Origin: Rhodopila globiformis
GTDB taxonomy: Bacteria; Pseudomonadota; Alphaproteobacteria; Acetobacterales; Acetobacteraceae
Assembly (NCBI RefSeq): GCF_002937115.1
Contig: NZ_NHRY01000114.1
Coordinates: forward strand, 1-64,000
Direction of reading: 5' to 3'
Length of the DNA stretch: 64,000 nt
Below the pieces are notes generated by a model. That model saw only the letters and a program-made list of their open reading frames with translations. It ran no database searches and was not told the DNA's origin. A program made the position numbers and the translations under genes. Below, one piece after another: positions 1-64,000 of this stretch; the first letter of the stretch is position 1; the number at the start of each line of letters is the position of its first letter.

Positions 1-311
1 TCCCATTTGGTGTGATTTAGGCTCTCGAATTCGTCCATTGATGGAACTCCATCAGCGTGTGCTTTGGCGGCTCACGCTCCAGAGTTTCATTGATGGGCGA
101 ACCGGGGCCTACCCCCGCAAATGTCAAACTGCTGCTGCCTCCCCGGCAGAGCCGGGGGAACTCCCGGTTACGTTAGGCGATATCCTTTGTTATCAATGGG
201 TTAGGGGAGATTTTTGTATATACAGAAACCTTTGGCCAATCCACTGATAACAAGAGACTTTTTCAGATAACCGGAGGTCGTTTCAGAGATGTGTGTACGC
301 GGCAGCAGCGT
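1..311. other. No gene recognised at left edge
   Basis: No reading frame here has a recognisable protein family. The stretch is less GC-rich than the following genes. The one structure I see is a short perfect hairpin, CCCCGGC (141-147) and GCCGGGG (151-157), with no T-run after it. It could be the end of an element or gene that starts outside the window. Confidence 0.4.
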
Positions 312-386
312 AGGCCGGCCATCCACGCCTTACGGTGCTGATGTCGGCAAAGGCGTGGATGGCGGCCCTTCGGCCGCCATGACGAC
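312..386. repeat. Palindromic repeat, family A, partial copy
   Basis: The core of the family A palindrome. The left arm at 312-331 ends ATCCACGCCTT. The right arm at 350-386 begins AAGGCGTGGAT and ends in GCCATGACGAC. The same core occurs at 5090-5176 (in rlmJ), 47463-47545 (in fliP) and 50300-50390. The outer terminal repeats seen in the complete copies are not evident here. It lies downstream of hemY. Confidence 0.75.
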
Positions 387-436
387 GAGGCAGCGACTGC
401 GCATCCCAACCTACCTGCGATTTTCTGTAGCGTCTG

Positions 437-1720
437 TCAGCTGACAATAGCTGGCACGGTCCTGCTGCTGCCGACTTCGCTGACCCACCGCAACGTTGCC
501 ACCCCTCCACAGGAAGAACATTTCGGCTGCCACGTCACATGATCCGCGTGACAGGACGCGCATTGCCAACGCGGGTCGGGGTCGGCGCCGGCCGCCAGAC
601 GCAGGGCATCCCGTTGCGCGAGGCGGCCGCCCTCGGTGTCGCCCCTTTCCTGTTCCTCGATCTCCGCGAGAAGCAGGTAGACACGACGCTGGTTGAACCC
701 TTCGGCGCGCACGGCTTCGATCTGGTTCCGCGCGTCCGAGACAAAGCCGGCTTCTAGCGCGGTCCGGGCCAGGAGCAGCCGGCTCTCCGGATTGGTCTCA
801 TTGCGCTGCGTCAATAGCTTGGCAGCCTCATAGCGCGATGCCTTGTCCGGTTCCTGAGCCAGTATGAACTCTGCCAGATCCGGATGCGGCGCGCGCCGCC
901 AGGCGTCCGTCACGCAGGCACGCGCACGGCGCTCATTGCCATCGACGCGCAGGCGACGGGCGTAGGCGAGGACGGCGGGCGGAAAGGTCGGATCTTCTTT
1001 CCACGCCTGCTTGGCATAGCCGAGCGCACGAACCGGGTTGGGCTCGGCATCGGCCGCGGCCGTATAATAAACCGTCCGTCGCGCATCCTGGCCGATCAGA
1101 TCAAGCGCTTCGCTCCAGTTTTCGGTCTGCAGCGCCAGTTCAGCGCGCTGCTGACGCAGCCATGTCGTGCCGGGACGTACCGCTTCGGCCTGATTCGCAA
1201 TGGTCAGGGCCTCGGCCCAGTCCCGGCGGTCGATCGCCTGGCGCAAGAGTCCGCGCAGGCCCAGGAACCGTGCATCCTTCTGCCTTGTCAGCGACCGGAA
1301 CGCCTCGTTGGCCTCATCCTCCCGGCCGGCCAGCCGGCTTGCTTCCGCCAGCAGCAACAGGACCTGCGGCGAGTCGCCAAGCAACTGCCGCGCCCGGCGA
1401 GCCTGCTTGCGAGCACCCGCCTGGTCCCCCGCCGCAAGGGCCACGAGCACGCGCGTGACGGCGGCCTCGCCGGCTCTCACGCGTTGACGGCGCCGCCATC
1501 CGGCGCCCGAGCGCGGAATCCTGGCGAGACCTGTGATGACGCGCAGCAGAATGATCACTGCGAGCACAAGCAGGATGACAGCCAGGATCGCGACGGGAGC
1601 CGATGTTTCGAACTCGAACGACCCAACGGTTGCATTGACCCGGCCGGGCACACTGGCCAGTAGCCACGCCCCTGCGATGAAGGCTATGGCGACGATCAGG
1701 AAAAGGAAGACCCTGCGCAT
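437..1720 (-). CDS. hemY: HemY-like membrane TPR protein
   Basis: A 427-residue inner-membrane protein of the HemY N-terminal family. This is the TPR protein historically linked to heme biosynthesis, not protoporphyrinogen oxidase. Two hydrophobic segments lie at about residues 3-25 and 43-63, followed by a long helical TPR-like region. A C-terminal zinc-ribbon-like motif, CASCH then CSSCG (about residues 390-410), is common in alphaproteobacterial HemY. Its ATG overlaps the stop of the upstream mitofilin-like gene (ATGA), so the two are translationally coupled, with hemD first in the operon. The exact biochemical role of HemY is not settled in the literature. Confidence 0.88.
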   Translation of the reverse strand: MRRVFLFLIVAIAFIAGAWLLASVPGRVNATVGSFEFETSAPVAILAVILLVLAVIILLRVITGLARIPRSGAGWRRRQRVRAGEAAVTRVLVALAAGDQAGARKQARRARQLLGDSPQVLLLLAEASRLAGREDEANEAFRSLTRQKDARFLGLRGLLRQAIDRRDWAEALTIANQAEAVRPGTTWLRQQRAELALQTENWSEALDLIGQDARRTVYYTAAADAEPNPVRALGYAKQAWKEDPTFPPAVLAYARRLRVDGNERRARACVTDAWRRAPHPDLAEFILAQEPDKASRYEAAKLLTQRNETNPESRLLLARTALEAGFVSDARNQIEAVRAEGFNQRRVYLLLAEIEEQERGDTEGGRLAQRDALRLAAGADPDPRWQCASCHADHVTWQPKCSSCGGVATLRWVSEVGSSRTVPAIVS

Positions 1721-2826
1721 CAGCTCTGACCAGCCATGTTGGCCAATGCGGCGCGCGCGTCCGCCAGCGACCTGGCTTCCTTGAGCCAGCCGGCCATGGC
1801 ATCACGTGGCTGTCCTTTCAGCTCCTCAACGGTACTGATCGCGCCCTTCAGGTCGCCGGCGTCCAGAGCGTCGCGCGCATGACCCAGCGTAACGGCGGCC
1901 GGATTGCCCACCACGACGTTTTCCCCCCTGTGAACGGTGACCAGGCCCTGCGCCTGCTGCCAGATGCGATCCACGAGCGGAACAGACGTGTCATCCGGCT
2001 GCTTGGCCGCGATGGCGGCATGCTCCGACTGCGTGAACAACTCACGAAGCTGGATCATGGTAGGCGGCGCCGTGTGGGCGAAGCGCGCCACGGCCGGCGG
2101 CGCACCTGGAATGTCCCCAAGCGGGCGGCCTGCGGCGAGAGCAAGGGTGGCCTCCTGGATACGGGCCAGACGGTTCAGCTGGTTTGATACCGTATCGGCG
2201 CCGCCGGATGCTTTCTCCAGGGCCGCAACGCGCGCTGCCAGGTGATCCGTCTGCTGCCTGATGGCGTCCAGGCCCGTCTCGATATGCCCGGACAGCGAGT
2301 CGATTTTGCCCGAAACCGCATTCACCCGGCTGCTCAGTTCGGTCTGACCGGCACTTGCTGCCTGATCGGCATTTTTGAGCTGATCGCCAACCTTCGTCTG
2401 GAGCTGATCGGTGATCTTCGCCTGATCGGCGATCTTCGCATCCAGCGCATCGATGCGCGACGCGAGCTTGCCAAGATCCGCCTGGGGAACCGAGGCGACA
2501 GGCGCCGGACGCTGTTCCAGCCGGGTCAGACGGGCATCGAAGTCCGCGAGCCGTTGCTGAACGGCCGCCAGATCGGGCGCTACCGTCTGACGCGGGTATT
2601 CCCAGGCGGCGTAGATGCCGCCCGCCAGAACCAGGAAGCCCAGGCTGTAAAGCCAGGGCATGCCACTGCGCCGGCGCGGTTCCGGCGCTGGCGGCGGAGG
2701 CGTAACTGCGGCATCGGCGCGATCCTGTGGCGGAAGCGCGGTTGCGTCAGCAGCATAGTCTGCCGGCGCAGGTGCCGCCGCATCACCAGCGTGATCCGGT
2801 GGCGTGGGTTCGGTATGTTCACTCAT
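1720..2826 (-). CDS. Mitofilin/Mic60-like inner-membrane protein (COG4223 type)
   Basis: A 368-residue protein with an acidic, Pro/Ala-rich cytoplasmic N-terminus (residues 1-50) and one transmembrane helix at about 56-76 (WLYSLGFLVLAGGIYAAW). A long predicted coiled coil follows at about 85-205, and a conserved C-terminal helical domain ends at 368. This is the architecture of the alphaproteobacterial Mic60/mitofilin relatives usually encoded between hemD and hemY, and those relatives have been linked to shaping of intracytoplasmic membranes. It starts inside the 3' end of hemD and overlaps hemY by one base. No enzymatic motif is seen. Confidence 0.82.
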   Translation of the reverse strand: MSEHTEPTPPDHAGDAAAPAPADYAADATALPPQDRADAAVTPPPPAPEPRRRSGMPWLYSLGFLVLAGGIYAAWEYPRQTVAPDLAAVQQRLADFDARLTRLEQRPAPVASVPQADLGKLASRIDALDAKIADQAKITDQLQTKVGDQLKNADQAASAGQTELSSRVNAVSGKIDSLSGHIETGLDAIRQQTDHLAARVAALEKASGGADTVSNQLNRLARIQEATLALAAGRPLGDIPGAPPAVARFAHTAPPTMIQLRELFTQSEHAAIAAKQPDDTSVPLVDRIWQQAQGLVTVHRGENVVVGNPAAVTLGHARDALDAGDLKGAISTVEELKGQPRDAMAGWLKEARSLADARAALANMAGQS

Positions 2827-3559
2827 TCAGCAGCGCCAGTATTGCTTCTTGGTTGGGCTTCGAGGCGACGCATATCTGCCGCCACGGGAGCTTCCTTAAT
2901 GGCATGGCTGCGCGTTCACTGATAGACACTGCTTCGACATTGTTCACTGCCTCCCCAAGTCCCGCTTCGAGGACAAGACGCACAAAGTGCCTTGCCGTCT
3001 CTGTGGAGAAGAACAACGCGGCCGTCAATTGCCGATGTTGCAGATCGGATACGGCTTCCCGGGGCAAAACCGGAACGGGCGTCGCTTCGTAGGCGACTCG
3101 GCGAATGACGCGGAAGCCATGCTGTCGCAGAGCTTTGACCAGCGGGAAGCCCTGGTCGCGAGCCGTGGGGAAAAACAGGCTGCCATCCCCGGGCGACAGC
3201 GAGGCGGCCACCAGCGTCGCCAGGGCCGCCGCGTCGCCGTCGGCGTCGATGACCCGGCTGAACCCCGCCTCGGCAGCGCATGCGGCCGTCGCGGACCCGA
3301 CGGCAAACACCGGACGGTCATGGCAGGATGGGGGACAAGCCGGCACGGCGTTGCGGCTGGTGACGAGGGTTGCCGCCAGGCGATCCGGCAGCCGGAAATC
3401 CGACCCGGTGGACGTGATAGCCAGCACCGGGGCGACCACCGGCAAAAAGCCCATGGCGACAAGCCGATCGGCCGTCTGGGAGGCACCTGGCTCCGGCCTG
3501 GTGATCAGTATGCGTTTTGCCGGGGCCGCACGCGTCAAGGAACCTCCAACAGGCAACAT
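2819..3559 (-). CDS. hemD: Uroporphyrinogen-III synthase
   Basis: HemD cyclises hydroxymethylbilane to uroporphyrinogen III in the cytosol. The N-terminal strand ILITRPEPGASQTADRL is typical, followed by alternating alpha/beta segments (PVVAPVLAI, PVFAVGSATAAC, GSLFFPTARD, AALFFSTETARHF). The size of about 245 residues is normal. Two starts are possible: ATG at 3559, or TTG at 3538, which has a GGAGG at 3543-3547 just upstream. The open frame continues upstream only as a shadow of tsaD. The partner hemC, usually next to hemD, is not beside it: tsaD starts divergently only 130 bp away. It is the first gene of the hemD / mitofilin-like / hemY operon. Confidence 0.87.
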   Translation of the reverse strand: MLPVGGSLTRAAPAKRILITRPEPGASQTADRLVAMGFLPVVAPVLAITSTGSDFRLPDRLAATLVTSRNAVPACPPSCHDRPVFAVGSATAACAAEAGFSRVIDADGDAAALATLVAASLSPGDGSLFFPTARDQGFPLVKALRQHGFRVIRRVAYEATPVPVLPREAVSDLQHRQLTAALFFSTETARHFVRLVLEAGLGEAVNNVEAVSISERAAMPLRKLPWRQICVASKPNQEAILALLNE

Positions 3560-3689
3560 CGCCGTCTTTACGGATGCATCGTTACCCTTGTGCCACGCAT
3601 TTCGCCGCGGGTGAAGAAGACAGGTTGCCGTGGCAGCCCCATATGGGCCAAGACACGCCCGGCGGCGTTCGGGTGACTCGAAGGACACG

Positions 3690-4745
3690 ATGGGACCTGT
3701 TCTGGGGATTGAGGCTTCCTGCGATGAGACCGCCGCCGCGGTCATCGACGGCGACGGCCATATCCTTGCCGAAATGGTGCTCAGCCAGCTTGCGGAGCAT
3801 GAGCCGTATGGCGGGGTCGTGCCGGAGATCGCTGCCCGCGCCCATCTGCGCTACCTGCCCGACCTGGTGCGCCGGGCCATGGCGAACGCCAACGTCTCCT
3901 ATAAGGAACTCGGTGGCGTCGCGGCGACATCGGGGCCCGGGCTGATCGGGGGCCTGATCGTCGGGTCCCAGTTCGGCAAGGGCATTGCCATCGCCCATGA
4001 TCTGCCCTTTGTCGCCGTCAATCATCTCGAAGCGCACGCCCTGACCGCCCGGCTGCCTGGCCTGGTCGATGACGGAGCGCCCTTCCCCTACCTGCTGTTC
4101 CTGCTCTCGGGCGGCCATTCGCAATGCATCGCGGTGATGGACCTTGGCCAGTACCGGCGTCTCGGCGGCACCGTGGACGATGCCGTCGGCGAGGCGTTCG
4201 ACAAGGTTGCGAAGCTGCTCGGCGTTGGCTGGCCGGGCGGCCCGGCACTGGAAAGGATCGCCGCAGAGGGTGACCCGGACCGGTTTCCCTTCCCCAGGCC
4301 CATGCTCCGCCGCCCCGGATGCGACCTGAGCCTGTCGGGGCTCAAGACCGCGGTGGCCCAGGCGGTGGCCAGGCTTGGCGATGGACCTCTCGAGCGCGCG
4401 CAACGCGCCGATGTCGCGGCGAGCTTCCAGCAGGCCATCGTGGACGTGCTCGCGGACAGGGCGGTTCATGCCATGACAATGATGCGCGAGCAGTTCGCCG
4501 ATGCCGATCTGATCGTGACGGCCGGTGGGGTTGCCTCGAACAAGCGGGTGCGCGCGGCATTGTCCGACGCGGCGGGCACATGTGGCTTTCGTCTGGTCGC
4601 GCCGCCGATCCGGCTTTGCTCGGACAATGCGGTCATGGTTGCCTGGGCTGGGCTCGAGCGGCTGCGGCGTGACCTCCGGGACGACGTAAGTGCTGCGACG
4701 CTGCCGCGATGGCCGCTCGAAGCGCTATCGCAGCGGTCGGCATGA
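3690..4745 (+). CDS. tsaD: tRNA threonylcarbamoyladenosine transferase TsaD
   Basis: Transfers the threonylcarbamoyl group to A37 of ANN-decoding tRNAs, working with TsaB and TsaE. The N-terminus LGIEASCDETAAAV is the ASKHA family signature. The metal-binding motif NHLEAHALT is present near residue 110, followed by LLSGGHSQ, and GGVASNKR lies near the C-terminus. The length of 351 residues is normal. The ATG at 3690 is chosen because AAGGA lies at 3681-3685 and the upstream frame is not conserved. It ends in an ATGA overlap with rlmJ and leads the plus-strand housekeeping run. Confidence 0.95.
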   Translation: MGPVLGIEASCDETAAAVIDGDGHILAEMVLSQLAEHEPYGGVVPEIAARAHLRYLPDLVRRAMANANVSYKELGGVAATSGPGLIGGLIVGSQFGKGIAIAHDLPFVAVNHLEAHALTARLPGLVDDGAPFPYLLFLLSGGHSQCIAVMDLGQYRRLGGTVDDAVGEAFDKVAKLLGVGWPGGPALERIAAEGDPDRFPFPRPMLRRPGCDLSLSGLKTAVAQAVARLGDGPLERAQRADVAASFQQAIVDVLADRAVHAMTMMREQFADADLIVTAGGVASNKRVRAALSDAAGTCGFRLVAPPIRLCSDNAVMVAWAGLERLRRDLRDDVSAATLPRWPLEALSQRSA

Positions 4746-5749
4746 ATTACCGCCACGCCTACCACGCCGGGAATTTCGCGGACTGCTTCAAGCATGCCTT
4801 GCTGGCAGACCTTGTCGATGCGTTCGCGCGCAAGCCGACGCCTTATTTCGTGCTGGATACACATGCTGGAGTGGGCCGGTATGATCTGGAGGATGACGCG
4901 GCCCGGCGGACTGGCGAAGCGGACGCAGGCATCCGGCGCCTCCTGGCAAGCCAGCCGGCTCCTCTCAGGCGCTATCTGGATCTGGTGAGGAGCCTTGGCC
5001 TCTATCCCGGATCGCCCACGCTGATCAGGGCCCTCATGCGGCCCGCAGGCGCTAACTTAGCGGGCGAGCGGCACGGTCGTTGCCATACCGTCATGCCGGG
5101 CGCAGGCCCGGCATCCACGCCTTGCGATGCCGAACCAGACAAAGGCGTGGATGGCGGCCCTTCGGCCGCCATGACGACAGGAGCAGATCGCCGTGCCCGA
5201 CCCCCTAAGTCAGCGCCTATGCTCATGCGCCCAGCCGATCGGCTGGCGTGCTGCGAACTTCACCCGGAAGACGTCATCCCCCTGCGGCGGCTGTTTCATC
5301 ACGATCCCCAGGTCGAGGTGCATTTCCGCAGCGGATGGGACGCCTTGAAGGCCCTCCTGCCGCCCCGGGAGAAGCGCGGACTGGTTTTCATCGACCCACC
5401 GTTCGAGAGCCAGGACGAATTTGCCGTTGTGACGGAAGGGTTGAAGCGTGGACACAGCCGCTTCAGCCACGGTGTGTTTGCCGCCTGGTACCCGATCAAG
5501 CAGCGCGCCGCGGTCCGGGGCTTTCACGCGAATCTCAAGATGACAGGAATCCGCGATATCATCGCGATCGAACTTTACCTGCGGGCCCCGACCAACGCCG
5601 AGCGGCTCAACGGATGCGGCTTGCTGGTGATCAACCCGCCCTACCGGTTTGCGGAACAGGGGCAGGCGATCGCCGACGCGGTCCTCCGTGGTCTCGGCCA
5701 GGACGAAAGCGGTGCGGGTGTTGACGTAATCAGGATAGCAGATGAGTAA
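4742..5749 (+). CDS. rlmJ: 23S rRNA (adenine2030-N6)-methyltransferase RlmJ, with a 63-residue repeat-derived insert
   Basis: An AdoMet-dependent methyltransferase for 23S rRNA A2030. The start MNYRHAYHAGNFADCFKH is characteristic. ELHPEDV belongs to the AdoMet-binding fold, and FIDPPFE is the catalytic DPP(Y/F) motif. The gene is coupled to tsaD (ATGA) and overlaps gpsA by 8 bp. The product is 335 residues, whereas family members such as the E. coli enzyme have about 280. The excess is explained by an in-frame palindromic repeat at 5041-5221. With its 8-bp direct duplication (CTCATGCG at 5033-5040 and 5222-5229) it adds 189 bp, exactly 63 codons (about residues 99-161). The insert sits between a surface helix and the ELHPED strand. 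Frame and catalytic motifs are intact, so the protein may still work. Confidence 0.93.
   Translation: MNYRHAYHAGNFADCFKHALLADLVDAFARKPTPYFVLDTHAGVGRYDLEDDAARRTGEADAGIRRLLASQPAPLRRYLDLVRSLGLYPGSPTLIRALMRPAGANLAGERHGRCHTVMPGAGPASTPCDAEPDKGVDGGPSAAMTTGADRRARPPKSAPMLMRPADRLACCELHPEDVIPLRRLFHHDPQVEVHFRSGWDALKALLPPREKRGLVFIDPPFESQDEFAVVTEGLKRGHSRFSHGVFAAWYPIKQRAAVRGFHANLKMTGIRDIIAIELYLRAPTNAERLNGCGLLVINPPYRFAEQGQAIADAVLRGLGQDESGAGVDVIRIADE
5041..5221. repeat. MITE-like palindromic repeat, family A, complete copy inside rlmJ
   Basis: An element of about 181 bp. Imperfect terminal inverted repeats are AGGCGCTAACTTAG (5047-5060) and CTAAGTCAGCGCCT (5205-5218). An internal palindrome has arms of about 34 bp (about 5090-5124 and 5142-5176). 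Direct repeats CTCATGCG lie at 5033-5040 and 5222-5229. The same architecture is found at 50256-50434. No transposase is encoded, so it would be non-autonomous. It is read through in frame as part of RlmJ. Confidence 0.85.
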
Positions 5750-6704
5750 GGTTACAGTCGTCGGCGCCGGAGCCTGGGGCACGGCCCTGGCAATCCAGGC
5801 AGTGCGGGCCGGGCACAGCGTCACCCTGGTGGCCCGTACAGCGGAGGCGGTGGCTGCCATCGCGCGAAACCACGAGAATGGCCGGTTGCCGGGCGTGCGG
5901 CTTCCCGACTCGGTCACCGTCATGGATCAGCTTCCCGATGCATCGGATCTGCTCGTCTGGGTGGTGCCGACCCAGCATCTTCGCACGTCACTCCTGAAGC
6001 TGCGGCCGCCGGCCGGGGGCATCGTGATCTGCGCGAAAGGCGTGGAAGTCGGGACCCACATGCTGCCGCTGGAGGTCGCCGGCGACGTCACGGGCGACCG
6101 CCCGCTCGCGGTCCTGAGCGGCCCCAACTTCGCGCACGAGATCGCCGCTGGCCTTCCGGCCGCCACGGTCGTCGCCAGCGTGAACGCGGATCTGCGGGAG
6201 CAGGTGCGCGTCGCCTTCGGGACAAGCACGTTTCGCCTCTATGGCAATGATGATCCCATCGGCGCCCAGCTCGGCGGCGCGGCGAAGAACGTCATCGCCA
6301 TCGCCGCGGGTGTCGTCATCGGCGCCGGCCTGGGCGAGAACGCGCGCGCGGCGCTGGTAACCCGCGGGCTGAGCGAGTTGTGCCGTCTCGCCGTTGCGCT
6401 CGGCGGGCGGGCGGAGGCCATGACGGGACTGTCCGGACTGGGCGACCTGATGCTGACCTGCACCGGGATGTCGAGCCGGAATTTCAGCCTTGGCCATGCG
6501 CTCGGGCAGGGCCGGAGCCTTGAAGCGATCCTTGCCGGCCGGACTGCCGTGACCGAAGGCGTCGCCACCGCCGCCGCCCTGGTCGCGCGGGCGGGAAAGG
6601 TCGAGCTGCCGATTTGCCAGGCGGTGGCCGAGTTTCTGTCGGGAAGGAAAACCCTCGATCAATCGATCTCAGAACTCATGTCGCGTCCTCAACGGGATGA
6701 GTGA
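5742..6704 (+). CDS. gpsA: Glycerol-3-phosphate dehydrogenase [NAD(P)+]
   Basis: Reduces dihydroxyacetone phosphate to sn-glycerol 3-phosphate for phospholipid synthesis in the cytosol. The N-terminal Rossmann motif is VVGAGAWGTALA. LSGPNFAHEIA and LGGAAKNVIAIAAGV (catalytic Lys region) follow, then GLSGLGDLMLTCT in the C-terminal helical domain. The length of 320 residues is normal. The ATG overlaps the end of rlmJ. The tsaD-to-gpsA proximity is common in alphaproteobacteria. Confidence 0.95.
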   Translation: MSKVTVVGAGAWGTALAIQAVRAGHSVTLVARTAEAVAAIARNHENGRLPGVRLPDSVTVMDQLPDASDLLVWVVPTQHLRTSLLKLRPPAGGIVICAKGVEVGTHMLPLEVAGDVTGDRPLAVLSGPNFAHEIAAGLPAATVVASVNADLREQVRVAFGTSTFRLYGNDDPIGAQLGGAAKNVIAIAAGVVIGAGLGENARAALVTRGLSELCRLAVALGGRAEAMTGLSGLGDLMLTCTGMSSRNFSLGHALGQGRSLEAILAGRTAVTEGVATAAALVARAGKVELPICQAVAEFLSGRKTLDQSISELMSRPQRDE

Positions 6705-6767
6705 CAAGGCTCCGCACATGACCCGGCAGCATCAATTCAAGGCCCTGGCCCGGCGCGAGGTGCCCTT

Positions 6768-8357
6768 ATGCTGAGGGGAATCCTGACCGTTGGCGGCTGG
6801 ACGCTGGTCAGCCGCCTGCTTGGCTTCGCGCGTGACATGCTGATCGCGGCGTTCGTCGGCACCGGGCTGATTGCCGATGCCTTCTTTGTCGCCCTGAAGC
6901 TGCCCAACCTGTTCCGCCGGCTGTTCGGCGAGGGGGCGTTCAACGCCGCCTTCGTCCCAGCGTTCTCCGGACTGCTGCAGGCCGAGGGCAAGCAGGCCGC
7001 CAAGCAGTTCGCCGAGGAGGCGTTTGCCGTCATGGCGTTCTGGCTGGGGATCATGACGATCCTCGGCGAAATCTTCATGCCGTACCTGATGCTGGTACTG
7101 GCGCCCGGGTTCAGCGCGACGCCGGCGAAGTTCCAGCTTGCCGTCGACCTGTCGCGGATCACCTTCCCGTACCTGGTGCTGATCTGCCTGGCGGCGCTGG
7201 TCTCGGGCGTCCTGAACGGGATGGAGAAATTCACTGCCGCATCGGCCTCCTACGTCCTGTTCAATATCGTCTCGATCGCCTGCATGCTCTGGATGACGCC
7301 GTATGTGCCGACGATCGGCCATGCGCTTGCCTGGGGTGTGTCCTTGTCGGGCGTGGCCCAGCTTGGCCTGCTGCTGCTCGCGCTCCGCCGCGGCGGCATG
7401 ACGCTGTCGATCCCGCGGCCACGGCTGACGCCACAGATGCGGCTGCTGATGCGGCGCATGGCGCCCGGTCTTGTCGGCGCGGGGGTGACGCAGCTCAATC
7501 TGGCGGTCGACGTGATCATTGCCAGCCTGCTGCCCGCCGGCACCGTCTCGGTCCTCTATTTCGCGGACCGGGTGCAGCAGTTGCCGCTGGGCGTGATCGG
7601 GACGGCGGTCGGAACGGCGTTGCTGCCGCTGCTGTCGCGCCAGGTGCGAGCCGGCGAAGCCGCGGCATCGCTCGACACGCTGAACCGCGCGATCGAATAC
7701 GCCCTGTTCCTGACGCTGCCCGCGGCGCTGGCGCTGATCGTCTGCGCCTACCCGATCATCCTGGTCCTGTTCGGCCATGGCGCCTTCAGTCTGGAAAGCG
7801 CGCGCCTGTCATCCCAGGCCCTGGCGGCCTACGCTGTGGGACTGCCTGCGTTCGTACTGGTCAAGGTATTGGCTCCGGCCTTCTTCGCGCGGGGCGATAC
7901 CAGCACGCCGGTGAAAGTTGGCATGGCCTGTGTCGGGCTGAACCTGACGCTCAACGTGGCCTTCATGGTTCCGCTCGCGCATATCGGGCCACCTTTGGCG
8001 ACCAGCGTGGCGGCGATCTCCAACGTCATCGGCCTGGCGACCATCCTGCTGCGGCGGGCGCACCTGAAACCAGACCACCAGCTCATACGGCGCCTCATCG
8101 GGATGATCGGCGCGTCGCTGGTGATGACAGGCGGGTTGATCCTCGTACGTATACACCTTTTCGCCGTCGCGCCTCACGGCTGGCCGCGCTACGCCTCCCT
8201 GGCGGCCCTGATCGTGACAGGCCTGCTGGGCTATGCCGTCGCCGTGCCCGTGCTGGGCGCCTACAACCTACGGGACATCAAGCGTGTCATGTCCCGCCGT
8301 CGCTTGCAGAGCGTGAATAAATCGGCCACCAGTCCGGTCATAACGACAGAGACCTAA
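6768..8357 (+). CDS. murJ: Lipid II flippase MurJ (MviN)
   Basis: An inner-membrane MOP-superfamily flippase that exports the peptidoglycan precursor lipid II. The N-terminus [18 protein letters not shown] with [20 protein letters not shown] is the family signature, including the conserved Arg and Glu residues of the central cavity. About 14 hydrophobic segments span the 529 residues, which is the usual size. It lies 63 bp after gpsA and 4 bp before trpS, in one apparent operon. Confidence 0.95.
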
Positions 8358-8361
8358 CAGT

Positions 8362-9363
8362 ATGCAGCGTGTCTTCTCCGGCATTCAGCCGTCCGGCATC
8401 CCGACCCTGGGCAATTACCTCGGCGCCCTCCGCAACTGGGTGAAGTTGCAGGACGATCATGAGTGCATCTGGTGCGTCGTCGATTTGCATGCGATCACGG
8501 TCTGGCAGGAACCGGAAGCCCTGCGCCGGCAGTCGCTGGAGATGACGGCTGTCCTGCTGGCTTGCGGCGTTGATCCGAAGCGGCACATCCTGTTCCTGCA
8601 ATCGGCGGTCCGGGCCCATGCGCAGCTTGCCTGGATGTTCAACTGCGTCGCCCGTCTCGGCTGGCTGAACCGCATGACGCAGTTCAAGGACAAGGCGGGC
8701 AAGGATCGCGAGAATGCCTCGTCAGGCCTGTATGTCTATCCCAACCTGATGGCGGCGGACATTCACGCCTATCACGCGACCCGGGTGCCAGTCGGCGACG
8801 ATCAGCGGCAGCACCTGGAACTGGCCAACGACATCGCCCAGAAGTTCAACCATGACTACGGGGTGGAGTTCTTCCCCGCCATCGAGCCGCTGATCATGGG
8901 ACCGGCCGCCCGCGTCATGAGCCTGCGCGACGGCACCAAGAAGATGTCGAAATCCGATCCCTCCGACCAGAGCCGCATCAATCTGAACGATGACAGCGAC
9001 ACGATTGCGCTGAAGGTTCGCCGCGCCAAGACCGATCCGCTCCCGCTGCCGGCGGATGTCTCGGAACTGGCCGATCGGCCGGAGGCGAGGAATCTGGTGG
9101 GGATTTTCGCGGCGCTGGCGGAAACCGACCACGCCGCGGTGCTGAAGGACTACGGCGGACAGGGCTTCGGGACGTTCAAGACGGCGCTGGCGGACCTGCT
9201 GGTTGAGCGGCTGTCGCCCATCGCCGCCGAGACGCGGCGGCTTCTGGACGATGAGGCGGCACTCCTGCAGGTTTTGGCGTCCGGCGCCGAACGGGCTGAG
9301 GCCATCGCGAATCCCATCGTCCGTGAGGCCGAGCGCCTGGTTGGCTTCGTGAACGTCCGCTGA
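8362..9363 (+). CDS. trpS: Tryptophanyl-tRNA synthetase
   Basis: A class I aminoacyl-tRNA synthetase charging tRNA-Trp. The N-terminal [17 protein letters not shown] contains the HIGH-equivalent nucleotide-binding motif. [10 protein letters not shown] is the KMSKS loop. The length of 333 residues is normal. It starts 4 bp after the murJ stop and converges on the LpoA-like gene downstream, with a hairpin between them. Confidence 0.96.
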
Positions 9364-9396
9364 CCCAGCATCCGCCAGGATCAAGGACCGAACACG

Positions 9397-9422
9397 GTCC
9401 CCGGCCGTTATACGCCGGGGAC
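9397..9422. terminator. Candidate hairpin between convergent genes
   Basis: A perfect 9-bp inverted repeat, GTCCCCGGC (9397-9405) and GCCGGGGAC (9414-9422), with an 8-nt loop. It lies after trpS and overlaps the last codons of the opposing lipoprotein gene. There is no T-run on either side, so intrinsic termination is only a possibility. Confidence 0.4.
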
Positions 9423-10667
9423 GTTCGGGGCTTGCGGGGCGGGATCGATCAACGCCGGCCCGCCGCGTTCGATGCGATAGACCGCCAGGCCGCGTCGTAC
9501 CTGGCCATCGGGCATGAACATCAGCCAGCCATCAACGCCAACAAACCCGGCCGGCTGGGTCAGTATGGCCGTATCGGCACTCCCGCGGCCAAGGATCACC
9601 GCGGCGATCGAGACGGAATCGAATGCCAGGTCGGCCAGCGGCGATGGCGGCGTACCGTACTTCGCGGTGTAGTCCCGCTCCAGGTTGCTGCGTGAACTGG
9701 TGTCCGGGGCCGCGTACCACGCCCCGGAAACGGCGCCTGACCCGCTGGCCGGACTCGCCCATAACGCCGGTCCGATGATCTGCACCATGGAGCGGTCTAC
9801 ATCATAATACGGCAGGACAGCGGCGAGCTCCTGCAGCGCCTCGCCGGTATCGGCGAGGAGGAGTACATTGAACGGCGGGGGCGGAATAGGCGTCCTGGCC
9901 AGTTCCTGCGCTTCCCGGCGTCCCTCGGGCGTGCCCAGGGCACGCGCCTCTTTCACCTTCGCGTCAATCGGTCCCCGCCGATCGGCGTAATCGGATACGT
10001 CCTTCGTTGCTGCCGTGATGGATGCCATGCCGGACGAATGCATGCGGATTGTCGCCGGCGGCAACCGATCGGCTTCAAGCGCTTTGGTGAGGCCGTCCGC
10101 CATGGCGCGGCCGAAACCCGTCGAAGGCAGCAGGGCGGCGAACTGGTTCTTGCCCTGGGCCTGCGCGGCTGCCACCAGCCTGCGGATCTGCTGCCCCGGA
10201 GTTATGCCAAGAATCCATACGCCAGGTTGGGATTGCGCAGTATCGTTCGTGTAGGCGAGCACAGGGATGTGGGCACCCCGTGCAATCGGGGCGACTGATG
10301 CTGTCTCGGCGGAGGTCAACGGGCCGAGGATCATGCTGTCCCCGGCACGGACCGCGGCCTGTGCAGCCGTCGCCGCGCCCGCGGGAGAGCCGCCGGTGTC
10401 GATGACATCCAGCGTCGGTCCGCCATTCTGCGACGCAAGTTGCGCGGCCTGGAGCATATCCTTGGCGCGGTCGGCGAGCGGGCCCGTCAGCGGCAGCAGA
10501 ATGGCGACCTTCTGGCCTGCAGCCGATGGGTTGCCACCGCCCATGCCGAGCGGACTTGCGCCGCCCGGTCCAATTTGGTTTCCCGGTCCGTATCGCCCTG
10601 AGAGCTGCTCGCCGCAGCCTGAGAGCGTCAGGACGCAGATAAGGAAGAGAAATGCCCGTTGCCGCAT
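9408..10667 (-). CDS. Penicillin-binding protein activator, LpoA-like lipoprotein
   Basis: A 419-residue lipoprotein with a periplasmic-binding fold of the LpoA/YraM family. The signal peptide ends in the lipobox LSGCGEQ (Cys at about residue 19). A Gly/Pro-rich linker follows, then the fold begins VAILLPLTGPLADRAKDML. By family knowledge it would sit in the outer membrane and stimulate a class A penicillin-binding protein, although alphaproteobacterial members are poorly studied. The ATG at 10667 is chosen because it gives the signal peptide directly and has GGAGA 8 nt upstream. It is divergent from rsmI, the same pairing as yraM-yraL in E. coli. The two start regions overlap by 16 bp. Confidence 0.82.
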   Translation of the reverse strand: MRQRAFLFLICVLTLSGCGEQLSGRYGPGNQIGPGGASPLGMGGGNPSAAGQKVAILLPLTGPLADRAKDMLQAAQLASQNGGPTLDVIDTGGSPAGAATAAQAAVRAGDSMILGPLTSAETASVAPIARGAHIPVLAYTNDTAQSQPGVWILGITPGQQIRRLVAAAQAQGKNQFAALLPSTGFGRAMADGLTKALEADRLPPATIRMHSSGMASITAATKDVSDYADRRGPIDAKVKEARALGTPEGRREAQELARTPIPPPPFNVLLLADTGEALQELAAVLPYYDVDRSMVQIIGPALWASPASGSGAVSGAWYAAPDTSSRSNLERDYTAKYGTPPSPLADLAFDSVSIAAVILGRGSADTAILTQPAGFVGVDGWLMFMPDGQVRRGLAVYRIERGGPALIDPAPQAPNVPGV

Positions 10668-11545
10668 CGGCCACGTCTCCCGATGACCTGCGAGACGGCC
10701 AGCCCGACCCGCCGAATGGCCTTGTGCTTGTTTCCACGCCAATCGGCAACCTCGGCGATATTAGTACACGTGCGCGTGCGGTGCTGGGATCATGCGACCT
10801 GATCCTGTGCGAGGATACCCGCCGGACCGGGCGTCTTCTCACGGCCATGAACATTCATACCCGGACCGATGCGCTGCACGACCATAACGAGGACAGCAAA
10901 ATACCGCTGGTGCTCGACAAACTTCGCGCGGGGCAAGCCATTGGCCTGGTGTCCGATGCGGGAACGCCTGTCGTATCAGACCCCGGCTACCGACTGGTGC
11001 GCGCCGTGATCGCCGCCGGCCTCCCGGTCAGCGCCGTTCCGGGGCCCAATGCGGCGATTACCGCGCTGATCCTGTCGGGCTTGCCCCCCTTGCCGTTCAT
11101 GTTCCTGGGCTTTCCGCCACCTCGGCAGGCCGCGCGGCGGGTGGCTTTCGGTAGCCTGCGAGCGGCCGAACGCGCTGGTTTATCAGCGACCTTGATATGG
11201 CACGAAGCGCCGCACCGGCTGCTTGAGACCCTTGCTGACATACAAGAGACGTTCGGCGATCGTTCCGCTGCCGTAGCGCGCGAACTGACCAAGCGATTTG
11301 AAACGGTGGTTCGCGGCAAAGTGAGTGAACTCACGGCTTTGTTCACCCATGAGCCTGCGCGTGGCGAAATCACGGTACTGATCGGGCCTCCGGAGGCACA
11401 GGACCCGGAGGACCTGGACCAACGGTTGCGGGCGGCGTTGGCGACGCAGACCGTCAAGGATGCCGCCGCCCTGGTCAGCACCGCGACCGGGCTTCCCAGA
11501 AAGCTCGTTTACGCCCGTGCGCTGCAACTTCATCAGGAAGGTTAG
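10652..11545 (+). CDS. rsmI: 16S rRNA (cytidine1402-2'-O)-methyltransferase
   Basis: Methylates the ribose of C1402 in 16S rRNA, with RsmH acting on the base. It belongs to the tetrapyrrole-methylase fold. VSTPIGNLGDISTRA, CEDTRRTGRLL and SDAGTPVVSDPG are diagnostic. The length is 297 residues. The ATG at 10652 has AAGGA at 10641-10645 and lies within the first codons of the opposite-strand lipoprotein gene. Its stop overlaps the stop of convergent queG by 3 bp. Confidence 0.94.
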   Translation: MPVAASATSPDDLRDGQPDPPNGLVLVSTPIGNLGDISTRARAVLGSCDLILCEDTRRTGRLLTAMNIHTRTDALHDHNEDSKIPLVLDKLRAGQAIGLVSDAGTPVVSDPGYRLVRAVIAAGLPVSAVPGPNAAITALILSGLPPLPFMFLGFPPPRQAARRVAFGSLRAAERAGLSATLIWHEAPHRLLETLADIQETFGDRSAAVARELTKRFETVVRGKVSELTALFTHEPARGEITVLIGPPEAQDPEDLDQRLRAALATQTVKDAAALVSTATGLPRKLVYARALQLHQEG

Positions 11546-12618
11546 CAACCCGCCGCAGCCGCGAGGCGGGCTGCCGCCCAGTGTGCGGCCTCGGCGACAA
11601 CCGGGTCCTGATCGGCCTGCAGCCGCTGGGCAACGGGCAGCAAGGCCCGATCGCCGGAATTGCCGATCGCGATTAGTACGTTTCTGACGAAACGGTTTCG
11701 TCCGGTCCGCTTTATCGGCGAACCGGCAAACCTGGCGCGGAAGGTCTTGTCATCCAGACCCGCCAGATCCGACAAAGCCGGTGCGGCGAGATCGCCACGA
11801 GCGACCAGCTTTTCATGGGTCGTCGGCGTGGCGAACTTGTTCCACGGGCACACCGCCAGGCAATCATCACAGCCGTATATATGATTACCCATCAACGGCC
11901 TGAGCTCAGTGGGAATCGGTCCATGATGCTCGATGGTCAGATAGGAAATGCATCGGCTCGCATCCAACCGGTATGGTGCCGGGAATGCCCTGGTTGGACA
12001 GACATCCAGGCATCGCGAGCAGGAGCCGCAATGATCGGCTGACGGATCGTCACCCTGCAGTTCCAGGTCCGTGTAGATTTCGCCCAGCAGCAACCACGAG
12101 CCATACTCGCGTGAAACAAGGTTCGTGTGCTTGCCTTGCCAGCCCAGGCCGCTTTGTTGCGCCAGAGGCTTTTCCATCACCGGCGCGGTATCGACAAAGA
12201 CCTTGACCTGGCAGGCGAAGCGCGAAACCAGGAATTGCGCCAGGTGCTTCAGGTGCCCCTTTATAATATCATGATAGTCCCGGTTCCGGGCATAGACCGA
12301 TATGTTGCCGCAGTTCCGCTGGCCGGCCGCTGAAAGCGGGTCGTACGCCGGAGCGTAGGACATGCCCACGACAATGACACTTCGGACATCCGGCCACAGT
12401 GCCTTGGGCTGGCTTCGCTGTTGCTTCCTGTCGGCGAGCCATCCCATATCGCCATGATAGCCTGCCCGCAGAAAATGCGTGAGCCGTTCCCGCGCTTCAG
12501 GCGCCAGGTCCGCTGGACAAAAACCGACCGCATCCAGGCCAATTTGCAGGGCCTTGTCACGGATGCGGGTTTTGAGGTCAGTCGTGGTGCCGGTCTTCCG
12601 TACTGTGGTTTCTGTCAA
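11542..12618 (-). CDS. queG: Epoxyqueuosine reductase QueG
   Basis: Catalyses the last step of queuosine synthesis, reducing epoxyqueuosine to queuosine on tRNA with cobalamin and two [4Fe-4S] clusters. Two ferredoxin-type motifs are visible: CGSCSRCLDVCP, and CDDCLAVCP with a Cys farther upstream. The C-terminus (about 310-358) is HEAT-like helical sequence. The length of 358 residues is normal. It lies 30 bp downstream of queF in the tgt-queF-queG run. Confidence 0.94.
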   Translation of the reverse strand: MTETTVRKTGTTTDLKTRIRDKALQIGLDAVGFCPADLAPEARERLTHFLRAGYHGDMGWLADRKQQRSQPKALWPDVRSVIVVGMSYAPAYDPLSAAGQRNCGNISVYARNRDYHDIIKGHLKHLAQFLVSRFACQVKVFVDTAPVMEKPLAQQSGLGWQGKHTNLVSREYGSWLLLGEIYTDLELQGDDPSADHCGSCSRCLDVCPTRAFPAPYRLDASRCISYLTIEHHGPIPTELRPLMGNHIYGCDDCLAVCPWNKFATPTTHEKLVARGDLAAPALSDLAGLDDKTFRARFAGSPIKRTGRNRFVRNVLIAIGNSGDRALLPVAQRLQADQDPVVAEAAHWAAARLAAAAGC

Positions 12619-12648
12619 AGCATAACCTTGCGGGCGCGATATGATAGA

Positions 12649-13113
12649 TTATCCCCGGCCTCTGTAGGGAGGCACGTCCTGCGCCGGGAGCCAGGCGTCC
12701 GATGGCGCGGGCCCGGTTTGCCAGAAGATGTCAATCGGGATTCCACCCCTGGGATACCAGTAAGCCCCGATCCGCAGCCACACCGGATTCAGGAAATCGA
12801 CCAGCTTGGCGGCAATTTCCATCGTACAACCCTCATGGAAAGCACCGTGGTTGCGATACGAGGCCATCAGCAGCTTGAAGGACTTGCTTTCGACGATCCA
12901 ATCCCCAGGAATATAGTCAATCATGATGTGGGCGAAATCGGGCTGCCCCGTCAGCGGGCAGAGTGACGTGAATTCGGGACAGGTCAGGCGGATGACGTAC
13001 GCTTTGCCGGGCGCGGGATTGGCCACACGCTCCAGCTTCGCCGCATCCGGGCTGCCCGGTTGTGCCGCGTGATGGCCAAGCAGCGTGAGATGGTCATAGG
13101 GCGTCTCGGTCAT
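12649..13113 (-). CDS. queF: NADPH-dependent 7-cyano-7-deazaguanine reductase QueF (type I)
   Basis: Reduces preQ0 to preQ1 in queuosine synthesis. It is a short, unimodular (YkvM-type) enzyme of 154 residues. [13 protein letters not shown] carries the active-site Cys and Asp. [13 protein letters not shown] is the NADPH-binding motif, followed by the HEGC segment. Its start overlaps the tgt stop by 4 bp, so the two genes are coupled. Confidence 0.95.
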
Positions 13114-14255
13114 GGCAGCACATCCCCAGCCTGCCAGGCGGCTCGCTTGCCGGCTGCAAAAGCGGCAAAACCACCGGCCTGGATCGCTTGCCGAATGCCT
13201 CGCATCAGCGACTGGTAATAGGTGATGTTGTGCCAGGTGAGAAGCATAGGGCCCAGCATTTCCTGCGTCCGGAACAGGTGGTGCAGATAGGCTCGGCTAT
13301 GGCGAGTACAGGCCGGGCACGGACATTCCGGATCCAGCGGGCCGGCGTCATCGGCATAGCGCGCGTTTCTCATGTTGCGGATGCCCGCAGAGGTATAGGC
13401 GCGGGCGGTTCGGCCGGCTCTGGTGGGGATGACGCAGTCGAACATGTCGATACCTCGCTGCACGGCGCCCAGGATGTCGTCCGGTGTGCCTACGCCCATA
13501 AGGTATCGCGGCGCATCGGCCGGCAGTTGGGGCACCGTGATGTCGAGCGTGGAGAGCATGGCCGCCTGCCCCTCTCCGACCGCGAGCCCGCCAACGGCGT
13601 AGCCATCGAACCCGATATCCTTCAGGGCCTTGACGGAACGCAGACGTAGATCGGGGAAAGTGCTGCCCTGGACGATGCCGAACAGGCCGTACCCGGGCCG
13701 CCGGGTGAATGCCTCCTTCGACGACAAGGCCCACCGCATCGACATTTCCATGGATGCTTCCGCGTCCTCATAGGTGGCCGGAAAGGCAGTGCATTCATCC
13801 AAAACCATTGTGACGGTCGAATCGAACTGCCGCTGCAGTTCCATGCAGATCGCCGGCGTCAACCGATGCCGGCTTCCGTCTATGTGGGACTGGAAGGTCA
13901 CGCCGTCAGCATCGATCTTGCGCAGAGCCGCGAGCGACATGATCTGGAAGCCGCCCGAATCGGTCAGGATCGGCCCCGGCCAGTCCATGAAGCGGTGCAG
14001 GCCACCCAATGCGGCAATACGCTCGGCACCCGGCCGCAGCATGAGATGGTAGGTGTTGCCCAGCACGCACTGGGTTCCGGTGCACCGGACAGCGTCGGCC
14101 GTCATGGCCTTGACGGTTCCAACAGTCCCTACCACCATGAAAGCCGGAGTCTCGAGCGGGCCATGGGCGGTCTGGATGGCGCCGGCACGTGCAAGCCCAT
14201 CCGTTGCCCGGACCTCGAAGCGAAATCGTTCGGTTGAGGCGCAGTTGAGGTTCAT
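13110..14255 (-). CDS. tgt: tRNA-guanine transglycosylase
   Basis: Exchanges G34 for preQ1 in tRNAs with GUN anticodons. [12 protein letters not shown] and [13 protein letters not shown] are active-site motifs. [11 protein letters not shown] contains the catalytic Asp, and a zinc site is formed by CPCPAC with a downstream His. The length of 381 residues is normal. It is first in the tgt-queF-queG unit. The genes that make preQ0 (queC, queD, queE) are not in this window. The phage-like module begins upstream of this gene on the other strand. Confidence 0.96.
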
Positions 14256-14672
14256 TGGCCCTGCCTAGGGCCGCGGCGTATCCCATGACAAGAGTCTTGT
14301 GGCCGGCCGCCTGACCGATTGAGAAGAGTAGATCGCTGCCATCTTCCTGGAACGCCTGCGACGGCCCGTCCCGGGCATATCGCCCGGATAGGAAAAAAGG
14401 CTTGACCAAACGCCCCAAAAAGTTGTATAGGTTTGCGTATGATCGGAGTGGTGCATTGGCAGCCTGCTCCGGTGCTGACCGGCTATCAGGTCACAGGCAC
14501 CTTCCATTGGAATGCCGGACAATAGCTGGTCTTTCGCAGCTTCCATTCATTCAGTGTTGCTATTGAACAAGAGATTCTCACCAGAGGCAGACTCCGCGGT
14601 ACTCTGCGGGTCTGGGCCGAGGAAGTACTAAGCAAGTCAGGCTACCGGCCTGCGTCCCATCAACTCTATCTG
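14256..14672. other. Left border of the phage-like module; no complete gene
   Basis: No integrase, repressor or tRNA is seen in these 417 bp. A short frame opens at ATG 14439 and stops at TAG 14523-14525. After that stop the same frame runs open from 14526 into the terminase, encoding ...VWAEEVLSKSGYRP..., which looks like the missing terminase N-terminus. No ATG, GTG or TTG occurs in that stretch before GTG 14673. Confidence 0.5.
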
Positions 14673-15953
14673 GTGTCGGAACTGGAAAACCTTTCGCGCG
14701 GCCTGTGCGATCGGCTTATGGTTCTGATGCCGCCCGGGTCGGCGAAATCCACCTATGCATCGGTTCTTTTTCCCGCGTGGTGGTTCAGCCAGCATCCGGC
14801 CTCCTCTATCATTACTGCATCGCATTCCGCGTTCCTGGCTGAACACTTCAGTCGCCGCGTCCGCGCCCTGATCATTGAGCGACAGCAATGCCTAGGATTT
14901 TGCGTGAGCAAGGACCAGCGCGCTGCTGATCACTGGACCACAAGTTGCGGTGGTGAGTACATGGCGGTTGGCGTCCGTGGCGCAGTAGCTGGCCGCAGAG
15001 CCGATCTGATCATTATCGACGACCCGGTCAGTTCCCAGGCGGATGCGGAAAGTCCTCGCCAGCGGGCCTATGTCTGGGAGTGGTTCAAGTCGGATATCAT
15101 TACGCGCCTGAAGCCAGGCGGCAGGATCGTCCTGATCATGACCCGCTGGCATCAGGATGATCTGGGCGGACAGCTACTGAGCCAGGCTCAATCGGAATGG
15201 CGTGTGATTCGACTGCCGGCCCTCGCCGAGGCCGACGACCCGCTTGGCAGGCCGGTCGGTGCGGCGCTTTGGCCAGAGTGGGAAGACTACGGCGCCCTGA
15301 CCCGAAAACGCCAGTTGATTGGCGAACGCGCATGGTCGGCCCTGTTTCAGCAAACACCTCTGCCTTCGACGGGGCGTTTGTTTTCAATCGACAAGATCGC
15401 GATCAGGCCAACGCCGGAGCCAGGCGCAATCAATACAGTTGTCCGCGCCTGGGACCTGGCAGCCACCGGCAACACCGGTCAAAACGACCCGGACTGGACT
15501 GTCGGCATCAGGATGCAGCGGAATTCGGATGGTCGCTACATCATTCTTGACGTTGTCCGCTTGCAGGGAACGCCGCATCAAGTGGAGGAACTGATCGTCA
15601 AGACCGCACACAAAGATGGCAAGAACGTGATCGTGGCGATTCCGGAAGATCCTGGACAGGCGGGGAAAAGCCAGATGGCCTATCTTGTCCGCCAGTTAGC
15701 GGGATTCCATGTCGTTTCATCCCGCGAGACCGGATCGAAAGCAACCCGCGCGATGCCTCTGGCCTCTCAGGTTGAAGCCGGAAACATCTCGGTCGCCGCC
15801 GGTGACTGGAACCAGACCTTGATTGAAGAAATGCGTGATTTTCCCTGGGGGCACAAGGATGACCAAGTGGACGCCCTGGTGCGTGCGTTCACGACATTGA
15901 CCGGCCGCCCAGGGATGGCAGGTCCGGTTCCCGTGTCGATCTTCAACCGCTAG
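14673..15953 (+). CDS. Phage terminase large subunit
   Basis: The ATPase-nuclease that packages DNA into proheads. Walker A is MPPGSAKST (about residue 23), Walker B is ADLIIIDDPV, and the coupling segment is LIMTRWHQDDLGG. The nuclease domain starts VVRAWDLAATG and ends GHKDDQVDALVRA, giving the expected acidic residues. It is 426 residues from GTG 14673. The N-terminus is short, because sequence typical of terminases is encoded in frame from 14526 but lacks a standard start and is preceded by TAG at 14523. The gene may therefore be truncated, or may use a non-standard start or suppression. No small terminase gene precedes it. Confidence 0.92.
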   Translation: MSELENLSRGLCDRLMVLMPPGSAKSTYASVLFPAWWFSQHPASSIITASHSAFLAEHFSRRVRALIIERQQCLGFCVSKDQRAADHWTTSCGGEYMAVGVRGAVAGRRADLIIIDDPVSSQADAESPRQRAYVWEWFKSDIITRLKPGGRIVLIMTRWHQDDLGGQLLSQAQSEWRVIRLPALAEADDPLGRPVGAALWPEWEDYGALTRKRQLIGERAWSALFQQTPLPSTGRLFSIDKIAIRPTPEPGAINTVVRAWDLAATGNTGQNDPDWTVGIRMQRNSDGRYIILDVVRLQGTPHQVEELIVKTAHKDGKNVIVAIPEDPGQAGKSQMAYLVRQLAGFHVVSSRETGSKATRAMPLASQVEAGNISVAAGDWNQTLIEEMRDFPWGHKDDQVDALVRAFTTLTGRPGMAGPVPVSIFNR

Positions 15954-15981
15954 CGCCACCGCAAAGTAACCGCGAGAGACG

Positions 15982-17388
15982 ATGTTTGATACGCTCTGCG
16001 AACTGGTTCCCCGTGACCCGGACTATCCGGACCGCGTCCGACGACTGAGCACCCTTGGTCGTGTACTGAATGGCACCTTGTACGACGCCCTGCCCTATCA
16101 TTTCCACGAGGAGCGGGGCCCGGGCGGAGAGTACATCCCCCTTCGTCAGCGGCGGCCGAGCGTCAGGTATCCGCTCTGCCGGATCGTCGTAGAGGACAGT
16201 GTGTCGCTGCTGTTCAGCGAAGGACATTTTCCAAGCATCGACAGCAACGACGCCCGTATTCGAGACGTATTCGCGGGCATCATCAAGGAAACGCGCCTCA
16301 ATTTCGTAATGACCGAAGCAGCCATACGCGGCGCTGTCGGTTCAGTCGTGTTGCTGCTCCGGGTTCTTCAGGGCCGCATTTTTGTTGAGGTCCTGGACAC
16401 ACTGTATCTTACTCCCCAATGGGATCCACAGGCGCCCGATACGCTGGCATCTGTCGACGAGCGCTATAAGGTGTCGGGCGCTGACCTGATCGCCAACGGC
16501 TACGAGATCGACGATCCTGACGCGCAGTACTGGTTCGCACGCCGTTGGGACCAATCAAGTGAAACCTGGTTCCAGCCCGTTCGTGTGGGTTCGACGGTCG
16601 CTCCGGTGATCGATGACACCAGGACGGTGTCCCACAAATTGGGGGCAGTTCCTATTGTTTGGATCAAGAACCTGCCTGGCCTGCCTTCGACCGGCTATCC
16701 TTGTGACGGCGCGTGCACCTTCGCCGCGGCCATGCACACGCAGATCGAAATAGACTACCAGCTCAGCCAGGTGGGCCGCGGCTTGAAATACAGCAGCGAC
16801 CCAACACTGTTGTTGAAGGATCCCGCATTCGTGGACGGCGACCTCGTGAAGGGCGCCGGCAATGCCCTTGTCGTCTCCGAGAAGGGTGACGCCCGGTTGC
16901 TGGAAATCGGGGGAACCGCATCGAGCGCGGTCATCGAGTACGTCCGGACCCTGCGGGAGCTGGCTCTTGAAAGCGTTCACGGTAATCGGGCCAGCCCTGA
17001 GCGTATGAGCGCCGCACAATCCGGACGCGCGCTGGAGCTGCTCAACCAGGGGCTGATCTGGCTTGCGGACAATATGCGCACGAGCTACGGCGAAGCGGGG
17101 CTGCTGCAGCTTGCGCGGTTGATCGTTCGTGCGTCGCAGGTATATCCCCTGGCTGTATTCGGGCAGGAAATCGCTCCTCTCGATATGACTGCTTCGCTCA
17201 GCCTCAAGTGGCCGCGATGGTATCCTACCACGGCCGATGATCGCCAGAAGGATGTTCAGTCCTTGACGGCCCTTGTCGCGGCTGGATGCATCAGCCGTGA
17301 AACCGCAGCCCGTACCATTGCAGCAAGTTATGATATCGAACATTTTTCGGAGGAAGTCAATTTTTCGGAAGTCGACGAAACATCATGA
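15982..17388 (+). CDS. Phage portal protein (SPP1 gp6-like)
   Basis: A 468-residue portal forming the dodecameric DNA gate at one capsid vertex. The order is typical: it follows the terminase and precedes scaffold and coat. Recognisable stretches are YPLCRIVVEDSVSLLFSEG near the N-terminus, AVPIVWIKNLPG in the middle and SGRALELLNQGLIWLADNM in the helical stem. The size fits SPP1/P22-type portals better than the larger lambda type. It starts 28 bp after terL. Confidence 0.85.
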   Translation: MFDTLCELVPRDPDYPDRVRRLSTLGRVLNGTLYDALPYHFHEERGPGGEYIPLRQRRPSVRYPLCRIVVEDSVSLLFSEGHFPSIDSNDARIRDVFAGIIKETRLNFVMTEAAIRGAVGSVVLLLRVLQGRIFVEVLDTLYLTPQWDPQAPDTLASVDERYKVSGADLIANGYEIDDPDAQYWFARRWDQSSETWFQPVRVGSTVAPVIDDTRTVSHKLGAVPIVWIKNLPGLPSTGYPCDGACTFAAAMHTQIEIDYQLSQVGRGLKYSSDPTLLLKDPAFVDGDLVKGAGNALVVSEKGDARLLEIGGTASSAVIEYVRTLRELALESVHGNRASPERMSAAQSGRALELLNQGLIWLADNMRTSYGEAGLLQLARLIVRASQVYPLAVFGQEIAPLDMTASLSLKWPRWYPTTADDRQKDVQSLTALVAAGCISRETAARTIAASYDIEHFSEEVNFSEVDETS

Positions 17389-17395
17389 GCTGGAG

Positions 17396-17797
17396 ATGGA
17401 TGAAACACTGAACGACGAGCAGCCTGTTGCGATACAGGACCAACCGCAGGACCGCACCGCCGAAGATGAAATCAGCAAGCTTCACGCGCAGTATCAAGCC
17501 CGTCTGGTAGCGGCCGGCCTCCGGGCCGAAGCAATCAAGGCAGGAATGATCGACCTGGATGGGCTTAAGCTTCTCGATGCCTCTGCCATTGTGCTTGATG
17601 CCAACGACAGGATCGTCGGCGGACGTAAGCTTATGGAAGATCTTCGTCGGGATAAGCCCTGGTTGTTCGGGCCAACCTCTTCTTCGAGCATCGCGGCCGT
17701 GCCTGCATCGCAGCCTGTCCGTCAGAAGACTGCCCTCGAGATGACGGATGAAGAATATGCCGTTGCGCGGGCCGCCCTGACGAGACACCAATTCTAG
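17396..17797 (+). CDS. Probable phage scaffold or head-assembly protein
   Basis: A 133-residue, acidic, mostly helical protein between portal and coat, where scaffolds are encoded. The N-terminal third (EDEISKLHAQYQARLVAAG) looks like a coiled coil. The middle repeats a pattern common in phage scaffolds (GMIDLDGLKLLDASAIVLDAND). No catalytic motif for a prohead protease is seen. ATG 17396 is assumed, but its ribosome-binding site is poor and the frame is open further upstream into portal, so the start is uncertain. Confidence 0.6.
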   Translation: MDETLNDEQPVAIQDQPQDRTAEDEISKLHAQYQARLVAAGLRAEAIKAGMIDLDGLKLLDASAIVLDANDRIVGGRKLMEDLRRDKPWLFGPTSSSSIAAVPASQPVRQKTALEMTDEEYAVARAALTRHQF

Positions 17798-17845
17798 ACC
17801 ATTCGTCGCTTCTGGCGAAACAACCAATCATTCGTAGGACACTTG

Positions 17846-19168
17846 ATGGGTATCCAAAATTTTCCCGCCTCGCTGCAGCCGATCATCCAGCAAGGCTTCC
17901 TGGAGCGTGAATTTTCCCAGGCGCTGCGGTCGCGGCTCGGCTATCGGGCCTGCGCGGATCGCATCACTGTCGCGGCAGGGATCGGTGAAACCCTGACCAA
18001 GACCCGTGCCGGACTGAAACCCACGGTTACGACCCCCCTGGCGCCCGCCGCGAACACAAACTTTGACAATGGGCTGACGCCGACTTCATGGGGCGTAGAA
18101 CAGTTCACGATCACAATCAATCATTATGCCGCGACAACCGATCTCAACGTGGTCGCGGAGCGTGTGGCCATAGCGTCGGTATTCCTGCAAAATGCCTACG
18201 TGAATGGCGAGCAGGCGGCGCGCAGCCTGGATGAACTTGGCCGAAATGCTTTGTTTGCGGCCTACATGGGCGGCAATTCGCGGGTTCGTACCACACTCGC
18301 GTCGGCGGGACCTACCGTTACGGTCGATGACGTACGTGGCTTCCAGGTTGTCTTCGTCAACGGCGTGCAGCAGAGCGTGAGCGCCAGCAATCCGATGACG
18401 GTTACCATTGGGTCGAACGCCTACACGCTGGTTGCGACGACGGTTGACACTACGAACGTCTCGACGGCTCCGAATGGCATTTCCGGCACGCTCACGCTGT
18501 CAAGCAACGTCTCTGTTTTGGACGGAACGGCAGGAAACACTGTAACCGCCGCGAACGCCTCCTCCATAGTGCGGCCGTCCCAGCGGACCAACACGTCCTT
18601 GCTCACCGCCTCCGACACCCTCACCATGTCGTGCCTCCTGGACGCCGTCGCCAAACTGCGTTTGAACGCGGTGCCGGAAATAGACGGCGCCTATAACTGC
18701 TATCTGGACCCGGTTTCGGCTCGCCAGTTGTTTGCCGATCCGGACTTCAAGCAGCTCTTCCAGGGCGCGACTTCGGCCAACCAGGTCTTCAGGAAGGGTA
18801 TGACGAACGACTTCCTGGGACTGCGGTTTGTGCCGACAACCGAGGCGTTCGTGCAGTCGCATCCTACTCTGGCCAGCCTTATGGTCCGCCGGCCCGTGAT
18901 CTGCGGGCAGGGCGCGCTGATCGAAGGTGACTTCGCCGGCATCGCCGCCGCCGATGTTGCGCCCGCGGACTCGATTGTATCGGTCGTCGATGGCATTGCT
19001 ATGGTAACCCGCGAGGCGATTGATCGGCTGCAGCAGATCATTGCACAGTCCTGGTATTGGATCGGTGGCTTCTGCGCACCGTCCGACACAACGACGAATT
19101 CCACGACGATACCCACCGCGACTAACGCCGCCTACAAGCGCGCTGTGATCGTCGAACACATCGGCTAA
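17846..19168 (+). CDS. Phage major capsid protein (probable HK97 fold)
   Basis: A 440-residue coat protein downstream of portal and scaffold. The N-terminal part (LEREFSQALRSRLGYRAC... FTITINHYAATTDLNVV) and the C-terminal part (GALIEGDFAGIAAADVAPAD... MVTREAIDRLQQII) resemble coat proteins assembled without a covalently linked protease. Residues about 150-245 are Thr/Val/Ser-rich beta sequence that looks like an inserted surface domain. ATG 17846 is chosen over TTG 17843. No prohead protease gene is present. Confidence 0.8.
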   Translation: MGIQNFPASLQPIIQQGFLEREFSQALRSRLGYRACADRITVAAGIGETLTKTRAGLKPTVTTPLAPAANTNFDNGLTPTSWGVEQFTITINHYAATTDLNVVAERVAIASVFLQNAYVNGEQAARSLDELGRNALFAAYMGGNSRVRTTLASAGPTVTVDDVRGFQVVFVNGVQQSVSASNPMTVTIGSNAYTLVATTVDTTNVSTAPNGISGTLTLSSNVSVLDGTAGNTVTAANASSIVRPSQRTNTSLLTASDTLTMSCLLDAVAKLRLNAVPEIDGAYNCYLDPVSARQLFADPDFKQLFQGATSANQVFRKGMTNDFLGLRFVPTTEAFVQSHPTLASLMVRRPVICGQGALIEGDFAGIAAADVAPADSIVSVVDGIAMVTREAIDRLQQIIAQSWYWIGGFCAPSDTTTNSTTIPTATNAAYKRAVIVEHIG

Positions 19169-19189
19169 CAAGAAAAGGGCCTAATCGCC

Positions 19190-19498
19190 ATGCCGATCGG
19201 CTCAGTCAGCCCCTTCCGCCCAACGGGTACCGTTGGTATCGCAGCGAGCGCTGTGTCATCGAATACCCTGTTGGTAGGCGGTGGAGACACTGTCGTGGTA
19301 ACGAACACATCGAGTGCCCTCGGCTACATCAGGTTCGGCTCGGACTCCAGTGTCACCGCGGCCGCGACAGATATGCCAGTTCTGCCGGGCAGTCGGCTAA
19401 TTCTGTCGGTCAATAGCCTTATTACTTACGCAGCGGCGATCACTCCGTCCGGTTCCGGCACCATCCTGTTCAGTCGCGGTGACGGATCGATCCTGTGA
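19190..19498 (+). CDS. Small phage head protein, possible capsid decoration
   Basis: A 102-residue beta-rich protein (Ser/Thr/Val/Gly) directly after the coat gene. Decoration or head-completion proteins usually sit here. No family is recognised with confidence. It ends in a GTGA overlap with the next gene. Confidence 0.5.
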   Translation: MPIGSVSPFRPTGTVGIAASAVSSNTLLVGGGDTVVVTNTSSALGYIRFGSDSSVTAAATDMPVLPGSRLILSVNSLITYAAAITPSGSGTILFSRGDGSIL

Positions 19499-19875
19499 AC
19501 CCGCTAACAGACGCCGAGAAAGTGGATATCCGCCGGTTCTGCGGATATCCCTTGTACGGTGCGGCTCCGAGCGGCATGCAGTCATGGCGCTTCTTCCAGG
19601 TTTACGGATTGCTGGAGTTCCGCTTGACGAATCTTTCGTCGGCAGAGGTTGCTGTCGTGCGCCGGTATCTCGGCACGCTCCTGGCTCTTGAGCTGGCGGT
19701 TCCCGCGGCCGCCGCCAGCCTGGACACCGACCAGGCCGGAATATGGACACGCAACAAAAGCGAAATGAGCGACAGGATCGATCTTCTTGACGAGTGGCGT
19801 CGGCGCCTTTGCGGCTTTCTCGGCGTTCCGCCGGGCAACGCCCTTTCCGGCAGCACAGTTTCTCTGGTTGTATAG
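19495..19875 (+). CDS. Phage neck / head-tail connector candidate
   Basis: A 126-residue, largely helical protein starting at GTG 19495, overlapping the previous stop. DAEKVDIRRFCGYP at the N-terminus and the helical core fit the small adaptors that bind under the portal. The assignment rests mostly on position between coat and sheath. Confidence 0.5.
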   Translation: MNPLTDAEKVDIRRFCGYPLYGAAPSGMQSWRFFQVYGLLEFRLTNLSSAEVAVVRRYLGTLLALELAVPAAAASLDTDQAGIWTRNKSEMSDRIDLLDEWRRRLCGFLGVPPGNALSGSTVSLVV

Positions 19876-19878
19876 CAC

Positions 19879-20523
19879 ATGGATAGCCGGAGACTTCAGG
19901 ATCGCCTGTACTTCGGCCTGGGCCGATCGGCTCGGCACGTTGGCCAACCCGCTGATGCGTTTCGCCCCGACGGCCCATTCGATCCGCTCAAGAGGCAAAA
20001 CCGTTTCCTGCGCCTTCCTGCAGCCTTCGTGCCAGCCAAGGGTGGGGTCAATGCCGCAGATACCTACGGGCGGCCGCTTTGGCATGGTATCTTCGATGCC
20101 AGCTATACCCGCACGGGAGATTACCTGGTTCTTGAATCCGACACGTATTTCATCGCTTCGCAGGCCCCCCTGCTGCCTGTATTATGCGTTACGACCAATC
20201 GAACCATTTCGATAGCACGCCCGACGTTACAGACGTCAACGGGAGAAAATAACTACGGCGGCTTTACGGTTAATGGTACGATGCCACTGATGGAGCTGTG
20301 GCCGGCCAGCGTCCTGTCCGGAGGTCGGGGCGGTTCGACGTCTGTCGGTCTTCCCACCGACCAGGCAACAATGTATCTGGACATCCTGGTTCCGGCGCCC
20401 AATGGGATTTTGTTGCTGTCAGGCGACAGAATCAGCGACGACCTGGGGCAAAGCGCCATCATCTCGAGCGCTGAATTGACAAGTCTGGGTTGGAGAATCA
20501 CCGCTAAAATGGCCACCACCTGA
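19879..20523 (+). CDS. Phage head-completion or neck protein, unassigned
   Basis: A 214-residue protein that starts 3 bp after the previous gene and overlaps the next by one base. It has a polar N-terminus and a beta-rich C-terminal half (RTISIARPTLQTSTGENNYGG, MYLDILVPAPNGILLLSGD). No family is recognised. Its position suggests head closure. Confidence 0.5.
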   Translation: MDSRRLQDRLYFGLGRSARHVGQPADAFRPDGPFDPLKRQNRFLRLPAAFVPAKGGVNAADTYGRPLWHGIFDASYTRTGDYLVLESDTYFIASQAPLLPVLCVTTNRTISIARPTLQTSTGENNYGGFTVNGTMPLMELWPASVLSGGRGGSTSVGLPTDQATMYLDILVPAPNGILLLSGDRISDDLGQSAIISSAELTSLGWRITAKMATT

Positions 20524-21332
20524 TGGCAGATATTTCTGACGTCGAGCAGGCAGTCACCGATGCTGTCAGCTCTAGCCTGTATCCGAATGGATCAGCGCAG
20601 TCCAGTATCGTGGGAGCCTTGTGCAGAGTATACAGGGGCTGGCCGAATACTGCAACCTTGAATACCGATCTTGCAGCCGGAGCTATCAACGTATCGATTG
20701 CGGCTGACGGAGACAGCGGAAAGACTACGACACGGTATCTACCGGACTGGACTTACACCCCTCTCCAGCCGGGAGTCACCGCCAGCGCGACGAATTCATC
20801 GGTCACCGTCGGCGGAACTCCAACCGTGGGAGACGTGATTGGAGCACTGATTGACGGGAAACCCTATATCTATCGCGTTCAAACCGGAGATACGATCGAA
20901 CTGGTCGCGGCCAACCTGGCCCAGATCATTCAATCCGATCGCTTGGCGTTGACGCAGGCGGCGAGTATAAGCCTGCCAGGCGCTCGCTCCGTCGTCGTGC
21001 GAACCGTGCGCGATTGCCCGGCAGTCTTCGAGAGTCGCCGCCAGGAGAAGGACGTGCGAATCATCTGCTGGTGTCCAAGCCCTTCCACGCGCGATTCAGT
21101 AGCCGCAGCCATCGACACGTCGCTGAATCAGGCAAACTTTCTGTCGTTATCGGATGGCACTGCCGCCCGGATCACTTACCGCAACACCGCCAGTTACGAT
21201 CAGGCGCAGAACGCTTTGCTCTATCGTCGCGACCTGATCTATGGCACCGAGTATCCCACCGTAATAAACATCGAGCAGCCCTCGATGATTTTTGGTGCTG
21301 CAGCGGTAAATGGTAATCTCATTTATGGTTAG
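20523..21332 (+). CDS. Phage neck / tail-completion protein candidate
   Basis: A 269-residue protein overlapping the preceding stop by one base. A stretch resembling a LysM-type turn (YIYRVQTGDTIELVAANLAQII) lies at about 117-139. The C-terminal half (RIICWCPSPSTRDSVAAAIDTSL) could be the alpha/beta domain of a tail terminator. The assignment is positional. Confidence 0.5.
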   Translation: MADISDVEQAVTDAVSSSLYPNGSAQSSIVGALCRVYRGWPNTATLNTDLAAGAINVSIAADGDSGKTTTRYLPDWTYTPLQPGVTASATNSSVTVGGTPTVGDVIGALIDGKPYIYRVQTGDTIELVAANLAQIIQSDRLALTQAASISLPGARSVVVRTVRDCPAVFESRRQEKDVRIICWCPSPSTRDSVAAAIDTSLNQANFLSLSDGTAARITYRNTASYDQAQNALLYRRDLIYGTEYPTVINIEQPSMIFGAAAVNGNLIYG

Positions 21333-21341
21333 GTATACACG

Positions 21342-21491
21342 ATGACATTCCATCTTGTCGCGACGAGGCCGTTCCTGGGCTACGTCAGAGGCGACATCAT
21401 AGCCGATGTCGCAAAAATCAACCAAATACTTGGCTCCGACTACAAGAGATTTGTGGTCAAAGTTACCTCATCCGCAGCGTCAAAAGGATAA
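21342..21491 (+). CDS. Small phage protein before the tail sheath
   Basis: A 49-residue ORF starting ATG 21342 (MTFHLVATRPFLGYVRGD) and ending TAA 21491, 9 bp after the previous gene and 4 bp before the sheath start. It fills the gap exactly, and its stop lies inside the sheath ribosome-binding region. Small proteins of this kind occur before sheath genes in Mu-like and P2-like phages. The function is unknown. Confidence 0.6.
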   Translation: MTFHLVATRPFLGYVRGDIIADVAKINQILGSDYKRFVVKVTSSAASKG

Positions 21492-21495
21492 GTCC

Positions 21496-23058
21496 GTGCC
21501 AGTTGTACAGCAAGGCACCGTCAACACGACGTCGCTTATTCTTCCGGATCTCTATGTTCAGATCGTCCCGCCACAAAACCTCGTTCTGAATGGTGTTCCG
21601 ACCAACATCATCGGCGTCGTCGGTACAGCGTCATGGGGTCCTGTCAACGAACCTACGATTGTTGGCTCCATGGCCGATTATGCCCAGTCGTTCGGCGCGT
21701 TGATGCCCAGGAAATACGACATGGGCACTCAGGTCGCCACCGCAGTCCAGCAGGGTGCTCAAAGCTTCCGGTGTGTTCGCGTGACGGATGATACCGATAC
21801 GGCAGCATACTCTATCCTTCCGGGCACGAACGCAAGTTTTGCGGCGGTCTACACAGGTTCTTTGGGCAACAGCATCGCGATCACGCTTGCGCAGAGTTCC
21901 AAGCCAGCGACGTGGCGCCTTTCGGTCCTGGTGTCAGGCTTTGAACCTGAGATCTACGACGGTCTTACCGGCGACGGAGCCGTCTTCTGGAACAATCTTG
22001 CCGCAGCGGTCAACACGGGCCTCGGTCCGCAACGTGGACCGTCCATGCTGGTCGTCGCAAGCGCCGGAGGTTCAACCGCCTCGCCGGCGCCGTTCTCACT
22101 GACACTGGGATCCACGAGCGCCGGATCTGACGGTGCGACGTCTGTCTCAAGCACCCAACTCGTCGGCTCCGACTCCTCCACGCGGACTGGCATGTACGCG
22201 CTGAGAGGACAAGGTTGCGGACTGGCGCTGCTGGCCGACTGCGATGACTCGACGACCTGGAGCGTCGAGGCGGAGTTCGGTCTGCAGGAAGGAATCTACA
22301 TGATTCTTACCACTCCTGCCGGCGACACGATTTCAAATGCCGTAACGACCAAAGCCCAGGCCGGACTGGATAGCTACTCGGCAAAGTTGATGTTCGGCGA
22401 CTGGCTTTGGTGGTCCGACCAGGTCAACACCGTAGTGCGGCTTGTGTCGCCTCAGGGCTTCGCGGCAGGACGCCTGGCAAATCTGTCGCCCGAGCAGTCA
22501 AGCCTGAACAAGCCAATTTACGGTATTATCGGCAGCCAGCGCACCGGGGCGCCGGGCTCCGGCCAGAATTCGGCCTACTCATCGGCTGACTTGACCGCGC
22601 TGATTGCCGCCGGCATTGACATCATTTGCAACCCGCAGCCTGCGGGCTCCTTCTGGGGTGTCCGGGGAGGCCACAACACCTCGTCCAATCAGGCGATTGA
22701 CGGTGACGACTACACCAGACTGACCAATTATATAGCTGCGACGCTAGCTGCGGGAATGGGTCAATACGTTGGCACCGTTATCAACAGCACCCTGTTCGCT
22801 CAAATCAGGTCCACCCAACTGTCCTTCCTGAACAATATGCTGGCACAGGGGCTGCTTGGTAGCACGGACGGTTCCGTTCCATTCAGCGTGATCTGCGACA
22901 CCTCCAATAATCCGTCGTCGCGTACCAGTCTGGGATACGTTCAGTCGGACGCCCAAGTGCAATATCAGGCGATCAACGAACGTTTCATTGTCAATGTTGA
23001 AGGAGGCCAGACCGTTCAGGTGGCGCGCCAGACATTGCCCACCGGCCAGATTAGCTAG
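21496..23058 (+). CDS. Contractile tail sheath protein
   Basis: A 520-residue sheath, the hallmark of a contractile tail. The N-terminus (VPTNIIGVVGTASWGPVN, then GTQVATAVQQGAQSFRCVRV) and the C-terminal core (GQYVGTVINSTLFAQIRSTQ, ERFIVNVEGGQTVQVAR) match the phage tail sheath family, with a variable beta-rich insert between. GTG 21496 is chosen because AAGGA lies 7 nt upstream and the upstream frame belongs to the small ORF region. Confidence 0.92.
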   Translation: MPVVQQGTVNTTSLILPDLYVQIVPPQNLVLNGVPTNIIGVVGTASWGPVNEPTIVGSMADYAQSFGALMPRKYDMGTQVATAVQQGAQSFRCVRVTDDTDTAAYSILPGTNASFAAVYTGSLGNSIAITLAQSSKPATWRLSVLVSGFEPEIYDGLTGDGAVFWNNLAAAVNTGLGPQRGPSMLVVASAGGSTASPAPFSLTLGSTSAGSDGATSVSSTQLVGSDSSTRTGMYALRGQGCGLALLADCDDSTTWSVEAEFGLQEGIYMILTTPAGDTISNAVTTKAQAGLDSYSAKLMFGDWLWWSDQVNTVVRLVSPQGFAAGRLANLSPEQSSLNKPIYGIIGSQRTGAPGSGQNSAYSSADLTALIAAGIDIICNPQPAGSFWGVRGGHNTSSNQAIDGDDYTRLTNYIAATLAAGMGQYVGTVINSTLFAQIRSTQLSFLNNMLAQGLLGSTDGSVPFSVICDTSNNPSSRTSLGYVQSDAQVQYQAINERFIVNVEGGQTVQVARQTLPTGQIS

Positions 23059-23069
23059 GAGCTCAAGAA

Positions 23070-23498
23070 GTGGGTCTGACAACGTTTTCAATTGGCCGCG
23101 ACACCCAGCTGGTCGTGATGGGATCCAACGGTCGCGTCGATATGAGCCATGTAACCGGATTCGAGAGCCGCCAGCTCACGAGCCCTGTGCGGGTCAGCCG
23201 GCTTGACGGAACTCAGCTTGGAGCCGAACTGCCGAAGGGATGGGAAGGAAATTTCGAGGTGGAACGGGGATCACCGGTTCTCGACGACTTCATCTCCACC
23301 ATTGAACAGGACTTCTACAACGGCGCCGCCGCTCAGCCAGGCACGATGTACCAGTACATAACAGAAACGGATGGTTCGGTTTCAACATATCAGTACGACG
23401 GAGTGGTTTTCAAGCTTGCCAGCGCCGGTATCTGGAAAGGCGACACGAGCGTAAAGCAAAGGCTGGAATTCTTTGCGACGCGCAAGAGACGCATCTGA
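23070..23498 (+). CDS. Tail tube protein
   Basis: A 142-residue protein directly after the sheath, the usual tube position and length. ELPKGWEGNFEVERGSPVLDD and the C-terminal VFKLASAGIWKGDTSVKQRL fit tube proteins of Mu/P2-type phages. The start is GTG 23070, preceded by GGAGCTCAAGAA. It abuts the tail chaperone gene with a TGATG overlap. Confidence 0.82.
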   Translation: MGLTTFSIGRDTQLVVMGSNGRVDMSHVTGFESRQLTSPVRVSRLDGTQLGAELPKGWEGNFEVERGSPVLDDFISTIEQDFYNGAAAQPGTMYQYITETDGSVSTYQYDGVVFKLASAGIWKGDTSVKQRLEFFATRKRRI

Positions 23499-23857
23499 TG
23501 AGCCCGTCACAATCCGTCATTGGTGGTTCGGAACGGATTATTACGGCGATTGATGCACGAGGACGCAAGCTCACGCTGCGCCAGTTGACCTCGCTAGACA
23601 CTCTTCGGCTCTTTAAAGCAGCCGGTCCGGACCTGTCCCAGAATACATCATGGCTGTCGATGGCAGGGCTGGCCTTTTCGGTAACGGAGATCGACGGCGT
23701 CCCAATACCACGGCCGACAACCGAGACGCAGATTGAAGGCATCGTTGATCGGCTAGGGGACGAGGGGCTTGCAGCAATCGCGGACGCCCTCGAGGAAAGC
23801 CAGGGCGAACCGCCGCCGAGAGAACACGTGGGAAACTTGCCCGGCACCCTGTCTTGA
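23498..23857 (+). CDS. Tail assembly chaperone, short form (gpG/gpE-like)
   Basis: A 119-residue protein between tube and tape measure, where dsDNA tailed phages encode the chaperone that coats the tape-measure protein. ARGRKLTLRQLTSLDTLRLFKAAG is typical of phage chaperones of this class. Near its 3' end the zero-frame codons GTG GGA AAC form the slippery heptamer GGGAAAC. Ribosomes that slip there read into the frame ending at 24009. Confidence 0.8.
   Translation: MSPSQSVIGGSERIITAIDARGRKLTLRQLTSLDTLRLFKAAGPDLSQNTSWLSMAGLAFSVTEIDGVPIPRPTTETQIEGIVDRLGDEGLAAIADALEESQGEPPPREHVGNLPGTLS
23830..23836 (+). promoter_or_regulatory. Candidate programmed -1 frameshift site (GGGAAAC)
   Basis: The heptamer G GGA AAC is correctly phased to the upstream gene, as in the lambda G-GT site GGGAAAG. 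Six nucleotides downstream a stem can form from GGCACCC (23843-23849) and GGGTGCC (23885-23891). Slippage by -1 leads into a frame open from 23836 to TAA 24007-24009. Confidence 0.75.
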
Positions 23858-24009
23858 TCGACTGTCTCTACCTGGTTCAAAACGGGGTGCCATTTGACGT
23901 TGCCTTTTCGCTCGACGCGGCAGATCGAACCGCTTACGTTATCGCCATGGGCTGCTTGCATGGAAATCTATTCGACTGGTCAAGCTTCACCTGGATCGAG
24001 CCACGATAA
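23836..24009 (+). CDS. Frameshift extension of the tail assembly chaperone (GT-like)
   Basis: In the -1 frame, codons from 23836 encode about 57 residues, including DCLYLVQNGVPFDVAF and GCLHGNLFDWSSFTW, ending at TAA 24009. This is the conserved T-type module seen downstream of G in many phages. It has no ATG of its own at the right place, although a TTG at 23854 overlaps the upstream stop (TTGA). Reinitiation is therefore the alternative to frameshifting. It is expected as a minor fusion protein of about 170 residues. Confidence 0.72.
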   Translation, partial: LARHPVLIDCLYLVQNGVPFDVAFSLDAADRTAYVIAMGCLHGNLFDWSSFTWIEPR

Positions 24010-24025
24010 TTGAGCACGAAATCCT

Positions 24026-24931
24026 ATGCTCTACACGACGATTCGCCAAAGGCGGCGGCCGAATATAAATCAGCAGAGGTTTGTTAGCGAAAAGCGAACA
24101 ACCTGGTTGCGCAGGCTGCAGCGAGCTGTGCGGTTTCCTGGCTATCCCACCGCACCTGCTCGATTCGGGCCTCTTGCCAAACGAAATGCGGAACCCAATG
24201 CCAGCCTTGCGGCCACTGTCTCCAATACAAACGCCGCCAGGCAGTGGCCGACGAAGTCGTACCAGCTGATTGATCTGCCGCGAGTAAAGCGAGGCAGCAG
24301 GACCAGTCGCCGCCCTCTGTTTGACAGTGGACCTGCGCGGCCTCGATTTGTGCCGTACCCGGCTGTTTCTACCCAAAGCCGTTATACTCAGTTCTTGCAG
24401 GTCACAACCAGCAATCAGCGGGGCGCCCAGCCGGGTCGGCTGTCATTCTCGGACTACAGCGGTCGTTCGTTTGACACATACCGCCCGATGACGAGCTGGA
24501 TACGCCGCCTGTCTTCCAACAAGCGGATCGCGCTCCCTCGGCGAGAAACATCGCCTCCGTCCACATCCCTCGGTCCGACCAAAGCGGTTTCCGATCTACG
24601 GCAGGTTGAAAGCCGGCAGATGGAAACTCGTCTGCCGCGCTCTGAAGCATCTTGGACTGATATCTCGTTTGCTCCTTCGCCGATCTACAATGAACATGAG
24701 GCGCTTCCCTTTAAGATCGAAAGCCTGCCCCCTGCAGCATCGGACACTATGAACAAAGAAGGCGGGACCCAGTCAAACAAGGCACCTGTCGTTACATTAC
24801 ACCTTGACGGCGCTTCCTTGGGACGATGGGCCGTGGATCACCTCGGACGCGTGCTTTCGAGGCCTGCGGCCGGCATGACTGGCGTCGATCCGCGGATCGG
24901 CATTCCTAAAAGCCGAGTATCTCCCTTCTAG
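24026..24931 (+). CDS. Candidate tape-measure protein, unusually short
   Basis: A 301-residue protein in the tape-measure slot, between the G-GT chaperone and the gpN-like gene. The C-terminus (LHLDGASLGRWAVDHLGR then GVDPRIGIPKSR) resembles tape-measure C-termini ending in a xDPRxxP motif. The rest is Arg/Ser/Pro-rich, with none of the long helices or membrane segments usual for this family. At about 0.15 nm per residue it would set a tail of only about 45 nm. It could instead be an internally deleted tape measure or a different minor tail protein. Confidence 0.5.
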   Translation: MLYTTIRQRRRPNINQQRFVSEKRTTWLRRLQRAVRFPGYPTAPARFGPLAKRNAEPNASLAATVSNTNAARQWPTKSYQLIDLPRVKRGSRTSRRPLFDSGPARPRFVPYPAVSTQSRYTQFLQVTTSNQRGAQPGRLSFSDYSGRSFDTYRPMTSWIRRLSSNKRIALPRRETSPPSTSLGPTKAVSDLRQVESRQMETRLPRSEASWTDISFAPSPIYNEHEALPFKIESLPPAASDTMNKEGGTQSNKAPVVTLHLDGASLGRWAVDHLGRVLSRPAAGMTGVDPRIGIPKSRVSPF

Positions 24932-24988
24932 AATCCGAAGACTTTCTGTCTGCGGTGCCCAACCACTTGATCCCGAGGATAAACAAAG

Positions 24989-25732
24989 ATGCAAGCATCC
25001 CCGGTACAGATCGGCGACATCAATCTTCAGGACTTCGAAATACCCCCATCAATTCGATTTGGTGGGCGCCATAGAGTAGTCATTCATAAACTCTCTGGCG
25101 GCAACCGCGTTATTGAGCGGCTCGGCCCAGATGACGGAGACATATATTTTTCCGGGACGTTTTCCGGCCCTTATGCCGAGGCCAGAATGCGCGCAATGGA
25201 CAGCCTGAGATTGACCGGTGAGGTCGTATGGCTGACCTGGGATTCCTTCAGATACCAGGTTATTGTCAGGACATTCGTCGCCAACTTTCATAACCCATGG
25301 TGGATACCGTATCAAGTCGGCTGCGTCGTCGTCCAGCAGCCAGGTGCCAACAATGCCGTAGATCTAATGCTATATCCTAGCGTGGCCGCCGACCTCGCAT
25401 ATGCCGCAGCAGCGGCGATTGGCGCCGGCATCGAGTTAGGTACCTTGCAAGCGGCCGTGACTGCGTCCAATGCTCTCACCGTGGGAACATCAGATCATTC
25501 CCAGAGCATCGCCGCAATAAAATCGTCCGTCGCGAGCATTGACCAACGAATTAGCGACGCTTCGAACAGCATGATGTCACAGATCGACGTGAAGGCGGAT
25601 GCGCCCATTCGTCAGCGGATGTTCGGAAACACAGTAACTGCCGCTGGGGCTTTGGCGGCAGCGGTTGTGACCAAAGCATATGTCGGCCGAGTTGGAACGA
25701 GCCTCACTTCCGCCGGGGGTTCAGGTGCATAA
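24989..25732 (+). CDS. Tail protein with DNA-circularisation N-terminal type fold (Mu gpN/gp43-like)
   Basis: A 247-residue protein. The N-terminal half (DFEIPPSIRFGGRHRVVIHKLSGG... GTFSGPYAEARMRAMDSLR) matches phage proteins that sit between the tail tube end and the baseplate hub. The C-terminal half is Ala-rich helical sequence with a coiled-coil-like stretch (SIAAIKSSVASIDQRISD). The next gene begins inside its 3' end. Confidence 0.6.
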   Translation: MQASPVQIGDINLQDFEIPPSIRFGGRHRVVIHKLSGGNRVIERLGPDDGDIYFSGTFSGPYAEARMRAMDSLRLTGEVVWLTWDSFRYQVIVRTFVANFHNPWWIPYQVGCVVVQQPGANNAVDLMLYPSVAADLAYAAAAAIGAGIELGTLQAAVTASNALTVGTSDHSQSIAAIKSSVASIDQRISDASNSMMSQIDVKADAPIRQRMFGNTVTAAGALAAAVVTKAYVGRVGTSLTSAGGSGA

Positions 25733-25910
25733 TCTCACGACCATCGATGGCAACCTGTTTGCAATTGCAGCGTCTGAGCTGGGCGACGCACTGCAGTGGA
25801 TTAATATTGCGAAGATAAATGGCTTGTCGGATCCTATGCTCTCCGGTGAGAAACAAATCGTCATCCCGGATTTCTCAAGCGCTTTCTCCGATGGCATCGG
25901 ACCGCAGTAA
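25725..25910 (+). CDS. Tail protein X-like small LysM protein
   Basis: A 61-residue protein with a LysM-like motif (ALQWINIAKINGLSDP and IVIPDF), as in P2 gpX and Mu-type relatives that bridge tube and hub. GTG 25725 has a GGGGG tract 5 nt upstream and overlaps the end of the gpN-like gene. An ATG at 25680 in the same frame is the alternative start. The stop is directly followed by the hub gene. Confidence 0.65.
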   Translation: MHNLTTIDGNLFAIAASELGDALQWINIAKINGLSDPMLSGEKQIVIPDFSSAFSDGIGPQ

Positions 25911-26966
25911 GTGCTCGGAGCATCCGTTTCTACGACCCGACCTGCCGTAACTATTGACGGATTTGCGGTCCCGGGCCTATTGTCGGCAACCTTCACTTCA
26001 ACCAACAGCTTCTCGGCCGATTGCTACTCTCTGACGTTTGCCATGGGCGTCCCGCCTCTTCGGGACATCTACTACTGGTCGACCCTGTCGTCTGGCTGCG
26101 TGAACGTGGTCATCGCGAATGTCATGGGTCCGCCGCCGGCAAGTCTGATCACTGGCATGATCGACACGGTCTGCATCGATGCGACAAGGGGAACAGCTTC
26201 GGTTGAGGGTCGAGATCTGTCTGCGTCGCTGGTGGACTCCTATCGACAGTTAGACTTCGTGAACCAAACCGCGTCCCAGGTAGTGGCCACCATTGCAAAC
26301 TGGCATAGTCTCGAAGCAATCGTGACGCCTACGTCAGGTAATACCGGCCGGTACTTTGGTGAAGGATATACGCGCCTGTCGACAGGCCTCTACTCACGCC
26401 TATGTTCTGACTGGGATCTCGTGGTCCAGCTTGCTCGCGAAAGCAACTTCGACGCCTTTGTCCAGGACAACAGCTTGTTTTTCCAGCCAGCGACGACGGT
26501 GCCGCTGAACGTGGTCAACATCGTAGCAAGCGATCTCGTAAGTCTGCGCCTCGACCGAGCGCTGGGAATGTCGCGCAACGCCACGGTGAGAATGCAATCC
26601 TGGAATTGCCAGAACATGGTCCCCTATATCAGCGGCGCAGCGGGACCAGTTTCTACCGACGCCGCGTTGTCATCTGGCACTGGGGGACAGCCATATCTCT
26701 TTTCGGCATCCAATTTTACATCTGCTCAGGTGACGCAGTCCGCGGCAAGATATGCGGCTGAGATCAGCCGCTTGCAGACCACTTTGCAGCTGGAGATGCC
26801 GCTGAATCTCGCGCTCGCGCCGCGTACTGGACTGATGATGAGCCAGACCGGGTCGCCTCTGGATGGCCTCTATCGTGTCGAAAGCGTCGAACGTTACTAC
26901 AACTCCGTCACTGGATCCAGGCAGTCCGTGATAGCGGTGCCAGTGGCCGATCTCTTTCAAGTCTAG
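25911..26966 (+). CDS. Baseplate hub protein (P2 gpD / Mu gp44-like)
   Basis: A 351-residue hub protein that forms the trimeric axis under the tail tube and holds the spike. VSTTRPAVTIDGFAVPGL at the N-terminus, DWDLVVQLARESNFDAFVQD in the middle and LDGLYRVESVERYYN at the end are typical. The start is GTG 25911, immediately after the gpX-like stop. Confidence 0.8.
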   Translation: MLGASVSTTRPAVTIDGFAVPGLLSATFTSTNSFSADCYSLTFAMGVPPLRDIYYWSTLSSGCVNVVIANVMGPPPASLITGMIDTVCIDATRGTASVEGRDLSASLVDSYRQLDFVNQTASQVVATIANWHSLEAIVTPTSGNTGRYFGEGYTRLSTGLYSRLCSDWDLVVQLARESNFDAFVQDNSLFFQPATTVPLNVVNIVASDLVSLRLDRALGMSRNATVRMQSWNCQNMVPYISGAAGPVSTDAALSSGTGGQPYLFSASNFTSAQVTQSAARYAAEISRLQTTLQLEMPLNLALAPRTGLMMSQTGSPLDGLYRVESVERYYNSVTGSRQSVIAVPVADLFQV

Positions 26967-26990
26967 CCGAAGTTCGCATAGGTACAGGGC

Positions 26991-27512
26991 ATGATGGGCG
27001 ACCGTTTGATCAACGCACTCAAATCGCATGCGTGGAGCCTGGACCATACCGGAGGCCAGGTGAAATTCGGTACTGTCACCTCGGTTGACTATCAGACTGC
27101 CATGGCCCGAGTGCAAATCCAACCGGATGGTGTTCTATCGGGTTGGTTGCCAATGTTATCGCATTGGGTGGGCAACGGCTGGGGAATGGTCTGTCCGCCC
27201 AACCCGGGAGATCAGGTTCTGCTGATTCCGCAGGAGGGAGACATCGAGCAGGGTATCATCGTCGGTCGTGCCTTTTCAAACGGTCAGCGTCCGCCGGTGG
27301 CACCCGGAAACGAGTTTTGGCTGGTTCATCAAACCGGCAGCTTCCTCAAGCTGTGCAATGACGGCACCATCCGCATGAACGGTGACCTGCATGTCCAGGG
27401 CGAAGTCTACGATCGCGATGGATCATTGTCGAGCCTGCGCGCAGCCTACGACGGTCATACCCACCAGATACCGTCTGGCGGCGCAACCACGGGTCCCTCC
27501 AAATTGGTCTAG
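26991..27512 (+). CDS. Baseplate spike protein V (gpV/gp45-like)
   Basis: A 173-residue spike. An OB-fold N-terminal domain (KFGTVTSVDYQTAMARVQIQ... VCPPNPGDQVLLIPQEGD) is followed by a beta-helical tip. The C-terminus has the GHTHQIPSGGATTGPS signature with the HxH metal site that coordinates iron in P2/phi92-type spike tips. It should puncture the outer membrane when the sheath contracts. Confidence 0.88.
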   Translation: MMGDRLINALKSHAWSLDHTGGQVKFGTVTSVDYQTAMARVQIQPDGVLSGWLPMLSHWVGNGWGMVCPPNPGDQVLLIPQEGDIEQGIIVGRAFSNGQRPPVAPGNEFWLVHQTGSFLKLCNDGTIRMNGDLHVQGEVYDRDGSLSSLRAAYDGHTHQIPSGGATTGPSKLV

Positions 27513-27532
27513 CCAGAGCAAAGGAACCATAG

Positions 27533-27904
27533 ATGAACGACCTCCTTCTGGAATGGGGCGGAGATCTGACGGTTGGTAGCACTGGAGATCTCGCGCTTGC
27601 AGCTGGATCCGACATGACAGATCGGCGCGTGCGCAGACGTCTGCTGACAAACGGCGGTGACTATATCTGGCATCTCGACTACGGAGGTGGGCTAGGCCAA
27701 TTCGTGGGAACTCCGGCAAAGCCTGCGGACATCGAATCGGTCGTCAGGGCACAGCTAAACCTGGAAGCGGCAGTTTCTTCCGCGCCGCCCCCGCAGGTAA
27801 GCACCAGAATCGCCGATGCAGCCAACGGTATCGTAATTGCTGATATCTCCTACGTTGATGCCTCATCTGGCTCCTCAAACCAGCTCAGTGTAAGCTCCAG
27901 TTGA
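27533..27904 (+). CDS. Baseplate wedge protein W (gp25-like)
   Basis: A 123-residue member of the gp25/gpW lysozyme-like wedge family. DRRVRRRLLTNGGDYIWH and YGGGLGQFVGTPA are typical and include the conserved EPR-equivalent region. It is coupled to the following J-like gene by a TTGA overlap. Confidence 0.82.
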   Translation: MNDLLLEWGGDLTVGSTGDLALAAGSDMTDRRVRRRLLTNGGDYIWHLDYGGGLGQFVGTPAKPADIESVVRAQLNLEAAVSSAPPPQVSTRIADAANGIVIADISYVDASSGSSNQLSVSSS

Positions 27905-29046
27905 GTAACATGAATCTTTCACTCAAAACGTTCGCACTGCTGATTGAGGATATGGGAGCCGCGCTGCAAAGCTCAGCTACGGTACTGATAGATGTATCCG
28001 TAGGCTCGGTCATTCGAGCCATTTTTGAGGCCAATGCTTCAGTCGCCTTGTGGATGCAGTGGCTGATCCTCCAGGTCCTGCAAACCACAAGGGCGGCAAC
28101 CTCGAATGGCGCCGATCTGGACAGCTGGATGCAGGATTTTTGCCTGACACGACTGCCGGCATCTCCATCATCAGGGACCGTGCTGTTCTCCCGTTTTGCC
28201 AACTCGTTGCCGGCGCTCGTACCTGTTGGGTCGGTTGTCAAAACGACAGATGGTGCACTTAGCTTTGCGGTAAGTGAAGACGACACGTCTTCTATCTGGA
28301 GTGCGTCGCAGTCCGGCTATGTCATTCCAAGTGGTGTCAGCAATGCCATTCTGCCGGTGACCTGCACGTCCAGCGGAGCCGCCGGAAATGTGCTTGCAGG
28401 TGCAATCTCCATCATAGCGGCTTCGCTGCCGGGCATCGATTGCGTTACAAACGCCAATCCGTTCGTCAACGGAGTCGATGCCGAGAGCGACGAGGCGTTT
28501 CGCCTAAGATTCCAAAACTACCTGGGAAGCCGATCACGTGCCACCTTGGCTGCGATAACGAATGCCGTTGCAAACGTGCAGCAAGGCCTGGACGTCCTTA
28601 TCCAGGAAAACATCGCTGCTGATGGAAGCGCGAGGTTAGGATGTTTTGTCGTAACGGTTGACGATGGGTCTGGGCACCCATCGGCAAACCTCCTGACTGT
28701 GGTTGCTTCGGCGGTTGACGCGGTTCGGCCAATCGGAACAACGTTCTTCGTCCTGCCCCCGACAGTGATGGTAGCCAACGTCACGTTGTGCATTACCTTG
28801 CGCCAATCTAACGACTCGACGACCTACCTGTCTCAGGTCCAGGCATTGGTTGCTGATTATCTTAACAAGCTGACGATAGGCCGGGTTGCCTCGATTACCC
28901 GGGTCGCACGAAGCGCTTATATGGCCAACCCAAACATCGACAATGTCAGCGGCGTGCTGCTGAATGGGCTTCCGTCTGATATCGTTCCGCCGGCTCGTAC
29001 CGTCATACGGGCCGGAACCGTTACGGTGACCGTCAATGGTGGGTGA
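27901..29046 (+). CDS. Baseplate protein J-like (Mu gp47)
   Basis: A 381-residue baseplate wedge protein. SVGSVIRAIFEANASVALWMQWL near the N-terminus and the FVNGVDAESDEAFRLRFQNYLG segment (about residues 182-203) are diagnostic of the J family. The start is TTG 27901 in a TTGA overlap, or ATG 27910. It overlaps the next gene by 11 bp. Confidence 0.88.
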   Translation: MSNMNLSLKTFALLIEDMGAALQSSATVLIDVSVGSVIRAIFEANASVALWMQWLILQVLQTTRAATSNGADLDSWMQDFCLTRLPASPSSGTVLFSRFANSLPALVPVGSVVKTTDGALSFAVSEDDTSSIWSASQSGYVIPSGVSNAILPVTCTSSGAAGNVLAGAISIIAASLPGIDCVTNANPFVNGVDAESDEAFRLRFQNYLGSRSRATLAAITNAVANVQQGLDVLIQENIAADGSARLGCFVVTVDDGSGHPSANLLTVVASAVDAVRPIGTTFFVLPPTVMVANVTLCITLRQSNDSTTYLSQVQALVADYLNKLTIGRVASITRVARSAYMANPNIDNVSGVLLNGLPSDIVPPARTVIRAGTVTVTVNGG

Positions 29047-29719
29047 CCTTAAAGACTTCGTTCTTCGACTGAAGACTGTTCTTCCGAAGCGGTGGTTCGG
29101 CGAAGAGACCCCTAATCTTGACGCCATCCTCAGCGCAGTTGCGACGCCGTGGGTGTGGTTGTACGACCTTCTGGCATACGTCGCCCAGCAAGCCCGTATC
29201 ACAACGGCGTCCGACGTTTGGCTCGATATGGCCGCGGTGGACTATTTCGGCAGTGGAGTGCAACGCAAGCCGGGCGAGGCCGATACTTTCTTCCGGGCTC
29301 GCATCAAGAAGGCGTTGCTTCGCGATGCAACGACCCGGACCGCGATCACGGCCGGCATTCGCGATGTCTGCGGCTCCGAACCGGACATTTTTGAGCCAGC
29401 AAGAACTGCCGACACCGGAGCCTACGGATCATTCCTCGGCGCCGCCAACTGTCCTTGCTATGGGATGGCCTATGGCCAGGCGGGCGGTTGGGGGAATCTT
29501 CACCTGCCGCTCCAGTTTTTCATTACTGTAAAGCGTCCAGCTGCACCGGGCGTTGCCACGCTGGCGGGGTACGGGATTACAACCGGTGCATATAGCGGCG
29601 GCTCCATTTCATATGTTGATCTCTCCGGCCTGCCGGGTGAGATCACCGACGACGACATCAGGTCAGCACTTCTGAGCCTCCTGCCCGTCAATGCTACTGC
29701 CTGGCTACAAATTATCTGA
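29036..29719 (+). CDS. Tail protein I-like (Mu gp48 / DUF2313-type)
   Basis: A 227-residue wedge component between J and the fibres. LPKRWFGEETPNLDAILSAVA and the helical segment following it match Mu gp48-like proteins. The C-terminal beta region (GYGITTGAYSGGSISYVD) likely contacts the fibres. The start is ATG 29036, within the end of the J-like gene. Confidence 0.75.
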   Translation: MVGDLKDFVLRLKTVLPKRWFGEETPNLDAILSAVATPWVWLYDLLAYVAQQARITTASDVWLDMAAVDYFGSGVQRKPGEADTFFRARIKKALLRDATTRTAITAGIRDVCGSEPDIFEPARTADTGAYGSFLGAANCPCYGMAYGQAGGWGNLHLPLQFFITVKRPAAPGVATLAGYGITTGAYSGGSISYVDLSGLPGEITDDDIRSALLSLLPVNATAWLQII

Positions 29720-29751
29720 TTATCAACCGTAATGAGCGGCGAGAGTTTCGT

Positions 29752-31011
29752 ATGGATCGTACCATCGTCTACCCGGGTGCCATTCCGTTGGACACGGACT
29801 TGCTTTCCATCAACAAAAACACCATGATCGGACTGGGATTTCTCGCCCAGGCGGTTCTTGGCACCAACACGGTGGTAGACGGGCTGGCATGCCAGCCGAC
29901 AACGCCCGCATCGATGAGTGTGACGATTGGCGGCGGCAGCATTACGCAACTCGCCTTTATCGACAGCCAGGCTTATGGATCCATCCCTGCCGATACCAGC
30001 GCGGCTATCATCAAGATGGGCATCAATCCCTGGCCCACCACGCTCACGCTGACGGCTCCATCAAGCGTTGGGCAATCGATAGCCTATCTGGTACAGGCCG
30101 CGTTCCAGGAACAGGATGATAACCCGGTTGTGCTGCCTTACTACAATGCAAGCAACCCAGCACAATCATTCAGCGGCCCTTCCAATTCCGGGGCTGCCCA
30201 GAATACCCTTCGCGCGCAAACATTGGTCGTCCAGCTGAAGGCCGGCATTCCCGCGAACTCTGGCAGTCAGATTACGCCTACGGCGGATGCCGGCTGGATA
30301 GGGCTCTATCAGATCGTGGTTGCGTATGGCCAGACGGAGATCGACGGCGGAAACGGACAGATTTCGGTCGTTCCGACCGCGCCGTTCCTGACCTGGAAAC
30401 TACCCGCGTTGCGCCCGGGATTTGGCTCCGGCGTGCAGAGTTTCACGAGTTCAGGAAACTTTACTGTGCCTCCGGGCGTTACCCAGGTCGAGGTAGAGGT
30501 TTGGGGTGGTGGATCAGGAAGTTATGCCTCGGCTCCCGGGCAGGCTAGCGGCGGAGGCGCTGGCGGTGGATATGCGAAGAAACTTGTTACCGGACTCACA
30601 CCAGGCCAAATCGTTCCCGTTACGGTCGGCGCCGGCGGGTCGGGCGGGACAACCGGGGGAACAGCGCCTACAGCTGGTGGCACCTCAAGTTTCGGGCCAT
30701 TTGTCAGTGCTAAAGGAGGCAGCCTGAACTCCCAGGCAACTGTCTCCGCGCCGCAAAATGGCGCTACCCCGCCAGGCTATGGGGTGGGAGGGGACGTCAA
30801 TCTTACAGGGTCCGCGGGGCAGGCGGGACTCCTGAACCAGGGCGGAATGGGAGGGGGCGCCCCAATGGGCGGCTCGCAGAACAGCGGAACGATTGGGAAC
30901 CCTGGCACGTTCCCTGGTGGAGGCGCGGCTGGCGCCGGAACCGGCGCGAACAGCAACACTGCGTATCCCGGAGCAAGTGGTGGCGGCGGGCTTGTCGTCG
31001 TCCGATACTGA
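29752..31011 (+). CDS. Tail fibre / adhesin with polyglycine-rich tip
   Basis: A 419-residue fibre protein. The N-terminal half (about 1-215) probably attaches to the baseplate. From about residue 226 a glycine-rich receptor domain starts (FTSSGNFTVPPGVTQVEVEV, then WGGGSGSYAS) with many G-rich runs separated by short loops, ending GGGGLVVVRY. This pattern is that of glycine-rich adhesin tips, where polyglycine helices carry variable host-recognition loops, as in T2/S16-type gp38 adhesins. It is the first of four putative receptor or fibre genes. Confidence 0.75.
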   Translation: MDRTIVYPGAIPLDTDLLSINKNTMIGLGFLAQAVLGTNTVVDGLACQPTTPASMSVTIGGGSITQLAFIDSQAYGSIPADTSAAIIKMGINPWPTTLTLTAPSSVGQSIAYLVQAAFQEQDDNPVVLPYYNASNPAQSFSGPSNSGAAQNTLRAQTLVVQLKAGIPANSGSQITPTADAGWIGLYQIVVAYGQTEIDGGNGQISVVPTAPFLTWKLPALRPGFGSGVQSFTSSGNFTVPPGVTQVEVEVWGGGSGSYASAPGQASGGGAGGGYAKKLVTGLTPGQIVPVTVGAGGSGGTTGGTAPTAGGTSSFGPFVSAKGGSLNSQATVSAPQNGATPPGYGVGGDVNLTGSAGQAGLLNQGGMGGGAPMGGSQNSGTIGNPGTFPGGGAAGAGTGANSNTAYPGASGGGGLVVVRY

Positions 31012-31080
31012 GTCAGGATTTGCCTGTCTCAAGCGACAATTTACCTTTCTTCCTCTGATACCAGAACAATTGGATCTGCC

Positions 31081-31566
31081 ATGCCAACCCCAGCAAGCCA
31101 TGTCTGGAAGCCAAGCCATGCCCGTGTGGCAACCATTGACTCATTCGTCGCAGTTCCGCGCGGAACGACTGCCGTCGCCCCTGCTCCGCTGAACTGGCCG
31201 ACGAAGGATCCGGGTGACGTCCTGGATTATATATTGGATATCACACCAGCCGTTATTGGCAACGATGGCGACGGCATTGCGACGCTGGATGTCGGCATCT
31301 TGCCGTCCAACCCGGGCGACCTCGTGATGCAAAGTTCAACAGCGGATGGTACACGGATTGTCCTGTGGCTTTCCGGCGGCCAAGCCGGAACGGTGTATTC
31401 AATTACATTCAATATAACAACGACAAACGGGCGCTCACTGCAAAGAAGCGTCCTGCTGCCGGTGCTGCTATTGTCGATACCGGAGGTCCCGGCAGATGCC
31501 TTACTGACTTCGGCAGGCATCATGCTGACCGATCAAAATGGCAATCCTCTGCTGATAAGCAGCTAG
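31081..31566 (+). CDS. Phage fibre-associated protein, function unknown
   Basis: A 161-residue beta-rich protein between two fibre genes. WPTKDPGDVLDYILDITPAV followed by regular strands (GTVYSITFNITTTNGRSL) resembles the Ig-like adaptor proteins found beside phage fibres. It may link a fibre to the baseplate. No enzymatic motif is seen. Confidence 0.5.
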   Translation: MPTPASHVWKPSHARVATIDSFVAVPRGTTAVAPAPLNWPTKDPGDVLDYILDITPAVIGNDGDGIATLDVGILPSNPGDLVMQSSTADGTRIVLWLSGGQAGTVYSITFNITTTNGRSLQRSVLLPVLLLSIPEVPADALLTSAGIMLTDQNGNPLLISS

Positions 31567-31651
31567 CGGGCGAAGAGCCTGGTCCTTACGACAATAGCAA
31601 GTATTGGCGCAGCGCCGCCGAGGCGGAGAAGCGGCCGGAAAGTAATGTTTA

Positions 31652-34600
31652 ATGCCCACAATCGATCAGCTTGCGCCTGCGACATCAGCATCCGACGCGG
31701 ATGAAATGGTTATCAGTCAGGCTGGCAACACAGTAAAAATCACCCGCGCCCAGGTGCTGAATGGCGTTCAGTCACAGCTCGCCCTATCTTCGGGGTCGTT
31801 GCTTGGACGCATGAGCTCCGGTGTGGGAGCGCCCGAGGTCATCGCTGTTGGTGCGAACCTGGTCCTCACCAGCGGTACACTTTCTGCCGCAGCCACACCG
31901 TTCACCATCGGTAACCTGCCGCCAGGCAACGTCCCGAGCACAGGCGACCTGTTGTGCCTGTCGCAGAGCGGGCAGACTGTATCCGTAACGTATCAACAAC
32001 TGCTGAGTGGGCTGTCGGGTGTTCCAGACATCAACCTGTCGCAGGGATTGGTGGCGGCTACCGGCGCGACGAACTATCAGAAGCTGGCTGATCTGGCCGC
32101 CGCCATGGTCCCGGTTTCAGGCGGAACACTGACCGGCCAGCTCGTGTTGGCCGGCGCGCCGGCCTCGGCAGCCGCGGCGGCAGACAAGGCCTATGTGGAC
32201 CAGCAGGTTTCGACTGCGTTGCCTTTGACCGGCGGCTCGATGTTGGGAGTCCTGAAACTGGCTGCCGCGCCGCAAGGTCCGATGGATTCGGCGACAAAAG
32301 GATATGCGGACGCGGTGGCGGCTGGACTGCTGCCGCTCAGCGGAGGCTCACTGTCGGGCGCGCTCCTGCTGAACGGTGATCCGGCCAGCAGCCGACAGGC
32401 CGCGACGAAGAATTATGCCGATCTCAAGCTTTCGCGCGCCGGCGATACACTGTCCGGGATGCTTGCTCTGGCGGCCGATCCGACACTGGCGCTGCAGGCG
32501 GCAACAAAGAACTACGTCGATGTCCAGGTCGGCGGCGCATTGCCCAGGTCCGGCGGCACTTTGCTGGGCAGCCTCTTCCTGGCCTCGGATCCGTCAATGA
32601 ATGCTCAGGCGGCGACGAAGCAATATGTCGATCAACGCGTCCTTCGAAGTGGCGACACTTTGACTGGCGCACTGACTCTGGCTGCCGACCCCGTTCTTGC
32701 CAATCAGGCAGCCACCAAAAATTATGTGGACACCCACATCGGCGGCGCCCTGCCGCTTAATGGCTTCTCGATGACGGGCGCTCTCCTGCTGGGCTCGGAT
32801 CCCACGGTTGGGCTGCAGGCCAGCACCAAGCAATATGTCGATTTATGTGTCGCGCGTACCGGCGATTCACTGACGGGTGCGCTCTATCTGGCATCCAGTC
32901 CAACTTCTCCGTTGCAGGCCGCGACGAAGCAGTACGTCGATGGAGCGGTCGCGAACTACGTCAAGCCGGCAGGGGTTACGTTCACAGGTCCGGTGGTTCT
33001 GGCATTTGACCCGGCGCTGCCAACCCAGGCTGCAACCAAGGAGTATGTCGACACAAGGGTGCTGCGAGCAGGCGACACGCTCAGCGGTCCTCTGATTTTA
33101 TCGGCTGATCCGCTGATGTCCGCTCAGGCGGCGACGAAAAACTATGTCGATACAAAGCTGCTTGGTGCCCTGTCTCTTTCCGGCGGCAGTCTGAACGGCG
33201 CACTAAGCCTCTCTGCGGATCCCACGACGGCAAGCCAGGCCGCGACGAAGCATTACGTCGATGGTCAGGTAGCGACGGCTCTGTCGCTCGGCGGTGGCAC
33301 TTTGACCGGCGCGCTTGTGCTTTCGGGCGCGCCCACGGTGCCGCTTCAGGCCGCCACGAAGTCCTATGTGGATGCGAATCCGAACGCACAAGGCGTCATC
33401 AACGTCGTCCTGCCACCGTACGGCGCCAAGCTCGACGGCGTTACGGATGATACTGCTGCCTTCAAGGCAGCATACCAGGCCGCCCCGGCCGGATCGACAA
33501 TCTATGTCCCGCATGGCACGACTGTCTTGCAGCCCCCCGGATCGTGGGGCATCGCGACGACAAAGCGCGTAAAGTGGGTGGTTGACGGAACGGTCCTGGC
33601 GGATGGAACGCCCCTGGCCGCGGCAATTCCCAATGGCGGAGCACCGGCTGCCTTCGCGCTGCCGGGCATCGTGGTTGGAAGCACTTCGTCAGGCATCTCA
33701 TCGTCACAGGCATCCTCGCAGCCAACCGATTTCGCGGTCAACCAGTCTTGCTACATCGTCGGCCACGCCGGCGGCCAGAACGGCGTCGTTACAACAAATA
33801 CCCGTAATGACACGATTATCTACAACAGCCCTGGAAACTACATATGGGGCGGCCTGGACCGGCTGATCTGGACGGGGATACAAACCCCGGTAGCCAGCAC
33901 GGCAGCGCAACACGTCGGACGTTATATCCAAACCTTGCGCCAGTCTGCCACTATCGGATCAAATGGTCAGTATCTGCCCCAGCCTCAGCTCTGGGCGACT
34001 TGCATAGAATACAGGGATACCACCGGCAATCCGTCAAGTGCCGTCAACGCATCGATCACCACCGAGATGGACTGGTTCGGCAACGGGTTGGATGATGCCA
34101 ACAGCAGGCAAATCCAAAGTCTCGTCGTTGGTCAGCACAACACATCCGGCGCCGCGGTCGAGGTGTCGACCGTTGTCGGCGTGTACCTGGCATCAGGCTC
34201 GTCCGGCAGCGCAAAGACAGTTTTCGCCATCGGCATCCCTTTCTCAAACGCCGTGCTCGATACCACCTGTGCACGGTCGATCGGCAGCGCTCCGGCAATC
34301 AGGCTTGCCGCCGGCCACGCAATTTCGTTTGAACAAACAAACAACAACAAGCTTTTATTCGACAGTACAACAGGGACGCTGCGCTGGAACCAGGGCGCCC
34401 TGTCCTATCCCGTTGGCAAGGGCATCGCAGTAGGCGCTCCGAATGTGTATTCCGCCTCTGCCACATTGCCCAACTACATAACCGGCAACATCGTTTTCCT
34501 GACCGGAACCGGATCTTTCACCATCACGTTGCCGGCCGCCAGTACGGTCGCCTCCGGAACCGGCTATACGTTTTCAGTGGTTGGCACACCATCCGTCAGT

Positions 34601-34924
34601 ATTGTTCCCAGTGGAGCAGACACCATCGATTGCGGCCCGGTGGTGCTGCATGCCAACGACCGGTATCATATCGTCTCGGATGGCGCTTCCTGCTGGCGGG
34701 AGATATTCCGGACGAATGCCGTGTCACCCCGCTTCATTGCGCCTCCGGTTCTGCCATCCTACACGGTCGCAACGCTTCCGGCAGGAATGCCGGCCGGGGC
34801 GCAGGCATTTGCCAGCAACGGACGAAAGCCGGGCGAGTCAACCGGACTGGGAACCGGTGTCCAGGTGTACTACGACGGAACAAAATGGGCAACCATCTAT
34901 AATGGACTTGCGGTAGCGGCATAG
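31652..34924 (+). CDS. Long tail fibre with twelve 35-residue repeats
   Basis: A 1090-residue fibre. Residues 1-150 form an attachment domain related to the N-terminus of the next fibre (MPTI-x-QL-xx-ATs start, then SLLGR). Residues about 152-576 are twelve tandem repeats with the consensus GGTLTGALxLxxDPxxxxQAATKxYVD, each about 35 residues, a shaft-forming pattern of trimeric fibres. From about 585 (YGAKLDGVTDDTAAFKAAY) comes a pectate-lyase-like beta-helix entry motif, with a host-recognition region to the end. Codon use is closer to the host than in the head genes. Confidence 0.85.
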   Translation: MPTIDQLAPATSASDADEMVISQAGNTVKITRAQVLNGVQSQLALSSGSLLGRMSSGVGAPEVIAVGANLVLTSGTLSAAATPFTIGNLPPGNVPSTGDLLCLSQSGQTVSVTYQQLLSGLSGVPDINLSQGLVAATGATNYQKLADLAAAMVPVSGGTLTGQLVLAGAPASAAAAADKAYVDQQVSTALPLTGGSMLGVLKLAAAPQGPMDSATKGYADAVAAGLLPLSGGSLSGALLLNGDPASSRQAATKNYADLKLSRAGDTLSGMLALAADPTLALQAATKNYVDVQVGGALPRSGGTLLGSLFLASDPSMNAQAATKQYVDQRVLRSGDTLTGALTLAADPVLANQAATKNYVDTHIGGALPLNGFSMTGALLLGSDPTVGLQASTKQYVDLCVARTGDSLTGALYLASSPTSPLQAATKQYVDGAVANYVKPAGVTFTGPVVLAFDPALPTQAATKEYVDTRVLRAGDTLSGPLILSADPLMSAQAATKNYVDTKLLGALSLSGGSLNGALSLSADPTTASQAATKHYVDGQVATALSLGGGTLTGALVLSGAPTVPLQAATKSYVDANPNAQGVINVVLPPYGAKLDGVTDDTAAFKAAYQAAPAGSTIYVPHGTTVLQPPGSWGIATTKRVKWVVDGTVLADGTPLAAAIPNGGAPAAFALPGIVVGSTSSGISSSQASSQPTDFAVNQSCYIVGHAGGQNGVVTTNTRNDTIIYNSPGNYIWGGLDRLIWTGIQTPVASTAAQHVGRYIQTLRQSATIGSNGQYLPQPQLWATCIEYRDTTGNPSSAVNASITTEMDWFGNGLDDANSRQIQSLVVGQHNTSGAAVEVSTVVGVYLASGSSGSAKTVFAIGIPFSNAVLDTTCARSIGSAPAIRLAAGHAISFEQTNNNKLLFDSTTGTLRWNQGALSYPVGKGIAVGAPNVYSASATLPNYITGNIVFLTGTGSFTITLPAASTVASGTGYTFSVVGTPSVSIVPSGADTIDCGPVVLHANDRYHIVSDGASCWREIFRTNAVSPRFIAPPVLPSYTVATLPAGMPAGAQAFASNGRKPGESTGLGTGVQVYYDGTKWATIYNGLAVAA
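32105..33379 (+). repeat. Twelve tandem coding repeats of about 105 bp in the fibre gene
   Basis: Each unit encodes about 35 residues ending in a QAATK-x-YVD type motif. Amino-acid similarity between units is high, while the DNA has diverged, so the array is old rather than a recent expansion. Confidence 0.85.
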
Positions 34925-34963
34925 CCTGGTCTCTCCCGATTTCCAATGCAACAGAGAATATAG

Positions 34964-36817
34964 ATGCCGACCATCTCACAGCTTCCGGCGGCGACGACCG
35001 TCTCTGCTTCCGACGCAGTGCCAATAAGTCAGGGCGGCACCGCACGCTCGGTATCTTTGGGCTCCCTGCTCGCCACTACCCAACCTGCGATCATCGTCCA
35101 GACCGGTTCGTTGCTTGGACGCACCAGTATCGGCTCGGGCAGCCCCGAATCGATCAGCATCGGGCTCGGCGTCAGCCTGTCAAACGGCACGCTTGCGGCG
35201 ACCGGCCTTGACCACGCCGGCTTTCCCGCGCTGTCCAGCCTGGCCCCCAACGCCGAGCTGGTGATCTGCAACCAGGGCACGCCCATGCTGATGCAGGCGT
35301 CGCTGCTGCGGGGGCTTTTCGAGGCTGGCCCAAACGTAACGATTACGCCAGACGGCACGATCGCATCGACCGCGACAGCCGCTGCCACCGGTGCAGGCAG
35401 CGCCATTGCCGGCCTTCCCGTCATCAATACGCTTTCCAGCCAGGATCTGGTCGCCGTAGGCCACGCTGGAACCAACTATGCAATAAGCTATGGCAGCTTC
35501 CTTGACGGCGTTACGATCGATCAGGCGCAGACAGCCGTTGCGGCCAGCGACTCGGATACGATCTGGGCCGCGCAGGGCAGCAATATCATGGCCAGCCAGA
35601 CCTTCGGCGCAATCTGGGTCTGGATCGCCGGCAAGCTGCCGACATACAAGACGCCGGTCGTCGAGATCACGACCGCCACGAACCTGGACGGCACCGTCCA
35701 CAACGGCCGCATCCTGGTATGCAGCCAGCCCGTTACGCTGACGCCGCTGACGGCCAACATGGGCAACGGATTTCATTGCACGGTCATCAACGTCAGCACG
35801 GGCAATGTCACCCTCGGTTCGGGATTCATCAGCTCAAACGGCAGTCTGGCCATCGCTCCGCAGCAGTCGGCATCCATCTACTGCGCAACATATTCAGGCG
35901 GTACTGTTGCCTTTGCCTCGATGGTCGCGGGAACCGCCGCAGCGGCACCCGGCCAGGTCCTTAGCCTGGCGAGTTCCCAGGTGACATCGACAACCATCGC
36001 ACTCTCATGGCAGGCACCCACGAGCGGGACGAGCCCGTCGTCCTATACCGTGCAGTACAGACAAGACGGAACAGCCTCCTGGAGCACCGCGGCCTCGGTG
36101 ACCGGAACGACCACCACCTTGAGCGGCCTGGCGCCGGCAACCACCTATGATATCGTTGTGCAAGCGGTGAATGCCGCCGGAACAGGGCTGCCGTCAGCCG
36201 TTCTGATCGCAACAACCTCGGCCGCGACGCCGACGACACCGCCGCAGGTGGCCGGCCTGACGGCTACACCAGCATCAAGCAGCGCCGTGCAGCTTACGTG
36301 GACCGCCCAGACCGGAACCAACGCCGCCACGAGCTACACGATCCAGTACCGGACGACAGGATCATCGACCTGGACAGGGTCTTTGGCAGCCATTACGGGA
36401 TCTTCCACCACGATTTCCGGATTGCAGGCATCGACGAGCTACGATTTCTCCGTTTTCGGCGTGAATGCATCCGGCGCCGGCACCGCTTCCACGGTCGTCA
36501 CCGCCGTTACGCAAGCCGCCGCGCAATCCGTTACTGGGATCACCTGGAACCTGCTGCCGGGCGGCCCGTACACCCATGCCTCCGGTTCCATTGGCGTCAA
36601 CGCCCATGTCACGCCCGGAACGTCGCCTGTTCAGTTCGGCTTCTCGCAATCTGCCACGACGCCGCCTGCGTCCTGGACTGCCGCTTCCCTGGTCAACACC
36701 GATCTCTGGGGCGCTTATGTGCCGACACCGGCGACAGCAGGCGTCTGGTATGCCTGGGCGGAAGGTCTCGATGGCAGCTCACCGACCGTCAGTTCGAGCT
36801 CGTTCCAGGTCCAGTAA
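34964..36817 (+). CDS. Tail fibre with two fibronectin type III domains
   Basis: A 617-residue fibre. The N-terminal 130 residues resemble those of the upstream long fibre (MPTISQLPAATTVSASDAVP, SLLGRTSIGSGSPE), and a second copy of the same motif (LSSQDLVAVGHAGTNYAISY) lies near 165-185. Two FnIII domains follow at about 328-420 (PGQVLSLASSQVTSTTIALS) and 424-518 (PPQVAGLTATPASSSAVQLT), then a C-terminal beta domain. FnIII modules in phage structural proteins are thought to mediate weak carbohydrate or surface binding. Confidence 0.8.
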   Translation: MPTISQLPAATTVSASDAVPISQGGTARSVSLGSLLATTQPAIIVQTGSLLGRTSIGSGSPESISIGLGVSLSNGTLAATGLDHAGFPALSSLAPNAELVICNQGTPMLMQASLLRGLFEAGPNVTITPDGTIASTATAAATGAGSAIAGLPVINTLSSQDLVAVGHAGTNYAISYGSFLDGVTIDQAQTAVAASDSDTIWAAQGSNIMASQTFGAIWVWIAGKLPTYKTPVVEITTATNLDGTVHNGRILVCSQPVTLTPLTANMGNGFHCTVINVSTGNVTLGSGFISSNGSLAIAPQQSASIYCATYSGGTVAFASMVAGTAAAAPGQVLSLASSQVTSTTIALSWQAPTSGTSPSSYTVQYRQDGTASWSTAASVTGTTTTLSGLAPATTYDIVVQAVNAAGTGLPSAVLIATTSAATPTTPPQVAGLTATPASSSAVQLTWTAQTGTNAATSYTIQYRTTGSSTWTGSLAAITGSSTTISGLQASTSYDFSVFGVNASGAGTASTVVTAVTQAAAQSVTGITWNLLPGGPYTHASGSIGVNAHVTPGTSPVQFGFSQSATTPPASWTAASLVNTDLWGAYVPTPATAGVWYAWAEGLDGSSPTVSSSSFQVQ

Positions 36818-36820
36818 GGC

Positions 36821-38881
36821 ATGAGCCTTCTGTTCGTTCGCCCCGGCCAGCCGATGGTCGTCGGGGCAGGTCAGTTGGCGCTTTATGCACCGCTGTCTTC
36901 CACAACCACTGTCTTCCAGTCCCTGACGCAGGCAGTGTCCGGGACCGCCGGCTGGTGGGATGCCAGTCAGCCGGCAGGGCTGCTTGGTCCCGGCAACGTG
37001 CCACTGGCAAGCTGGAACACCGCGGCCAGCGCCTTGCTGGATCTGTCCGGAAACAACCGAAACCTTCAGCCATTTTCCCTCCGGACGCCGATCGGCCAGC
37101 CGCAGGGCGTGCCGCATCTGTCGGGGTTGCTGGGGGGCACAGGATATCCGGTCACGGGTTCCGGGCTGCTGCAGCCCGCGCTGGACCCTCTTACCGGCTG
37201 GCAGGCGCCTGCGTCCCAGGCGAGCGCCACGTCGGCCTGGACCTGGTACCTGGTCTGGTCCCGGCCCAACTGGCGCCAGGGCAGCGGTGTCGATACGCAG
37301 CCGATCACATTGCTGTCGATCGGGTCCCAGCCCGTGCTGCAGGTGGACAGCCAGGGCGGCACGGGCCGTCTCGTGCTTTTTCCCGGCGCGAGCCAGGTCG
37401 TCGTCAGCTCGTCCATGACCCGGCGACATACGCATTCCATACTCCTGTGCTATACGCCGGAGACGGGCGCAGACTTATGGCTCGACGGCACGCAGGTTGC
37501 GCATGGGGTCGTCTGGAGTGCCACGGCGCAAACGGGTCCGGTTCTGCTGTTGCACGACGGCACCGCAACCGGCGCCGCGCAATGCTGGCTGCATGAAGCC
37601 GCGGAGTGGGCACGCGCGCTCTCGGATGCCGACGTTGCTTCGGTTTGCGCCTATGCTGGCCGATGGGTGTGTGGTGCGCGAAAAGGCATCTATCTGCTGT
37701 TCAACGGCCAGTCGAATGCCATCAACTATGCTTTGAACGATGGCGCCGCGGCTTTGCTGGCACGCGGGGTCGCCTGGTACACGGGTGCCCTGGCCTGGAA
37801 TGTTCTTGCCACGACCGGCGGCGCGGCCAGCTACACCATGGAAAGCGGCCACGGGATCTATGCGACAAGTTCCGGATATCCGGGCGATTTTGTGCACAAT
37901 CCCGGTGATGGCTCCAATCCGTCCACCTGGGCGCTGGGCGCCGACGGCCTCGCCGTCCAGCAGCCCATCGCCGCGCTGCCGGCCGAGGACCAATCGGATA
38001 TTTGCGCCATCGTATGGCCCTGGAGCGAAACCGACAGCCTGCGTGCTTATTCCGAAAAGGCCACGTTCCAGGCCGCGGCACAGCGGTTTCTGTCGCTGCT
38101 GCGGACGATGCTGACCGATACCGCCAACCGGATACCGCTGGTCTGGTGGAACGCCATACCGTATGGCACCGCCGACGGCATGACGATGCATCGCGAGGTT
38201 GTCCAAAGCATGGCCGCGGACACGAACCAGCGTGTCGTTATCGGCAACGTCCAGACCAGCGACAGCAATCCGCGCGGTTCGTCCTGGGATCCGACAACCG
38301 GACTCGCGACGGGCGGCGATACCTCCCATCGCGACAGTCTCGACAACCAGCGGTTTGCCAGGCTGGCGAGTCCGATTGTCGCTCAGGCGCTGATGGCAGC
38401 GGAATGTGCCGACTCCATCGCCAGTATTCCCGGTGTCATTCCGAAAGTCGGAGGCCCGGCGATCACCCACGTGTACCGGCAATCGAACACGACCCTGGTG
38501 CTGACCGTCACCCACGACGCCGGAAACGATCTGAAGGTTCCGCTGCAGGCGGCGTCAGGAGCCGGCTTCGCCGTCATGGACGGTGGCGCTCCCGGCAACG
38601 CCGGCACGATCGTCCCGGCGATTTCCTGCCAGCGGCTCGATGCGACGCATCTGCAACTGGTCCTGCAAAGTGCTCTTCAGAACGCTTCCGCCGCGTGCCA
38701 GCTCTACTACCCCTATGGCTCCACCCAGATCGGCCGGGGCAACGCCGTCACCGACAATTTCTCGGCAATTGCGATGCCGAGTGGCTGGGATGCCGGCGCC
38801 GAGCTTGGCACGGACTGGACCATCGACTGTCCCCTGGCCGCAACGTTCGCCGGCATCATCCTGTCCGATAGTGCTTCGTAA
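36821..38881 (+). CDS. Tail spike with LamG-like region and SGNH esterase domain
   Basis: A 686-residue protein, 3 bp after the FnIII fibre. Residues about 40-280 look like a concanavalin/LamG-type beta sandwich (GWWDASQPAG, DLSGNNRNLQPF). From about 288 an SGNH-hydrolase domain begins with the nucleophile block LLFNGQSNAI and ends with the DxxH block GGDTSHRD (about 503-510). The C-terminal beta domain runs from about 535 to the end. By family knowledge this is a carbohydrate O-acetylesterase, so the spike may deacetylate capsule or exopolysaccharide during adsorption. Its GC content is host-like, which suggests a cellular origin. Confidence 0.75.
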   Translation: MSLLFVRPGQPMVVGAGQLALYAPLSSTTTVFQSLTQAVSGTAGWWDASQPAGLLGPGNVPLASWNTAASALLDLSGNNRNLQPFSLRTPIGQPQGVPHLSGLLGGTGYPVTGSGLLQPALDPLTGWQAPASQASATSAWTWYLVWSRPNWRQGSGVDTQPITLLSIGSQPVLQVDSQGGTGRLVLFPGASQVVVSSSMTRRHTHSILLCYTPETGADLWLDGTQVAHGVVWSATAQTGPVLLLHDGTATGAAQCWLHEAAEWARALSDADVASVCAYAGRWVCGARKGIYLLFNGQSNAINYALNDGAAALLARGVAWYTGALAWNVLATTGGAASYTMESGHGIYATSSGYPGDFVHNPGDGSNPSTWALGADGLAVQQPIAALPAEDQSDICAIVWPWSETDSLRAYSEKATFQAAAQRFLSLLRTMLTDTANRIPLVWWNAIPYGTADGMTMHREVVQSMAADTNQRVVIGNVQTSDSNPRGSSWDPTTGLATGGDTSHRDSLDNQRFARLASPIVAQALMAAECADSIASIPGVIPKVGGPAITHVYRQSNTTLVLTVTHDAGNDLKVPLQAASGAGFAVMDGGAPGNAGTIVPAISCQRLDATHLQLVLQSALQNASAACQLYYPYGSTQIGRGNAVTDNFSAIAMPSGWDAGAELGTDWTIDCPLAATFAGIILSDSAS

Positions 38882-38962
38882 CGGATCGGCGCGGCGCCCC
38901 GATCTTCCCCTGCGGCGTGTCCTCTCCTAGGCTGCGTTCCGCACAAGCAAGGGGAAACGCCA

Positions 38963-40615
38963 GTGCGGACAGGCGATGCCATTGTGGAGATCCTCAGGCG
39001 GGAGGGGATATCCACCCTCTTCTGCTTTCCCACCACCCCGCTGATCGAAAATGCCGTCGCCGCCGGCATTCGCCCGGTCATCTGCCGGCAGGAACGTGTC
39101 GGCGTCGATATGGCTGACGGCTTCGCCCGGGTCACGAACGGCAAGCCTCCGGGCGTCTTCCTGATGCAGTACGGCCCGGGCTCCGAGAACGCCTTTCCCG
39201 GCATCGCGACCACCTTCTCCGACAGCGTCCCCGTCCTTTTCCTGCCGCTCGCCCATGCGCGCGAGCAATCGCAGGTCTTTCCCACCTTCCGCTCCAGCCG
39301 GACCTATGCCTCCATCACCAAGCAGGTGGAGGAAATCGTCGTCCCGCAGGCCACCACCGCGGCCATGCGGCGCGCCTTCGCCGCCCTGAAGAACGGGCGG
39401 CCCGGCCCCGCCATGGTCGAGGTCCCGCGCGACATCATCGATCTCGACGCCGGCAACGACGCCGGGTCGTATCGGCCGTTCACCCCGTCCCTGTCGCTGC
39501 CCAATCCCGCCGACGTCGATGACGCCGCAAAACGGCTGCTGGCCGCGTCCTGCCCGATGATCCTGGCCGGCCAGGGGGTGCTGTATGCCGAGGCCTCCGC
39601 CGAACTGACCGAACTGGCCGAGCTGCTGCAGGCCTCGGTCATGACCACCGTCGATGGCAAGAGCGCGTTTCCCGAGGACCATCCGCTGGCCCTCGGCTCC
39701 GGCGGGAACACCTTCAGCGGCCCCGGCCGGCTGTTCCTGCACACCAAAGCCGATTTGATCTTCGGCATCGGCTGCGGCTTCACCCGGCATCAACTGACGA
39801 CCCCCGCGCTGCCGCCAAACCTGCCGATCATCCACGCCACGAACGACCCGCGCGATCTGCACAAATCCTACCAGACCGAGATCGGCCTGCTCGGCGACGC
39901 CAGGTTGACGCTGGTCAGCCTGATCGCGGCCGTGAAGGATCGGCTGGGCGGACGCCTGCCGAACCGGTCCCCGGCTGCCGACATCGCCGCGGAGCGGGAT
40001 GCCTGGCTTGGACGCTGGCATGCCAGGCTGAGCAGTGCGGAAAGACCCATCACGCCCTATCGCGTCATGTCGGAATTCATCCGGGTGATCGATCCGGCCG
40101 AGGCGATCGTGACGCACGATTCCGGCAGCCCGCGCGACCAGCTTCTGCCGTTCTATCGCGCCACGCGCCCGCGCGGCTACCTGGGCTGGGGCAAGTCGCA
40201 CCAGCTTGGCACCGGACTCGGCTTGATCATTGGCGCCAAGGTCGCGGCGCCCGATAAGTTCTGCGTCAATTTCATGGGCGATGCCGCCTTCGGCATGACC
40301 GGTCTCGATCTGGAGACCGCGGTCCGCGCCGGCATCCCCAGCCTGACGATCGTGCTGAACAACAGCACGATGGCGATCGAGATCCCGCACATGAAGCTGT
40401 CGCACGAACGGCACGCGGCGCGGGACCTCGGCGGCAATTATGCCAATCTTGCCCGGGAGCTTGGCGCCTGGGCCGAGCGGGTGACCGATCCCGGCGACAT
40501 CGCCGCCGCCATCCTGCGCGCCAGACGGGCGACCGAGGACGGCAAGACCGCACTGCTGGAGTTCATCACCAGCGCCGAGACGGCCTTCTCTCATCGCAAT
40601 GGTGCGGTGGATTGA
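38963..40615 (+). CDS. Thiamine diphosphate-dependent enzyme (acetolactate synthase-like)
   Basis: A 550-residue three-domain ThDP enzyme. The catalytic Glu lies in ICRQERVGVDMADG (about residue 40). The central domain runs from about 185 to 330. The ThDP/Mg motif is MGDAAFGMTGLDLETA followed by LNNS about 25 residues later (from about 437). Substrate cannot be deduced. The N-terminus FCFPTTPLIENA differs from true acetolactate synthase (normally FGYPGG), so a decarboxylase or lyase of another 2-oxo acid is plausible. GTG 38963 is preceded by AAGGGGAAACGCCA. It is GC-rich and host-like, and stands alone after the phage module. Confidence 0.82.
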   Translation: MRTGDAIVEILRREGISTLFCFPTTPLIENAVAAGIRPVICRQERVGVDMADGFARVTNGKPPGVFLMQYGPGSENAFPGIATTFSDSVPVLFLPLAHAREQSQVFPTFRSSRTYASITKQVEEIVVPQATTAAMRRAFAALKNGRPGPAMVEVPRDIIDLDAGNDAGSYRPFTPSLSLPNPADVDDAAKRLLAASCPMILAGQGVLYAEASAELTELAELLQASVMTTVDGKSAFPEDHPLALGSGGNTFSGPGRLFLHTKADLIFGIGCGFTRHQLTTPALPPNLPIIHATNDPRDLHKSYQTEIGLLGDARLTLVSLIAAVKDRLGGRLPNRSPAADIAAERDAWLGRWHARLSSAERPITPYRVMSEFIRVIDPAEAIVTHDSGSPRDQLLPFYRATRPRGYLGWGKSHQLGTGLGLIIGAKVAAPDKFCVNFMGDAAFGMTGLDLETAVRAGIPSLTIVLNNSTMAIEIPHMKLSHERHAARDLGGNYANLARELGAWAERVTDPGDIAAAILRARRATEDGKTALLEFITSAETAFSHRNGAVD

Positions 40616-40621
40616 AGCTGC

Positions 40622-40820
40622 CTACTGCCGGTACGGCAGCGGCAACAGCGTCCGTAGCGGCAGCTTGATCAACCCGTTGGCATCCCGGACGATCACCATC
40701 GCCTCGGGCGCGTGATCCAGGATCATCTCCCGGCACCCACCGCACGGCGGCACCACGGCCAGTTCCCGGTCTTCTTCCTCCGGCTGGATGGCGGATTGCC
40801 GCCGCCGTCTGCACCGTCCC
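40622..40820 (-). pseudogene. 3' fragment of a cytidine deaminase gene
   Basis: Nearly the same sequence as the 3' part of the intact cytidine deaminase gene (41822-42021), including ELAVVPPCGGCREMILDHAP and LLPLPYR at the end. It lacks the N-terminal half and the catalytic CAE motif, and an indel near 40792 breaks the frame. With the intact copy it forms a direct repeat of about 200 bp around the hicA/hicB segment. It most likely marks a duplication or insertion boundary. Confidence 0.85.
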
Positions 40821-41006
40821 AACCCGGCCCACGATCGCGGGCTTTGGTGACCGCGGATGTATTCCAGCTTCGGGGTACGCGCTAATTTGGGAGGGTAGAT
40901 ACGGAGACGTTATAGTGTTCAAAGTGAATTGATCCAACCTGGACCAGCCGATGCCCGAACAAAGGGAGGCACGGCCGCCGACGCGATCTCCGCGCCCGGC
41001 AGTCCC

Positions 41007-41246
41007 TTGACCAAGCCAAGAACAAAGTCCCTTGATAAGATCAAGGCAAACCCAAAGGCTGGCTGGAGGATAGAGGACCTCAAGACTGCGTGTAGACAAT
41101 TGGGTATCGAATGCAGCCCACCCACTCGGGGCTCGCATTACAAACTTTCGAGCCCGCACTTACCTGGGATTTTGTCCGTACCGTTTCACAGGCCTATTAA
41201 GCTGCCCTACATGAATGCGTTATATCATTGGCTGAAGCACATATAG
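41007..41246 (+). CDS. hicA: HicA-type toxin (mRNA interferase)
   Basis: A protein of about 79 residues of the HicA family, a small double-stranded-RNA-binding-like fold that cleaves mRNA. GWRIEDLKTACRQLGIECSP is the first helix and strand. RGSHYKLSSP carries the catalytic His. VPFHRPIKLPYMNALYHWL is the C-terminal conserved part. The start is uncertain: TTG 41007 gives the usual size, and the same frame is open to TTG 40929. Base composition is lower in GC than the neighbours. The antitoxin gene follows but appears broken. Confidence 0.78.
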   Translation: MTKPRTKSLDKIKANPKAGWRIEDLKTACRQLGIECSPPTRGSHYKLSSPHLPGILSVPFHRPIKLPYMNALYHWLKHI

Positions 41247-41273
41247 CGGCACTCCACGCTAAGGAGAGGGGTG

Positions 41274-41605
41274 ATGGTTGAAAAAGCTATCCAATCGTCG
41301 TTATGGCGCTGCCCGAGGATGAGGGCGGTGGCTACCTTGCCGTTGCTCCAGACCTCCTCGGTTGCATGGCTGACGGCGCGACCGAAGAGGCCGCCATTGC
41401 TGATATCCGAAGTGCTATCGGTGAATGGATTGATGAGGCAAAGCGTCTGGGTCGCGAAGTACCTGAGCCGAATTGTATCAACGCGCTGTATGCCAACGGA
41501 AAAAGGAAATTGATACTCAAATTGAGGCCCAAGATAAGCTGATTGCCTCGCAAATAGCCTGATTGAGGCTCAGAAAGAGGAAATCGAGCGAATCAGACAG
41601 AACGC
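41274..41605 (+). pseudogene. hicB: HicB-like antitoxin gene, apparently frameshifted
   Basis: The conserved HicB N-terminal domain is encoded in one frame: SYPIVVMALPEDEGGGYLAV, then ADGATEEAAIADIRSAIGEW. The ATG with a good ribosome-binding site (AAGGAG at 41261-41266, ATG 41274) is in a different frame. One extra A in the run of five As at 41281-41285 would join them as MVEKSYPIVVMALPE. After LYANGKRK the frame ends early at 41542, while another frame carries KKEIDTQIEAQDKLIASQ and a third carries LIEAQKEEIERIRQN, together resembling a coiled-coil tail. Three small indels would restore one continuous protein. A shorter HicB from ATG 41303 remains possible. Confidence 0.65.
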
Positions 41606-42248
41606 TTCGATCAGAATTTTTCGCTATGGCCAGGCGACGCACCCTTATTGCAAATGGTCGGTGCGCTATATCGGCACAAATAGGATGGCCTCGTGAATTA
41701 AGACCAACAATATCCACGCTGCCGCAAGCCAGTGAGGCGCGGTTCGCCGGGTAGCATTATCTCGCTCACGCCGATGTGAGTAACTGAGACATCTCCCAAG
41801 GGCGCGGCCGTTCAGGGTCGCCTACCGCCGGTATGGCAGCGGCAACAGCGTCCGTACCGGCAGCTTGATCAGCCCATTGGCATCCCGAACGATCACCATC
41901 GCCTCGGGCGCGTGATCCAAAATCATCTCCCGGCAACCGCCGCACGGCGGCACCACGGCCAGTTCCCGATCTTCCTCTTCCGGCTTGGGATGGCGGATCG
42001 CCACCGCCGTCTGCACCGTCCCGTCCCCTTCCAGGATCGCCCGGCCCAGCGCCACCGCCTCGGCGCAGATAGCCAGGCGGCCGACCGTCGTGCCGATATG
42101 CACGCCGGTCCAGATCCTTCCGTCCTTGCTGCGCAACGCCGCCGCCACCATGTGCCAGAACGGCCGGTAATGCCGTTCCAGCACCGCGTTGGCCGCCGCG
42201 ATCAGTTCATGGTCATCGCCCGTCAGCGCGATATCCCGCAGGACCGCA

Positions 42249-43289
<1,041 letters not shown>

Positions 43290-43314
43290 TCCTCATGTTC
43301 CTCGGTTCGAGACA

Positions 43315-43334
43315 GGTTGACCGCTCTGTCAACC
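43315..43334 (-). promoter_or_regulatory. Hairpin in the recA leader
   Basis: A perfect inverted repeat, GGTTGAC (43315-43321) and GTCAACC (43328-43334), with a 6-nt loop. It starts 26 bp upstream of the recA start codon. It may be an operator half-site pair or an mRNA hairpin. Confidence 0.4.
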
Positions 43335-43466
43335 AATTTACGCTTACTGGCCGCAACTTTACAACCGATACGTGCAGACATCGTCGCGATTCTGGTCCAA
43401 TTGAGTCGCCGAACAGAATCCCTGGCCGCCTGTGCTTCTTATGTTCCATCCACGGCCGCACGACAA

Positions 43467-43481
43467 GAACTTTCTGCGAAC
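43467..43481 (-). promoter_or_regulatory. Candidate SOS (LexA) box of recA
   Basis: On the recA strand the sequence is GTTCGCAGAAAGTTC, that is GTTC-N7-GTTC, the LexA-binding consensus of alphaproteobacteria. It is 178 bp upstream of the recA ATG, in the 326-bp gap between flhB and recA. The distance implies a long leader, or a promoter just downstream of the box. Confidence 0.6.
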
Positions 43482-43615
43482 ATGAAGCTCTCGCCTGAAC
43501 GCCCATCGGACACAACGCCCATCGATCGGCCACCACAATCGTCCTGCGCAGCCGATTCGGAATAGCCTGATCGGCAGCCACCCGGCGATGATATCGGAGC
43601 CTCCTGTTCCTGAAT

Positions 43616-44671
43616 TCAAGATACTGGCCGTGCGCTCCGGCCAAGCCGCCAGACATAGGCGATGATCTCCGCCACCGCCTTGTAGTGCTCCGCCGGGATT
43701 TCCGCATCCAGGTCCAGGTGGTACAGCGCCCGTGCCAGCGGCGGGTTGGAGACTACCGGCACATGGGCGGCTTCCGCCACCTCCCTGATCCGCAGCGCCA
43801 CGGCGTCGACGCCCTTCGCCACCACGCGCGGCGCGGGATTGACGGCGCGGTCATAGGCAAGCGCGACCGCGTAGTGCGTCGGGTTGGTCACCACCACCGT
43901 CGCCCTGGGCACCTTCGCCATCATCCGCCGGCGCGCCCGGATCACCCGGATGCGGCGGATGCGGGCCTTGGTGTGCGGATTGCCTTCCGTATCCTTCAGT
44001 TCGTCCCGGATGTCCTGGCGGCTCATGCGCAGGTCGCGGGCATAGCGGAAGCGGACCCAGGCGACGTCCAGGACAGCCAGGGCCGCCTGGCACAGCACGC
44101 TGGCCAGCAGGATATGGAACACCGGCCGGATTACCACCGAGGGCAGCCGGCCCGGGTCCTCCCGTGGCAGCAGCATCAGTTCAGGCAGGTCATCCTGGAT
44201 CGCGACCCAGATGGCGGCGCCGAAAATGCCCAGCTTGCCCACCGACCGCAGCAGTTCCTCAAGACCGTGCCAGCCGAAGACGCGCTTAACCCCGGCAAAC
44301 GGATTGAGCCGCGATGCCCGGGGCTGGAGCGGGCTTCCACTCAGCAGAAAGCCGGTTTGCAGCAGTACCGCGGCGGCCGCGCCGACGACAGCCGCCGCGA
44401 GCACCGGCGTGACCACCGAGAGCACACGCGGCACGATGCTCTCCACCCCCACCCCGGGTCCATGGCTCTGGGCCAGGAGCAACCGCAGGTTCAGCAACAG
44501 GTCCCGCAGGCCGCTCTGCGACTGGTAGGCCAGCACCAGGACCACCGCCGTCAGGCTGGCGAACACTGTCGCCTCCCGCGAAACCGGCACGTTGCCCGCC
44601 GCGCGCGCCTGCTGGATATGCCGCGCGGTTGCTGCTTCCGTCTTGTCGCCGGTTGCAGACTCTTCGGCCAT
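43616..44671 (-). CDS. flhB: Flagellar export apparatus protein FlhB
   Basis: The substrate-specificity switch of the flagellar type III export gate. The N-terminus EESATGDKTEAATARHIQQA is typical. Four membrane segments lie between about 30 and 215. The autocleavage motif is VVTNPTHYAVAL (NPTH), followed by the C-terminal cytosolic domain. The length of 351 residues is normal. It is last in the run flgB-flgC-fliE-fliQ-fliR-flhB, 3 bp after fliR. Confidence 0.96.
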   Translation of the reverse strand: MAEESATGDKTEAATARHIQQARAAGNVPVSREATVFASLTAVVLVLAYQSQSGLRDLLLNLRLLLAQSHGPGVGVESIVPRVLSVVTPVLAAAVVGAAAAVLLQTGFLLSGSPLQPRASRLNPFAGVKRVFGWHGLEELLRSVGKLGIFGAAIWVAIQDDLPELMLLPREDPGRLPSVVIRPVFHILLASVLCQAALAVLDVAWVRFRYARDLRMSRQDIRDELKDTEGNPHTKARIRRIRVIRARRRMMAKVPRATVVVTNPTHYAVALAYDRAVNPAPRVVAKGVDAVALRIREVAEAAHVPVVSNPPLARALYHLDLDAEIPAEHYKAVAEIIAYVWRLGRSARPVS

Positions 44672-44674
44672 CGG

Positions 44675-45439
44675 TCATGGGCTTCCCGGCAGCAGGCCCA
44701 GGACGCTCTCGGCCTTGTCTCGCCAGACGAGGATGATCGTGCTGCCGGTCAGCATCAGCAAAGCCAGCCCGCCCAGGATCTGCGCCGGCATGGCGACGAA
44801 ATAGATCTGCATGCGCCCGCCGACGCGGGCGATCTGGCCGACCGCCACATTCCAGACGACACTGGCCACCACGAACGGCGAGGCGAGTTGCAGCGCCAGG
44901 GCGAAGGCCGTGCCGACCGTTTGCAGCGCGACCTGTGCGCCGTCGCCACCGGGCAACATGTGGCCCGGCGGAATCAGCGTGAACAATCCGGCCAGCGCCT
45001 GCAACGGCAGCACATAAAGTCCGGAAACCAGGATCAGCATCGGCGCCGCCAGTTCGAACAGCACACCCAGCGCCGTCGATTGCGCCCCGAGTTCCGCATC
45101 CGGCTGCAACACGTTGGACAGGCCGATCAGATAAGCGATGATCTGCGCGCCGATCGGCAGCGCCAGGACGATCATCCGCGCAACCCAGCCGAACCACAGC
45201 CCGGTCACGACCTCCCCCGCCACCATCAGCGCCATTGCAAGGCCGGAGTCCGGAACCGGTGGAGTCAGAGGTTGCGCAACCGGCAGCAGCAGGATCGTGA
45301 TGCTCAGCGCCAGGCCAATGCGCACGATCGCCGGCGCGGCGCTCTCACCCAGGCCCGGCAGCAGCGCCATCGTTGCGCCGACGCGCGCCAGGACCAGAGC
45401 AAAGACCGGCGCCCAACACAGCAGCGAGGTCCAGTCCAT
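44675..45439 (-). CDS. fliR: Flagellar export apparatus protein FliR
   Basis: A 254-residue polytopic membrane protein of the export gate core, with about six hydrophobic segments. LARVGATMALLPGLGESAAP near the N-terminus and GEVVTGLWFGWVARM are typical of FliR. It lies 3 bp after fliQ and 3 bp before flhB. Confidence 0.93.
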   Translation of the reverse strand: MDWTSLLCWAPVFALVLARVGATMALLPGLGESAAPAIVRIGLALSITILLLPVAQPLTPPVPDSGLAMALMVAGEVVTGLWFGWVARMIVLALPIGAQIIAYLIGLSNVLQPDAELGAQSTALGVLFELAAPMLILVSGLYVLPLQALAGLFTLIPPGHMLPGGDGAQVALQTVGTAFALALQLASPFVVASVVWNVAVGQIARVGGRMQIYFVAMPAQILGGLALLMLTGSTIILVWRDKAESVLGLLPGSP

Positions 45440-45442
45440 CGC

Positions 45443-45715
45443 TCATGACCCGCCGACGGCGACAAGGCGGTCGAAGATCGTATGGGAAAAGGCCGTCAGC
45501 GTCGCGGCCATGAACGGCCCGAACACGATTAGCGCCAGGCCGATGGCAGCCAGCTTGGGCAGGAAGGTCAGCATGGCCTCGTTGATCTGGGTCACCGCCT
45601 GCAGCACCGAGACGACCAGCCCGACCACCAGCGCCACGCCCAGCACCGGCCCGCCCAGCTTCAGGACCACCACCAGGCACTCCCGCAACAGCGCCGCCGT
45701 ATCCAGTTCATTCAT
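45443..45715 (-). CDS. fliQ: Flagellar export apparatus protein FliQ
   Basis: A 90-residue protein with two membrane helices. VVGLVVSVLQAVTQINEAMLT is the family signature. It forms the export gate with FliP and FliR. It sits between fliE and fliR with 3-bp gaps. Confidence 0.95.
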   Translation of the reverse strand: MNELDTAALLRECLVVVLKLGGPVLGVALVVGLVVSVLQAVTQINEAMLTFLPKLAAIGLALIVFGPFMAATLTAFSHTIFDRLVAVGGS

Positions 45716-45718
45716 CGC

Positions 45719-46036
45719 TCAGATCGGCATCTTGATGATGTCCTGGTAGGCCTGCACGACGCGGTCGCGGATCGCCGTCGCCGTCTGCAGGGTCAACTCG
45801 GCATGCGACAGCGCGGTGACCACGTCGGTCAGGTTGCCGGTGCCGCTGACGGCCTGCATCGCCTGCTCGTCGGCCTGGTGGCCGGTCTGGATCGCCTGGT
45901 CCAGCGCCTGCTGCACTGCCGTGCCGAAATCGGGCGCGGCGCCGCTCGCCCCTCCGGCGCCGGCCTCGCGCGCCGTGCGGGCATACGCCTCGGCGGCGGC
46001 GGATGGCGTGACGACGATGGTCGGGATCGTACTCAT
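45719..46036 (-). CDS. fliE: Flagellar hook-basal body protein FliE
   Basis: A 105-residue protein joining the MS ring to the rod. The C-terminal half (LTDVVTALSHAELTLQTATA then RDRVVQAYQDIIKMPI) is the FliE signature. The ATG at 46036 overlaps the flgC stop. The longer open frame upstream is a shadow of flgC. Confidence 0.94.
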   Translation of the reverse strand: MSTIPTIVVTPSAAAEAYARTAREAGAGGASGAAPDFGTAVQQALDQAIQTGHQADEQAMQAVSGTGNLTDVVTALSHAELTLQTATAIRDRVVQAYQDIIKMPI

Positions 46037-46446
46037 TTCAGCAGGCCGATGGTCTGGTTGAGCATGCTGCGCGTCGCCTGCATCACCGCGAGGTTGGCGC
46101 TGTAGGCGTGTTCGGCCTCCCGCATGTCCATCACCTCGATGAAGGTGTTGACGTTGGGCAGCTTGACGTAGCCCTGCGCATTGGCGGCCGGATTCGATGG
46201 ATCGTAGCGCAGCGGCAGGTCGCTGGTGTCGACGCCGATGGACTTGACCCGAACGGTATCGACGCCCGCCGCGCGGTCGAGGGCGCTCTCGAATGTAATC
46301 GTCTTGCGGCGATAGGGATCGGCCCCTGGCGAGGCCCCGGTCGAATTCTGGTTGGCGATGTTCTGCGCGATCACCCGCAGCCGCGCGGTCTGCGCGTCCA
46401 TGCCGCTGGCGGAAATTTCCAGGGTAGTGTTCAGGTCGCCTGCCAT
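46033..46446 (-). CDS. flgC: Flagellar basal-body rod protein FlgC
   Basis: A 137-residue proximal rod protein. The N-terminal SGMDAQTARLRVIAQNIANQ and the C-terminal ANLAVMQATRSMLNQTIGLL are the rod/hook family termini that form a coiled-coil pair. It is 2 bp after flgB and overlaps fliE by 4 bp. Confidence 0.96.
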   Translation of the reverse strand: MAGDLNTTLEISASGMDAQTARLRVIAQNIANQNSTGASPGADPYRRKTITFESALDRAAGVDTVRVKSIGVDTSDLPLRYDPSNPAANAQGYVKLPNVNTFIEVMDMREAEHAYSANLAVMQATRSMLNQTIGLLK

Positions 46447-46448
46447 GG

Positions 46449-46841
46449 CTAACCGGACCGTCCAAGCGCCAGGTCGAACAGGCTGACGTACTTCTTCCAG
46501 ATGGTGGTGACCAGCGACTGCGCCGTCTCGGTATTGGCGACCTTGGTGAGCTGTCCGTCCAGGGCGACCGCGTTGCCATCGATAATCCGCGCCTTGGCCG
46601 GCTGCAATGTTACCGATGCCACGCCGCTCGGCAGCGTGCCGGGCAGATGGTCGGGCTGTGTCTGCACCGGCGCCAGGGTTCCGCTGCCGGCCAGCACCTG
46701 CGCGAACGGCGTCAGGTCCCGTGCCTGGTATCCCGGTGTGTTGACGTTGGCGATATTCCCGGCCAGCACCGCCTGCCGCTGCGCCATCCAGACCAGCCGC
46801 TTTTCGGCAACGTCGAACAAGGCAATTCTGCTTGGGTCCAT
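46449..46841 (-). CDS. flgB: Flagellar basal-body rod protein FlgB
   Basis: A 130-residue proximal rod protein. QAVLAGNIANVNTPGYQARD is the rod signature, and the C-terminus ETAQSLVTTIWKKYVSLFDL is conserved. Start MDPSRIALFDVAEK at 46841 is preferred to the longer frame (46886), whose extra residues are not rod-like. It is first of the minus-strand flagellar operon and divergent from the small gene at 46928, with 86 bp between them for promoters. Confidence 0.93.
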   Translation of the reverse strand: MDPSRIALFDVAEKRLVWMAQRQAVLAGNIANVNTPGYQARDLTPFAQVLAGSGTLAPVQTQPDHLPGTLPSGVASVTLQPAKARIIDGNAVALDGQLTKVANTETAQSLVTTIWKKYVSLFDLALGRSG

Positions 46842-46927
46842 GCGCGCAGTCTGGCGCGCAAATCTAAAGAAAGCGTTAACGGCCACCCGTTAACCGTTTC
46901 TTCACCTTCCCGCGCCTTAATGGCGTC

Positions 46928-47185
46928 ATGCCGGCAGAAACGGACAGCCTGACACCATTGCGCGCCCTGCTCGCGGAAATCCGCGGCATCGTCCAGCAGG
47001 CGCAGGCCGCGATCGACAGAGGCCAGGCCCCGGACCTGAGCGGCCTGGAAAGGTCCATGGCCATGCTCTGCGCCCGGGCGCTCGACCTGCCGCCCGCGCT
47101 CCGGCTGCAGGCGCGCGCCGAGCTGGCCAGCCTGCAACCGCCGATCGAGCACCTGTTCGAAACCCTGGCGAGGCAGGCGGCGTGA
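46928..47185 (+). CDS. Small helical protein upstream of fliO
   Basis: An 85-residue, Leu/Ala-rich, probably all-helical soluble protein without a signal peptide. Its end overlaps the fliO start (GTGA), so it is co-translated with fliO-fliP. A flagellar assembly or chaperone role is plausible from context only. No family is recognised. Confidence 0.65.
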   Translation: MPAETDSLTPLRALLAEIRGIVQQAQAAIDRGQAPDLSGLERSMAMLCARALDLPPALRLQARAELASLQPPIEHLFETLARQAA

Positions 47186-47436
47186 CCGGCCAGACGGTCG
47201 CGGTTGCCGTGATGGCCCTGATGGGCGTGCTCGCGCTCATTGGCCTGCTCGCCCGGCTGCTGCAAGCCGTTGGCTGGCGCTCCGTCCCCCGCACCGGACG
47301 CAGCCTGGTGGTGCGGGAGACCGTTGCGCTCGACCCGCGCCGCCGCCTGCATCTTATTGAATGCGCCGATCGGCAGGTGATCGTGCTGACCGGAGGCGGC
47401 CAGGATCTGGTGGTCGGGTGGGTGCGCGATCCATGA
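47182..47436 (+). CDS. fliO: Flagellar biosynthetic protein FliO
   Basis: An 84-residue protein with one N-terminal membrane helix (about 4-26) and a small cytosolic domain (LVVRETVALDPRRRLHLIEC then VIVLTGGGQDLVVGW), as in FliO. FliO helps FliP assemble into the export gate. The start is GTG 47182, and the end overlaps fliP in ATGA. Confidence 0.85.
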   Translation: MTGQTVAVAVMALMGVLALIGLLARLLQAVGWRSVPRTGRSLVVRETVALDPRRRLHLIECADRQVIVLTGGGQDLVVGWVRDP

Positions 47437-48326
47437 AGCTGCAGCGAACCGCAGCCCCGATCGTCATGGCCGACGCGGACCGGCCATCCACACCTTTGCC
47501 GCTACCAGTGGAAGGCGTGGATGGAGACCCTGCCGGCGCCATGACGAAGGGCCGCCGGCCCGTCTCCTCAACCTTCGCGCGGCCTGCCATATGGCGCTGG
47601 CTTCTGACGGCGGGATTGCTTATGGCGCCCGCGCTGGCCCACGCGCAATCGGTCAGCATCGACCTTGGCGCCGCCGGCCAGGCCGGCGCGACCGCGCGGA
47701 TCGTCCAGCTGACCGCGCTGATCACCGTCCTGTCGCTCGCCCCCAGCCTGCTGGTGATGATGACCGCGTTCACCCGCATCGTCATCGTGCTGTCGCTGCT
47801 GCGCAACGCGCTCAGCACGCAGAGCACGCCGCCCAACATCGTGCTGATCGGCCTGGCCCTGTTCCTGTCGTTCTTCGTCATGCAGCCGGTGCTGGAGCAG
47901 TCCTGGACCGACGGCATCCAGCCGATGACACAGGGCCAGGTTTCCGAAATCGAGGGCCTGCGCCTCGCCACCGCGCCGTTCCATCAGTTTATGGTCGACA
48001 ACGTCCGGGACGAGGACCTGACCTTCTTCCAGAACCTTGGCCGCCTGCCGCCCTCCGCCGACGCCGCGTCGGTCCCCTGGCGCGCCCTGGTTCCCGCTTT
48101 CATCGTCGGCGAGTTGCGCCGGGCGTTCGAGATGGGCTTTCTGCTGTTCCTGCCGTTCCTGATCATCGACATCGTCGTCGCCAGCGTGCTGATGAGCCTG
48201 GGCATGATGATGCTGCCGCCCAGCGCGGTATCGCTGCCGTTCAAGCTGATCTTCTTCGTGATGGTCGATGGCTGGCGCCTCGTCGCCGGCAGCCTGGTTC
48301 AGAGCTTTGTGACCCCTGGTTCTTGA
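47433..48326 (+). CDS. fliP: Flagellar export apparatus protein FliP with repeat-derived N-terminal extension
   Basis: The core pore-forming subunit of the flagellar export gate. The mature part begins QSVSIDLG and contains FTRIVIVLSLLRNALSTQ, the conserved PFHQFM segment and GMMMLPPSAVSLPFKLIFFV. A signal peptide (WRWLLTAGLLMAPALAHAQ) precedes it, as is usual for FliP. From the coupled ATG 47433, however, about 50 residues precede that signal peptide, and most of them are encoded by a family A palindromic repeat (47463-47545) read in frame. Translation from internal ATG 47541 would give a conventional signal peptide, but no ribosome-binding site is visible there. The total is 297 residues, against about 245 for E. 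coli FliP. Confidence 0.93.
   Translation: MKLQRTAAPIVMADADRPSTPLPLPVEGVDGDPAGAMTKGRRPVSSTFARPAIWRWLLTAGLLMAPALAHAQSVSIDLGAAGQAGATARIVQLTALITVLSLAPSLLVMMTAFTRIVIVLSLLRNALSTQSTPPNIVLIGLALFLSFFVMQPVLEQSWTDGIQPMTQGQVSEIEGLRLATAPFHQFMVDNVRDEDLTFFQNLGRLPPSADAASVPWRALVPAFIVGELRRAFEMGFLLFLPFLIIDIVVASVLMSLGMMMLPPSAVSLPFKLIFFVMVDGWRLVAGSLVQSFVTPGS
47463..47545. repeat. Palindromic repeat, family A core, inside the fliP reading frame
   Basis: The left arm at 47463-47496 begins GTCATGGCC and ends ATCCACACCTT. The right arm at 47512-47545 begins AAGGCGTGGATGG and ends GCCATGAC. The outer terminal repeats of the full element are absent. It has no stop codon in the fliP frame. Confidence 0.78.
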
Positions 48327-48388
48327 TCATCGGAGATCATACGACCACACCTATGCTTGGCTGACCGCCAGGAACAGAGGAGGACTTC

Positions 48389-49780
48389 GTGACCACGTCG
48401 GCCGCTGCCGCGCAACCCGTGCCGAGATCCGTCATGCCGCCGCCCGTCCGCGCCCTGGCGCATATCCCGGGCGAGAAGGGGTGGCCGCTCGTCGGCAGCA
48501 CGTTCACCGCGCTTTCCGATCCGAAGCGCTTCTTCGAAGCGGCCGGGTCCCGGCACGGGAAAGTGGTGCGCGCCAGCATCCTGGGCGAAACCGGCGTGAC
48601 CCTGCTCGGCCCGGAGGCGAACGAGCTCGTGCTGTTCGACCAGCAGCGGCTGTTCTCCTCGCAACTTGGCTGGGGGCGGTTCATGGACCGCGTGTTTCCG
48701 CGCGGGCTGATGATGATGGATTTCGACGAGCACCGCCTGCAGCGCCGCGTGCTGTCGGTCGCGTTCAAGGCCGGGCCGATGCGGGCCTATCTTGCCGCCC
48801 TGGATGCCGGCATCGCGGCGCGGGTGGCCGAGTGGCGGGCGGCGCCGGGGCCGATGCTGTTCTACCCGGCGATGAAGCGGCTGACGCTCGATCTGGCGGC
48901 GACCTCGTTCCTGGGCGTTGGCTTTGGCCCCGAGACCGCGGATATCACCGCGGCCTTCGTCGACATGGTCGCGGCAACGATCGCCCCGATCCGCGCGCCG
49001 CTGCCGGGGACGCAGATGCAGCGTGGCGTGCGCGGGCGGGCCCGGGTCGTCGACTGGCTCAGCCGGCAGGTGCCGATCCGGCGGGAGGCAGGGGGCGACG
49101 ACCTGTTTTCGGAGTTGTGCCGCGCGCGGATGGACGACGGCACGCTGATGTCCACCCGCGCCGTGGTGGACCACATGAGCTTCATGATGCTGGCGGCCCA
49201 TGACACGCTGACCTCCTCGCTCAGCGCCTTCGTCTGGCTGCTGGCGCGCAATCCGGACTGGCAGGAACGGCTGCGTGCGGAAATCGCCGGACTCGGCCTT
49301 GCGGACGGCGCGCCGCTGCCGTTCGATCGGCTGGAGGCGATGCCGCTGACCGAGATGGCGTTCAAGGAGGCGCTGCGCATCATCCCGCCGGTCCCGGCCC
49401 TGCCGCGGCGGGCGCTGCGCGACTTCACCTTCGCCGGATATGCGATCCCCGCCGGCACCTCGGTCGGGATCAACCCGCTGTTCACCCACCACATGCCGGA
49501 GATCTGGCCCGAGCCGGATCGCTTCGATCCGCAACGCTTCACCGACGTCGCGCAGGCCGGGCGGCATCGCTATGCATTCGTGCCGTTCGGTGGCGGCGCG
49601 CATATGTGCCTCGGGCTGAACTTCGCGTTCATGCAGGCGAAGTGCTTCATGCGGCACCTGCTGCGGAACGTCCGGGTCAGCGTGGCGCCGGGCCACGAGA
49701 CGGAGTGGAAAATGTGGCCGATACCGCAGCCGAAGGATGGACTGCCGGTGACGCTGCAGCCAGTCCGGGACATGGCGTAG
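48389..49780 (+). CDS. Cytochrome P450
   Basis: A 463-residue soluble heme monooxygenase. The I-helix AAHDTLTS carries the oxygen-activation Asp-Thr, EALR is the ExxR motif, and VPFGGGAHMCLGLNF is the heme loop with the Cys ligand. The broad similarity is to CYP51/CYP120-type enzymes acting on sterol- or isoprenoid-like substrates, but the substrate cannot be read from sequence. GTG 48389 has GAGGAGG upstream. No ferredoxin or reductase gene is adjacent. Confidence 0.92.
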   Translation: MTTSAAAAQPVPRSVMPPPVRALAHIPGEKGWPLVGSTFTALSDPKRFFEAAGSRHGKVVRASILGETGVTLLGPEANELVLFDQQRLFSSQLGWGRFMDRVFPRGLMMMDFDEHRLQRRVLSVAFKAGPMRAYLAALDAGIAARVAEWRAAPGPMLFYPAMKRLTLDLAATSFLGVGFGPETADITAAFVDMVAATIAPIRAPLPGTQMQRGVRGRARVVDWLSRQVPIRREAGGDDLFSELCRARMDDGTLMSTRAVVDHMSFMMLAAHDTLTSSLSAFVWLLARNPDWQERLRAEIAGLGLADGAPLPFDRLEAMPLTEMAFKEALRIIPPVPALPRRALRDFTFAGYAIPAGTSVGINPLFTHHMPEIWPEPDRFDPQRFTDVAQAGRHRYAFVPFGGGAHMCLGLNFAFMQAKCFMRHLLRNVRVSVAPGHETEWKMWPIPQPKDGLPVTLQPVRDMA

Positions 49781-50981
49781 AAGAGCCCACGGCGGGATAC
49801 GGTCGCCTGCCGCCGGACACTGCCATCATGAAAGGGGAACGACCCTGCCCCACCCATAGGCTCGGTTGAGCGGAGCACTGCCGGACCCGCCGTTCGGCAA
49901 TGAATGGCAGCGAGCCGGCCGCGATGCAGGGGCCGGTTCATCTCCGATTATTTTGCTTGGTCGTTCCACTTGCCTGCGACTGGATAAGGCGTAGGGCACC
50001 CGGGACCGGAGCCTGACCAGCCGAGCCACCTCGGCGCGTCCTGAAAGCCGGCAACATGTCTCTTCCAGAAAGCTGCGAAAAATGCCGATCGGCATGGCGA
50101 CGCTGCTGGCTGGCTTGTGTTGAAGCGGCGTAAGAAACCGCGCGAACCTGTCCGGGGAACACGGTAATTGGCCATGCAGTTACAACCGGTGGCTTTGATA
50201 CAAAGACGCGAATCCACCAAGACTGGTGTTATCCTGGCGGTTGTCAGGGGATGGCGCCATTGGCGTTAAAATAGCAGTACAGCCGGCGCGATTGCACTGT
50301 CGTCATGGCGGCCGAAGGACCGCCATCCACGCCTTACGGTGCCGACATCAGCAGAAGGCGTGGATGGTGAGCCTTCGCCCACCATGACGTTGCGGAAATG
50401 GCCGTGCCCCCAACCCCCTATTTTAACGCCTATGAGGGGATGGCCCTGTCTCATGCAGCGATACGGCCCATGACTCCGAAAGCGCCCCAGAAGCAGCCTC
50501 GGCACGGCGGATACACAACCGCATACTGAACCGTCATTCAGCTTCGATTCCTCAGGCCGTGCTCAGCGCCGCGTGCCTGGAAGCCCGGGCATGCCGCGGG
50601 TGCCTTGGTCTGTTCGTGATCGAAGCGGTCAGGCAGCGGGAGAACGTAGCGCTGGTCTGGCTGCCGGCTGAAGCGCGAAAGCTGTACCGCGCCTGCATCT
50701 TTGTTACTTTGCCGGCCATAGGCCAGCCACCGGCACAAAACATTCGAGCGAAAACAACACATTATGTCCTTATATCTGATAATTCGCATATTCAGAAAAT
50801 ATATCTCGATACGTCCCGAACGGCCTTGATTGAATAACCTGTTTGTAATAGATGTCGCCCCGAAACGCGGATGGATCGGCCCGCTTCCGAAAGATGTTGG
50901 CCGTGGCTGCCGGCGGTTTGGTTCGCTGCAAATAATTTCGCAGGGTACCGAGCCGAATAATACGTTGATGGAGACGTCCCG
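49781..50981. other. 1.2-kb intergenic region with one complete repeat element
   Basis: No supported gene. It contains the complete family A element (50256-50434). A stretch at 50740-50860 is clearly AT-rich for this genome and is a likely promoter region for the cytochrome operon that starts at 50982. Confidence 0.55.
50256..50434. repeat. MITE-like palindromic repeat, family A, complete intergenic copy
   Basis: A 179-bp element with perfect 13-bp terminal inverted repeats, GGCGTTAAAATAG (50262-50274) and CTATTTTAACGCC (50418-50430). It is flanked by the direct repeat AGGGGATGGC (50246-50255 and 50435-50444). The internal palindrome (about 50301-50392) matches the copies at 312, 5090 and 47463. 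It has no coding capacity for a transposase. Confidence 0.85.
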
Positions 50982-52853
50982 ATGCCTCGTATCGGCCTCG
51001 ATGCACGCCGGCCTGCTGGTGCGCAGGCCCGGAATTCAGTAGCCGCTGACCTGCACATCCGCCACGGTCAGGCCCGGGCCGGAGACTCATCCTCCCAGTC
51101 CACGCCACGCCCGCGCCGCCGCGGCCAGGCGATCAACGTGCTCGCGTCCCTGATGCTAGCGGCCAGCCAGCCGGCAGCCGCCTTTGCCCAACCGGCGGCG
51201 CACGATGATGCCGCCACGAAGGTAGCGGCGGTCACGCGACCGATGAGCGTGCCGCAGGAAACCGATGGCTACGTCGGCACCCGGACTCCGCAGGACCACA
51301 AGGATTTCAAGCAGCTCCAGGGGCCGTTCACGACGCCCGAGCAGGTCACGCAGGCCTGCCTGAGCTGTCATACCCAGGCCGCCAGGCAGGTGATGTCCAA
51401 CATCCACTGGACCTGGAAGGCGTGGGACCCCAAAACCAAGCGGATCGTCGGCAAGAACGAGGTCTATAATAATTTCTGTGTCAGTCCGATCAGCAACGAA
51501 CAGTTCTGCACCGTCTGTCACATCGGCTACGGCAGCACCGACCCGAACACGTTCATTCCCTTCAGCCAACGCGCCGAGGACCGGGTCGATTGCCTCGCCT
51601 GCCACGACCAGACCAAGACCTATCGCAAGATTCCGTTCATCGGCGGCAACCCGGCGATGGAAAAGATCGCTGTGCGCCCGGGCTGCAACGAGGTCTATGG
51701 CACCGACAAGCCCTACGTCCTGCCTGAGGACCTGCCGCAGATCGCCAAGAGCGTCGGGCCGCCGACACGTTACACCTGCGGCCTGTGTCATTTCTACGGC
51801 GGCGGCGGCGACGGCGTGAAGCACGGCGACCTCGACAGTTCGCTCGATGAACCGTCGCACGATCTCGACGTGCACATGGACGCGAAGGGGCTGAACTTCC
51901 CCTGCCAGCAGTGCCACCAATCTGGCGACCACCGCATCAGCGGCCGTCACTACACGATCGACGCCGTCCCGGTGTCCGATGCCTTCCTGCGCGGGGCGCC
52001 GCACAACGGCAACGCCGTCACCTGCCAGTCGTGCCACAGCGAGACTCCGCATCATCGTAACGATGACATCACGGCGCTGGTCGCCGGCACGCTCAACATG
52101 CATACCCGGGACATCGCCTGCCAGACCTGCCACATCCCTGAATTCGCCCGCGGCAGTCTTCCGACCAAGCTGGACTGGAACTACGCCACCGCCGGCAAGC
52201 TGGCGCCCAATGGCTCGCCGTTGGTGATGGTCGACAAGCGCGGCTGGAATACCTATTGGGGCGTCAAGGGCAGCTTCGCCTGGGGCGTGAACGTCGTACC
52301 GGACTACCGCTGGTTCAACGGCACCGAGGACTGGTTGCACATCGGTGACAAGGCACGGCCGGACAAGAATGGCGTCGTCGCCATCAACCAGATCGAGGGC
52401 AGTGCGACCGACGGCAAGTCGCGCATCTGGCCGTTCAAGATTTCCCGCAACAACCAGCCGTACGACATGAAGACCGGGACGCTCGCGGTGTTCCACTCGT
52501 TCGGCTTCGACGACGACGCCTTCACCATGGCGTATGACTGGAAGAAGGCCATCACCGTCGGCATGAAGGCAGCCAACCTGCCCTTCTCCGGGGAGATCGG
52601 CTTTGAAAAGACCGCGATGTACTGGCCGATCACCCACATGGTGGCGCCGAAGAGCAAGGCGCTGGCCTGCCGGGACTGCCACGCGAACAACGGGCGCCTG
52701 CAGAACATCGACGGAGTCTACATACCGGGCCGGGCCACGGACCATCAGCCCTGGATCGAGCGCATCGGCCTGCTGATGGCGGCACTCGCCTGCGTCGCCG
52801 TCTTCCTGCACGGAACGATCCGCGTCGCCATGTGGCTGCGCCGCAAGTTCTGA
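50982..52853 (+). CDS. Octaheme c-type cytochrome, tetrathionate reductase family (Otr)
   Basis: A 623-residue exported multiheme cytochrome. Eight CxxCH motifs are present (CLSCH, CTVCH, CLACH, CGLCH, CQQCH, CQSCH, CQTCH, CRDCH), matching the octaheme tetrathionate reductase family known from Shewanella. That family also reduces nitrite and hydroxylamine in vitro. A twin-Arg-like basic stretch and hydrophobic signal (about 45-68) lead export. A C-terminal helix (IGLLMAALACVAVFLHGTIR) should anchor it to the inner membrane facing the periplasm. The ATG at 50982 has GGAGA upstream. The cytochrome b gene follows 14 bp later, so quinol-to-Otr electron flow is likely. Confidence 0.88.
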   Translation: MPRIGLDARRPAGAQARNSVAADLHIRHGQARAGDSSSQSTPRPRRRGQAINVLASLMLAASQPAAAFAQPAAHDDAATKVAAVTRPMSVPQETDGYVGTRTPQDHKDFKQLQGPFTTPEQVTQACLSCHTQAARQVMSNIHWTWKAWDPKTKRIVGKNEVYNNFCVSPISNEQFCTVCHIGYGSTDPNTFIPFSQRAEDRVDCLACHDQTKTYRKIPFIGGNPAMEKIAVRPGCNEVYGTDKPYVLPEDLPQIAKSVGPPTRYTCGLCHFYGGGGDGVKHGDLDSSLDEPSHDLDVHMDAKGLNFPCQQCHQSGDHRISGRHYTIDAVPVSDAFLRGAPHNGNAVTCQSCHSETPHHRNDDITALVAGTLNMHTRDIACQTCHIPEFARGSLPTKLDWNYATAGKLAPNGSPLVMVDKRGWNTYWGVKGSFAWGVNVVPDYRWFNGTEDWLHIGDKARPDKNGVVAINQIEGSATDGKSRIWPFKISRNNQPYDMKTGTLAVFHSFGFDDDAFTMAYDWKKAITVGMKAANLPFSGEIGFEKTAMYWPITHMVAPKSKALACRDCHANNGRLQNIDGVYIPGRATDHQPWIERIGLLMAALACVAVFLHGTIRVAMWLRRKF

Positions 52854-52867
52854 CACAGGAGGACGCC

Positions 52868-53512
52868 ATGACCGCGCACCGGATGTATCTGTTCAAAGGC
52901 TTCGAGCGATTCTGGCACTGGGCCCAGGCGGCGCTGATCATCGCCCTGCTGGTGACGGGCTTCCAGATCCACGGCTACCTGCACTGGTTCGACTTCAGCA
53001 CGGCCGTGCAGGTCCACGGCTACCTCGCCTGGGCGCTGGTGACGCTGTGGATTTTCGCGATCTTCTGGCACTTCACCACTGGCGAGTGGAAGCAGTACAC
53101 GCCGACGTTCGACAAGATCGACAAGATGATCCTCTATTACATCTGGGGGATATTCTTCAAGCAGCGCTATCCGCACCACCAGTGGATCCGGCACAAGCAC
53201 AATCCCCTGCAGCGGTTGGCCTATCTGTGGCTGAAGCTGATGGTTCATCCGCTGGTCTGGGTCAGCGGCGCGCTGCTGCTGCTCTACAGCTACGACTGGC
53301 TGCCGCACATGCCGCTCGGCCTGGCGGTCAACGAAGTCGCGTGGGCGCACACCGCGGCCGCCTACATGCTGCTGTTCTTCCTGATCGCGCACCTCTACCT
53401 GATCACCACCGGCAAGACCCCGCTGACCTACACCAAGGCCATGATCACCGGGTGGGAGGTCGCCCGTGACGAGGTCGAACCGGAATCCGTCGCCTCCAAG
53501 ACCGGCGCGTGA
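52868..53512 (+). CDS. Cytochrome b561-type membrane subunit, partner of the octaheme cytochrome
   Basis: A 214-residue integral membrane diheme cytochrome b of the b561 / hydrogenase b-subunit class. Four or more helices carry His residues suitable as heme ligands (ERFWHWAQ, GFQIHGYLHW, VQVHGYLAW, AWAHTAAAYMLLFFLIAHLY). It would oxidise quinol and pass electrons to the octaheme protein. ATG 52868 is preceded by AGGAGG at 52856-52861. Confidence 0.85.
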   Translation: MTAHRMYLFKGFERFWHWAQAALIIALLVTGFQIHGYLHWFDFSTAVQVHGYLAWALVTLWIFAIFWHFTTGEWKQYTPTFDKIDKMILYYIWGIFFKQRYPHHQWIRHKHNPLQRLAYLWLKLMVHPLVWVSGALLLLYSYDWLPHMPLGLAVNEVAWAHTAAAYMLLFFLIAHLYLITTGKTPLTYTKAMITGWEVARDEVEPESVASKTGA

Positions 53513-53546
53513 GCGCCGGTCCGGGACCGCGTGACCATCAGCCTGA

Positions 53547-54311
53547 ATGGACTGTCCGATGATTGGCACTATTTCCGGATTTCGACTGGTACCGTCCGCG
53601 GCCGTGCGGATGCTGTGCGCCGCCGCCGTCTCGGCGCCCCTGCTCGCGGCCCGGGCGGAGCCGACCGGGACACAGCAATCGACGCCGGGCCTCGCCGACA
53701 CGCCGGGGACCGCGCCGTCGATCGCCGCGCCGGACCAGGCGCTGAGCGTGGAGGCGTTCAAGGTTCGGGACGGCCGCGCCCTGCTGGATTCGGCGGTTCT
53801 CCTGAAGGTGTATTACTACGCCTACGCCACCGGTCCGGTGGACTACAGCGCGATCCTGACCGAGAACACCCAGGACATCGTTCCGCCGCCGCCGGTACGG
53901 CCGACCCTTGCGCAAAAGCAGACGATTGACGCCTTGATCCGGTTGGCGAAGTCGCACCCGGATATCCTGATCGTGGCCGACGACGTCACGCTGGAAAGTT
54001 ACGACAAGTCCGCGCAGTCCTATACGATGAACAATCGCCTGTTCATCGGCCATGTCGGCTACTACTTCGACAACTCGCCGTTCCATTACGTGTACCCGCA
54101 GTCCGGGTCCTTCCATAAGCTGCACTGCACCGACGCCACGGCCCTGGCCGCCATCGACTCGGCCATTGACAATTACCAGCCGTTTTCCGTGGACATCGCC
54201 GGGCATGTCACCGGAACGAGAGCCGCTGACAAGGTCGTGGCGATCGAGGTGCAGGACGTCGTGCTGAAGGACGGCGCGGGCAAGACCCTGCTGACCCAGG
54301 GCCAGCCATAG
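53547..54311 (+). CDS. Exported protein of unknown function in the Otr cluster
   Basis: A 254-residue protein with a probable signal peptide (hydrophobic stretch around residues 18-35, cleavage near ARAEP) and a Pro/Ala-rich linker. A globular domain follows with VLLKVYYYAYATGPVDYSAI and PHPDILIVADD-like strands, then a beta-rich C-terminus. It has no heme motif and only one Cys in the mature domain. It sits 34 bp after the cytochrome b gene and is probably in the same operon, so a periplasmic accessory role is an inference from context. ATG 53559 is an alternative start. Confidence 0.65.
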   Translation: MDCPMIGTISGFRLVPSAAVRMLCAAAVSAPLLAARAEPTGTQQSTPGLADTPGTAPSIAAPDQALSVEAFKVRDGRALLDSAVLLKVYYYAYATGPVDYSAILTENTQDIVPPPPVRPTLAQKQTIDALIRLAKSHPDILIVADDVTLESYDKSAQSYTMNNRLFIGHVGYYFDNSPFHYVYPQSGSFHKLHCTDATALAAIDSAIDNYQPFSVDIAGHVTGTRAADKVVAIEVQDVVLKDGAGKTLLTQGQP

Positions 54312-54342
54312 AGCTTTGGCCGGCCCGATCCGTTCCCCCTCC

Positions 54343-54418
54343 GTCATGGCCGGGCGTGTCCCGGCCATCCGCGCTTCGACGGGGCGGGGTAGATGGCCGG
54401 GACACGCCCGGCCATAAC
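54343..54418. repeat. Palindromic repeat, family B
   Basis: Arms of 27 bp (54343-54369 and 54392-54418) are complementary with one mismatch, around a 22-nt loop. Each arm contains its own smaller palindrome (GGCCGGGCGTGTCCCGGCC). The same unit is present at 62936-63013. It lies between the Otr cluster and the exporter gene. Confidence 0.85.
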
Positions 54419-54713
54419 GATAGGGCGACGACCCATGTCCTGTTGCCCTTTAACCTGGCGCCAATGCGGCTTGTTCGGGCCACCGGTGGCGGCACATGCC
54501 TGCCGGGATGGCACGCCCCTGACGATGGCCGGCGAACCCCGCGGATCAACCACAGGTCATATCGGGTCCGCGGTAGCATACCGTAATCTTGATCGCAGTC
54601 GCCAAGCCTGCCATCCAGGCGGCTGGCAGGATCGTCGTCGCGCCGGCCTTCCAACCCGTCTGTCCCACTTGCGGCGGAGTCGCTGTGCGATCATCCGCCA
54701 TGGAGCAACCGTC

Positions 54714-55505
54714 ATGCCACCCATGGACCTGATGCAGTCTGCTCTCGCCATCGGCTGCGGCGGCCTGGTCGGGTTCTCGCTCGGGCTGATCGGCGGTGGT
54801 GGTTCGGTGCTCGCCGTGCCGCTGCTGCTCTACGTGGTTGGCGTCAGCGATCCGCACATCGCGATCGGCACCAGTGCGCTGGCGGTGGCGGTGAACGCCT
54901 TCGTCAACCTGATCTCGCATGCCCACGCCGGCAATGTCCGGTGGAGCGCCAGCTTCGTGTTCGCAGCCGGCGGCGTGCTGGGCGCGTTCATCGGCTCCAC
55001 CGCCGGGAAGGCGTTCGACGGCCAGCGCCTGCTGGTGCTGTTCGCGCTGCTGATGATCGTGATCGCCGCGCTGATGCAGCGGCCACGCCGGCTCATCGTC
55101 GCCGGGCCGTTCCACCTGACCCCGGCCCTGGCCGGCCGGTTCGCGGGCAGCGGCCTTGGCACGGGCCTGCTGGCCGGCTTCTTCGGCATCGGCGGCGGCT
55201 TCCTGATCGTGCCGGCGCTGACGCTGATCTGCGGCCTGGCGACGCTGGAGGCGATCGGATCGTCGCTGGTGTCGGTGGGCGCCTTCGGCCTGACCACGGC
55301 GATCAACTACGCCGTTTCCGGCCTGATCGACTGGCCCATCGCCGGGCTGTTCCTGGCGGGCGGCGTCGCCGGCGGTGTCGGGGGCGCAGCCGTCGCCGGG
55401 CACCTGGCGCGCAACCGGCAAGCATTGAACCGCGTGTTCGGTGCGATCGTGGCGTCGGTGGCACTCTACATGCTGGCGCACAGCGCCGGCTGGATCGGCC
55501 GGTAA
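54714..55505 (+). CDS. TauE/SafE (TSUP) family anion exporter
   Basis: A 263-residue membrane protein with about eight helices in two halves. The repeated motif GLIGGGGSVLAVPLLLYVVG (first half) and GFFGIGGGFLIVPALTLI (second half) is the TSUP signature. Members export sulfite, sulfonates or other anions. Location near an Otr cluster fits a role in sulfur-oxyanion handling, which is an inference. The start ATG 54714 has GGAG upstream. Confidence 0.88.
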   Translation: MPPMDLMQSALAIGCGGLVGFSLGLIGGGGSVLAVPLLLYVVGVSDPHIAIGTSALAVAVNAFVNLISHAHAGNVRWSASFVFAAGGVLGAFIGSTAGKAFDGQRLLVLFALLMIVIAALMQRPRRLIVAGPFHLTPALAGRFAGSGLGTGLLAGFFGIGGGFLIVPALTLICGLATLEAIGSSLVSVGAFGLTTAINYAVSGLIDWPIAGLFLAGGVAGGVGGAAVAGHLARNRQALNRVFGAIVASVALYMLAHSAGWIGR

Positions 55506-55670
55506 CACCAGCTGCCTCTGGACGGACCCCTTGGGTCTGATTTTTGGGTGCCGGGCGCCTCTCCGGTCCACAGCGCAATCACGTCGCCCTGGGCGTTCCC
55601 CTGGGTTACCAGCCTGTCGCTGCCACCTGTGGCGGCGGCGACATCCGGTCAGTGGAACACATGGCGGGGA

Positions 55671-55934
55671 TCAGTGAACCGAAAGCGGGTGCATCTCATG
55701 CTGCACGATGGCAGCGACCGCCACATCCCGGTCTTCCGCGACCGCCATCGGCGTTCCGTCGGCGGCGTGGATCGCAAAACCCGGAACGCCGTCAATGACG
55801 ACGGGCTTCACATAGGCAATACGCGTCATGCCCAGCGCGGCAAGCTGCTGCTCGGACAGATGGCGGACATCAATCACCGTTGGCTCATTGACCTGCATGG
55901 CTGTGTCAGCCCGGTCGCCTGAGTTCATATTCAT
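55671..55934 (-). CDS. DUF1150 family small protein
   Basis: An 87-residue soluble protein whose core (LAALGMTRIAYVKPVV then FAIHAADGTPMAVAEDRDVA) fits DUF1150, usually encoded beside hsp20 in alphaproteobacteria. It lies about 95 bp downstream of hsp20 on the same strand. Its function is unknown, probably connected to heat-shock control. Confidence 0.8.
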   Translation of the reverse strand: MNMNSGDRADTAMQVNEPTVIDVRHLSEQQLAALGMTRIAYVKPVVIDGVPGFAIHAADGTPMAVAEDRDVAVAAIVQHEMHPLSVH

Positions 55935-56029
55935 GGATTCGTACTCCTTTCCGACGGTCTTTACAAAGCCCCGTCGCCGTTCTTGGTTTCGCAGGCCCGC
56001 TTCGCGGCCCCTGCGTCATTCGCAATTAA

Positions 56030-56509
56030 TCACTGTTCCGCCTTACTCTCAACAACCGTTCCACCGTCCGTCCCGTTCGGCCGCATGACGCTCCCCGCCG
56101 TGGCGCGGGAGATCGGGATGTTCTTCACCCGGACCTCGGGCTGCGGCTTTGCCAGGTCGACGTGCAGCAGGCCGTTGTCGAGCCAGGCGCCCCGCACCTC
56201 GATCCCCTCGGCCAGCACGAACGACCGCTGGAACTGCCGCGCCGCGATACCGCGGTGCAGAAAGATCCGCCCCTGGCTGTCGTCTGTCTGCCGCCCGCGG
56301 ATAACCAGCTGGTTATCCTCCTGGGTAATCTGCAGGTCATCCATAGTGAACCCGGCGACGGCGAGCGTAATGCGCAACCCGGTCTGGCTGATCTGCTCGA
56401 TGTTGTACGGCGGGTAGCCGTCGGACGACGTTTTGGACGCACGCTCGAGCATCTGCTCAAGATGGTCGAAGCCAAGAAACAACGGTGACGTGAACATTCG
56501 AGTGCTCAA
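56030..56509 (-). CDS. Small heat-shock protein, Hsp20 family
   Basis: A 159-residue ATP-independent holdase. The alpha-crystallin domain spans about 45-140 (YNIEQISQTGLRITLAVAGF, QLVIRGRQTDDSQGRIFLHR, ARQFQRSFVLAEGIEVRGAW, LLHVDLAKPQP). TTG 56509 is preferred as start because AGGAGG (56515-56520) lies 5 nt upstream. ATG 56497 is the alternative but has no ribosome-binding site. A candidate ROSE hairpin covers the ribosome-binding site. DUF1150 follows. Confidence 0.9.
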   Translation of the reverse strand: MSTRMFTSPLFLGFDHLEQMLERASKTSSDGYPPYNIEQISQTGLRITLAVAGFTMDDLQITQEDNQLVIRGRQTDDSQGRIFLHRGIAARQFQRSFVLAEGIEVRGAWLDNGLLHVDLAKPQPEVRVKNIPISRATAGSVMRPNGTDGGTVVESKAEQ

Positions 56510-56514
56510 GGCCC

Positions 56515-56533
56515 CCTCCTGCGAGCGAAGCAA
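56515..56533 (-). promoter_or_regulatory. Candidate ROSE-type RNA thermometer hairpin
   Basis: On the hsp20 strand TTGCT (56529-56533) can pair with the ribosome-binding site AGGAG (within 56515-56520) over an 8-nt loop. The pairing has the G-G mismatch typical of the last ROSE hairpin (U-U-G-C-U against A-G-G-A-G). ROSE elements repress hsp20 translation at low temperature in alphaproteobacteria. The upstream hairpins of a full ROSE element were not traced. Confidence 0.5.
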
Positions 56534-56676
56534 CTACCGGGACCCGTGACGGCATCCTGGTGACGCACTATCTTGGCAAGAGCGGCCGTACTTGCAAGAG
56601 GCCCCGTTTCATCGCTAGGGACATTCCATTGGCCGGTGCCGATCGGCCGCGATCACGCCGCCACATCAGCGAGACC

Positions 56677-57237
56677 ATGAGCACAACCCTTTCCCCCCCC
56701 GCCATCACCCAGATCCCGATCCTGATCGCCCCCAACCAGGTCCTGAAGGCGCGCGCCCGCGCGGTGGAGGACCGGGACGCCGACATCGTGCGCGAGCTGA
56801 TCCCGCGCATGTACGCCGCCATGTACGCCGCGCCCGGCATCGGGTTGGCCGCGCCGCAGGTCGGCCTGGGCCTGCGGCTGCTTATCATCGACCTGAAGCC
56901 GAACGACAAGCACGAGCCGCTGACGCTGATCAATCCCGAGATTGTCGCGGTCAGCGAAGATCTTGCCACCCGCGAGGAAGGCTGCCTGTCGCTGCCCAAC
57001 CAGTACGCCGACGTCACCCGCCCGGCCCGCGTCAAGGTGCGCTACTTCGACGAAACCGGCGCGAAAAAGGAAATCGACGGTTCGGACCTGCTGTCCGCCT
57101 GCCTGCAGCACGAGATCGACCATCTGGAGGGCATCCTGTTCGTCGATCACCTCTCGGCGCTGAAGCGCAACATGATCATGCGCCGCCTGGCCAAGGAGCA
57201 GAGGGCGCTGCAGAAGAAGGAAAGCGCCTGGAAGTAG
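56677..57237 (+). CDS. def: Peptide deformylase
   Basis: Removes the formyl group from nascent N-terminal Met. The three metalloprotease motifs are GIGLAAPQVG, EEGCLSLPNQ (Cys ligand) and LQHEIDHLEGILF (His ligands and Glu). The length of 186 residues from ATG 56677 is normal. The longer upstream frame is not conserved. It is followed 4 bp later by fmt, the usual pairing. Confidence 0.96.
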   Translation: MSTTLSPPAITQIPILIAPNQVLKARARAVEDRDADIVRELIPRMYAAMYAAPGIGLAAPQVGLGLRLLIIDLKPNDKHEPLTLINPEIVAVSEDLATREEGCLSLPNQYADVTRPARVKVRYFDETGAKKEIDGSDLLSACLQHEIDHLEGILFVDHLSALKRNMIMRRLAKEQRALQKKESAWK

Positions 57238-57241
57238 CGCC

Positions 57242-58150
57242 ATGCGTCTGGCCTTCATGGGCAGCCCCGATTTCGCCGTCCCTGCCCTGCGGGCAATTCA
57301 TGGCGCCGGGCATGACATCGCCGCGGTCTATTGCCAGCCCGCCCGGCCCGCTGGCCGCGGCCACGCCGTCCGGCGCTGCCCGGTGCATGTCGTGGCGGAC
57401 GAGCTTGAGCTGACGGTGCGCACCCCGCCCCGCCTGCGCAAGGATCCCGAAGCCCAGGCCGCGTTCGCCGCACTCGGCCTGGACGTCGCCGTGGTCGCGG
57501 CCTACGGGCTGATCCTGCCACAGGCGATGCTGGACGCGCCCCGGCGCGGCTGCCTGAACATCCACGGCAGCCTGCTGCCGCGCTGGCGCGGCGCCGCGCC
57601 GATCCAGGCCGCGGTCCTGGCGGGGGATGGCGAAACCGGGATTACCATCATGCAGATGGACGCTGGGCTGGATACTGGCCCGATGCTGCTGTGGCAGGGT
57701 GTGCCCATTGGCCCGGAGACCACCACCGCCGGCCTGCACGACACGCTGGCCGATTTGGGCGCGAAGCTGATCCTGCAGGCGCTGGACTCGCCACCGGCGC
57801 CGGTGGCGCAGCCGGAGGACGGCGCGACCTACGCACCCAAGCTGTCCCGCGACGACTCGCCGATCGATTGGACCGCGCCCGCCGCCGTCATCGATCGGCG
57901 GATTCGGGCCTTCGACCCGTGGCCCGGCACGTCCACCGTGCTGAACGGCAACCCGTTCAAGATCCTGGCCGCCCGGCCGGCTGAGGGCACAGGCGCGCCC
58001 GGCACGGTCATCGACGACAGGCTGACCGTCGCCTGCGGCGAAGGCGCGATCCGGCTGACCCGCGTCCAGCTTCCCGGCCGCGCGGCGCTCGACACGGACG
58101 CCTTCCTACGCGGTCATCCTGTCCCGCCGGGCACTGTTCTTGGGCAGTGA
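57242..58150 (+). CDS. fmt: Methionyl-tRNA formyltransferase
   Basis: Formylates initiator Met-tRNA using 10-formyltetrahydrofolate. [19 protein letters not shown] is the N-terminal signature. [20 protein letters not shown] carries the catalytic Asn/His loop. [20 protein letters not shown] is the C-terminal domain. The length is 302 residues. It is coupled to truA by TGATG. Confidence 0.96.
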
Positions 58151-58941
58151 TGCCGATCGGCCTGGCCCCGCCAATCCCCATGACCCGATGGGCCCTGCTG
58201 CTGGAGTATGACGGCGGCCCGTTCGTCGGCTGGCAGGTCCAGGAGACCGGCCCGTCCGTCCAGGGCGTGCTGGAACAGGCCGCATCCCGCCTGGCCAATG
58301 GCGCCCCCGTCCCCAGCATCGTCGCCGGCCGCACCGACGCCGGCGTGCACGCCGAGGGCCAGGTGGCCCACATCGACCTGCCCGACGGCTTCCAGGCCCG
58401 CGCGGTCCGCGACGCCCTGAACTTCCACATGAAGCCGCATCCGGTGGTCGTGCTGCAGGCCGCCACCGTGCCGGACGACTGGAGCGCCCGGTTCTCGGCC
58501 AACCGGCGCACCTATCGCTACCGCATCCTCAACCGCCGCGCCCGCCCGGCGCTGCTGGCGGGGCGCGTCTGGCACGTCCCGGTCCCGCTCGACGCCGCCG
58601 CGATGCACGACGGGGCGCAGCGCCTGCTCGGGCGCCACGACTTTTCCTCGTTCCGCGCCGCCGCCTGCCAGGCGAAGTCGCCGATGCGCACGCTGGACCG
58701 CCTGGACGTCTCCCGCGACGGCGACATCGTCGAGATCGTCACCGAGGCGCGCAGCTTCCTGCACCACCAGGTGCGCAACTTCGCCGGCACCCTGAAGCTT
58801 GTCGGCGAGGGACGCTGGACCGCCGACCGCGTCGCCGCCGCCCTGGCCGCCCGCAACCGCGCCGCCGCCGGCCCGACCGCGCCGCCGGAAGGCCTGACGC
58901 TGACGCGGGTCGGCTATCCGGACGACCCGTTCAGGAACTGA
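58150..58941 (+). CDS. truA: tRNA pseudouridine(38-40) synthase
   Basis: Converts U38-U40 of tRNA anticodon arms to pseudouridine. [17 protein letters not shown] opens the fold, [16 protein letters not shown] contains the catalytic Asp, and [17 protein letters not shown] is the second signature. ATG 58150 is coupled to the fmt stop. ATG 58180, giving [12 protein letters not shown], is equally plausible. The end overlaps the convergent membrane-protein gene by 11 bp. Confidence 0.95.
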
Positions 58942-59500
58942 GCGACAGCGCCAGCGACGCCAGCAGGATGCCGATCGACTGGTCGAGCACCACCAGCGCC
59001 GTGGCAAGCAGCGGCGTGACGCCCAGCGCCAGCCGCGTGGCATACCACTCCAGCCACAGCGCCCAGCCGATGGTCACCAGTTCGCACACCTGATCGACGA
59101 TCGGCGGCACCCCAAGCAGGCCGGGGATGCCGCCAATGACGACCATGATGCCCTCGATGACGTTGCACCAGTTCCACAGGGCGATGAACCGCCCCCAGCG
59201 GCCCGTCCGCTGCAGCGCCGGCGCCAGGCGGTGGGTGATCTCGACGAAGACCAGCCAGCCGAGCACGAAAACCATCACTTCCCGCCCAAGTTCGTGGGCG
59301 ACATTGGACGGGACGCCGCTGTCCGCCCAGGACATCACCACGCGGGCGATGACCGCCGGCAGGCTCAACGGGATCGACCAGAAGCTGCGGATGACGGTGG
59401 CGCGGTCACCCGGCACCAGCACGACTCCGTCGGCGCGCCCCCGCGCCAGCCGCAGCGCGGCGAATAGCCCGGAGGTGACGGAGGCGACGGCCCCGGTCAC
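58931..59500 (-). CDS. Integral membrane protein, paralogue of the adjacent gene
   Basis: A 189-residue polytopic protein with about five hydrophobic helices. It shares with the upstream gene product the N-terminal [11 protein letters not shown], a central [17 protein letters not shown] and a C-terminal [18 protein letters not shown] 59500 overlaps the stop of that gene (GTGA). Topology is loosely like Yip1-type proteins. The function is unknown. Confidence 0.7.
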
Positions 59501-60063
59501 AGCAGCCTGGCCACCACGTGTGGCCCCATCAAGGTGACGCCCGTCGCGAGATTCACCAGGATCACCAGCGTGACCGCCCGCAGGGCCGACAACCCCAGCG
59601 CGTTCCGGGCCAGGAACCAGTGCAGCCAGAGCCCGTAGCCCGCCAGGATGCCGGCCAGCATGAGGCTTGCCGTCGCCTCGTCCATGCCGGCGGCAACGGC
59701 CAGGCTCAGCGGCAGCATGGCCACGCCGGCCACCACCGGCAGGATCCATTCGCACCAGTTGAACGCCGTGGCGAAACGCAGCCAGTTATTCTGGCGCTTC
59801 CACAGGCGCGCCAGCTCGAACGACAGGACAGCCGGCATCAGCACGGCGCACAGTGCAACCGCCAGGCTGGTCAGGGCGACGATCGGCCCGTCTGAGGACA
59901 ACGTCAGCAGGGCCCCGGCGAGCGGGAATGCCAACAGCGGCGCGAGGCTGGACAGGAACGCCTGCGGACTGGCACCGAAGCAGGCGATGCCGTCGGCGCG
60001 GCCGCGGGCGATCCGCAGGATGCCGGCCAGGATGCTCGGCCGGGGCGCGGCGCGCTGGTTCAT
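59497..60063 (-). CDS. Integral membrane protein, paralogue of the adjacent gene
   Basis: A 188-residue polytopic protein with about five helices. [28 protein letters not shown] and [20 protein letters not shown] correspond to the motifs of the downstream paralogue, so the pair arose by tandem duplication. Its start overlaps the dapE stop. The function is unknown. The conserved NWC and WLxW motifs are the best candidates for functional sites. Confidence 0.7.
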
Positions 60064-61187
60064 GCCAGGAACGCCGCGATGATGTCGCGATAGATGCGCG
60101 CGAGGTCGCGCAACTCGGCGACCGGCACACGCTCGTCGGCCTGGTGCATCGTCGCGCCGACCAGGCCGAACTCCGCGACGGGGCAGTAGTTGGCGATGAA
60201 CCGGGCATCGGAGGTGCCGCCGCCGGTGTCCAGCTTCGGGTCGATCCCGGTAGCGCCCTGGATCGCCCTGCGCAGGATCTCGACCTGCGGACCGGGCTTC
60301 GTGACGAAGGACTCGCCGCTGATTGAGACATCCAGGTCGAACCGCTCGGCATAGCGCGCCAGCGTCGCCCGCACCCAGGCGGTGAGCGAGGCGCCGCTGT
60401 GCGCGTCGTTGAAGCGGATGTTCAGCGCCGCCCGCGCCGCCGCCGGGATCACGTTGGTCGCGGCGTTGCCGACGTCGATGCTGGTGACCTGCAGGGTCGA
60501 GGGCTCGAACCAGTCGGTGCCGGCATCCACCGGCGCGGCGGTCAAAGCGGCCAGGGCGCTGACCAGCCGGTGCACCGGGTTGTCGGCCCGGTGCGGATAG
60601 GCGACGTGGCCCTGCGTGCCGTGCACGGTGACCGTCATGTTGACGCTGCCGCGGCGGCCGATCTTGACCATGTCGCCCAGCCTGACCGGACAGGTCGGCT
60701 CGCCGACGAGGCAGAAGTCAGGGACCTGGCTGTGCGCCTGCATCCATTCCAGCACCTTGACGGTGCCGTCCACCGCGGGCCCTTCCTCGTCGCCGGTGAT
60801 CAGGAAGCTGATCGAGCCCCTGGGTTGCCCCTGCGTCCCATGCTGCGCCACGGCGGCGACGAAAGCGGCGATCGCGCCCTTCATGTCGCAGGCGCCGCGG
60901 CCATACAGCACGCCATCGCGCACCTCGCCGCCGAACGGGTCGCTGTGCCAGTTCGCCGCCCCCACCGGCACCACGTCGGTATGGCCAGCGAAGCAGACAT
61001 GCGGCCCGTCGGTGCCCATGCGCGCGAACAGGTTCTCGATCTCCCCGAACCGCAGCCGGTGGATGGTGAAGCCGAGCCGTTCCAGCATGCCCGCCAGGGC
61101 ATCCTGCGCGCCGGCATCCGCAGGGGTGACCGAGGCGCAGCGGATCAGCGCCTGCGCCAGCGGCAAGGGGTCGCTCAGGTCGGTCAA
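60060..61187 (-). CDS. dapE: Succinyl-diaminopimelate desuccinylase
   Basis: A zinc hydrolase in the succinylase branch of lysine/DAP synthesis. [13 protein letters not shown] carries the first metal His and Asp, [15 protein letters not shown] the catalytic Glu and metal ligands, and [16 protein letters not shown] and [12 protein letters not shown] the remaining sites. The length is 375 residues. It overlaps dapD by 4 bp. The substrate comes from DapD plus an aminotransferase not in this window. Confidence 0.96.
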
Positions 61188-62023
61188 TCGCGCAGCAGTT
61201 CGTTGATGGAGGTCTTCGACCGGGTCTGCGCATCCACCGTCTTGACGATCACCGCGCAGTAGAGCGACGGCCCCGGCGACCCGTCCGGCAACGGCTTGCC
61301 CGGCAGCGAGCCGGGGACGATCACCGAATAAGCCGGCACCCGGCCCATGTGCACCTGCCCCGTCGCACGGTTGATGATCTTGGTCGAGGCGCCGATGAAC
61401 ACGCCCATCGACAGCACACTGCCCTGCTCGACGATCACGCCCTCCGCGACCTCGGACCGGGCACCGACGAAGCAGTCATCCTCGATGATCACCGGGTTGG
61501 CCTGCAGCGGCTCCAGCACGCCGCCGATGCCGACTCCGCCCGACAGGTGGCAGTTGGCGCCGATTTGCGCGCAGGAGCCGACAGTGGCCCAGGTGTCGAC
61601 CATGGTGTTGCGGCCGACCCGGGCGCCGACGTTGACGAAGCTGGGCATCAGCACGGCGCCCGGCGCGATGTAGGCCGAACGGCGGACCACGGCGCCCGGA
61701 ACGGCGCGGAAGCCGGCCTCCTTGAACCGGTTCTCGTCCCAGCCGGCAAACTTCACCGGCACCTTGTCCCACACCGGCGCGCCGCCGGGGCCTTGCATGG
61801 CTGTCGAGTCGTTCAGGCGGAACGACAGCAGCACCGCCTTCTTCAGCCACTGGTTGACCTGCCAGTCGCGGCCCACCTTCTCGGCAACCCGGACGTCGCC
61901 GCGGTCGAGCGCCTCCAGCGCGGCCTCGACCGCTTCGCGGGCGGCGCCTTTCGTCGATGACGACAGCGTCTCCCGCTGTTCCCAAAGATCCTCAATCGGC
62001 TGTTGCAGGCTATGCTGAGTCAT
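61184..62023 (-). CDS. dapD: Tetrahydrodipicolinate N-succinyltransferase
   Basis: Uses succinyl-CoA to acylate tetrahydrodipicolinate. It has left-handed beta-helix hexapeptide repeats in the middle ([20 protein letters not shown], then [20 protein letters not shown]) and an N-terminal helical domain. The length of 279 residues is normal. It is first of the dapD-dapE unit, divergent from the genes to the right. Confidence 0.96.
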
Positions 62024-62101
62024 CCGCGACCGTTTCCTGGTTGAAGCGGCCGGACGATGCGCAGCGTCCCCTCTCCTGTCAACGCGCCATTGCGGTCACC
62101 G

Positions 62102-62350
62102 TCAGCGGTAATACCCGTAGGCCGGCGCGCCGTAGTAGCCATAGGCTGGCGGCGGGCCGTAGTAGCCGTAGTAGGGATGGTGTTCCCGCCACTCATGCTC
62201 ACGCCATTCGTGTTCCCGCCATTGGTGTTCCCGCCACTCATGGCCCTGCCATTCGCGACGGCCCCAGTCATCGTAGGCGAAAGCCGGCGCGGCGGCGCCC
62301 AGGGCGAACACGGCGGCCAGCGTAGCCAAGGTCAAAGTGCGAAAGCGCAT
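62102..62350 (-). CDS. Small secreted protein with Trp/His and Gly/Tyr repeats
   Basis: An 82-residue protein with a clear signal peptide (cleavage after AAAPAFA, about residue 25). The mature part has a run of near-perfect REHEW units (about 33-54) and then GYYG-type repeats to the end. The DNA under the first run is a tandem repeat of about 15 bp. The His-rich character suggests metal or surface binding. No family function is known. Confidence 0.7.
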   Translation of the reverse strand: MRFRTLTLATLAAVFALGAAAPAFAYDDWGRREWQGHEWREHQWREHEWREHEWREHHPYYGYYGPPPAYGYYGAPAYGYYR

Positions 62351-62476
62351 GATTGCCTCCTTCCCTGGATGGCACCTTGGCCGACAGAGATGGCGGCTAT
62401 TGGGCAGGTTTAAGGCTTTTTCTTCACGACCCGCGCGCGACCGTGTAACATCGCGCCATGACTCCAGGAGCGTTAG

Positions 62477-62806
62477 ATGTCACTTGGCCGTGAGTTGAAA
62501 CGACGCGCCCGGCTGATGCTGGCGCCGTCGATATTTCTGGCGATCACCCTGTATTTCGGCTGGAACGCAACCCAGGGCGACCGCGGCCTCGTGGCCCGCC
62601 GCCAGCAGGAGGAACTGCTGCGCCAGGTCATTGTCGACCGGGATGCCGCCAAGGCCGAGCGCGACGCCTGGGAGATACGGGTGTCCGGCCTGCGGGCGAG
62701 CCACCTGGACCCCGATACGCTGGATGAGCGCGCCCGCGCGATGGACAATCTGGCTGACCCCACCGAGGTGATCATCAAGCTCAGCCCGCAGGACAAGATG
62801 TTCTGA
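62477..62806 (+). CDS. Septum formation initiator family protein (FtsB-like)
   Basis: A 109-residue bitopic protein: a short N-terminal cytoplasmic tail, one helix (about 16-32) and a coiled coil (LVARRQQEELLRQVIVDRDA) followed by LDPDTLDERARAMDNLADP, as in FtsB/DivIC proteins of alphaproteobacteria. It would act in the FtsQLB division complex. Eno and pdhA genes, its frequent neighbours in alphaproteobacteria, are not present here. Confidence 0.8.
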   Translation: MSLGRELKRRARLMLAPSIFLAITLYFGWNATQGDRGLVARRQQEELLRQVIVDRDAAKAERDAWEIRVSGLRASHLDPDTLDERARAMDNLADPTEVIIKLSPQDKMF

Positions 62807-62935
62807 CCGCGGGTTGCGGCGTGATGGAGTAAACGCCATCGGCGCTGGCATAAGATAGAGGTCAGGATGGTGCCTCCCCGTCATGGTCGGGCGTGTCGGG
62901 ATAACCGAAGTGGCGGCGCCAGGTCGTCTCCCTAT

Positions 62936-63013
62936 CGTCATCGTTGGGCGTGTCCCGGCCATCTGCGTTTCAACGGTGCAGGGTGGATGGCCGGGACACG
63001 CCCGGCCATGACG
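62936..63013. repeat. Palindromic repeat, family B, second copy
   Basis: The left arm at 62936-62963 and right arm at 62986-63013 are nearly complementary. The right arm matches the copy at 54392-54418 almost base for base. A further half-unit (GTCGGGCGTGTCGGG at 62886-62900) lies just upstream, so the region holds one full and one decayed unit. Confidence 0.82.
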
Positions 63014-63021
63014 AGAGGCCG

Positions 63022-63888
63022 TTAACGGTTCATCATCACCGGCAGCTTGGCATGCTCCAGCACATGGCGGGTAACCCCGCCCAGGATCAGCTGCCGCAGC
63101 CGCGAGTGCGAATAGGCCCCCATCGACATCAGGTCGCAGCCAAAATCCGTCGCCGCGGCCAGCAGCCCGGCACCGACCGAGCCGCCGATGGAGCGGAACG
63201 AAATCGGGTGCGCATGCACGCCATGCAGCGCCAGGTAGGACATCAGCTCCGGCGCTCCCGGGCCGCGCCGCTGGTAGCCCTCGGCCGACAAGATCGCCAC
63301 CGCCTCGGCCCGCTGCATCCAGGGCAGCGCCGCCTGCACCGAGGACGCCGACTCGGCGGTGCCGTTCCAGGCGATGCCGACGCGGGTGCCGATGCGTGGC
63401 TGCTCGATCTGCGGCGAGATCAGCACCGGGCGGCCGGAATCGAACAGCACGGCGTGCAGGGCATCGGACGAGGACGCCTCATCGCCGCTGTCGGGATGCG
63501 GCACGACCGTCAGGTCCGCCAGCCGCGCCTGCTGCGCCACGATGTCTTCCTCCCGCCCGGTCACGGCGGCGAAGCTGGCCGAGGCGTAGTCGGCGCCGGG
63601 ATGCGCTTCCTGCACCACGACGTTGTGCTTGGCGACGAAACGCTCGAACATCGCGCGGACGGCATGGGCCCGCTCGTTGCTCTCCTTTTCCGTAGCCGAC
63701 ATCATTTCCTCGATCATCGCACCGGACAGGCCCTCGCCGGCGAGCGGCGCGACGTCGCGGCTGTCGACGCGAACGTGCAAAGCCGTCACGTGAGCGTTCC
63801 AGGCGCGTGCGATCGTCAGGGCGGTCGCCAGTGCGGCCTCGCCAGCCGCGGTCCCCGTCAGGGGAAGCAGAAGCTTGCGTATTGCCAT
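63022..63888 (-). CDS. Universal stress protein with two UspA-like domains
   Basis: A 288-residue protein of two tandem Usp folds (about 1-140 and 150-288). The second domain ends with the nucleotide-binding-type motif MGAYSHSRLRQLILGGVTRH followed by VLEHAKLPVMM, close to the ATP-binding consensus GxxGxS-like loop. The first domain begins KLLLPLTGTAAGEAALATAL. ATG 63888 is preferred, with GGAG 7 nt upstream. The frame also has ATG 63903. The partner or signal is unknown. Confidence 0.88.
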   Translation of the reverse strand: MAIRKLLLPLTGTAAGEAALATALTIARAWNAHVTALHVRVDSRDVAPLAGEGLSGAMIEEMMSATEKESNERAHAVRAMFERFVAKHNVVVQEAHPGADYASASFAAVTGREEDIVAQQARLADLTVVPHPDSGDEASSSDALHAVLFDSGRPVLISPQIEQPRIGTRVGIAWNGTAESASSVQAALPWMQRAEAVAILSAEGYQRRGPGAPELMSYLALHGVHAHPISFRSIGGSVGAGLLAAATDFGCDLMSMGAYSHSRLRQLILGGVTRHVLEHAKLPVMMNR

Positions 63889-64000
63889 GGTCAGCTCCAT
63901 CAAAGCGGTTTGCGCTTAGAGCAATGCAGGTTTGCGTTTTGTCTGCAAGAGGTATCGCCGGTGTGGTCTTGGCCGTGTGGCGTCAGGGAAACAGCTTCGA

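Follow-up and report, generated by a model that had tools for sequence, protein, structure and literature searches.

The rlmJ gene of Rhodopila globiformis, which lies in a stretch of 64,000 nucleotides analysed as a whole (the window), is interrupted by a repeat that has terminal inverted repeats and a flanking direct repeat and that brings no stop codon into the reading frame. We consider it probable that this insert is an IS231-type (IS4 family) MITE carrying an inverted pair of CGTC-tagged REPs, and that it is tolerated as a floppy loop of RlmJ with activity kept. Membership of the protein in the RlmJ family (PF04378) follows from the profile and from the catalytic motifs: D218 and P219 of the DPP motif and Y3, H5 and K17 of motif X are all present and are invariant columns among 51 RlmJ sequences. 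The NCBIfam scan of the rlmJ ORF returned no family. The mechanical ORF list starts this ORF at 4709; we chose the start at 4742 from the relatives, whose RlmJ begins in the locus alignment with the same MNYRHA[YF]HAGN as the window protein. The upstream neighbour (3630-4745) we take, from its translation, to be tsaD-like, and the downstream neighbour (5742-6704), named in the same way, is presumably gpsA-like. The features are as follows.

4742..5746, + strand: rlmJ coding frame with insert, 335 codons (Pfam PF04378, E 1.1e-64, two stretches)
5747-5749, + strand: rlmJ stop codon
5033..5043, + strand: target-site duplication, left copy, CTCATGCGGCC, 10/11 identical to 5222-5232 (family duplication length 11)
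5044..5221, + strand: element of 178 bp, IS231-like MITE with a REP-pair core (alignment and consensus of 17 full-length copies)
5044..5060, + strand: left terminal inverted repeat CGCAGGCGCTAACTTAG (family end CATAGGCGCTAACTTAG), 2 mismatches to the family end
5089..5117, + strand: CGTC-tagged REP 1 with CGTC, 9-bp stem, 4-nt loop and CCA tail (inverted repeats I1, I10)
5148..5176, - strand: CGTC-tagged REP 2, in opposite orientation, with CGTC, 9-bp stem, 4-nt loop and CCA tail (inverted repeats I1, I9)
5205..5221, - strand: right terminal inverted repeat CATAGGCGCTGACTTAG, differing from the family end at 1 position
5222..5232, + strand: target-site duplication, right copy, CTCATGCGCCC, followed by sequence common to relatives
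50258..50434, + strand: second family member in the window, with sub-family end CATTGGCGTTAAAATAG, REP pair at 50301-50389 and flanks alike in 11/12 bp

Relatives have an empty site at this place in rlmJ. We aligned 28 loci, namely the window, a fragment that stops short of the site (L058) and 26 loci reaching across it. The insert was found in none of the 26: these relatives read YPGSPTLIRALLRPADRLACCELHPED at the site, where the window protein has 63 extra residues between ALM and LMRPADRL. RlmJ is 269-284 residues long in 24 of the 26, the other two being a contig-cut protein of 257 residues (L042) and one of 328 residues that contains a different insert (L032). In a second alignment, all 50 homologues were gapped throughout the 55 columns that correspond to window residues 104-158. 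The absence of residues 99-161 from relatives, which the first-pass annotation had proposed to look for, was thus borne out, as were its statements that 189 bp make 63 codons with no stop (confirmed on the rlmJ ORF) and that RlmJ minus the insert, at 272 residues, is near the family length, as in most relatives. The relative G008 is rich in the repeat family, yet its rlmJ is empty; therefore the rlmJ insertion probably postdates the split from G008, or was lost there.

The repeat is dispersed in its own genome, where it gave at least 86 HSPs on both strands (40 of 474 candidates scored). A profile of the repeat hit 75 loci of this genome, some of them overlapping in coverage, at 88 non-overlapping places. 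The 17-mer of the end occurred there, with up to 3 mismatches, 76 times forward and 80 times in reverse, against 3 and 4 for a reversed control; it was also abundant in G008 (43 + 34) and G043 (37 + 29), and its count was near control in most of the other 26 genus members. No match to the repeat was found in plasmid records. Folding of the window copy as a single strand gave z = -5.5 for DNA and -7.0 for RNA, and none of 200 shuffles was as stable. Dispersal and folding together put the repeat far outside chance. The 17 full-length copies align across the whole element with 0-3 gap columns, and the window copy, identical to their consensus at 141 of 177 positions (79.7%), is among the two most diverged. 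Their consensus is open in one phase only, and in 21 of 48 elements the length plus 11 is divisible by 3 (nine of these are 178 bp long). Thus an in-frame landing requires the right phase and orientation and no special history. No ORF of at least 80 aa crosses the second member in the window.

Because the family is dispersed in the genome, the ends of the element can be set. Among 48 candidates bounded by terminal inverted repeats, perfect flanking repeats were 11 bp long in 11 and 12 bp long in four, and repeats of 6-10 bp or 13-14 bp were found in none. Flanks were alike in at least 10 of 11 positions in 14 of the 48, as against 4.8% between flanks of different elements; the 34 candidates below this level include nested-copy mispairings, which were left in the set. 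The family therefore ends in CAT...ATG with the duplication outside, and the element of 178 bp plus its 11-bp duplication make the 189 bp (residues 99-161). A 9-bp reading of the duplication that we had entertained was dropped. The first-pass annotation had drawn a 181-bp element with an 8-bp duplication of CTCATGCG, as this one copy suggests, but which the family contradicts (no perfect 8-bp flank anchored at the ends among the 48); since 181 + 8 and 178 + 11 give the same sum, its argument about the frame holds despite the wrong ends. The inverted repeats that it placed at 5047-5060 and 5205-5218 are real but incomplete, lying inside the termini at 5044-5060 and 5205-5221.

The core of the element agrees with a described class of repeats. 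CGTC-tagged REPs are defined by a CGTC tag, a hairpin starting with A-T, a short loop and a CCA tail, and occur mostly as head-to-head pairs (as described in PMC3733652). The segments at 5089-5117 (+) and 5148-5176 (-) show the same tag, the A-T pair first in the stem, the same tail and the inverted arrangement, and the host is likewise alphaproteobacterial. With a 9-bp stem and a 4-nt loop, they fit none of the four described CGTC families exactly (stem 8/loop 4, stem 8/loop 5 and stem 9/loop 5 in the account of PMC3733652). Unlike the dimers of that account, moreover, the pair here is a passenger in a larger repeat that has its own ends.

Many of the landing sites resemble REPs as well. We rebuilt empty sites by joining the flanks of the 16 elements with a duplication of at least 9/11; 11 of the 16 duplicated targets were palindromes with at least 8/12 symmetric pairs, readable as CGTC REP loops, a threshold that was picked after viewing the list (a stricter REP-site rule gave 6 of 16). 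The left duplication had G at positions 2 and 3 in 13 of the 16, C at position 9 in 13 and C at position 10 in all 16. The sites in rlmJ (4/12 pairs) and in a glycosyltransferase gene (5/12) do not read as REP loops. Two further non-REP sites have 11/11 duplications, of which one looks intergenic (L126) and the other lies at the 3' end of an esterase-like frame (L135), both judged on the ORF list only. As far as its sequence tells, the element both carries REPs and often lands in putative REPs. Elsewhere in the window, at 54331-54430 and 62931-63018, are two CGTC-REP-like inverted pairs with the loop GGGACACGCCC / GGGCGTGTCCC, which serves as a target elsewhere in the genome.

The ends point to a particular group of transposable elements. 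For the IS231 subgroup of the IS4 family, Table 1 of PMC2266710 gives CAT-------AA--TAA as the ends and 10-12 bp as the length of the direct repeats. The family end CATAGGCGCTAACTTAG has seven of the eight fixed IS231 letters, the last fixed A being G, the window copy has five (left) and six (right), and the end CATATGCGCTAACTTAA found in the genus member G044 has all eight; the duplication length of the family also lies within 10-12 bp. IS231 prefers the target GGGN5CCC, which resembles the G2/G3 and C9/C10 bias of the left duplications here. Among the matches listed, the string GGGN5CCC was not found in the open-licence literature.

MITEs of the IS231 type depend on a DDE transposase with a YREK motif. 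No whole transposase with the ends of the MITE was found in the sequences covered: the own genome has 48 PF01609 matches, and none turned up around the 30 that were examined, none around 30 of the 103 matches in ten genus members and none attached to the ends in G044. Thus the assignment of the mover to IS231 stays a resemblance in ends and duplication length. At two contig ends of G044 (L185, L186), CATATGCGCTAACTTAA stands beside GGGN5CCC-like flanks and runs into an ORF start, and seven other G044 contig ends (L187-L193) carry a second kind of end. Such broken repeat ends are as expected for a multi-copy IS split by assembly, and these IS-like ends possibly belong to autonomous relatives of the MITE. 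A search of plasmids with the 30-aa ORF start gave no partner, nor did a search of 249 family genomes (best E 0.13), and the G044 ends had no match in plasmid records. Four candidates were rejected: L224 (9-bp duplication) and L245 (10-bp duplication) are other elements with CA ends unlike those of the MITE family, L254 from another genus has a MITE-type end only at its contig end, and L195 of G012 belongs to dispersed repeats and is not an IS. The own genome also contains 27 equal-score matches to the end of PF01609 (for example C59:24-164 and C229:24-164), many at contig starts, which are probably an abundant IS collapsed in assembly; a scan of 11 of them (L174-L184) showed no MITE-type end within 5 mismatches.

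The repeat is found in frame in other genes too. There are 41 stop-free frames that run across a profile hit; five were scanned with Pfam, of which two had domains, and the unscanned frames were judged by eye (for L140, L147 and L151 the longer flank alone was scanned). The two cases, which answer the suggestion of the first-pass annotation to search the genome for other ORFs with the repeat, are PhnH and a glycosyltransferase. PhnH (PF05845 in two stretches; L150, G000:C183 ~9126-9329) holds a CGTC-REP pair in frame and has ~58 extra residues relative to eight relatives; no recognisable CAT ends were seen in this insert. The glycosyltransferase (L138 2522-2621; G000:C245:12221-12320) contains an in-frame copy shortened to 100 bp by internal deletion, which has CAT ends and a 9/11 duplication, the 100 + 11 bp making 37 codons; the matches of genus relatives break at the insert place, and two relatives in the alignment have a short linker there. 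This copy is read in the same phase as that in rlmJ (..RADSVGGRHG...ARPTKSAPM and ..GANLAGERHG...ARPPKSAPM respectively). End and phase are thus shared by two copies, and the third case, in PhnH, is a bare REP pair. With an empty site in relatives, dispersed copies, a target duplication and these two further genes, the view of the insert as a mobile palindromic repeat is upheld.

A different insert was seen in the RlmJ of another species, G019 (L032/L086; L032 ~2060-2245). It adds 56 residues in frame at the point that follows residue 85 of the window protein, which is ~14 residues upstream of the insertion site described here, and its sequence is palindromic, the 50-nt arms matching at 80%. 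About 60 bp of it recur at 81-82% in six Azospirillum plasmid records, and the RlmJ of L050 has 11 extra residues at the same place. Inserts thus seem to be accepted repeatedly in the part of RlmJ that separates the helical subdomain from motif II.

Several observations bear on what the insert does to the enzyme. Between the rlmJ flanks of the window and of G008, dN was 0.151 and dS 1.25, a dN/dS of ~0.12 in which dS is near saturation. The counts of unique changes were 15:11, 16:11 and 14:15 with the outgroups L037, L040 and L044 respectively, and of 45 columns invariant in 26 relatives none was changed in the window RlmJ. A relative-rate count with L034 (35:6) was set aside: L034 is no outgroup, its distance to L033 (dS 0.66) being smaller than that between L033 and the window. 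From these comparisons the RlmJ flanks look constrained. Retention of the open frame is weak evidence of selection, since in a neutral simulation the consensus phase was open in a fraction of 0.45 after 35 substitutions and of 0.38 after 40, the window copy having 36. An AlphaFold model from 51 sequences kept the RlmJ fold and had a mean pLDDT of 87.2, with residues 111-132 and 137-160 below 50; by blocks of ten residues, the values were 94-98 across the fold, 84 at the start, 65 and 85 at the edges of the insert and 41-46 inside it, which may only reflect that no other alignment row covers the insert. The best PDB match of the model in Foldseek was E. coli RlmJ (4blw, TM 0.90 by target), whose helical subdomain spans residues 47-98 and whose motif II loop is L119-D123 (as given in PMC3814359). 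The insert maps to chain positions ~105-110, where the chain enters the strand running to motif II. In a Rossmann-like fold this end would lie away from the cofactor face, which makes a tolerated floppy loop the likeliest outcome for RlmJ. The hairpin in the mRNA (-110 kcal/mol) might slow translation.

Other readings of the data were weighed against the one proposed. It is unlikely, in our view, that what moves is the CGTC-REP pair itself, by means of a RAYT-like or other enzyme, with the outer inverted repeat just a surrounding palindrome. REP pairs inside longer palindromes have been reported (among the cases of PMC3733652), and PhnH of the same genome holds such a pair without recognisable CAT ends; but the 11-bp duplication lies outside the CAT...ATG ends and not beside the REPs, the 17 copies align over the full element, and the 100-bp copy, from which most of the REP pair is gone, retains both ends and a 9/11 duplication. 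The enzyme rather than the element is at issue if rlmJ is decaying but still open, the insert having abolished a dispensable RlmJ. The gene is dispensable in E. coli, the inserted copy is one of the two most diverged, and its 63 residues lie near motif II in the chain; the low dN/dS, the lack of a rate excess with three outgroups and the unchanged invariant columns speak against decay, which we hold to be improbable. Two compensating gaps relative to the consensus each look common to another copy (L002 and L006), so that they are not evidence of selection on rlmJ.

Splicing or ribosome bypass that cuts out or skips the insert at the RNA level and leaves a normal mature RlmJ would suit so stable an RNA hairpin, but the frame is open and removal is not required, the Rfam scan of 4600-5900 returned nothing at the gathering threshold, and R. 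conorii proteins with an N-terminal RPE-1 are expressed in vivo (as stated in PMC3733652); we give this very little credence. Even less can be said for an artefact in which halves of rlmJ were joined through a repeat. The assembly is a draft of 278 contigs, but the two sides belong to a single gene, continue in the same frame and are joined with a target duplication. The closest of the other copies matches at 83% along most of its length (up to 89% over ~100 bp), and the rlmJ flanks occur once in the genome among the matches listed, where a second rlmJ would rank high.

We therefore return to insertion of an IS231-type MITE as the preferred reading, which can be set out as follows. A predicted DDE transposase, acting in trans, would have recognised the CAT...ATG ends and pasted the element into rlmJ, duplicating 11 bp. 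As element and duplication make 63 codons with one stop-free phase, an insertion in the right phase would be read through, and the landing site would be a loop between a helix and the strand leading to motif II. The likely product is an RlmJ of 335 residues, 63 of them in a floppy loop, that would stay active.

Parts of this picture have precedents. Rickettsia palindromic elements are likewise, by their description, palindromic repeats in frame in genes of varied function, and the comparison drawn by the first-pass annotation was apt, the core here being a pair of CGTC REPs, among which PMC3733652 also counts RPE-4 and RPE-6. The host differs, and here, unlike in those elements, one can see CAT ends and a target duplication of 11 bp, most duplicated sites being readable as REP loops. 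The suggestion that the process might be new outside Rickettsia does not stand, as intragenic CGTC and GTAG REPs were given for several other species in 2013 (again in PMC3733652), and MITE fusions have also been published (an example is PMC10969869). ISRm22, an IS4-family element of Sinorhizobium, likewise inserts at the symmetry axis of REPs and duplicates 6 bp (from the description in PMC1525189), as against 11 bp here, in a MITE that itself carries REPs. The family resembles the IS231 subgroup in its CAT-N7-AA-N2-TA ends and in the duplication of 10-12 bp listed in PMC2266710; the element differs in having no transposase, and none with its ends was found in the loci scanned in the assembly. 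The titles and starts of abstracts in the open-licence literature gave no report of the repeat family, which is weak evidence of absence. Non-autonomous cassettes of IS231 are known as MIC231. In-frame coding palindromes and intragenic CGTC REPs are thus already published, and what is new is an IS231-like MITE that carries REPs and targets REPs.

To our knowledge, no transposase is known for CGTC-tagged REPs. The readable ends, the definite duplication length and the empty sites point to a named enzyme group and make the question testable. A genome of the Acetobacteraceae with at least three in-frame repeat inserts joins the recorded examples of selfish DNA lengthening proteins, and rlmJ is a host gene for which an activity test exists. 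As a tentative extension, CGTC REPs may travel as cargo of IS231-type MITEs aimed at the loops of other CGTC REPs, in a frame-neutral unit (178 bp + 11 bp = 63 codons, one stop-free phase) that genes hit by mistake tolerate and turn into new stretches of protein. If true, REPs, IS4-family MITEs and RPE-like coding palindromes would be parts of a single cycle.
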